This document shows, piece by piece, positions 1 through 39,754 of a stretch of 39,754 nt of DNA. Both the position numbers and the translations under genes were made by a program. Origin of the DNA: Cyanodermella asteris. Taxonomy: Eukaryota > Ascomycota > Lecanoromycetes > Ostropales > Stictidaceae. Position 1 is the first letter of the stretch; every line of letters begins with the position of its first letter. The stretch lies in the NCBI GenBank assembly GCA_900618795.1, contig UYJD01000004.1, positions 446,824 through 486,577 on the forward strand, given 5' to 3'. The notes beneath the pieces are model-generated. The model was not told the DNA's origin. It ran no database searches and saw only the letters and a program-made list of their open reading frames with translations.

Positions 1-1817
1 TCATCTCTAATCAGAAGGATTACCAAGGCCTGGGTCAAAAGTACAGAAGCTGTCAGACCGTATCAACGGGGTTCTTCGTCGTCGGGCTATGGCTCCCGTG
101 TTCCACTTGTGTAGAAGTCTCACCGTTGATGACCGGACCAGGAGCCAACGCATAACACATACTGTACCGAGAACAGCATGATGCAGGTTACTGCGAGAGC
201 CAGGACTCGGCAGGCAAACTTGAACGCGGCTTAGGAAACAGGCTCTCACAATAGAAAGCGAAGAACGCGAGAAGATTGCGGCATCACCTCCCCATCGATC
301 CGAGATTTGTTAGCCTATGTCAAAAGATGATCGTGTCCATTTCAGGAAACAAGTGCGCACAAAATTCCTTTTCGGGCTACACGCTTCGCTACAAAGCAAA
401 ATCGTAGGCCGTGTGAGCGAGCATCAGAGACAAGATTGTGACGGAGAAATGGATCCTGACCTAGCCTTGCAGTCAGCCGCTATGAGTGTTCCGATGGTTG
501 AAATGGCCTGCGGCCATGGCTCGGCAAGTCAGCCCATGGATAAACTGAGTTTCCCCGCAATATGCTGAATAAATCTGCGAAAAGTCTGTCCGGGTGCCCG
601 GTACAACCGGTATGGTGCACCTCGAGTTGGTGTTTCGCGGAGCAGCCGCCCAGTGGTCAAACGTGTATCGCGCTGTGGAGAGGCGTAGTCGGACTCGCGT
701 AAGGCCATGCCGGAGGATTCATCGCTTGGGTTCGAGGCTTAGCATCAGCATGCGAGGAATTGGTGCTTGACAGTGTTGCAAGGTCTCGAAGAGTTGCGCG
801 GCCAGCCAGGTTCTTTCAGCGGTATGTTCCCGACATGGCCTGAAGAACGGCTCATTTAGTTACTAGGACGGTTTCGACGTGATATTACCAATCCACCATC
901 GACTGTTGTATACAACCAGCAACGACAGGCTGTCGGCATACGGGGTTGCAAGGCGGGATGAAAGAATTCGCTGCCGATGCTCCGTCCATGCCAGCCAAAC
1001 AACAAGTCAGATATCTAGCCAAATACCTGATTCAGTGCCTAGCTAAGTACCCACTCAAGGCGGACGCCGGCAGAGACTTTCCTCCACCCGCCTTGGTTGT
1101 CACCCAAGCTGACGCGCCGAGCGTCTTGGTATTGGCATTCGTCCCACCATTGTGTTCAGCTGCCAAGGCGGCGGAAGCAAGGAACTCAGCTTTGGCGTTT
1201 TCGAAGGATAATAGACGAGACCAATTCATGACTGAGATCCACTGAACAGTGAGCGCGCTGCTTGGCCACCACTGACTCAGTCCATGCCCGCCTTCACGAC
1301 GGATGGGTTAGAGTAACAGCCAAGATTGGCCGAGTCAGCACGAGCGTATGTCCTCAATCATCATCGATCTGGCCTCGGAAGCTCGTTCGCTTTACGAAGT
1401 TGAGGTAGTAGACCTGTCAGTCTGGCAAATACCCAGCGAAGTACCCTGCTAAGTGACTACGATACCACCGTCCTAGCTAGGAAGGAAGTGACATCGGCAA
1501 CGACTTCCGCCTTGACCGCTCTCTGCAGACATCGAATCTTCTTAAAATGCCTTGCTGGCGCTGGTCAGAGTTGTCGAATATGGTGAGTGAGCTCTGCATC
1601 ATCCTCTCGATGAGGCAGATCACGGCGAAACAACGCACAGCACTATCAACATGCGTTTTGCAGATGAATGGTCCATTCGACTAGGGCGAAAATGCCATGC
1701 GCGACCGAGACACATCTGGTTGAGGTTGAAACGAGTCCCCTCTACCACCTGTTTCTGCACAGTGGTATAGCATGGCCACGGTTTTCAACTTGGAATACTG
1801 AATAGTATAATTGCAGC
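1..1817. other. Gene-poor left flank
   Basis: No reading frame in this stretch looks like a protein. The open frames are all under 100 codons, overlap on both strands and show no recognisable motif. Base composition is ordinary, with no obvious AT-rich mutated islands, tandem repeats or terminal repeats. It may hold the 3' untranslated region of the phospholipase-like gene that ends at 1818, or regulatory DNA of a gene to the left. A non-coding RNA cannot be excluded by eye. Confidence 0.6.
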
Positions 1818-3274
1818 TCAACGTTCGCTGAGTCTCTTCATGCTCAGCTCCTTTACAATAGATGTCATCGCGCCGTCAATGAAGTCATTCAGGACAATGA
1901 TCAATCTCTCGGCTTTCAGCCTGGCGAAAGCGTTGTCCCGAATCCACGGCAAGGTATCCATATCCAGCGCTGCCTTGGTCGACATCAAACAGCTGGTAGA
2001 GGCGTTCGCTGCGATAACGCTGTATGCTGCAACGCCTGGCAAAGCCTGACTCGTTGCCTGGCACTGAAGGATTGTGAGCGGAGTTGCCATCTGGCCCTCG
2101 GTTGTCATGTCGTTGAAGGCTTTCAGAATGCTGGAAGCAGTCAAGGTTTGGTTCGCTGTAGCGCTATAACTGTCGTACTTTTCGAGCTCCTCGACCAGTA
2201 TGATGCGCGTGCCCTCGGCGCGCAGCTGATCTATGGGCTTGGCTAGATCATGGACATTGCCACATCTGAGGGGTGGATTAGTCCTCGACTCTTTGAGAGC
2301 CATCATCATGTACTGCGTTAGTTCGGCAGCATCAGGTCTACGGCAACCATCGCTGAGATCGGACTTCACGGGGATGTTGTCGTATCGGATATGTATAACC
2401 ACATGCTCGGTGGGGTTTGCATCCAGGAATTCGACAATCTCTTGCAGGAAGACGGAATATGGAACACCGGGGAAGAATAAGTGGTGAAAGTAGAGGACGT
2501 CGGGAAGGTGAGACTTAGTCACAAAGAAAGGAAGGAGATGAGCAGGCCGGAACTCAAAGTAGCGAGCACCGAGATCAAGCATGGTTGAGATCTTATCCTT
2601 TTGGGTCATCGCCAGGGTGTAGATTATGTCCGGGAGATGGTCGAGGAAGAAGGAGTCGGCAACTGGCATCAGAGCTCTGAACTCCTTAAATCTCGGATAC
2701 ATCTGTATCAACCATCCGACGTTCTCAGGTCCGAGCGTAGTCAAAACATGCTCAATGATCTGCATCTGATTCATGCCGGGATCGTGAGGAGCGGCGAGCG
2801 CGAACCGCGAGAATGGCTTTTGTGCTTGCATACTCCCTGGCGGTGCGACTTCTCCTTGCCAGCTGGAGAGCAGGGGGTGACGGTTACATAACAGTGGTCC
2901 TTGTCCGGCAGGTCAAATTTGCCGGACCCGGCGTCGTAGAAGCCGTAAGTGATGACGATATTGTCTTCGCGAAAAGTAAGGGACTGGGTCTCTTTGATCG
3001 ATTTCATGTTGCCTCCCTCAATGTTTCCGGTCAGCGCGTTGATATCGTTGTACTTTGTTGCGAGCACACGCCCTCTGTGGACGACCGTCCATTGGAATCT
3101 GCCTGTGAAGTGGAACATGCCCGGAATATTGGAAGACTCGATCTCTAGATGATGCGAAGTGAAATTGTGGTCCGGCCCTCGAACCACCTCCTCCATCTTC
3201 GGTACTGAGAAGGTCACCGAACAGTCGGGGATGTCTCCTACGAAGGAGTACACCATGATGCCTTTGCTAGGCAT
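1818..3274 (-). CDS. PI-PLC X-domain-like phosphodiesterase
   Basis: The C-terminal part carries the hallmarks of the PLC-like phosphodiesterase TIM barrel. PHDPGM holds the first catalytic His-Asp pair. LDLGARYFEFRP matches the conserved strand with Arg. FHH would be the second His region, and EHVVIHIRYDN matches the third strand. The N-terminal part (from the ATG at 3274) is beta-rich and unrecognised. The two parts lie in different frames and must be joined by a small intron. Two joins restore the frame: a 56-nt intron 2892-2837, which puts a Trp just before the X domain, or a 71-nt intron starting at 2887. With the 56-nt intron the protein is 466 aa. Family members cleave phosphoinositide or related phosphodiester bonds; the substrate here is unknown. 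No signal peptide is visible, and a further upstream exon is possible. The neighbour GH5 gene is divergent, about 900 bp away. Confidence 0.72.
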
Positions 3275-4173
3275 TGTGAAGGATCTGAGCTGACACAGCG
3301 GACAAATCTGGGAGACAAAAAAGCAGCACGAATCTAGGAATTGTGGCAGATGACTTGGTTTGGAAATGCAATGGGTGGTGAAGATTCAGTTGGCCTGCCG
3401 CACGTCGGCGCGCATCTGCCCCTCCACTGACTCCAGCGCCAGGCCGGCAACCAAAAGCCGGGGCTGTGTTCAAGTCAATACATCGCCGCAAATGGTTACT
3501 GACCAAGTTGGCTGTTTGAACCCTTCAGTCAACAGTGAAGTACCTCGATGCCAACACGTGCAATTGTACCTCCACGTTGCCGTGCGAGTACAAGTTGTGG
3601 TAGGTGGGACGAGACTTGCGAAGTCATTTCGTTATCAACGGCCTCAAATGTCAACACCAAAAGCTGGACAAGCAGGTAACAAGTCTTGGTTAGCATGATT
3701 CATGCTGACTCGCAATCTGCCAGCTTCAATTCTCGCACGGTTTCACATGGCCGATGCTTGCTCTCTGGCAAGTGCACGTCTCAGTGACTGCCGTGGACTA
3801 AGGAGCGCAGCCACCTTATCGACCCCTCCTGATTTCCATACTGCGGTAGGTATCGCAAGGAAATTCAATTCGCCGGTGGACACAAGTCGTACGAACAAAG
3901 CTCGACAGAAAGAGTGAGTTTGGGCAGCACAAATGTATACTTACGTCACGCTGCTGATCGCACTTGCGAGCTCCACCAGCACATCAAGGAACAGGAGCAG
4001 GAACAGGTAACCGTGCTTGCGGCTCTTCACGGTTAAAAGGTTGTGTTGAAATATCTCTTCTTCTTTGTTTCGCGTTCAGTATTCCGAACTTGAGATCTCG
4101 TGTTCCAACCCCACCTAGAAGTAGCAACACGAACACTTCCGACAACGTCCATTACCTAGAGCTACCAACTATC
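3275..4173. promoter_or_regulatory. Divergent intergenic region, PLC-like / GH5
   Basis: About 900 bp separate the start codons of two divergently transcribed genes, so it should contain both promoters. Small open frames on both strands show no protein-like features. No specific operator was identified. Confidence 0.4.
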
Positions 4174-5815
4174 ATGAAAAACTTCATCAAGGTCCGACAG
4201 CATTGAAAGGAAAATGTGATTGAGACTGTCTGATGCTAACGATTTGCAGAACAAGTTGCATAAGGGCGACGCAGCAGCTTCCGAACCACAACCGCCTGCC
4301 GAAGTCCAGCCCGTCTCTCAACAAGACGTTTACGCATATCGATATCACTTTGGCACGAATCTCGGCACAATCTTCGTACTGGAGAAATGGCTCTTTCCCA
4401 GAATGTTCGAAGCGTCCGCAAAGGGCGGCAGTGAGCTCGATGCTGTGTTGAGCTCGCTGAACGAAAGAGGCCTCGATGCGACGCGGCAGAAGTGGGAGGC
4501 CCATTGGGCAAATGCGTTGTCTGACAGTGATCTTGACTTCCTGCAGGACACCGCGAAGTGCACGACCGTAAGACTACCGATTGGTTACTTCACGCTGGGC
4601 TCCAACTTCTGTTCGGGAACACCTTTCCACGGACCGCAAAGTCAAGTGTACGACGGAGCATGGAATGCCGTACTGAACGTCTGTACTCGGCTGGCGCAGT
4701 CAGGCATCGGAGTCTTGATTGACTTGCATGCCGTGCCTGGTGGCTGCAACGACAACGAGCATTCTGGCACAACGACCGGCAAAGCTGAGCACTGGACCTC
4801 CAAGAGCTTCCGTCAGCTTTCGCAGTCTTGCCTGACATTCATTACCAATGAGATTGCTCAGGGCAAGATCCCCAACGCAACCGGTATTCAGTTCTGCAAC
4901 GAAGCTAAGCACAACGCTCCCAATATGTACGACTGGTACGAGGACGTGACTGCTGCTATTCACAGAGTGATCCCTCACCTCCCAGTCTACGTCTCCGACG
5001 GTTGGGATTTGACCAAGGCAATCAAATGGGCCACAAACATGAACAGTGCCAAGAACCTGGGTAGAACCAGTCCAATCGTCGTGGACACACACAAGTACTA
5101 TACTTTCTCCGAAGAAGACCACAGAAAGAGCCCGCAGCAGATCATCAGCGAGATTCCGACTGCACTCAAGCCTGCCGTTGATGCTGCTGGCTCAGTGCAC
5201 GATCGGGGCGCTGCGCAGTGCTTCGTGGGTGAATGGAGCTGCGTTCTCGACGGAAAGACCTGGGGCAGAGCCCAGCCACAAGACAGGAATGGGCTGGTGA
5301 AGCAGTTCGGCCAAGCGCAATGCCAGAGATGGCACGAAGCGAGCGGTGGACAAGCATTTTGGACTGCCAAGATGCAATGGATGGATGGCGGCGAATGGGG
5401 ATTCGTACAGCAGATCAAGCAAGGTAACATCTCGCCACCGGGTTATTTGGGTGTCGCATTTGACGACGCAAACACTCGTGTCCAGCAGGCTGGTCAACAG
5501 AAAGATAGTCTCAAGCAACAAGCCGTGCAAGGCCATTGCGGCTACTGGGATCGTACGTCCCCAGGCAAGCAATTCGAGCATTGGAGATTCGAGCAAGGCT
5601 GGGACTTGGGATTTGACGATGCCGTCAATTTTGCTGGCTTACGCACCCGCTGGCAGGGACGTATGGGTAAGGCCGGCATGGATCGAATCGGCATGCTGGA
5701 GATCTGGATCTGGAAGCGCATGTATGAAACCGGCACAACGGGCTCGTTTGCCTGGGAGTGGGAGCAAGGCTTTCGCCAGGGGGTCACAGCCGCGCAGTCG
5801 GCTCTGGGAATCTGA
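4174..5815 (+). CDS. GH5 glucan 1,3-beta-glucosidase-like protein
   Basis: A GH5 retaining beta-glycosidase of the fungal exo-beta-1,3-glucanase type. The start is the ATG at 4174: a six-codon exon (MKNFIK) is followed by a 58-nt intron 4192-4249 with a TGCTAAC branch site and TTTGCAG acceptor, then exon 2 from 4250. The apparent longer frame into the intron begins at a TTG and is not used. The mature frame gives 527 aa. The barrel is recognisable from GTNLGTIFVLEKWL at the N-terminus, through VRLPIGYF and VLIDLHAVPGG. The acid/base is Glu224 in QFCNEAKH and the nucleophile Glu334 in VGEWS, both intact. No signal peptide is seen, so it is likely intracellular or unconventionally exported. Family enzymes release glucose from beta-1,3-glucan in wall remodelling or storage-glucan turnover; which applies here is inference. 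Confidence 0.93.
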
Positions 5816-6744
5816 TAACATCCAAGAGTGACGAGTTTGGACGAGCTGCACGACCGTTATGACATTGCCAGGATAGACTGATCAACCATCTGGCCAAGTT
5901 TTCGCTCGTGCTTTCGGGACGAAACTCTTGATTTTGGAGTGAAGCTCGTAGACTATTGCTGTGTATTGTATTTGGACTCCGTGTCTGAGCTTGACCAGCC
6001 GAAGCTGCTGGATACTGATACCCGTGTTGGAGAGAATCGAAATCAGTGGCATAACTATTATTACGTTAGTGATGCGTGCTCGTTGTTTTTGGTTGCTGAC
6101 TCGTTGCACCGGGACGGCCACTGCAACTTAGGTTTGCAAAGCGAACGAAGTAAGCATACATTCTCAGCCCGAATGAAAACGACTCAGCAACTCGTGATGG
6201 AATCGGAAGCCAGTTGGTCGTGACTATCACGTTGCGCGCACAGTTCGACAGGACACTGATTTACGGACCCAAGCCAGTTCTGGTAAGTGCTCCCGTAGCC
6301 GTCGCGGTGAGTCACCCTGCCGGTTGGTGGCTTTGACATGTGAGCCCATGTCATCTGCAACACCGCAGTCGAACTCCCTTTCCTCAGCCGGACTTTGGCG
6401 TTCGATCGCATGGCCATGGCATCCTTCCTGGGCTATTGGCTTGCACCTCAGCCTGATGAACAACGTTGCGGCATCCCGGTCCAACAAGGCGCAGCCCTAT
6501 CAGCCGCACTGTACCACCATCGAATCAAGTTCGTGCATGATTCAAGGTCGTCTGAGACAAGTTCATAGGGCTATGAGTCCTTGCGGGATTTCGACGAATA
6601 CCGTTGCCTTGGCCTCTGACAGCACAGTACGAACTGGCTATTATTCGAAGACCCGATCTCTTCTTCGAGGCGTTCTGTTGTTTCGCACTGCTACCCTGAA
6701 TCTACCTGGAGCACATTATCCCGACTCGTAAAGTCCACGTTTTC
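5816..6744. other. Intergenic region GH5 / zinc-cluster factor
   Basis: About 930 bp with no convincing gene. It should contain the GH5 3' end and the promoter of the downstream transcription factor. A 135-codon open frame at 6324-6731 has no domain-like features and is treated as chance. Confidence 0.45.
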
Positions 6745-8125
6745 ATGACTACGCTTATAAAGAGCCGGAAAGCTCACCTCAAATCTCGCAATGGGTGTAG
6801 CAATTGTAAGAAACGTCACGTTAAGGTAAGACGACCTCGGCATGGCGACCTTGGGATTGAGGTTCTAAATCTCCATTTTGGGAGCACAATTTTGACCAGA
6901 AGCCCAGTGTGATGAGCAGGGCCCTCCATGCGCCAATTGCGTGAGCCGCCAAACAACCTCAACCTGTCTCTACAAGTCCACGTTCAAGGCCAACTCAAGA
7001 CAATCACCTGATCCTGCGTCCCCAATCTCGCTCGACCTTGTCGAGCAACCAGCTTTTCTCGGCGCACCCTCTGAGTGCTCTACACTCCTCCGACTCGAGC
7101 TAATGCATCGCTGGTCAACCACGACATACAAAAGCTTCATATGCGTACCTCCTGATGGCCCGTATATGCAGTACGCCCTGCCTCAGATCGGACTCAAATA
7201 CCATTTCCTACTCAATGGCATTTTCGCGCTAGCGGCGCTGGACATTGCGGCCAGCGGTCATTCGGAAGCGGACAGGTATTCGCGCAGAGCTATGGTGTTT
7301 TATGAGCGATCCAGCAGCTCATATCGCAATCAACTCACGAATATAACCAAAGGTAATCTGGAATCGGTTTTCATCTATTCTGGTATTGTCTCATTACTGA
7401 ACGCAGCAATCGGTCTGTCCACGGGTCGTCCAGCAATCGAAGTTTCGATGACAATTTTTGAGCTCTTCATCGGAACCGCGATCCTAGCATACAAACACAG
7501 GACGCTGCTTTGGAACAGCTCTTACGCAAAATCGATCAATTTTGCAGAAGAAGCCTTCGTCGCCAATCTTCCTGGGCTCGAATATGAAACCGAGACTGCC
7601 TTCTCGCGCCTACATGTGCTCGTCGACTTTCTCGAAACTCAGCCCGAAGACCCAGCATCAAAACCCCTCCGCGTTTTCAAGACCCGCGCGGCCATGTATA
7701 GGGAAGGTATCTTGCAAATGTACCGCCTATGGCTCGAAGACGAAAAGGGTCTGGTCGTCGGCATGTGTCTTGCTTATCCGGCTTTGATGGGTCCGGATAT
7801 CATCACTGCTGTCAGGGATCGGGAGCCGATGGCGCTGATCTTGATTGCATTTTGGGGAGTTTTGACGAGCCGGCTTTGCAAAACGGCGTGGTGGGCGGAA
7901 AAGTTTGGCGAGCGGGTGGTGGAAGAAGCTGAAGCAATTCTGTTAGCTTCCGGGTCTGACCTGCTGCAGCTGCCGGAGTGTATCGCCAGCATGGACTGGG
8001 CGAAGGATCAGCTCGGAACGAGAATGTTTATCGAACCCGAGGCCTGCGAGGGTCCAAAGATGACGCTGGTCTCGAGGCCAGCGCCAAGGTCGCAGACAAG
8101 GAGCATTGTGGACATTTCGACGTGA
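6745..8125 (+). CDS. Zn(II)2Cys6 transcription factor, UPC2-like
   Basis: A fungal binuclear zinc-cluster regulator of 432 aa. The first exon (6745-6825) ends after HVK and an 82-nt intron (6826-6907) splits the zinc cluster. Joined, the six cysteines are C18, C21, C28, C35, C38 and C47 (spacing 2-6-6-2-8), a complete canonical cluster. The rest matches the C-terminal regulatory region of the UPC2/ECM22-like class: a short leader, then helices such as LLRLELMHRWSTTTYKSF, then a block around LPQIGLKYHFLLNGIFALAA. Relatives in yeast bind sterol and control ergosterol genes, but this architecture is shared by many fungal regulators, so the target genes are unknown. The C-terminal region lies in one exon. 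The neighbouring S33 peptidase is convergent, its stop 304 bp away. Confidence 0.92.
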
Positions 8126-8429
8126 ATAAGAAAATGATTGCGAACAAAAGATCATTTTGCAAGCACTGAAGCGCCCTAGAGGCGCCGAATGTCTCTGATG
8201 CAGGGCCAGCAAGTACACAGAGAACCCGCTGGTCATCTGGACACGAAGCGAAAGCAACTAAACGAAACTGTATTCGGTGCGATCAAAGTCTGCTCGTAGA
8301 ACCAGCAAGGCATTTTGTTCGGGTATGCCCCGCGAAAGTGCATGAGAAAGAGTGAAGATCGAATCGATTCAGGTCGCGAACACGCCAGATAACAATTGAA
8401 AAGGCCAGAGAAGTTGACTAGACCAGCAT
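8126..8429. other. Convergent gap, zinc-cluster factor / S33 peptidase
   Basis: About 300 bp between two convergent stop codons; it probably holds both 3' untranslated regions and polyadenylation signals. No gene seen. Confidence 0.5.
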
Positions 8430-10312
8430 CTAGTCAGCGATGGTTGTTCCACTATCCCTGCTTTCGGCCAGCTGCTTTAGCACATACGCCCACGCAGAAT
8501 CACCACCATCTGCTGGGAAAAGAGGTTCATCGACCTTGCAAATCGTGCCTGCCTCAGGTAACGTGCCGTTGTTGAAATAGTCGCGCACACGCTTCATCGT
8601 GCATAACGAGGCCTGCGCTGTCGAACAATGCTGTCAAACAGAAGTCAGCTGCCGTACTCGATTTTCACCAAAGGAGCAAACTCAGAGCTCAAATGCTGAT
8701 GCACTCACCCCATATCCACGTTGTTCGACCAGCACACTCCCAGCGAAACCCGAGCTGATGTTCTTCCCAGAAGCCAGTGGCGTAGCCGGGTCCCACGTGT
8801 TGCTGAGGACGAGCAGCGGATTCTTCGTCTTGACCTGGAAGTCGCCACTGTACCTTTCCTTCGCGGCGAAAGGCCAGCGTGCGCAGTTCATCGCGCCAGG
8901 GTCGTCGACATCGGCTCCGATTCTGCTTGTGCGAAACTGTTGGATGTAAGACATTGCTTGTTGGAGTGTGTTAGCCCGGGAAAAGGTGTCGCTGCATTGA
9001 ATTCCGGTCAAAGCTTCCGCATCGACCTCTGGTGGACCAGAGAGAGCAGTCAGGAGGTAGTCGAGGACAGTGGTGGTGTTCCGGGTCTCAACAGCGTGAA
9101 GGAGACTCGATAGGAGCGGCCATGCTTCTGGAGAGTAAAGGAACTCGTAAATGGTACCTTTGAGAGCTGTATACGACAGTGAAAAGTCACCACCGCTCTC
9201 AACCGGATTACTGAATACGGCTGGCTCAAATTTGACGCCATCAACCATATCGAAGACTCGTTCATAGACCTGGTCCGCGGTGCGATTCTGTGCCAGAGGG
9301 CAAAGATCGGGGTTCTGGACACAACCTTCAGCGAAGCCCTTGAGCACGTCGTCAGATGACTCGCGCGAAGTCACAACGAGGCCGTGGTAGTAATCGTGCA
9401 CGTTCACCACACCATCAATGATCAGCTTGTCCACGCGGTCGGGGAACATTGCCGCAATCGTCGATCCGAGCACTGTTCCGTACGAGAAGCCCCAGTAACG
9501 AATGAGGCCATCTTCACCCAGCGCATCGACGATTTGCATCGCGTCTCGAGCTGTGTAGGCTGTTCCTATGAGACTTCCGTTCTGCTTCTGTAGCTCAGCG
9601 CAGTTGTCACCTAGTATCTGTCCATTTGCCCACAGCTGGCCGTCGGCAACGTTGGAGGCATTCCCGTACACTATCGGGTTGGTGCTTTGGGCAACAGCCC
9701 TGGTGCTTGCGTTTGCATAACAAGAAAAGAGGAGGTCTCCGGCCGTTCCGCTGAAGATGCACTCAGTAAGGTGTACTGTGACATTGAAGAGACCTTTACT
9801 TACCGAGGGTACCATGTAATCAAATCATGTTCTGGTCCAACGATACTATAAGACCATTAATCAAAGTTCAGTCCCGGCATGGGCTTCACCCCAGAGTTTG
9901 GCGTTGTATTAATTCGCGGCGGTTCACGATACCTTTCAGGAAGAATTGGCTTGGCTACTCACCCTTTCAATTTGGCACCCAGAATCTCAAATGACTGAGT
10001 TCCGTTGATACCTGGTCCGCCAAAGTTCAACAGAATCGAGCCTTTCCTGGTGGCGTTGTTGGCCGCTGCAATCTTCAGAAGAGGAAGGTTTATGGTCTGT
10101 CGACAGTCCGGGTCTGAGTAGTCAAGTGGGACGGCTAAGCTGCCGCACAGGATTGGGAAGGTTGTGTTCGATGGGTCTGTCGATGTAAGACCACACGCAC
10201 TCCACTGAATGCCCGATCTGAGTATATGGGAGTGGTATACGGGAGGAGCAAACAATGGGGAAGCTCCAACCTTAGCCAAAAGACTTGCAAGAAGCGCGAC
10301 AGTAAAATGCAT
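8430..10312 (-). CDS. Secreted S33 serine peptidase (tripeptidyl aminopeptidase-like)
   Basis: An alpha/beta-hydrolase peptidase of 544 aa in four exons: 10312-9963, 9845-9804, 9750-8709 and 8630-8430. Introns are 117, 53 and 78 nt; all have GT/AG ends and restore the frame. The N-terminus MHFTVALLASLLAKVGAS is a signal peptide. The oxyanion region is LNFGGPGINGT. The 42-nt exon 2 carries HDLITWYPR, completed to PRGT across the splice. The nucleophile is Ser220 in GFSYGT, the acid Asp451 in NTWDPATP, and His479 in GYGHCS is the first codon of exon 4. The last part fits the TAP-like C-terminal domain. Family enzymes remove N-terminal tripeptides or act as prolyl-type exopeptidases in secreted protein digestion; substrate is not determined. 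Several N-glycosylation sequons are present. Confidence 0.93.
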
Positions 10313-11408
10313 ACCGATGGTGGTTCAAAATAGATGGGGCCTAGAGTAAGGGCAGAGTTCATAGTGATATAGAGGGAGACAACGCTCATTAAATATGAAA
10401 GCTCCATGAAGTTGAAACTATTACTTTCTGCAGGCCCGTTGCCAGCACCAGAGCCTCATGACACGCCTATCTAAGCTCTAGGGCGTACGCGTATTCGAGG
10501 CAACCCCAAGCACGATTCCGTCGGCCAAGGAATGGTTGCCAGTGTTGCAGAGCTACGCAACCAATCCATAGCGTGGCTTTGGAAGCTGGTTTTCAGCATT
10601 GCGAGGTTTGCGAGATCAGCTTCAGCCCTCCGAGTTGTTAGTTCAAGTAGGCGGATAGCCCCCGGTTCACTTTGGTAAATAAGCTTAATACGCGTATACG
10701 GAAACCTTGGCATAAATCCTTCCGCGTATTTGCCGATCACTGTCTTCCTCACCTGGTCCTGAAACGCAACCTGGAGTCCAAGGCATTCTCCATAGACTCA
10801 AAAGGGCACATTCATTTCAGTCGTCCATTTATACTATCCTAGCGGTGGCCGACCAGAACTCTAAACTACGTTTCACATGGCAGGCAGACTCATTTGCATC
10901 CTGCAGGCAGCACTGAAAACGCCACGGCAGACACTTTGCCAGCTATCTGAGCACATTTTCGGCACGCGCGAAACGTGGCAATGTAACTAGCCCGGCCAAG
11001 CTGCCTTTCGCTCTATCGAAAGATCATGTCAAACGCCGAATGCGACGACTGGACAGTCCTCCCAAGCCAAAGTAAAAGCGAACAACATAAGCTGACATGT
11101 CGAGCTTGTTTGTCGTTGGGAGTTCATTTCAGGGAGAGGTGTGGCCTCGGCGTGTAGACATGATCAGAACAAAAGGTCCCGGACCGTGCAGAACCTGGTT
11201 TTGAACTAGCTGATGCGATCGAGAATGTAGGAATTGCTGCCTGTGACCGGTTGATTTGCTTTGACACCAAGTTTTACCGGCACCGTCCAACGAAGCGACA
11301 GTTTCTAGCCTTCAATAGGTGGACACGGAAGAGGTCCTTCAAGTCAGGATACAAGGGCAAGTACGCAGGATATGCCTTCATTTGTCTGAGATTTTGGTAT
11401 TGTCGCCT
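10313..11408. other. Intergenic region, S33 peptidase / FRS1
   Basis: About 1.1 kb containing the peptidase promoter and the 3' flank of FRS1. Open frames at 10471-10752 and 11251-11511 lack protein-like features. No repeats were noticed. Confidence 0.45.
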
Positions 11409-13464
11409 CTACAAGAAGACCTCTATGTTGATCTCCAGCGTAGACACGGGGTATCTGAGGTCGAATTTGTCCAAGACGCTTGGGTTGAGTATACCAAAGG
11501 TGCCGACTTGATGTGCTTCTTTACCGACGCGGACATGCACCGAAGCTGCGTGTCCAGCGAAAAACATGGGGTCTGTGGCCCGTCAGTAAGTAAGCGTCGA
11601 GTCCACAGCAGGGAAACCTTCTTACCGTTGATCTCTTCGATCCAGTAGCTCGCGTACCCATTATCTGCAGCCTCAACGCCCTGCTCTCGAGTAATGAAGG
11701 CACTCTTGAGCATGAGCATGACACGATCCATAAGACCATGAACAACTTCAAAACCACTGTTCTTGGACGTGAAGGCAGCAGCGAAGTGACGTTCGTTCCT
11801 GCTCTTCCGCTCTAGAGACTCGTCCTTGAAGGCCACGTCACTGACTTCGAAGATCTTCAGCGGAAGGTTGTGGTGCTTGTTCTCGCGAATCGTCTTTAAC
11901 AGACCCGGGATGAGGCTTGTTCTGACAATCTGATATTCCTGGGTCTTTGGATTAGCAAGTTTCACTGCTGTCTTGCCATCATCCTTCTGATTGAGCCAAG
12001 CGAAATTCTCGTCGTGCGAGCAAAGAATCAGGGGCATCACTTCCGACCAGCCGGCCATCGCAGCCTCGTTTCGTACAATGTCTGCTAGCTTGTTGATCTT
12101 CAGTGGCTGAGCCACGATCCCTGCTACCTTGGGGAAGTCTCGTGGCAGCTTGTTGAATCCATATGCAATGGCCAGATCCTCCATGATGTCGGCTTGGTGC
12201 AAAACATCAGCACGGGTCGGTGGCACTTTCACAATGACCTGGTCCTTTGCATTTGGGTCTGGCGTAGCTTCGTATGCCATGCGCTCCAGCTTTTTGCAGA
12301 TCTCTTCCGCATTGAGCTCTAGACCTGTGCAAGCGTTGAGATATGGGATATCAGCAGTGAAAGGCCTGTAAGTGAGGTTTGGTGTTACTCTTGACTCTCC
12401 ATTGTGCTCAGAAATGACCTCAACAGGCTCCACCGTGAAAGGCTTTTGGGTGTACATCGAAAACATGGTGCAAATGATGTCCAGCACAATCTCCAACTTT
12501 GTACGGTCTGTCGCGGTGCATTCGATGAAGACGTTGTTCGTCTGGGTTGAGATTTTGGAATGGTCACCATTGATAATTGGAGGCATGGAGCAAATAACCT
12601 TATTCGAATCGCGGATCAGCGGGTATACAGGTGCTTCCTTGATGATGTGGAGGTATCGTCCGAGGTTTCGATCTTTCTCGTAGAACTCCATCATTTCGGC
12701 ACCCGTCATCTTCTTCGTCTGGTTAAGAGGAATGAAGCTGAAGTCAGACGGAGCTATGGCATCGTAGGTGAAAGGACCTTTGATCGTATCCAGGTCATGC
12801 GTTCCTATTGCGACCAAACTCCGCTGTCGGGCAAGGTTCTGGTGCAGCTTGTCCTGTAGGGCAATGAAAGACTCGTAGCGAGCTTGTGTGAATTCCACCC
12901 CTCGTAAGATTGCGGCGGCGGCATACGGTCGAACTTGTGCCGTCTCTTTCGAAATTATCAACCTTTGTAGCTCGCCATTGGCTGGATGTACTAGCTGATA
13001 TTCGGGTGGAGATGCATTGCCATTGAAAATGTTCAGCATCAAGGAGATGCCTTCAAAGCAGAGTAGGTCATATCTACTTGGGTGTTAGCGCAGCTCGTCA
13101 AGGCGGTGGGGCAGAGCTCGCACCGGTTTGCTGGAATTTCAATCTTCAATTGGGGAGGCTCTTGGACTCCGTCGACGATGGGTCGATCCTGGTCGGATGT
13201 CTTGAAGTTCGTTTAGCCATGCCCTGCGCGATTGAGTCATGTACGTACGTCCTCGTCCAATTCAATGCCTACTCGCGGTCAGAGGTAAGTTCCAAGAGCT
13301 ACCGAACTCCTCTTACTGACCATAGTCAAAGCAAAGATCGTCGAACTCTGCAGTGGTATACCTGGCTTGTGTTTCAGCGCCGTTTGAACAAGCGAGCTGC
13401 GGGCGACTCACTCGCGACCAAGAGCTTTGAAGAGTTCGGCCTTGTCCACGGCAATGGTAGGCAT
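11409..13464 (-). CDS. FRS1: Phenylalanyl-tRNA synthetase beta subunit, cytosolic
   Basis: Beta subunit of the alpha2/beta2 enzyme that charges tRNA-Phe; 600 aa, close to the usual eukaryotic size. It begins MPTIAVDKAELFKALGRE at 13464. Six exons: 13464-13412, 13361-13321, 13268-13249, 13200-13124, 13073-11626 and 11572-11409. All five introns (50, 52, 48, 50, 53 nt) are GT/AG and every junction keeps the frame. Recognisable parts are the N-terminal IELDED and EIPANRYDLLCFEGI segments, the B3/B4 editing region around FVIEC-like NVFIECTATDRTKLEIVLD, the B5 region (KVPPTRADVLHQADIMEDLA), and the class II-like core ending RYPVSTLEINIEVFL. The final intron lies just before DPMFFAGHAASVHV. No mitochondrial presequence is seen. 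It is divergent from TPD3 across about 675 bp. Confidence 0.96.
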
Positions 13465-14138
13465 GTTGTCGGGCCAGCTCTAGTCTAGCTAATCCTGCAG
13501 AGCTTGTCGAGAGTTGTTGGTCAGCGGATGTAGCGTGCGGGCACGCGATTGAAAGTCAGTCAAAAAAGTTTCGTGAAGCTCGACAGGAAGCCCCGCTGAA
13601 TCAGAGCGAGCTGGCGGTGACACATTCATCTACGCCGCCAAGCACCGTTGCAGATGAACACAGGCACGGTAGGGCTGAGAGCAGTCACTCCCGCTTTTAC
13701 TCTTGACATCAAGCATTCCCTCCCCTACATAAAGCCAGACCAAAGTGAAACATCAACCTCAGCGTAAGACAAAGGCGTCGAATGCTGAGAACGAGACCAG
13801 CGGCCCTTGCACCAGACATGAGGTAAAAAGGCCCTTGGCAGGCACGGCCCCGCCTACACCCAACTCCCATTGAATCGCTGCACAATCTCTGTCACGAGCC
13901 TCAATTTGCCGTCCTCTAGCGCACTCTCGTCACTGTTGCAGCACATTTGAAGCTAACGATGCTCTTTCGCAGCTTATGACCTCCCTTTTCCAGACTTAGC
14001 AGCGTTGCGGAGCCACACCAGACGCAGCATTTCCCCGAGTCCACCCAAACGCGCTACTCCGTCGTCGCGTAGCCGCCAGACGAAATCACATCCCGAACCA
14101 CAAGCAGCATCCGGTTTCGCGACACACATTCATTCACC
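13465..14138. promoter_or_regulatory. Divergent promoter region FRS1 / TPD3
   Basis: A 674-bp gap between two divergent housekeeping start codons. It should hold both promoters. The TPD3-proximal part is pyrimidine-rich (CTC and TTTC runs), usual near fungal transcription starts. No defined factor site was identified. Confidence 0.5.
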
Positions 14139-16085
14139 ATGGAAGCGCAAAATCCAAATGATGAGCTGTACCCTATTGCCGTTCTCATCGACGAGCTGAA
14201 GGTACAATCTAAGCTACACGCGGTTTGCCTTGGTGCTAATACGGAAGTAGCATGACGACGTTCTCCTCCGCCTGAATGCGATCCACAGACTCTCCACAAT
14301 TGCCCTTGCATTGGGGCCCGAGAGGACGCGCGACGAGCTGATCCCTTTCTTGGACGAATCCGTAGAAGATGAGGACGAAGTGCTGACAGCATTGAGCGAA
14401 GAGCTGGGTGGTTTTGTTGAGTACGTTGGAGGACCGGAGCATGGCCATGTCCTCCTCTCCCCACTCGAGAACCTGGCAGCGATCGAGGAACCTTTAGTGC
14501 GTGAGAAAGCGGTCGAGTCTCTGAACAAGATCTGCGACGAACTCTCCCAGCAACAGATCGAGGAGCACTTCATTCCCTTGACATTCCGACTCTCTAAGGC
14601 GGATTGGTTTACGTCAAAAATCTCTGCGACCGGCCTATACAGCACACCATACCGGAAGGCAACCAATGGGTCGAAGGAGCAACTCAGATCGAATTTCTCC
14701 CAGCTCGTTCACGATGATACCCCCATGGTACGAAGACAGGCAGCGAACAACCTTGCAAAATTTGTCAAGGAGATGCCACCAGAGATCGTTGTCGATCAAA
14801 TGATCCCCTTGTTCCAGCATCTTGCAGGCGATGACCAAGACTCTGTACGTCTCTTAACTGTCGAAGTATTGATCGCTATAGCGGAGGTGTTGCCCAAGGA
14901 GGAACAGCCCAGCCACGGCGTCCTACTTACGGCTTTGCGAAGCCTGTTCGACGACAAAAGCTGGAGGGTGAGGTACATGGTTGCCGACCGCTTTGAGAAG
15001 ATTGCAACGGCCGTTGACGACGAGACTCTCACAAGGGATCTCGTTCCCGCATTTGTCGAGCTGCTCAAGGACAGCGAGGCCGAGGTCCGAACTGCCATTG
15101 CTGGCCAAATTCCCGGATTTTGCGGTCTGATCGACCGGTCAACCCTGCTCAAAGAGATCATGGGTACTGTAGAGGATCTTGTGTCGGACCAGTCGCAACA
15201 TGTCAGGTCCGCTTTGGGCACACAGATTAGTGGTCTGGCTCCCCTCTTAGGCCGAGAAGAGACGATCGCTCATCTCCTACCCATGTTTTTGCAAATGCTC
15301 AAGGACGAGTTCCCCGACGTTCGCCTTCACATCATCTCAAAACTCGAATTGGTCAACAACGTCATTGGCATCGAGCTTCTCTCACAATCACTTCTACCCG
15401 CCATTGTTCAGCTTGCCGAGGACAAGAACTGGCGAGTGCGATTGGCAATCATCGAATACATTCCTCTGCTGGCAAGTCAGCTCGGCGTTCAGTTCTTCGA
15501 CGAACAGCTCAGCAATCTCTGCATGAGCTGGCTCGGTGACACGGTTTTCTCCATCCGCGAAGCTGCTACTCAGAATCTGAAGAAGTTGACAGAAGTCTTC
15601 GGTGTAGACTGGGCAAGTGAGGCAATCATTCCGAAGGTGATGGCTATGGGCCAGCATCCCAATTACCTGTATCGCATGACGACTTGCTTCGCCATTTCAG
15701 TAAGTCTTGACCCCGACTAGCTACCATTGACATTCACTAACCCACCCAGACTCTTGCTCCGGCCATCAACCTCAATGTCATTGAGACCTCCATTCTGCCA
15801 ATGATGGACACCCTAGTCACTGACGCTATCCCCAATATCAGATTCAATGTTGCTAAGTCTTACGGAGTGTTGATCGAGACACTGAAGAAGTTGCCAGCTT
15901 CCGGCACGTTGTTGGACCTTGGGAAGGATGACTCGCCGGCGTCGGGGTCACCAAAGGGCGAGGAGTTGATTCAAAAGCAGATCCTGCCCAATCTAGAGAA
16001 GCTCCAGTCAGACTCGGATGTGGACGTCAGGTACTTTGCCACGACGGCCGCCCAAAAGGCCTCGGGGGATGCAATGCAGACGTGA
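14139..16085 (+). CDS. TPD3: PP2A scaffold subunit A (HEAT-repeat protein)
   Basis: Structural A subunit of protein phosphatase 2A, which holds the catalytic C and regulatory B subunits; 615 aa. The start is the ATG at 14139 (MEAQNPNDELYPIAVLIDELK). Exons are 14139-14201, 14251-15699 and 15750-16085; the introns of 49 and 50 nt have GT/AG ends and keep the frame. The apparent ends of the long open frame (VSLDPD) are intron sequence. The whole protein is tandem HEAT helices, for example VRRQAANNLAKFVKEMP, VRLLTVEVLIAIAEVLP, VRYMVADRFEKIATAV and VRLAIIEYIPLLASQLGVQFFDEQL split over neighbouring repeats, with the family's regular Asp/Arg pattern. No domain is missing. It acts in cytoplasm and nucleus. 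It converges on RPS3, with 472 bp between the stops. Confidence 0.96.
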
Positions 16086-16557
16086 TGGATCGGAAATTGA
16101 GAGGCAGAATATGGTTACTTCATAGACGCATGACTGGAGCAGACAAAGCAACAACCCTCTCTGTCTGTCGCAAACGCAACTAGAACGAGGATCAATGATA
16201 CCAACAATTCACGTAAACCGGATCCGAGTTTTGATGCTTATGGCAAGCGTTTGGTATACTGGAAATTGCCAATACATACACTTCACTTGCCGCGCGCACG
16301 CTGCGTCGCTGTGGACGTTCAGCCATAAACGCCTGACGCCACCAGATGGTAATCTTATCTTGAACTTCGTGATCGGCTTGTGCCCTTTTATTCATGATCC
16401 ATCAAGATTGATGGTAAAGTACCCGTACAATCAACCTTGCGCCAAGCCTTGTTCGCCTCATGCATCAACGAAAAAAATCGCGTCCGTCTAGTCATCGGGA
16501 TGGACTGCCGCCGCCCTGGTCACCGATATCTCTAACCAGATTTCGAGGGAGGGTATT
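16086..16557. other. Convergent gap TPD3 / RPS3
   Basis: 472 bp between two convergent stop codons; presumably both 3' untranslated regions. No gene seen. Confidence 0.5.
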
Positions 16558-17411
16558 CTACTCTGTGTACGCGGCCTGCTCCTGTCCACCCGCCTGCTCC
16601 TGCTGCTCCGCCAGTCTCTGCTGCTCGGCCGCCTGCTGAGCAGCCAGAGCCTTTGCGCCGTAATCTTGCGACATGGGCTGCACAACCGTCTGCTCCTCCT
16701 TTGGCTCGATGATAGTGACGGAGTCCGGAAGAGACTTCTGGGGGCCGCTCTTGCCCTCGGGGTCTGAGCCGCGCATGATCTTGACCTTGATACCGAGTAC
16801 ACCTTGGCGGAGGAGAACGTGACGGGTTGCGGAGTCGATGAAATCCTTAGCTGGCTGACCGGAGTGAATCATGAAACCGTCCTGTCAATTGTCAGTCTCT
16901 TTTCCTTTGTTAAAAGAACCATTCCTGCTGGATAGTAACTCACTGTGAACTTCATGCTCTTTGCACGGGCAGCACGAAGCTTACCCGAAACCACCACCTC
17001 GCAACCCTTGGCACCGCTCTCCATGATGAACCTGAGCACACCATAGCAAGCACGACGAACTGCCAGACCGTTCAAAAGCTTGTAACGAAGCGACTCGCAC
17101 TGGGCGACGGCCGAAAGACCACGGTTCTGGACCTTGGCCGCATAGAGCGACACGGAGTTCTCGGGAAACTTGAATCGCTTTTGGATGAGCGAGGTGAGCT
17201 CGCGAATGCGGCGACCCTGTTCGCCAAGCACCTCTTGTGTGTGTGTTGCCCTGATAATGATATCGGTGACGGTGGGAGTGACGCGGACCTCGACGCCTGA
17301 GTATCCCTCCTCTGCGAGCTCGCGCTGGAAGAACTCGTTGAGCTCGGCGTAGAAGACGCCGTCGGCGACGAACTTGCGCTTCTTGCTGATTGCTTGCGCG
17401 TTGACGGCCAT
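16558..17411 (-). CDS. RPS3: 40S ribosomal protein S3 (uS3)
   Basis: Small-subunit ribosomal protein at the mRNA entry channel; 263 aa. It starts [20 protein letters not shown] at 17411; upstream in-frame codons are not needed. Exon 1 is 17411-16944, the intron 16943-16882 (62 nt, GTGAGT donor, GACTGAC-like branch, GACAG acceptor) and exon 2 16881-16558. The KH type 2 domain spans roughly residues 45-95 ([20 protein letters not shown], then [11 protein letters not shown]). The C-terminal S3 domain follows ([20 protein letters not shown], then [10 protein letters not shown] and VLGIKVKIM). The tail after about residue 220 is rich in Gln, Ala and Glu, a common feature of fungal S3. Intact and full length. 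Confidence 0.97.
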
Positions 17412-18127
17412 GTTGGTTGGTGTAGGTGAAATGAGGGCTGGGCGAGAGCTGGTGAAGGGATACGATGTACCTTGCACGTTGGCTTTGCTGCTCGCTGGTC
17501 AAGGTCAGAGAATCGCCAATGACTTGCTCACAATGGCGGGATGCTTGGATGTGTGGGCTTGCCCTCGGACTTTAGTTTCTCCCGACCCGAGACGACGCTT
17601 CCACTTTCTGCCGCCAAACTGAACCATCATATTGCGACCCCGCGGCCGCCCACGAAGAATCCCAACCTTGTTGTCGAGAGACATTGACACTCGAATGATT
17701 GAAGTATAGCCTTTCATTAATAAAGACTTGAATAGATATCCTAAATTAATTCTTCTCTTCTTTTCGCAGGCCATGCGCGCACTTGTGACAAAAGTCTATT
17801 TGAGAGAAGAATATCACATGGAACCTGGCCCTGAAAGGTAAAAGATGCCTTTACTGTTTCAGATTTGGGATGGAGCTGCTGCGTCTACACGATACTCAGA
17901 GTCTGGTAAACCACGCTTGCCGAAGCAAAGGTGTACTACGCCTTGAAGTTGCTAGGTGGTCCTACATTTCATGGAGAGCGACCAGACGGTAACTGCGTAT
18001 ACCTACACACCCTCCTACCCAGAAAGCTGACGACCTCTCCGTGCCTGATAACTCTGTCAATTTGCTGTGTATTCCATACGGGTATCGGATCATGAGTTTG
18101 TCAAGTTTGTCGGAACTCATATCCCAT
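17412..18127. promoter_or_regulatory. RPS3 upstream region
   Basis: 716 bp containing the RPS3 promoter and the 3' flank of the next gene on the same strand. The part around 17690-17760 is markedly AT-rich compared with the rest of the window. No ribosomal-protein promoter element was identified with confidence, and no gene is seen. Confidence 0.4.
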
Positions 18128-19357
18128 TCAATCCGGGGGCGGCTGTGGTCCACGATTACGACGGCTGTTGATCAGTGGCCTTGGCCGGAATAGATCGTCG
18201 AGGTTCTCGTTAGTTTGCAACTTGACCGGAACGGCAGAAGCGCCTTTACTGCTTGATGTCTCAGTGGCTCCTCCCATCAGATCTGTCCGTGCAGGCTTGT
18301 TGGCTTCTTTAAAAGTCCCGGTGCTGACCGTGTCACGAGTCTGTTTCCGTTCGACTTGTCCATCAATGGAGGGCGGTGAAGATGAGTTCGAGCATGGTCC
18401 GCTATTCGTGAAAAGCGTCCTACTAGGGCCGATCGACTTCGGATTCAGTGGCTTCTCGCGAGATATGACGCTGGGCGATGCGTCCATGTCATCCTCGCTA
18501 GCAATGATGCTCGTTTCATCCTTTGACTCTGGTCTCATGACTGTTCGCGTTTTGGATGGAGTGATGTGCGCTTCCTTGAAGCCAGCAGCGGCTCGCGAAT
18601 TGATGCTCGGACCATGCAGACCCATCAGCGACTTTGAGGCCTTGCTCGGACTGTCCATTAATCCTCCGAGTGTCCCATGCCAAGAGCGACCTTTGCCTCT
18701 TGCTTGCACTTGTTGAGTGCAGTCGTCTTCTGTTTCCGAACCCGAACCTAGTAAATCCGTGAGACGGTTCTGCTGCTTTGTCTGAGCAGCTTTTCTTGCT
18801 TTGGCTACCTGGACATCTTGTGGGAGCGCAGTTCTTCCGTCAACAGGTCTGGCGAGAGTTGTGGTTCGCGCGGTGTTTCTTTCCCTTGCTTCGCGTCGTA
18901 GTCTTTCGTACTCTTGCTGATGGATATGCGCTGTGAAGATTCTGGCGACGTCGTAGAACTCGTCTTCCACCATCATATAGACGTCATCGTGTTCCAGACC
19001 TTCCCTCATAGATTCCTCCTCCACCGGCTCCTCAATTGGGGGCGGTGAAGATGAGGGCAATCGGCCTGTAACTAGAATACTTCTGTTAGCAACAATCTCG
19101 ATGGCATCGCAGACATGCAACTCACGATACTGCCGTTTGAGGGCACTCACGGCGCGCGAGTTTGGGTCCCGCGGTGTTCCACTTTTGTTGTCAGCTCCTG
19201 AAGGTGTAGAATCCGGCGCCCTCCCTCCGCCGTCATCGTCTCGCTTGACCCGCTTCACCGGTCCATGTGCTGGCTTGCCGGGTACGGCCCTCTTCGTCGA
19301 GGGGCGAGGAGGTTTCGATGATGGGCCCTGCACCAGCCATGGCAGCGTCCGACCCAT
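18128..19357 (-). CDS. Unrecognised protein with acidic helical core
   Basis: I do not recognise this family. The frame runs from ATG 19357 (MGRTLPWLVQGPSSKPPRP) to 18128, but 19125-19072 looks like a spliceable 54-nt intron (GTGAGT donor, TTGCTAAC branch, TTCTAG acceptor) whose removal keeps the frame, giving 391 aa. The middle is the most protein-like part: DDVYMMVEDEFYDVARIFTA followed by HIHQQEYERLRREARERN, a probable helical domain. The N-terminal basic stretch KRVKRDDD could be a nuclear localisation signal. The rest is Ser/Pro-rich and probably disordered, ending NSRRNRGPQPPPD. The residue pattern suggests a nuclear, perhaps chromatin or DNA-repair, protein; that is only inference. Its start faces VPS15 across about 400 bp. 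Confidence 0.75.
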   Translation of the reverse strand: MGRTLPWLVQGPSSKPPRPSTKRAVPGKPAHGPVKRVKRDDDGGGRAPDSTPSGADNKSGTPRDPNSRAVSALKRQYRELHVCDAIEIVANRSILVTGRLPSSSPPPIEEPVEEESMREGLEHDDVYMMVEDEFYDVARIFTAHIHQQEYERLRREARERNTARTTTLARPVDGRTALPQDVQVAKARKAAQTKQQNRLTDLLGSGSETEDDCTQQVQARGKGRSWHGTLGGLMDSPSKASKSLMGLHGPSINSRAAAGFKEAHITPSKTRTVMRPESKDETSIIASEDDMDASPSVISREKPLNPKSIGPSRTLFTNSGPCSNSSSPPSIDGQVERKQTRDTVSTGTFKEANKPARTDLMGGATETSSSKGASAVPVKLQTNENLDDLFRPRPLINSRRNRGPQPPPD

Positions 19358-19759
19358 AAGCGGGCTGACGTAGGAAGGTTGAACAAGACTGCCCGCTGAG
19401 CAGCTCGTGCGACGCGTTCAGGTGATCGACCAGCGTGACGCCCCACAGTGGGTGATTGTCGGGGCGGCTCTCCGCTGAAGCCTGGCGTACGTGAGCTGCG
19501 ACAATGGTCCGTTTCCGTCACTTTCCGTGTAAAGCAAACAAGCAAGCAGCAAGCAAGTCTTGTGCAGAAGCCAGTCGGAACTATTCAGACTACCGTGGAT
19601 GCAAGAGTGGGCGGATATAATTGCGTGAAGAGAAGGATACAACCGAATATGCGAGCAACGGCCTGTGGAGAAGGCATCCGCCTGGAGACCTGGACCCCAT
19701 GAAAGAAAGAGCCTGGACACAAGTCACTGCTTCGGTGAAAGCCGGATTTCACTAGCAAG
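19358..19759. promoter_or_regulatory. Short divergent promoter, unknown protein / VPS15
   Basis: About 400 bp between two divergent start codons, so both promoters must fit here. A CAAGCAAGCAGCAAGCAAG tract lies near 19535-19558. No gene seen. Confidence 0.5.
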
Positions 19760-22700
19760 ATGGGTCAGTCAGTGTCCCTCGCCCCAGTGTCTGCTGGCGC
19801 TGCTAGCATCAATGTTCGCGAGCTGGCGGATGTCCAATATGAGAAGCCCTTAGGATCCGGCCGCTTCATGAAGAGCATTCGAGCCCGGCATAAGACTGGC
19901 TTGGTGGTGATTAGGATAGCTATGCGGCCGTTCCACGGCTTTGACTTCAGACCCTACATCAACAAGATACGACGTGAGTACGTAAGGCTTGTGGCGGATT
20001 TACGGGATCGTTCTGACCGCTTGTAGAGGAAAGAGATGAGCTCTCAGACGTGCCGAACGCACTTGGCTTCGTCAGAATAATCGAGACCGAACATACTGGA
20101 TACTTGTGCCGGCAATTCTTGTCAAGCTCACTCTACGATAGGATAAGTACACGACCATTCTTGGAAACCATCGAGAAGAAATGGCTTGCGTTTCAACTCT
20201 TGTGTGCCGTCCGAGACTGCCATTCACGAAACGTTTACCATGGAGACATTAAGGCTGAGAACGTCCTTGTCACCACGTGGAATTGGCTCTACCTCACGGA
20301 CTTCTCGTCTGTATTCAAGAAAACCTACCTTCCGGATAACAATCCAGCAGACTTCTCTTATTTCTTCGACAATTCCGGTCGTCGTACCTGTTACCTGGCC
20401 CCAGAACGCTTCCTGGGCCCGGGAAATGAACCTCATGAACAAGGGATCACGTGGGCTATGGACGTCTTCAGTGCCGGATGCGTCATTGCAGAGCTCTTTC
20501 TAGAAGCCCCGATATTTGACCTCAGTGCCCTGCTACGCTACCGATCAGGTGAATACAATCCAGCTGAAACAGTGCTCAACCGAATCGAGGATGAAGAGGT
20601 CCGTAGTTTAGTGGTCCATATGATCCAACTCGATCCTGAATCGCGGTATTCCGCAGACGAATATTTGAACTTTTGGAAGGACAAGGCTTTCCCTGGATTC
20701 TTCTACAACTTCCTCCATCAGTACATGTGGCTGATAACGGACCCCTCATCTGGTAGAATTCCCGTCGATCCTGCAAACGGCAATTCCGGAGAGGCCGACG
20801 ACCGCATCGATCGCGTGTACCTGGACTTCGAGAAGATTGCATACTTTCTGGACTACGACAATGATGAGACTATCCCGTCAGTGCAATCTTCCGCTGCACC
20901 ACAATCTTCAATTATCAAGGTTCTTCCGATTCAACTCGATCTTCCAAACAATCGCCATGCTGCGACGAGACGAAAACGCAGGAAAGGCGCGGACGATGCC
21001 AGCCTGATCTTCCTCACACTTATAGTGGCCTCAGTGCGCAGCACTGCAAGAGCAACCGCCAGGACGCGAGCTTGCGATTTGATGCTGGCATTTGCCGAAC
21101 GGCTCTCAGACGATGCTAAGCTTGATCGAGTACTACCTTTCCTGGTGACCCTACTGAACGATCCTTCCGATGATGTGAAGATGGCTGCAGTGCGCTCTAT
21201 CGTACAGCTTCTGGAGCTTGTCGAGGTCGTCTCCCCAACGAATGCCTATGTATTTGGAGAGTATATCAAGCCAAAGTTATCTGGCATGATCTACGATGGC
21301 GTCAACAAAAGAAACTCCGGGGCAGTACGAGCAACCTATGCCGCATGCCTTGCGTCTCTTGCACACAGCTCTGCTCGAATACTCGACATGGTGCAAGCTC
21401 TACGTGCAGATGGATCCATCCCCCAGATTGATCCCGATAGCGAGGCAGGGGCCATACCGAGTGGTGCACCCCGAACACTTTACGATGCAGCCCGTGCAGA
21501 CCTCGTCGATCATTTCGAAGCACACACCAAGGCTCTGTTGACAGACCCCGATGCATCCGTCCGCAGAGCGTTTTTGGGCTCGGTATCTAGTCTATGTGTC
21601 TTCTTTGGCCCTGCAAAAGCTGCTGACGTGATCATAAGCCATCTCAACACTTATCTGAATGACAAAGACTGGATGCTTAAATGTGCGTTCTTTCGAACGA
21701 TTGTTGGAGTCGCAACATTTATCGGAAGCACTAGCTTCGAAGACTTCGTCCTCCCGCTCATGCTCCAGGCCTTGGCGGATCCTGAGGATTTTGTCGTTGA
21801 GAAAGTGCTCTCATCTTTTGCCAGTATGGCTGAGCTTGGTCTGTTCCAGAGAGCAAAGCTTTTTGAGATGGTTGATGTCGTTGCAAGATTCATGGTACAC
21901 CCAAACTACTGGGTCCGTGAAGCAGCCGTGCACTTCATCTCGACTTCGTCAACATTTGTCTCCACTGCAGACGTCTATTGCCTGATAATTCCTCTCGTAC
22001 AGCCATACCTGCGGACACCAATCACAGAGCTGTCCGAAACCATGATTCTTGATGTGTTGAAAAGGCCACTGTCTCGCGCTGTGTTGGAGATGGCCGTGTC
22101 ATGGTCACAGAAAGCTGAAAAGGGCATCTTCTGGAAGTCACAAAAAGACCAGCGCACGTTCTCTTTCCGAGGCCCAGATCATACTATTGCCTCAATAAGC
22201 TCAAAAGATCTTTCCAGTAGATCCTTGCAGAAAATTGCGAAGAATCAAGAAGATGAACAATGGTTGAGTCGGCTCCAAAATCTTGGCATGAACCAGACCG
22301 ATGATGGATTCAAGCTCCTTGCTCTACGCGAATACATCGCTCGCAGCGCTCGGCGGCGTGGTGATCGAAAGTCTACGACTGGTCATCCTGCTTTGGGGAG
22401 TATACTCGCTCTCGAGGAGCTGGACGTCAAGCCTCAGACAATCGTCTTTGAAAAGCAGGGTAAGCCTCAAGATGCAAGCAACAACCAATCTGAGGAGCCT
22501 CTGAGTCCTACCCGGAGGCGTGGCCACACAATTACTGACGCGCTGCTGGATGCATCGCAATCCATTGACGAGCGTCCGCCGAATCAACGCCGGCCTTCCC
22601 GGCATGACTCTCAAGATTCCCGAAGGGGTGGCTTCCCTCACATCGACGTGCCGACAAAGACATCAATGGCACCCTCGCCGCTCTCTTCGTCGCCTAGTAC

Positions 22701-24660
22701 AACCATCGGATCCCCTGGTAACGCCAGTACCCGCCCTAGTCTCTTGCATCCGGATTCGGAAGGACGCAGACATAGCACGACCGCGGTGCCCGAGGCAGAT
22801 AGAGCCAGACCCGAATTCAACCGACTGAAAAGCGTCAAGCACAAGTCGAGTGCTATCAGTCTTCTCGGTCGGAGGGATAAATCGAATGGTTCGTACGGCA
22901 TGGCCCAGACAAGCACCAGCGTCGCTCAGGCATCTGGCGAAATGGACGGGCCATTCAATCAGGAAACGTCTGACGATACGCCTGCACCTGAGCCGGCGCC
23001 TGAAGACGGACAGGTCAACAAGACTACTGCCAAATATGCCGTTGGGCACAACTATCGAGGGGGCGATCCTAACGTGACCAAGTTGCTAGACAGCCTTGCT
23101 GCCCACAATCCATTGCATGACGAAGCAGAGTTTGGCCCAAAGGTGTTCTCCAAACAGCGATCCTTGCCTGGGCAAACAAATGCATCTCGAGAGCCTTACA
23201 GACCCAAGGGTATACACGTGGCAACTTTTGGTGAGCATTCGGGTCCAATCACTCGCCTTGTGGCGGCACCCGACCATGCTTTTTTCCTCTCAGCTTCAAA
23301 CGATGGGACAATCAAAGTGTGGGATCGGCACCGTTTTGAACGCAGTCTCATTCATCGCGCTCGCCATACGCATCGGCAAGGCGAAGGTGCTGGGGTAACT
23401 TGCCTGGCTTTTGTCGAGAACACGCATAGCTTTGTGAGCTGTGGCTCAGATGGCAGTGTGCACGTCGTCAAGGTGGACTTCGCCTGGGTAGGAGAAAGCC
23501 CGAAATACGGGAAGTTAAGGCTCAAAAGAAACTACCGACTGCTGCGAGGTGAATTCGCTGTTTGGTGTCAGCATTTCAGAACTCCTGAAGAAACGCCCAA
23601 GCTGGATGCGAACTCTATCTTGATTCTCCTCACCAATACGGGCCGGATACTTGCCCTGGACCTGCGTACCCTGAAGACGCTGTACACCATAACTGTGCCC
23701 CTGCATTACGGAACTCCAACGACAGCCTGCCTCAGTGCTGACAGGACATGGTTGCTCGTAGGTACGAACACAGGTGTATTGTCGCTCTTCGACCTGCGCT
23801 TCCAGCTCGGCATCCGATCATGGGGCTTCGCAGGTGCGTTTCCTGTCAACCGCATAAGCCTCTACGAGCGGCCACAATACAAGGACACTACAGCGAGTGC
23901 CGATCTACAAGTTCCACTTCATGATGAGCGCGGCGACCGCACAGTCGTGGTCGCTGGGGGCACAGGGAATAACGACATCACGGTCTGGGACATTGAGAAA
24001 ATGAGCTGCACTGAGGTATTCCGGGTGGGCATAGAAGGTACGACCGCCAGTGGGAAGCCTTCAGGCCTGGCAACGAGCAAAGATGTGCATAAAGCTCTTC
24101 AGCCGGTGCCTGTTGATGAAATGCGACCTGAAGAGCTTCTTGCGCGCATCGACAAAAGCACCGCTACCGAATCGAACCAAGACCAGAGCCCAAGGACAAT
24201 TTTCTGCGATGGCGCTGTCCCACGAGAAAGACCAGAAGCACAGGAAAGACCAAATGCGCCGTCCGTAGAGGTCGACCGGAGCCAGAGAATAACACCCACA
24301 AGATTTCTCTTTGCGGGCGGTGCCGATCGCAAGGTCAGGTTTTGGGCTCCAAGCGCTCTCTCAACCAGTGCGGTCTTGTCGGGGTCAGGCGCAAATGAGA
24401 CGCAGCCACGCTATCAGAGTGTTCAGAGTGCCCTCATGCCCGGGCTAGTGTTCAATATCGAATTACCCGAAATCAAAACAGACCGGGCCAAAGTTGAGGA
24501 GAGAAGACGACTTGGTAGAACCCTCATTATGCACAAGGAACAACAGGCGCTGCTCAGAGGCCATTTGGATGTTGTCACCGACATCATAATATTGAATGGC
24601 AAGGAGGGTAAATTTGTCATCAGCGCAGACAGGAAAGGCGTCATTTGTGTTTTCCAGTAA
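19760..24660 (+). CDS. VPS15: VPS15, regulatory kinase subunit of class III PI3-kinase
   Basis: Membrane-anchoring subunit of the Vps34 PI3-kinase complexes in autophagy and endosomal sorting; 1615 aa. Exon 1 is 19760-19973, the intron 19974-20026 (53 nt), exon 2 20027-24660. The N-terminus MGQSVS fits an N-myristoylation signal. The kinase domain (about 25-300) has the Vps15-type catalytic loop HGDIKAENVL and DFS in place of DFG, then SGRRTCYLAPERF. HEAT repeats follow (about 380-770), with helices such as VLPFLVTLLNDPSDDVKMAA. A long Ser/Pro-rich linker precedes a C-terminal WD40 propeller from about residue 1070 (ASNDGTIKVWDRH, SCGSDGSVHVVK, GNNDITVWDIEK, ILNGKEGKFVISADRKGVI). All expected parts are present. 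Position 52, where the ATP-binding Lys is expected, appears to be Arg. Confidence 0.96.
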
Positions 24661-24785
24661 CCGACTGTTAGCTGTCGAGCGCTCGTCGATGAAATCAACG
24701 CGTCAGCAATCCAAGATATCCATAGCACAAGGAGCTTACAATGCACCCCAAGCGACCGCGAACACTGTGGGAGGCTCCTTCGTCG
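24661..24785. other. Tight convergent gap VPS15 / unknown protein
   Basis: Only 125 bp separate the two stop codons, so the 3' untranslated regions of both transcripts probably overlap. Confidence 0.5.
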
Positions 24786-26032
24786 CTACCAAGGACTAGG
24801 TTGGCATTGGCGGGTTGCAGATATATTGGCGGCAAAGGGGGCTCCGAGAATAATGTTTTCACGCCGTCGTCCATTCTCGGGCTCTATTTGATGCCTCCGC
24901 TTTCTGAGGATAGAGGGGTCCAGAAGCGACTTCTCGTCCGTCTGTGGTTTGACGGGTCGAGCGATGGGTTCTTCCAGCAGGGGCTTGTCGAGCCTGTGCG
25001 CCTCATTCGAGATAGTCGAGGCATTACTCCGATCGTAATCGAGAATACCTTCCGGCAGCTCGCTGTAGGATGTTCCGGGTCTAAGTGTCTCCGAGTGTGC
25101 ATCTAATCTGTCGGAAGTGTTATGGTCTGTTTTGCTCGCTTCGAATGGTTGGCCACTCCACTTTTCGTATTCCCCATTCGCCATCTCTCCGCTCTGAAAA
25201 CCTGGGTGCACAGCACCTTGCTGGTGATTCTCTGTGGGCTTCAGAGGGAGCCTCACAGGGTGAAGGTACTCTGATTTTCCTGAGGTTGCCCTGGCAAGTT
25301 CATTGGCTGTTATTGTGGTTGAATCATGCTTGACATACTTGCTCTGAGAAGTAGCCTCTTTTGTACGATTCGACAATGTGCGTTGTTCGCTACCCCATGA
25401 CGTCCTCACGCTCCGACTCCCAGTATATTCGTAGATATCCCGAGCGCTGTAGAATGATTGCGGGCTGAGCTCTGGCTTCGCTTTTTTGGTCGGTGGAGTC
25501 TCGACGTCGCCTACCGTGCGCTTCAGTCCCCTGGCTTTATCCGGACTCTGACATGGCTGCTCCTTTGCGAGTACCGGGGAAGCTTCAGCGGCTCGATCTA
25601 GCACCTCTAGTGCGAACAAAGAGGGGGACAGCCTTTCGAAGATGTCATTGTACTCAAATATGGGAAGTGGCGGCTCCATTTCTGGCAACTGCGGCCCACC
25701 TTTCTTGTTCGACGTGCGAAGTGTAGTTTGGAGAAGAATGAAGGCAGCTTTTGAGCATGAAGGCTTCTGTTTCTCCAGAAGACACAAAGTCAGCTCTGTG
25801 CCACTATTCCCCGGACCAGATTGTCTCGTACCTGGTCAAGGCCTCCATCTTGCCAGATATTTGGAAGTGGCAGCTCGACCTTTCGTCCCCTGCGCACCTT
25901 GGGAGCGAAGCTATCATCGAGCCGAAATGGCGTCTTACCAGCATTGGCCACCTTCGACAGTAGCTGGAGTGCAGGCTTGCTGACGGTTATTCGCTCGCCT
26001 CGTGGCACTGTCGCTTTGGCAATCGATGTCAT
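24786..26032 (-). CDS. Unrecognised nuclear-looking protein
   Basis: I do not recognise this protein. Two frames join cleanly: exon 1 from ATG 26032 (MTSIAKATVPRGERITVSKP) to 25832, an intron 25831-25767 (65 nt, GTACGA donor, AGCTGAC branch, AAACAG acceptor), and exon 2 25766-24786, for 393 aa. The first 150 residues look ordered: PALQLLSKVANAGKTPFRLD, a basic patch (KVRRGRKVELP), SKAAFILLQTTLRTSN and FEYNDIFERLSPSLFALEVL. The remainder is polar and low in hydrophobic residues. TPPTKKAKPE is a likely nuclear localisation signal, and RKRRHQ near the end another. There is no enzymatic motif. Function is unknown; the ordered N-terminus and disordered tail would fit a chromatin or cell-cycle adaptor, but this is speculation. 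Confidence 0.68.
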
Positions 26033-26136
26033 GGCAACATGGAGGACTACTGAATGAGACTTGCTCGTCACCAGACCACGGGATGATAAGAACGGAGATA
26101 GGTATTTTCGACAACAATTAAAGATGGAGCTGAGCT

Positions 26137-27478
26137 GTGCCCGCCCGCCAGCAACAAGGGGAGAGCAGAAATAGTGTGTACAGTAGAGCTAAAGGAAAGC
26201 TACTGAGCGTGGGTCGTTCCTTCCTTTTCTTCAGCCTTGTGCTTTCAACTGGGTTCCACGTCGCTTCTAGAGTGGCTCCGTGCGGCTCGATAGTCGTGTT
26301 CACCAGCAACTACCCCAAAGGCTCGATGTTTGTGAACACCAACAGAAGACTTTTGTCACCCAATCATTTGACATATGGATACGCATGGAGCATCGTGAAC
26401 CAGAGTACGCTTCCGGTCCCACAGCCGCAATACTATCCACTCAATACTGCCCTCGAGGAGAGTCGATCGTACCGGATCAGCGTCGCCCTCGCACCCACAG
26501 GATACGACGTGACTTTCGGCGCCTCGCTTCTTGCTTTCGTCCCTAATGCGGTAGCTGTGAGTTCAATGTATTCTACTTTTGGCTCAGGTAAGCCTAATGC
26601 CGGAACATGGGCATTTGGCCGTTTTCAAGACCAAGCAGCATACGTGAAAGACGTCGAGGTTCAGGCAAGGAACGGATCGGTACCCTACAAAAAGGACACT
26701 GACTAGCCCTGATGTCTTGAATGAGTACGGAGTTGCCGCGAACGAAGATCTGGTCTGTCTGGATGGCGGTAAACGGGACCGTCTGATACGGAGTGGAGAT
26801 TTTGTCCACTCTCTGCGCCCCGTCCTGGCGAGCACGTATCGGACGGGCTACTTGTGCGAAACAATCAAGCAGGCGTACAAATGGGCCACCGATTCCGGAC
26901 CTGTGAAAGGCTTTACTTCGATCTCAAGTCTTTGGCTTGACTGATTGTCAAGATTTGTTTTTGAATTCAATTGGTAGCCCTTATCGTTCGACTGGAGACG
27001 TTACTTCTACTGAAAAGCTTGTGGCCTCAGATCAAGACGAATGCGGCAAGCAGACTGGCTTTCAACGACAACTCTACAGGGCTCACGCTCACGCCTTCAG
27101 ATGATGCATATCTCTTGCTTCGGTCTATTTCAACAGCATTGGAAAATCAGCAGTGAACGCCGTTGCTCTCCAGGACCTTGTCCGAATCGCCAAAGCAATG
27201 AACGATTGCCGGAGTATGCGCTGGGAATCAGTGCGACGACATCGGGGTTGGAGACGTGGCAGTTCAGGCCGTTGGTGCGTGGCCTGGGCTTGGGCTATGT
27301 AAATGGGACGGTGCAGACGGCCCATGGGCCAACTGAGGGGAGCTGGCTGCTGGGGAAGACGAGCGTGAGAGTCAATGTGAGCGCGTCGGCAGGGACCTCT
27401 GGCCGGGTTGTGCTGCCGGGAGACAAGACACAAAGTATTCGAAGCGGAAGGCCGACTCAGGTGCCGGCACATATATGA
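26137..27478 (+). pseudogene. Frame-broken reading frame, possibly a decayed membrane protein gene
   Basis: Protein-like segments follow one another in changing frames. The first (26137-26706) has a hydrophobic stretch near the N-terminus (SFLFFSLVLSTGFHVASRV) and then a plausible folded part (YRISVALAPTGYDVTFGASL). Later pieces include LWPQIKTNAASRLAFNDNST and YLLLRSISTALENQ (26971-27156), VNAVALQDLVRIAKAMND in the next frame from about 27152, and EYALGISATTSGLETWQFRP in a third frame to 27478. The change of frame near 27150 falls between adjacent residues that read as continuous, with no room for an intron, which argues for a frameshift rather than splicing. A GTAAGC donor at 26588 means some breaks could still be introns. 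The family is not recognised. It may be a dead copy of an accessory gene or contain sequence errors. Confidence 0.35.
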
Positions 27479-27921
27479 ATGCTTCATAACCGCGCTGGGT
27501 GCTGTGTATGAAGCAGAATCAGTGACCTTTGAACGTTCTACGGATTTGGAAAAATCGCCGCGATAATCCAACAAAGTGGGCAAAATTGGTGTGATATGAT
27601 TGTGATGGTGGCAGCATTTACCACCCTCGCGCTTTCTGCTAAATATAATCGAACCGCAAGTCGTTACCTCGTCCAGCCCTCTGCTTTCTGAACGCCTCTT
27701 TTGATGCCGTAAAACGCCGAGATGTGAGTCAGGTCCGAGAGATACTGAGTAGACCTTAAATATCATGCCAGCCCGAGCAACGCAGGATTGAGCAAGATTT
27801 ATACAGGCTGCCTTTGCAGGCAGAACTTCGAGTCAGGGTACACGAAGCCCGCTTCTTCTCGAAGTTTGGTCAGGAAGTCCACCATTCCAATCCGTGTCTC
27901 CAAACCAGGTGATGTTTACTT
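27479..27921. other. Gap between the broken frame and the AGC kinase
   Basis: About 440 bp downstream of two convergently placed reading frames; likely 3' flanking sequence. A minus-strand open frame across 27125-27766 has no domain-like features. Confidence 0.4.
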
Positions 27922-30049
27922 TCAACCCCTCGGATGGTCGAGATGGTCGTCACCGTCATGGTGTAATGTGACGCTGTTGAACTCTTCAAATGGATCTGCG
28001 ATAACCTCTCCGCCAGGTGTGGCCAGCCCAGAATCAAGAGGAACCCCCTTCAGCTTTCCTGGGTTCAGTCCGCCAATAGCAGCGGTATCTTTTCCGATAT
28101 CCACCGAAGCACTTTCTTTGACGTTTCTGAAGTTTACGGTGTCGATTGCCCGGCCCTTATGCGGGATAATCGGAGGCTTCATGTTTCGCAAAAGTGCCCA
28201 CTGCAGAGTTCTGAAGAAGGGATGCGTCTTGACGTCTGACGCCCCAGCGCGTGAGCCTAGTCGCCTGAGCTCGTCTTTCGTCAACAATTTCCGGATGATC
28301 GATTTGCACATTCTAACCCTTGTCAGTATAAATTCAAGAATGTTCACAGCTGGAAACTCACGTTGATACTGATGGGCAGCCGGAGCCTTCTGGAAATGGA
28401 ACATCATCTCGGAGAATGTTGGCAAATGTGGCATTGCGGTTCTTGCCCTTGAAAGGCGTTGTGCCGTAGAGCATTTCGTAGATCAGGATACCAAGCGTCC
28501 ACCAATCGACAGCACTAGTGTGACCATTTCCCTTGATGACCTCGGGGGCGATGTATTCTTCCGTGCCGACGAACGAGTTTGTGCGAAAATTGGCAATGCA
28601 TGATTTGGTGTCGATGGTAGGCAGGTTGGAGGGCTGGGTGCCCACACCATTCCTTCCAACTATCATTGTGGGCTGACCACCACCATCAGACTGTTTCGAC
28701 AAATCAAAGTCGCTCAACATGATGTGGCCCGACTGATGAAGGAGAATGTCTGTCAACATTGTCAGCATCCACGTGAACGAAATCTTGCACTGAACTCACT
28801 CTCTGGCTTCAAGTCACGGTAGATGAAGCCCATTAGGTGCAGATATTCCAGTGCAGCAGTGACTTCGGCTGCGTAGAAACGTGCATCGTCTTCCGGGATA
28901 CACTTCCCGGGTCTGGTCTGGAGGGCGCGGAAAAACTCGCCACCACTGCAATATTCCATGCAGAGATACAGCGATTCGTCGGATTGAAACGAGTGATATA
29001 GCGTGACAATGAATGGATGGTTGCTGGTTGCGAGAATTTCTTGCTCGGCGAGAGCTCGCTTGATCTTGTTGCGCTTGATCATTTCCTTCTTGCTCAGAAC
29101 TGGGGCTTGTCAGTAAGGCTGAACTATCGTAGCTGGATCCGGGCTCACCTTTCATGGCATAGAGCCGGCTACTCTTTTTCTCCCTGACCAGATATACCTT
29201 TCCAACATCGCCTTTGCCAATAAGCTTGATCTTGTCAAAGCTGCTAGGACCAACCTCGACATCCCTGACTTTGATGCTATTGCTCGAGTATGTTCTGCGG
29301 AAGGCGACGTTCTGACGAATCTGCCCAGGCGTAGGCAGCGTTCCGTTCGCGTGAGGTACAGGCAACATAAAGTCACTTCCCAAAGCGCTGATAGTGTCAC
29401 CACCGTCGGCGATGGCGCTTTCAGAGTCCAAGGAGCCATTGCTTGTGCTTGTTCCCGTCGCTAATGCCGACTTGTCCGTCTTTTTGTCCGATTTGGAAAA
29501 CAGCCCCTGTGCATTCGGAGCAGATGCGACCCGGCGAAGCTTCCTGGCCAATTCCTCCTTCTTGCTGGCAATGGTGGCGTCGTTGGCGGCGCCAGCAGGC
29601 GTGATTTTTGGCGTGGGTGGTGTTCCAGGAGGGCTGTTCGGAACACTGCCTTCGTTGTGATGTCTCAAAGCCGGAGGTCCCTGATGCGCGAAGTAGGGGT
29701 TCGCGTGGGCCGTGGGGGACATGCTATCGTCGAGTGCGTTGCCTTCGCTTCCCATTGTCATGGAACGATTCCTTGTCAAACCACCCAGAAATCTGCTCTG
29801 CCTTGTCTGTTTCTTCTCATGTCCAGCTGTGGAGGGCGGGCTGAGCACGCCCTCGCTGCTTGGACCGGCCTTGTGTCCATGTGTCTTCTCGCTCGAACTC
29901 GTGATTCTAAACAAGCTCTTGATCTTCTGTGGTATATGTGACGAGGTAGTACTGAGCTTTGAGATATTTGACGTGCCGGAGACGGTGCGTTTCTCCGAGC
30001 TGATGGCGCCCTTGGAGTCGTTGGCATGAAAGCGGTTGAGTCCGGCCAT
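27922..30049 (-). CDS. nrc-2: AGC serine/threonine kinase, nrc-2 / Fpk1 type
   Basis: Full-length AGC kinase of 659 aa, from ATG 30049. Exons: 30049-29149, 29099-28800, 28749-28362 and 28312-27922; introns of 49, 50 and 49 nt restore the frame at every join. The first 265 residues are Ser/Thr/Pro-rich and probably disordered. The kinase domain starts with [12 protein letters not shown] (from residue 277) and the ATP Lys300 in YAMK. The catalytic loop is YRDLKPEN across the exon 2/3 junction. DFDLSK stands in place of DFG, typical of this subfamily. The activation segment is [14 protein letters not shown]. The tail has DPFEEFNS, a hydrophobic-motif-like FxxF. Yeast Fpk1/Fpk2 phosphorylate aminophospholipid flippases, and Neurospora nrc-2 represses conidiation; the same role here is inferred from the subfamily signature. 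Confidence 0.94.
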
Positions 30050-31875
30050 GGTGCTACCCGATAACTAGAATTCGTGGAGCAAGAGGTGATACGATGAGGC
30101 GTCTCGACGATGACAAGTAAGAAAAGATCGGTGCGGAAAAGGCGGTAGAGATAGACGTTGTCGAGGATTAGAAAGCGGGTTTGAACATGGCGTCGGAGTG
30201 AAGTTGAAAGTGGTTGCGGGCTCTGACCATTGCAGGTGAGGTTAGGTGAGGGAAGGAAGGGCGACAGGCGCAACAGGTGATGATAGGAGAGTAGCAAGTA
30301 GTGAAGATGAGGTCGAGGAGGGAAGGTGCAGTCTATTGTTGGCAGAGCAGAGGAACGCTCATGGCCGCGCAACCGGATGGGCTGCAGGTGGATCTCTGAA
30401 CTGAAATGTGTAGAGGGCGATTTGTGGAGGTGGAGGGCGGAGCAGAATAGCCGAGAGAGGTTCAGGCTTCGTTACGAGGCAGCATGTCGTGCCGGGGGAG
30501 GTTTCGAGATGGGTCAGGACATGGAAGACAAGGAGGTGTGAATCGCTGGTCTACGTGCTGAGGCTGGTTTTAGTTGGCGGGCCGGTTGCTTTACTTTTGC
30601 ACCGGGGGGGGGGCGAGTGTTTGTCAGCCGCACAGCCAGACTCGCCAGCTCCGCCGAAACAGACAAGTCACTTACTCCTCCTTACCGCAGCCCGTGGGCC
30701 AAGAGCTATTCTAGTACCAACGCGCTTCTTCTCGAATTGAGTGCGCTGTGCCAACCTACGACTCGCCACGGCGGCAGCAGCTCCTCGCGTTCTAGATCCT
30801 GAACTGCCTGCCCATGTGCCGCTGTCATGAACGCCCTACTGCTCCAAAGCTGCATTGGCATAGTCATCACTAGCCTGCGCAACAAAAAGATGACAGCGTC
30901 TGTCGCGGCAATCACTAGACATTCGTCGACCAACGCCGAGTTCGAGTTCGTTCGAAAGGGTCGTGGCACAAGTACGCCTCGTACCCTTGACTCGCCTTGC
31001 ACAGCCCTGTCTGCTGACCTGGCACGACACGTTGGAATTTGACGGCACCGTCTTCGTACGATAATTGGTGAAGAATCGTGAGCTGGCATGCAGACGATAG
31101 CAGACATACTTTTGGTAAGCGACGAAGGGGGAAGGTTGTCACACCGCGGCTGAAAGGGCCATACTTATCGCACAGCCGGATTCATGCGGGGGTACAGGAT
31201 GCAGCACACGCCTGCAGGATCACCGCGAACTTGCCATGAGGCGGCAGCCGGGGTTCAAATCGCCGGAATAGAACTGGTGGCTCTGCGAAGTCGGCTGATG
31301 TTGAATTGCAGTTCGTTGCGAGGACAAAATGACTACATCGGATACTGGATCCAGGTTGCGCCAAACGTCGGGCCAATTATACCGGTCTTTGCTGATGAGC
31401 GAGAAGCGTCGTGATTTCAATTTGCCAGGCTCAGCGACTTCTGCACTCCCTGTCTCATCCGGCCTGCAACCTCAGTAGTCCATGCTATTAGTCCGGCTGC
31501 TTCACTTTCGCTGAGAACCACGCTATAGACGATTTCGATGGCCGTGACGAGCAAAGGTCCAGACTCGCAGAGCCTGATGCGTCAGCCGCAGAAAATACAG
31601 GAGTCGGGTGAGACATACACTACACTCAATACAATTGCCAAAGAGGTTTAGAACAGTCCAGGCGGGTTCAAGATCTGTGCACGTGTGTGCGTCAGATTGT
31701 GGCTTCGATCCGATGTCATCGAAACGACCTCGTCATGCCTTGATTCGTGCACCGATGTGCGACTACGCCCTACCACCACACGTCTTCAAACAAGCAGCTT
31801 CTCAGTGTTCAACTTCTATACTTCGTTCTACGTGCGTTCTCGGCCCAATCGAAATTGTATGCTTTGTACTTGATC
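30050..31875. promoter_or_regulatory. Long divergent region, AGC kinase / GH76
   Basis: About 1.8 kb between divergent starts. The kinase side (30050-30380) is pyrimidine-rich when read on the minus strand and has two short upstream reading frames, 30362-30333 and 30230-30168. A run of ten G lies at 30604-30613. No open frame in the region looks like a protein. A long 5' leader for the kinase is likely, as such regulators often have one. Confidence 0.45.
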
Positions 31876-33333
31876 ATGGGGTGCTTCGGTATATTCAAAA
31901 AGTGTTTTGATCCCGATCAGTCGGGAGGACCGGGTCCTAAGCCGCATCAGCCGACGTCTGCAGCCACGACTTTAGATGGACAACCACCAGTAGTCAATGC
32001 CAGCAACAAACCTCGAGCCGATCCGAGTACTTATGAGGCAACACAGGCAGCCATTGACTGCTATTTGCATGGGAAGAAGGACGACGGAGGTATGCTCAAT
32101 CTCATAGACGGTGTCACAGTATTTATGATCAAGAAATATATTACTTTTGCATTGAGAAATCCCACCCATGTCATGCACACCAACACTGTTACCTTGAATA
32201 CCCAGTGATCCAAGTTGTGCTAGATCTAATTTTCACTTACAGAAATCAACGGTGTTGGTTGGTGGCAGGTCGCCAACAGCTACAGTGCCATAGCTCTCCA
32301 CGATGCCTACACTCACTCAAACCGCAACCTGAGCACGATTAGACAGCAGTTAGATCGCTGCCATCACAAGCGCTACCGTCACTTCATCAACGAGTTCAAC
32401 GACGACACCCTCTGGTTCGGCAATGCTCTCATGGACCTCTACGACGCCTCCTCGCACACTGACGGCTGGCTCCTCGACAACGCCTCTCGCACCTGGTCCC
32501 ACTGCTCCAAGTACCAGCTGCCGGACAATAAGTACTTTATCGAGAACGGCGCTGCGGACATGGGCGGCGCCATGCTCTGGACAAGCAAGGACGGCGAAGA
32601 CGGTGCGAACACGATTACGACCGGCTTGTTCGTGGAGCTCAGCGCCAGACTTGCCCTGACCGTGCCGGCGTCCGGGAAGGACCCGGGACGGACTGGCGCC
32701 CACGTCTACCTGAGGGCAGCGGAAAAGGGGATTGCGTGGATTCTGAGAGAGGTCTACAAGAAAGACGAGCACATTATCCTCGACGGCATCAACATGAAGG
32801 ACGAGGAGAATGCTCGGAATCAGTGGACGTTTACGTACACGACCGGCCAGACCATTGCGGCTCTCGCTCACTTTGCCAGGGCCCTGCGGCAGATTCCGAG
32901 TCATGGAAAAGAGGCCGAAGCGGCCGAGTACATGCAGACGGCATGCGTGATCGCAAAGTCGAGCTTCCATCGCGGCATCTGGACGAACGACGAAGGCGTG
33001 TTGATCGAAAACCGGAAAGGTAGCAAGGATCCATGGAAAGGCGACGACGGCTGGGCCTTCCCGAGTGTGATGGTTAGGTCCATTGGCAAGCTGTACAGGT
33101 GTTTGAAGGACGACGGCTGGACCGGCCAGGGCTCGGAATTTGGCGAAACGGCCGATGGGGCGAAAGCGTTTGTCGAGACCCAGTTTAGGTCGAACCGCGA
33201 GAAGAATTGTAGTGACGGGGGACGCGGAAATCAGTATGGTCCGTGGTGGGAAGGTCCGTTCGAGTGCCCGACAGCTCATTCACAGATGGCGGTGCTGGAT
33301 GTCATGGCTGCAATTCATGCGGTCAGAGATTGA
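31876..33333 (+). CDS. GH76 family endo-alpha-1,6-mannanase-like protein
   Basis: A 434-aa protein with a GH76 (alpha/alpha)6 fold. Exon 1 is 31876-32089, the intron 32090-32242 (153 nt, longest in the window) and exon 2 32243-33333. The adjacent acidic pair Asp125-Asp126 in EFNDDTLWFGNA matches the catalytic DD of GH76. A following block (GGAMLWTSKDGEDGANTITT, then GLFVELSARLAL) matches the conserved substrate region, and YTTGQTIAALAHF and GDDGWAF continue the repeat helices. The chosen ATG gives MGCFGIFKKCF, with no signal peptide. An in-frame upstream ATG at 31747 would add 43 residues with a hydrophobic stretch. Fungal relatives (Dcw1/Dfg5) are GPI-anchored and cross-link wall mannoproteins; the C-terminus here has no GPI-like hydrophobic tail, so location differs or is unresolved. 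Confidence 0.88.
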
Positions 33334-33558
33334 AGCTGAGCTCGATGCGGAGCTGGAGCCGCTGGGCAAGCTTGTCCCCGAAGAGTCCCAGACGACGCGC
33401 ATTTGTTGATAAATGGAGTTTGGACTTCATGAGGGCATCGATCGCATTCCCCGGTTCCGCCTCGTATTAATTGAATCATCTGCAAGCTTGACACCGTCCT
33501 GATGCGCTCGTAATCCAGTATCGTAGACAAAAAAACTGCCAAAAACTCCCTTTCCACC

Positions 33559-33828
33559 ATGGCCACGCTCAGCGTCGAACCCGGGCTCTTCACTACCCCT
33601 GCCCTTCACCTCCACTTCACTTCAACCCCCTTTCACAACCCCTCCGGAGCCTCGGAACCACCTCCAAAACACTCGGAGCCGCCAGCAGACTTCCTGGACT
33701 CATTCATCAAGATCCCAGCTTCACAAAACCAAAAAGACCGAACCGACAAAAAGACAAAAAAAGGCTCCGATCCCTGGTCCACAGCAAACGCCGCCACGAG
33801 AGATATGGCGTCGAAGGGTGTGGCATAA
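33559..33828 (+). CDS. Possible small protein of 89 aa
   Basis: The ATG at 33559 sits in CACCATGGC, an excellent initiation context. The 89 codons encode a Pro/Ser/Lys-rich, probably disordered peptide with a basic patch (KDRTDKKTKKGSD). No domain and no signal peptide. It lies about 225 bp beyond the GH76 stop on the same strand. The frame could be a real small gene or the first exon of one that splices onward; the weak amino-acid complexity makes chance possible. Confidence 0.4.
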   Translation: MATLSVEPGLFTTPALHLHFTSTPFHNPSGASEPPPKHSEPPADFLDSFIKIPASQNQKDRTDKKTKKGSDPWSTANAATRDMASKGVA

Positions 33829-34763
33829 TATTTCAGATCAAACATGTAACAGCATATAGCCCGTCGGCCACCCGTAGGTGTGCAATCACACTCCCCGCTC
33901 TAGATCGGCTATGAGAGAAGGACTCGCCCAAATCATGTACTTATATCTCAACCACAATTGCCCCCCCTCAACCTCCCCCTTCCCCTCCCGGTCAGTCTTT
34001 CCTTGTGGATGGCACACATACATTTTGTCGACGGCACGGCGCAGGCGCAGCGTGCGTGTTCCGTGAACAGAGTCCGTCGCGGCAGCGCGGAGGTGAGGCT
34101 GCAACGCAATCACGCTGCTTTGCACCGAAACCTAGATTGGTCCACGACAGAGATAGCGTACATTGTCAGAGAGGCCTGCAGTGGTGGTGGAGAGTGCGCG
34201 AGGGGGCCCCAATCGCTTTGCAGGTTATCGCCGTGCATCGCCGACTGGGGAAATGGTGGATACCCACCCAGAGAACCACGGCGAAGATGTGTCCAAGCAG
34301 ACCGGAGCAGTCTAGATGTCGGATCGGGCGGCCTGAGAGCTCTATGCCGAGAGTGTTCGAAGATCGAAAGGGGTGGACTTTGTTCAATTCCTGGCGGTGG
34401 TGGAGCAGTGGTTGTGCGTGCATTTGAATGTGAATTTTGCAAAGGCTGCAACGAGCAGGGAATTGATCCGGCATCAATGAACTACACAGCATGAGAGTAG
34501 AGAATGTTGGGCTCGGCGGGATTGCTCAAGTACTCAAACAATGGGAAGGGCGCGACCAGGTGAGTTGGGTTGATGACACTTCAAAGAGTGTCTGGCCAGT
34601 CTAATACATTCACAATGACAGTCAGGTTTCAGATTGCACAAGGAAAAGTGGGGAGGAAATTTGTTTTATTGTCAGGACGACCGCCCCTGTCGAATGAGGC
34701 TTGTGTTGGTTCATTGAGAACGAATAGAATCGCCGTGTCTTTGGCGAAGTCCCTGTCCATTGC
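33829..34763. other. Gap small ORF / ARP3
   Basis: About 930 bp with no supported gene. It begins with a pyrimidine-rich stretch (33960-33990). The 178-codon open frame at 33958-34494 has no initiator ATG at its start and is compositionally odd (Arg, Gly, Cys), so it is not called. The right part holds the ARP3 3' end. Confidence 0.4.
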
Positions 34764-36188
34764 TCAGGAGCTTCCAGGGCCACCGAGAAGGGCAAATCTT
34801 CGAACGATGCTCGGTCCGATCTCGTCGTACTCGGCCTATGGATGTCAGTCTGTATCACGATGTAATGTAGACTGCTAGTGCTCACCTTAGTATGACAGTA
34901 CGCTCTGAACTCTGGCGTACTGCCGAGTAGACTGCCACCGAACCACGGACCATGTCTTTGCCTCTTGTGCGTAATAACTTGGACTTCGAGTCCGCCACTT
35001 TTTGCGCCAGTGCCGCTTCTCGCCTCGCTCGCCTTGATCCTGTCGTCTACCATATGTCTGATGTCTCTTTGCAGTCGCCTGCCAAAGTCCTTGTATAGAG
35101 TGCTTCCTCCGCTCAACACGATATTCTTGTATAAACCTCTCCTCACATCGATTGGTGAGCTCTGGATGACCCCGTCAACCACTGTCGGTAGAGGGGTGAG
35201 AAAATCTGAGCTGTATATTTCGGGGTTGAAAAAGATTTCCGGCGCCAAGAAGCGCTCGTAGCCAACGTCTACCGTCACACTGCGGCCGTTTGGATGTTTG
35301 ACGTCGTACTTCTGGAACCTTTCTGGTTCTCGGTCAAAACGGGCAAACTCCTTCACAATGTCAGGGCATACATAACAAAATTCTTCTTTGACCCTTTCTG
35401 CTGTTTTCAAGGAGCTGTCTGGCTCGCCACGGTCCCTCATGAGGCTTTGGACAAAGTACGTAATGTCTCTTCCTGCAATCGGAATGCTCTTGATGCTGCT
35501 ACCAATGACGTAGCCCTCTGCCACAGGAATAACGTGAGTGACACCGTCACCCGAATCGATGACAGTACCAGTCAAACTTCGATCCGTAACTTTGCTGGAG
35601 GTCCACGACGCTGCAAGAGCTAGGACGGCCTGCACCGCAATATACAGTCCCGCACAGTTGAAGCTCTCGAACATGATCTCGGCAGTGTTTTCTCTGTTCT
35701 CCGGAGGATTCAGCGGCGGCTCGGTAAGAAGGAAATAGTGGTCCTCGGGCTCGACACGTAGGTATTTGAAAATGCTGTTACTCCAAAAGCGCTCCATGTG
35801 GTCCCAATTCTCTACCTGTCCGTGCCTGACCGGATAGTGAATGCCGTAGCCAGGACCCGTGGCGGCCGAGAGCGCCTCGTCGCCAATGAAGAAATCCAGA
35901 TCCTCTGTCCCTCGCTTCGCCGCCAGGTTGCCTCCACTTCCAGCGCCGCCCGTCAAGTATGAAGGTTTGTTTGCAACAGCAGGCCGTCCGGAGCCTGTGC
36001 TGCCTGCCTGAGCTCCAACCCCTCCTTTTGTTGCGATGGCCGTCGGAAAAACAAACGACGGGGCATCGTTGCCGGCGAATCCGAGTTTCGAGAAGCCCGT
36101 GCCGCTGTTAAGTATTAGCTTGCTTTCTGCGTGAACGCTTCCGGGTTGTGTACTTGTCCATGACAACGGCGGGGGTTTGGTTGGCCAT
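34764..36188 (-). CDS. ARP3: Actin-related protein 3 (Arp2/3 complex)
   Basis: Subunit of the seven-protein Arp2/3 complex that nucleates branched actin at endocytic patches; 441 aa. Start [20 protein letters not shown] at 36188, with exon 1 36188-36154, intron 36153-36105 (49 nt) splitting the N-terminal nucleotide-binding loop, exon 2 36104-34886, intron 34885-34836 (50 nt), exon 3 34835-34764. Conserved parts are [51 protein letters not shown] and [16 protein letters not shown]. The last exon gives [18 protein letters not shown] Gly/Ser-rich insertion sits after residue about 33, between IATK and the [14 protein letters not shown] segment, as in other fungal Arp3. Another frame seen at 36196 is a shadow of the true start. 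Intact. Confidence 0.97.
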
Positions 36189-37151
36189 GGCTGCAAGCTC
36201 GCCGACTCGCGACCTTGAACGTCAATTGCTACTCAGATGGATCAACGCAGACCAGCTTGCATGATCTAAGCTTGGGACAAGCTTGCAGTGTGGTAGGCAC
36301 AGCGAGGGGAATGTCGAGCGGGTGCCCCAGATACGCGGCGGCATTGCTCAGATGTGGGCTGAGGCATCACTGCGCTGCGGCGAAGGCGGAGAATCGTCCG
36401 GCCGCTCCGCACGGAGCGCCTTTAGAAACGACAAGATTCAACTGACCAGCTCTGGCAATGGGTCGTCGTCGATTGTTCCCACCGCCGTGCCGCTGCTTGC
36501 CGCATGGAAACCGCGATGGCAAGATGATTGCGTCTCCAGCTTCCGAGCTGCCGAGCTTGATGTCTGGTAGGAGGGCCCATGATTGGCCATTACACATATG
36601 AGCATCCTGAAAGGCAGTCACCAGCCATGTGAAGCGGTAACACTAGACAAATCTCAATTCGAAAGGCAAGCACTCAACGACCGCCGAGCACTGGGCCGGC
36701 AGTACGATCTGTGCACACCTTCGACAGCTTTGCACTACCGATTCCTTGCTCGTTTCCTTCCCTATCATCAGCCCGGGTCAACGCTCGTTTATCTTCACCT
36801 GGGCAGCATTTCCCTCGCTTGTCCCGCCCACCGTGGCCTATTGCATCCCATCCCCAACTTTCCACGGTACCCATCCTTTTCAAGTTTCTCCTCCTAAGTG
36901 ATCCCGCATTCTTTGTGGCGTGTCTGGTTCATTCTCGGCCTTCCATCGCTTCACTGGATGGCCAATCCTCGATCGAACCTCGCTGCAGCTTCAGATCTAC
37001 TATCCTTCACTTATCAAGATTTCCAGCTGCGACCTCTAGTTTCTGGCACGATCTACCATTCGGCAGTGCGTCGTAAAAGCCCGGATCTCACCTCCGCGCT
37101 TTCAAAGCAACTTTTCCTGTCAGGTCCAACAACAGAGTACTGAACGTGAAT
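36189..37151. promoter_or_regulatory. Divergent promoter region ARP3 / threonine aspartase
   Basis: About 960 bp between divergent start codons. Open frames at 36711-37076 and 36898-37143 overlap each other and show no protein-like motif. No gene seen. Confidence 0.45.
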
Positions 37152-38702
37152 ATGATGAGCCCTTCACTGAAAAGACAAGCACCTGCGGCTCCGCCAAAAC
37201 ATGTTGCCGCCATTTTCGTCCACGCCGGAGCCGGATACCATAGCACCCAAAACGAACATGTCCATCTCCAGGCTTGTGCAGACGCCGTCAAAATGGCCAT
37301 GGCCTCGCTAAAGGCCGGCGGCTCAGCTCTGGATGCAGTTGAATTCGCAATCATGTCCCTCGAGGATAATGAAGTGACCAATGCAGGTTACGGCAGTAAT
37401 TTGACACAGGAGGGCCTGGTTGAAGGCGACGCTACCATTGTTGATCACCTTGGACGAAGCGGCGCTGTAGGCGCCATAGGCAGTAAGCTTTGACCAAGAT
37501 ACTCGATCTGGCCAACGCTAGTTACTGACGCTTGCACAGGAGTACCTAACCCTATTCAAGTGGCGCGCCAGGTTTACGAGCGCAGCACTAAGCCAATGGC
37601 CCTGAGACGTGTCCCACCCAATCTGCTAGTGGGAGACGGAGCGACGGAATTTGCCCGTGAGAACAGCCTCAGAGTGGTGGCCAATGCGAATTTGGTATCG
37701 TATGGTGCCCGGGACCGCTACAGGAAATGGCAACAAGATATTCAGGTCGCTGAAGGCAGCCAATCGCCGGAAACAAACCGTGATAGTCCCTCAAGCGACG
37801 ACTTCGAACACGATCTGAATGAGGAGGAACAACAGACCATCCGAGACTACGGGCCGGCAGCGTCAAACAACCCTACGATCGCCGCTCTAGCAAATGAGAG
37901 CCAGCCTTTCTCTCCTGCTAAGGACAGGGATCACTTCACTGAGCTATTCCCCACGTCAGCAGCACGGGGCCACAGTGGACCGAACAAATTGCGTCGTCGA
38001 TCCCATTCTCGTACATCTGCTGCCAATGGTCATGCGGATAGCTTCTTTGACAAGTTGGAGACAAACCTGGATCCGGGCTTGATCGACATGGATCGTTTCT
38101 TTCAGGATTTAGGCCCGCCTCCAGACACGACTGGCGAATTCTATTCCTTTGCACTCGGGCCAGACAGCGATGTGAAAATCGACAACAGTCTTAGTTTTCT
38201 CGATTTTCCATCCAGCCCGAAGGATAATGCACGAGGTGAAGCAGGAATGTCCCGAGACGAGCGGGATGCTCACGCCGAGGACATGATCAGCGATACCGTT
38301 GGTGCTATTGCTGTTGACGCAGATGGGAACATTGCGGCAGCGTCCTCGTCAGGGGGCATTGGTATGAAACACAGAGGACGAGTAGGCCCTGCAGCCCTGG
38401 TCGGCGTCGGTACTGCTGTGATCCCTATCAGCCCCGAGGACAAGGAGCGCTGCACTGTCGCATGTGTCACCAGTGGCACTGGCGAGCACATGGCGACATC
38501 AATGGCTGCCGGCACTTGTGCACAGAGGATGTATAACTCTTGCAAGGTCGACTCAAAGGGAACAACAGTACCTTGCGATGAAGATGAAGCTATGCAAAGT
38601 TTCATTAAGAGAGACTTCATGGGTCATCCGTCCGTCAAGAATTCTACAACAGGGGGCGCAATTGGCACGATGGCTGTCAAGAAAACGAGCGAAGGTCTGT
38701 GA
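37152..38702 (+). CDS. TASP1: Threonine aspartase (taspase-1-like Ntn hydrolase)
   Basis: An N-terminal-nucleophile hydrolase of the asparaginase-2/taspase family, which autocleaves before a catalytic Thr and then works as an Asp-specific endopeptidase. Exon 1 37152-37482, intron 37483-37539 (57 nt, TTACTGAC branch), exon 2 from 37540. The alpha part contains IFVHAGAGYHS, GGSALDAVEFAIMSLED and NAGYGSNLTQEG. The presumed nucleophile is Thr363 in SDTVGAIAVD, followed by SSSGGIGMKHRGRVGPAA and CVTSGTGEHMATSMAAGT. A long polar linker (about residues 155-355) sits before the cleavage site. The first start is ATG 37152; 37155 is also possible. The frame stops at TGA 38700-38702, giving 497 aa, but the same frame continues to 38933 with family-like sequence (separate entry). 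Confidence 0.9.
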
Positions 38703-38933
38703 CTATACTTCGCTCACAACACTAACAGTTTCGCGCTGGCCAGTATGCATTCTAACGATACAGAACCACACACTGTCATGAGCCGAAGCTCAAAGCAGGG
38801 AAGGGTCGTCACTGGTGCACGTTCAATGCGCCCGGTACCTGCACAAACAACGAGTTCGCCTCTTCCCAAGTCACCGAAGGCGAAACGCTTCAAACAGAAC
38901 CGGCCGAGCGTGGGCGACTCAGGCGCCGGCTAG
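38703..38933 (+). other. In-frame extension of threonine aspartase after TGA CTA
   Basis: The frame after the TGA stop runs 76 codons to a TAG at 38931-38933. Its first residues, LYFAHNTNSFALASM, resemble the C-terminal motif (HNTDSFALASM-like) I remember from fungal taspases, and a polar tail follows. The stop is directly followed by CTA, the best-known readthrough context. A splice explanation fails: a 34-nt candidate intron from 38697 shifts the frame out, and the only frame-keeping one, 38699-38728 (30 nt), is too short and has its branch site against the acceptor. So the residues are likely translated by readthrough, or the stop is a recent nonsense change or sequencing error. Confidence 0.6.
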
Positions 38934-39324
38934 AAGTCGTCTTTTGCTGCGTTTGCCACGACACAAGATGGCTCGAATTCGTTGAAGCGGTCCGCTACCA
39001 CGAGCTTAGGGTATGACAAAGGGGCGCAGGACACGATGCCGAGTCTGGGTTTGGGTCGCAAAGCGTCGAAAAAAGGGTTGATGGGTCGATTTGACTGGTT
39101 GGATTGGCGTGGAAACAGCAAAGGGCTGGAACGAAAGACCAGCAACGTTGGAGCTGGCAGAGAGCCCTGACGGGGAGGCTTGTTTCCATAGTCTGTCTTT
39201 CATCGCATTGCGACTTGGAGAGCTACAGCCCCGAACTTGGGACGAATCCCACGAAGCCTGCTAAGGAGATGATAATGACTTTGATGACCGGGATAGAATT
39301 AAATCAACCAATGCTGTTTACCGC
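38934..39324. other. Gap threonine aspartase / right-edge gene
   Basis: About 390 bp between two convergent ends. Small frames on both strands have no motif. No gene seen. Confidence 0.45.
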
Positions 39325-39754
39325 TCATACCTGGCAGCAACTGTCCCCCGGGCCGTACAGAATGTACTCAATGGTGTCCATAGTGATTCCCGTGTCCACA
39401 CCCAGGACAGCAATATCGTTCTCGGCAGTGAATTTGACGGTCATCAATGCCCTGAATGTATCCTTGAAATCCACCAATTTCGAATTCGCTTGGAATGCAG
39501 TAATCCCAGCTTCAAATTGCTGCTCAAGTCTCGCGACTTCCTCCCATGCTACCCCATAGCCCGTGAAGGTTACTGAGCAAGATGTCGGCATATTGGCAGC
39601 AGGATTCTTCAGCGCCAGCGCACACCCAAAATACATGTTCTCAAGATCAAAGCAGCTAACAATGCTGCCTGTGTAGTTGGAACTTGTGGCTCTTTGTCCG
39701 CCGCTGACAATGCTGGTGGTTACGAGCGGTGCGCCCGCAGCCTCGCAAGAGCCG
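39325..39754 (-). CDS. Partial protein, possibly secreted (cut by window edge)
   Basis: The frame is open to the window edge and extends further upstream, so the N-terminus is missing. The visible 142 residues include CEAAG, SNYTGSIVSCFDLENMYFGC, PTSCSVTFTGYG and a C-terminal YGPGDSCCQV. Well spaced cysteines, an N-glycosylation sequon (NYT) and Ala/Gly/Ser-rich sequence suggest a small extracellular fungal protein, with a helical middle (EEVARLEQQFEAGITAFQAN). The family is not recognised. Confidence 0.5.
   Translation of the reverse strand, partial: GSCEAAGAPLVTTSIVSGGQRATSSNYTGSIVSCFDLENMYFGCALALKNPAANMPTSCSVTFTGYGVAWEEVARLEQQFEAGITAFQANSKLVDFKDTFRALMTVKFTAENDIAVLGVDTGITMDTIEYILYGPGDSCCQV

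Follow-up and report, generated by a model that had tools for sequence, protein, structure and literature searches.

In Cyanodermella asteris, a threonine-aspartase-like gene is interrupted by an in-frame TGA, directly followed by CTA, ahead of what is probably the coding region for the last core strand of the catalytic domain. The reading that we prefer, although in our estimation it stops just short of an even chance, is that a nonsense change has generated a premature stop whose surroundings happen to be leaky.

Results

The gene lies on the forward strand in contig C11 of a genome of 28.5 Mb in 25 contigs; unless stated otherwise, positions refer to the window, the whole stretch of 39,754 nucleotides that was analysed. 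RPS3 of this genome differs from the fungal PDB chains 7olc and 7r81, of Chaetomium and Neurospora, at 4 and 5 of 155 aligned positions, which suggests a filamentous ascomycete. Exon 1 (37152..37482) presumably begins at the first ATG, at 37152 (the next is at 37155), and its translation matches positions 2-91 of the PF01112 (Asparaginase_2) profile (E 6.5e-16). A 57-nt intron (37483..37539; GTAAGC ... CTGAC ... CAG) joins it in frame to exon 2 (37540..38702, TGA included), an open frame that matches the same profile (E 7.2e-20), both matches being above the curated cut-off. When exon 2 was used as a phmmer query, human threonine aspartase 1 (taspase 1) was the top match (4.2e-16) and the best relative among solved structures, in keeping with the identity proposed by an earlier, sequence-only reading of this DNA. 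Alignment with the human enzyme places a predicted catalytic threonine (38295..38297) at the N-terminal threonine of the human beta subunit, directly after the aspartate of the cleavage site and within an intact catalytic block, D/TVGAIAVD. The two proteins share the blocks around this residue, with 36% identity over the aligned part of the beta subunit in a pairwise alignment with the truncated fungal form, whereas the alpha/beta linker and the basic tail are unmatched in the alignments. By sequence homology, the gene is a threonine-aspartase-like Ntn hydrolase of the type-2 asparaginase family PF01112.

A whole-genome DNA search matched this locus alone. An intact duplicate elsewhere in the genome was thus rejected, and the gene, being single copy at the DNA level, is not the decayed duplicate of an intact one. 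A further gene with PF01112 matches, on C6, represents another member of the family, and no stop falls inside those matches. The 497 codons ahead of the TGA form an uninterrupted frame with no further lesion, either frameshift or extra stop, and their codon usage is ordinary (codon scores of 0.108 for exon 1 and 0.079 for the final 76 codons of exon 2; the median for coding sequence is 0.086). RIP was also considered and rejected, as the gene lacks its dinucleotide signature (0.56 and 1.31, versus 0.58 and 1.28 for the window).

At the stop, the frame reads GAA GGT CTG TGA (38691-38702) and continues CTA TAC TTC GCT CAC AAC. The TGA occupies 38700..38702, with G at 38701 and its A at 38702; TGA CTA spans 38700-38705, and the base after CTA is T. 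Just as the sequence-only reading described, the frame then stays open, for 76 codons in all, to a TAG at 38931-38933 (extension, 38703..38933). The extension carries a basic tail and ends in SGAG, with no PTS1 or other known signal at its end. This TAG may be the normal end of the gene. Behind it lies a second in-frame open stretch that the earlier reading overlooked, 78 codons from the TAG to the next TGA (38934..39170), whose translation (codons 38934-39167) begins KSSFAAF and includes GRFDWLDWRGNSKG.

The open length behind the TGA is ordinary and is no evidence by itself: at least 76 open codons follow the stop in 4 of 40 long open reading frames (ORFs) in 200 kb of C15 and in 8.6% of 12,174 background runs, and 2 of 40 long ORFs in that sequence have two such runs in succession. 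In codon usage, against the ordinary coding median given above and a wrong-frame median of -0.084, the extension scores 0.042, which is the 35th percentile of coding windows and is reached by 7.3% of wrong-frame runs; the first 76 codons of the second stretch score 0.008 (20th percentile; 13.7% of wrong-frame runs). Based on these scores, the 76-codon extension is likely coding.

The codons immediately behind the stop, LYFAHNTNSFALASM (38703..38747), align with the human C-terminal strand WSHTTESMCVGYM. Against the human C-terminus (60 residues), the first 24 residues behind the stop attain a score of 31; 10 of 5000 shuffles and 66 of ~20,000 random 24-codon genomic translations do so too, while the score of the full 76 residues is reached by 73 of 5000 shuffles. 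Translated in the five alternative frames, this DNA scores 16-25 against the human segment. Frame 0 of the extension is the best of the six by codons, and the optimum of the family profile within the extension falls at offset 0 of 63, the expected position of the strand. Furthermore, phmmer with the read-through form, written with an X, placed this post-stop stretch on a single human chain, although with low confidence.

Several other comparisons returned no signal. The Pfam and PDB scores did not rise with the extension (Pfam, 50.1 versus 50.7), the Pfam match stopping before the X, and the C-terminal 98 residues alone had no match in PDB or Pfam. No resemblance to the extension was seen in the C6 paralogue (1203/5000 shuffles), and a bacterial family block was not significant (1713/3000 shuffles for the 76 residues and 782/3000 for the first 30); with the human row added, these values became 248/3000 and 136/3000. 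The human fragment did not match the 42 residues immediately upstream of the TGA (3266/5000), and, since it is unmatched even there, the region as a whole is divergent. No relatives came up when viral and genome contigs were scanned for exact peptides. Of 149 loci that a two-row profile matched in genome contigs, 80 (labelled bacterial or archaeal) were kept, alongside one viral-contig locus from IMG/VR; 61 of these 81 loci had a usable frame, and a C-terminal block was present in 57 of the 61 (16 distinct), the selection having left out any locus that lacked the nucleophile pattern and any protein that lacked the C-terminal block. A model of the beta part with the TGA read as W, predicted without relatives, had a mean pLDDT of 33.5 and was set aside.

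The claim that the post-stop residues resemble the family C-terminus is upheld, the shuffle test providing moderate evidence. The codons of the first 24 post-stop residues probably specify the final core strand in the catalytic domain; the extension as a whole is probably the original C-terminus. Thus, while the C-terminal strand of human taspase 1 is similar to the fungal residues behind the stop, the fungal frame, unlike the human one, is broken by the TGA before this strand, and no uninterrupted frame contains the strand region complete with what precedes it.

CTA is an uncommon neighbor: it follows just 163 of 23,058 codons, and among the 1881 that are one base from TGA it follows 19. Among long ORFs, the taspase-like gene itself is the only one of 14 in the window to end in TGA CTA, and none of 39 in C15 does so. 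In a study of Ustilago maydis, CUA after UGA is sufficient for readthrough, with CU accounting for most of the effect (PMC4207609), which substantiates the earlier statement that TGA CTA is a known readthrough context. The fuller motif is UGA CUA G; the literature used also includes PMC7306014, PMC12233894, and PMC3102056. In the U. maydis UGA-CU(A) readthrough genes Tpi1, Rpe1, and Art1, the extension adds a PTS1 to the enzyme (PMC4207609). The gene described here resembles them in having TGA followed by CT, in its best form CTA, and an in-frame extension. In contrast to theirs, its extension lacks a PTS1 and seems to code for a portion of the catalytic domain. A complete protein before the stop, a feature of readthrough genes that we deduce from the known cases, is likewise missing, with the C-terminal-strand region placed behind the TGA on moderate evidence. 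Searches of the open-licence literature on fungal taspase and readthrough brought up no paper that concerns this gene, judged by its title or the opening of its abstract.

As to the use of UGA-CU elsewhere in the genome, four known cases were examined: triosephosphate isomerase (TIM), ribulose-phosphate 3-epimerase (Rpe1), PGK, and GAPDH. One TIM gene (L112; G000:C14:750653-751078, +) ends in TGA CTC, followed by the five-residue extension LGAKM, whose AKM end we take to be PTS1-like. L112 is hence a candidate for UGA-CU readthrough, in the same enzyme as in U. maydis. The other TIM gene (L111) ends in TAG without a PTS1-like end. The Rpe1 gene (L109; G000:C15:1234770-1234964, +) has TGA GAT and then DEKWAAQRSRL and a stop, in which SRL is PTS1-like but the context is not UGA-CU. 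The PGK gene (L006; G000:C10:379712-380875, -) ends SSK TAG GCA, and its next 24 in-frame codons end in KQKL, which is not a standard PTS1. GAPDH, with TGA ATC and the extension IT, lacks the UGA-CU arrangement. These observations make UGA-CU readthrough for targeting plausible in C. asteris and say nothing direct about the taspase-like gene.

A perfect 8-bp inverted repeat, overlooked by the sequence-only reading, surrounds the stop. Its arms, GAGCGAAG (38687..38694) and CTTCGCTC (38708..38715), enclose a 13-nt loop (38695-38707) that contains the TGA. The 86-nt stretch around this predicted hairpin has a fold z of -2.44, and 3 of 200 shuffles are equally stable. Such loops contain 36 of 23,097 codons of ordinary ORFs, although the hairpin was noticed after folding four stretches, which makes the coincidence weaker than this count suggests. 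The hairpin is one of six such repeats in the window (stem of at least 8, loop of 3-15), and its 29-nt sequence (38687-38715) occurs once in the genome. Downstream of the stop, any stem-loop is weak or absent (z of -1.25 and -0.21, near chance). As a ribosome positioned at the TGA would have melted the hairpin, it would not act as a classic stimulator of readthrough. The position of the stop in a hairpin loop suits editing of the RNA or a hotspot of mutation. Bases in such loops of single-stranded DNA change more easily, which counts in favor of a nonsense change here.

Intron candidates of 34 nt (38695-38728) and 30 nt (38699-38728) overlap the stop, as the earlier reading stated, and neither is a good one. 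That reading missed an in-frame 45-nt candidate, GTGACT..CTAAC..CAG (38699..38743), which would remove the TGA and the next 14 codons. Donor GTGACT with a branch motif and acceptor is not enriched, occurring 3 times versus 7 in a reversed-sequence control; introns with the donor GTRAGT, by comparison, are most abundant at 50-54 nt (10 versus 1 in the control). No candidate intron with a branch motif spans the TAG. From these features, no convincing intron removes the TGA, and use of the 45-nt candidate is unlikely.

Discussion

We propose that a nonsense change placed a premature TGA where the final core strand of the beta subunit begins. The majority of ribosomes would terminate there, giving a protein that lacks the last strand and is probably unable to fold into an active enzyme. 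UGA-CUA being a weak terminator, a small amount of full-length protein would be expected as a by-product, softening the loss without the stop having been selected as a switch. The earlier reading had envisaged two isoforms; since the terminated product lacks the region aligned to the last catalytic strand, we infer that it would be defective and not an alternative enzyme, and that part of the proposal does not stand. An ordinary coding score and an open upstream frame are what would be expected if the change were recent.

Two observations count against a nonsense change. A random nonsense change would fall in the leaky context by coincidence only about 1% of the time, as follows from the 19 of 1881 codons counted above, and, with no second lesion in the codons upstream, there is no independent sign of decay. 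The alternative with the strongest remaining claim, although we regard it as unlikely, is programmed readthrough, in which TGA CTA is conserved and selected and provides full-length enzyme at a set low rate. The leaky context favors readthrough over a random nonsense change, by up to about a hundredfold. The TGA CTA core is the one tested in a fungus (PMC4207609), and CTA is rare as a next codon. In addition, the genome seems to contain another UGA-CU case in the TIM gene with TGA CTC and an extension ending in AKM, and the extension of the taspase-like gene looks conserved relative to human taspase. However, the stop lies within the catalytic domain, so that the short form would be useless, and the extension ends without PTS1 or another known signal. 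Moreover, T and not the favorable G follows CTA, and the hairpin contains the stop itself and would be melted by the ribosome, the stretches downstream folding near chance. Disabled alleles are common in single isolates, and recoding inside a catalytic domain is, to our knowledge, very rare in fungi. It is these base rates, which are our own judgment, together with a putatively inactive short product and the lack of a signal in the extension, that lead us to prefer a premature stop to programmed readthrough.

An error of assembly or sequencing at the stop codon, with the gene itself intact, is less probable still. A single substitution would be enough, with the frame kept on either side, and the 8-bp inverted repeat around the stop is of the kind that can disturb base calling; on the other hand, substitutions in a consensus are rare.

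We give little credence to A-to-I mRNA editing, by which the adenosine of the stop would be changed to yield a sense codon at some stage, as in the premature-stop genes of Fusarium. The perfect hairpin whose loop holds the adenosine is stable, and fungal editing favors such a structure; in F. graminearum, 70 genes besides PUK1 depend on editing for the correction of premature stops. As PMC11156358 and PMC11169179 describe for F. graminearum PUK1, AMD1, and CHE1, an in-frame stop here interrupts a needed domain and lies in a predicted hairpin loop. But the stops described there are UAG with U before the A, whereas the taspase-like gene has UGA with G before the A. More generally, the same literature places U before the edited A in >70% of F. 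graminearum sites, A or G at +1, where C stands here, and reports the premature stops as UAG. It describes editing as established only in Sordariomycetes and one Pezizomycete, the species of Aspergillus and Botrytis that were examined having shown none.

Equally improbable is that the protein in this lineage truly ends at the TGA, with SEGL as its last residues, and that the resemblance behind it is due to chance. The open length is ordinary, the extension raises neither the Pfam nor the PDB score, the C-terminal piece alone finds no matches, and the bacterial family profile is not significant. Against this stand the similarity to the human enzyme directly behind the stop, rarely equaled by shuffles, the profile optimum at the expected offset, and the preference for frame 0 among the six.

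Removal of the stop by splicing, through the 45-nt intron or another short one, seems to us the least probable of these explanations. The candidate keeps the frame and carries GT..CTAAC..CAG, its branch motif lying 18 nt from the end, but its donor is not enriched, introns with GTRAGT peak at a greater length, and its excision would take out the strand's own 15 codons, the Pfam score being 50.7 for the spliced and truncated forms alike. Selenocysteine was rejected, as the stretches of the genome that were covered gave no tRNA-Sec match at E <= 0.001 (53 of 2739 candidates scored).

A premature stop by nonsense change remains our preferred reading. If the stop is not conserved, the gene is simply a disabled allele of the usual sort, and it shows that leakiness at a stop does not in itself point to programming. 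A more speculative view, to which we assign a small but real chance, is that a conserved UGA CUA sits in a hairpin loop inside the last core strand, such that readthrough or stage-specific editing would complete the catalytic fold itself and not add a targeting extension. If the stop is conserved, recoding would decide whether the enzyme folds, and a role of UGA-CUA outside peroxisomal targeting would become testable.
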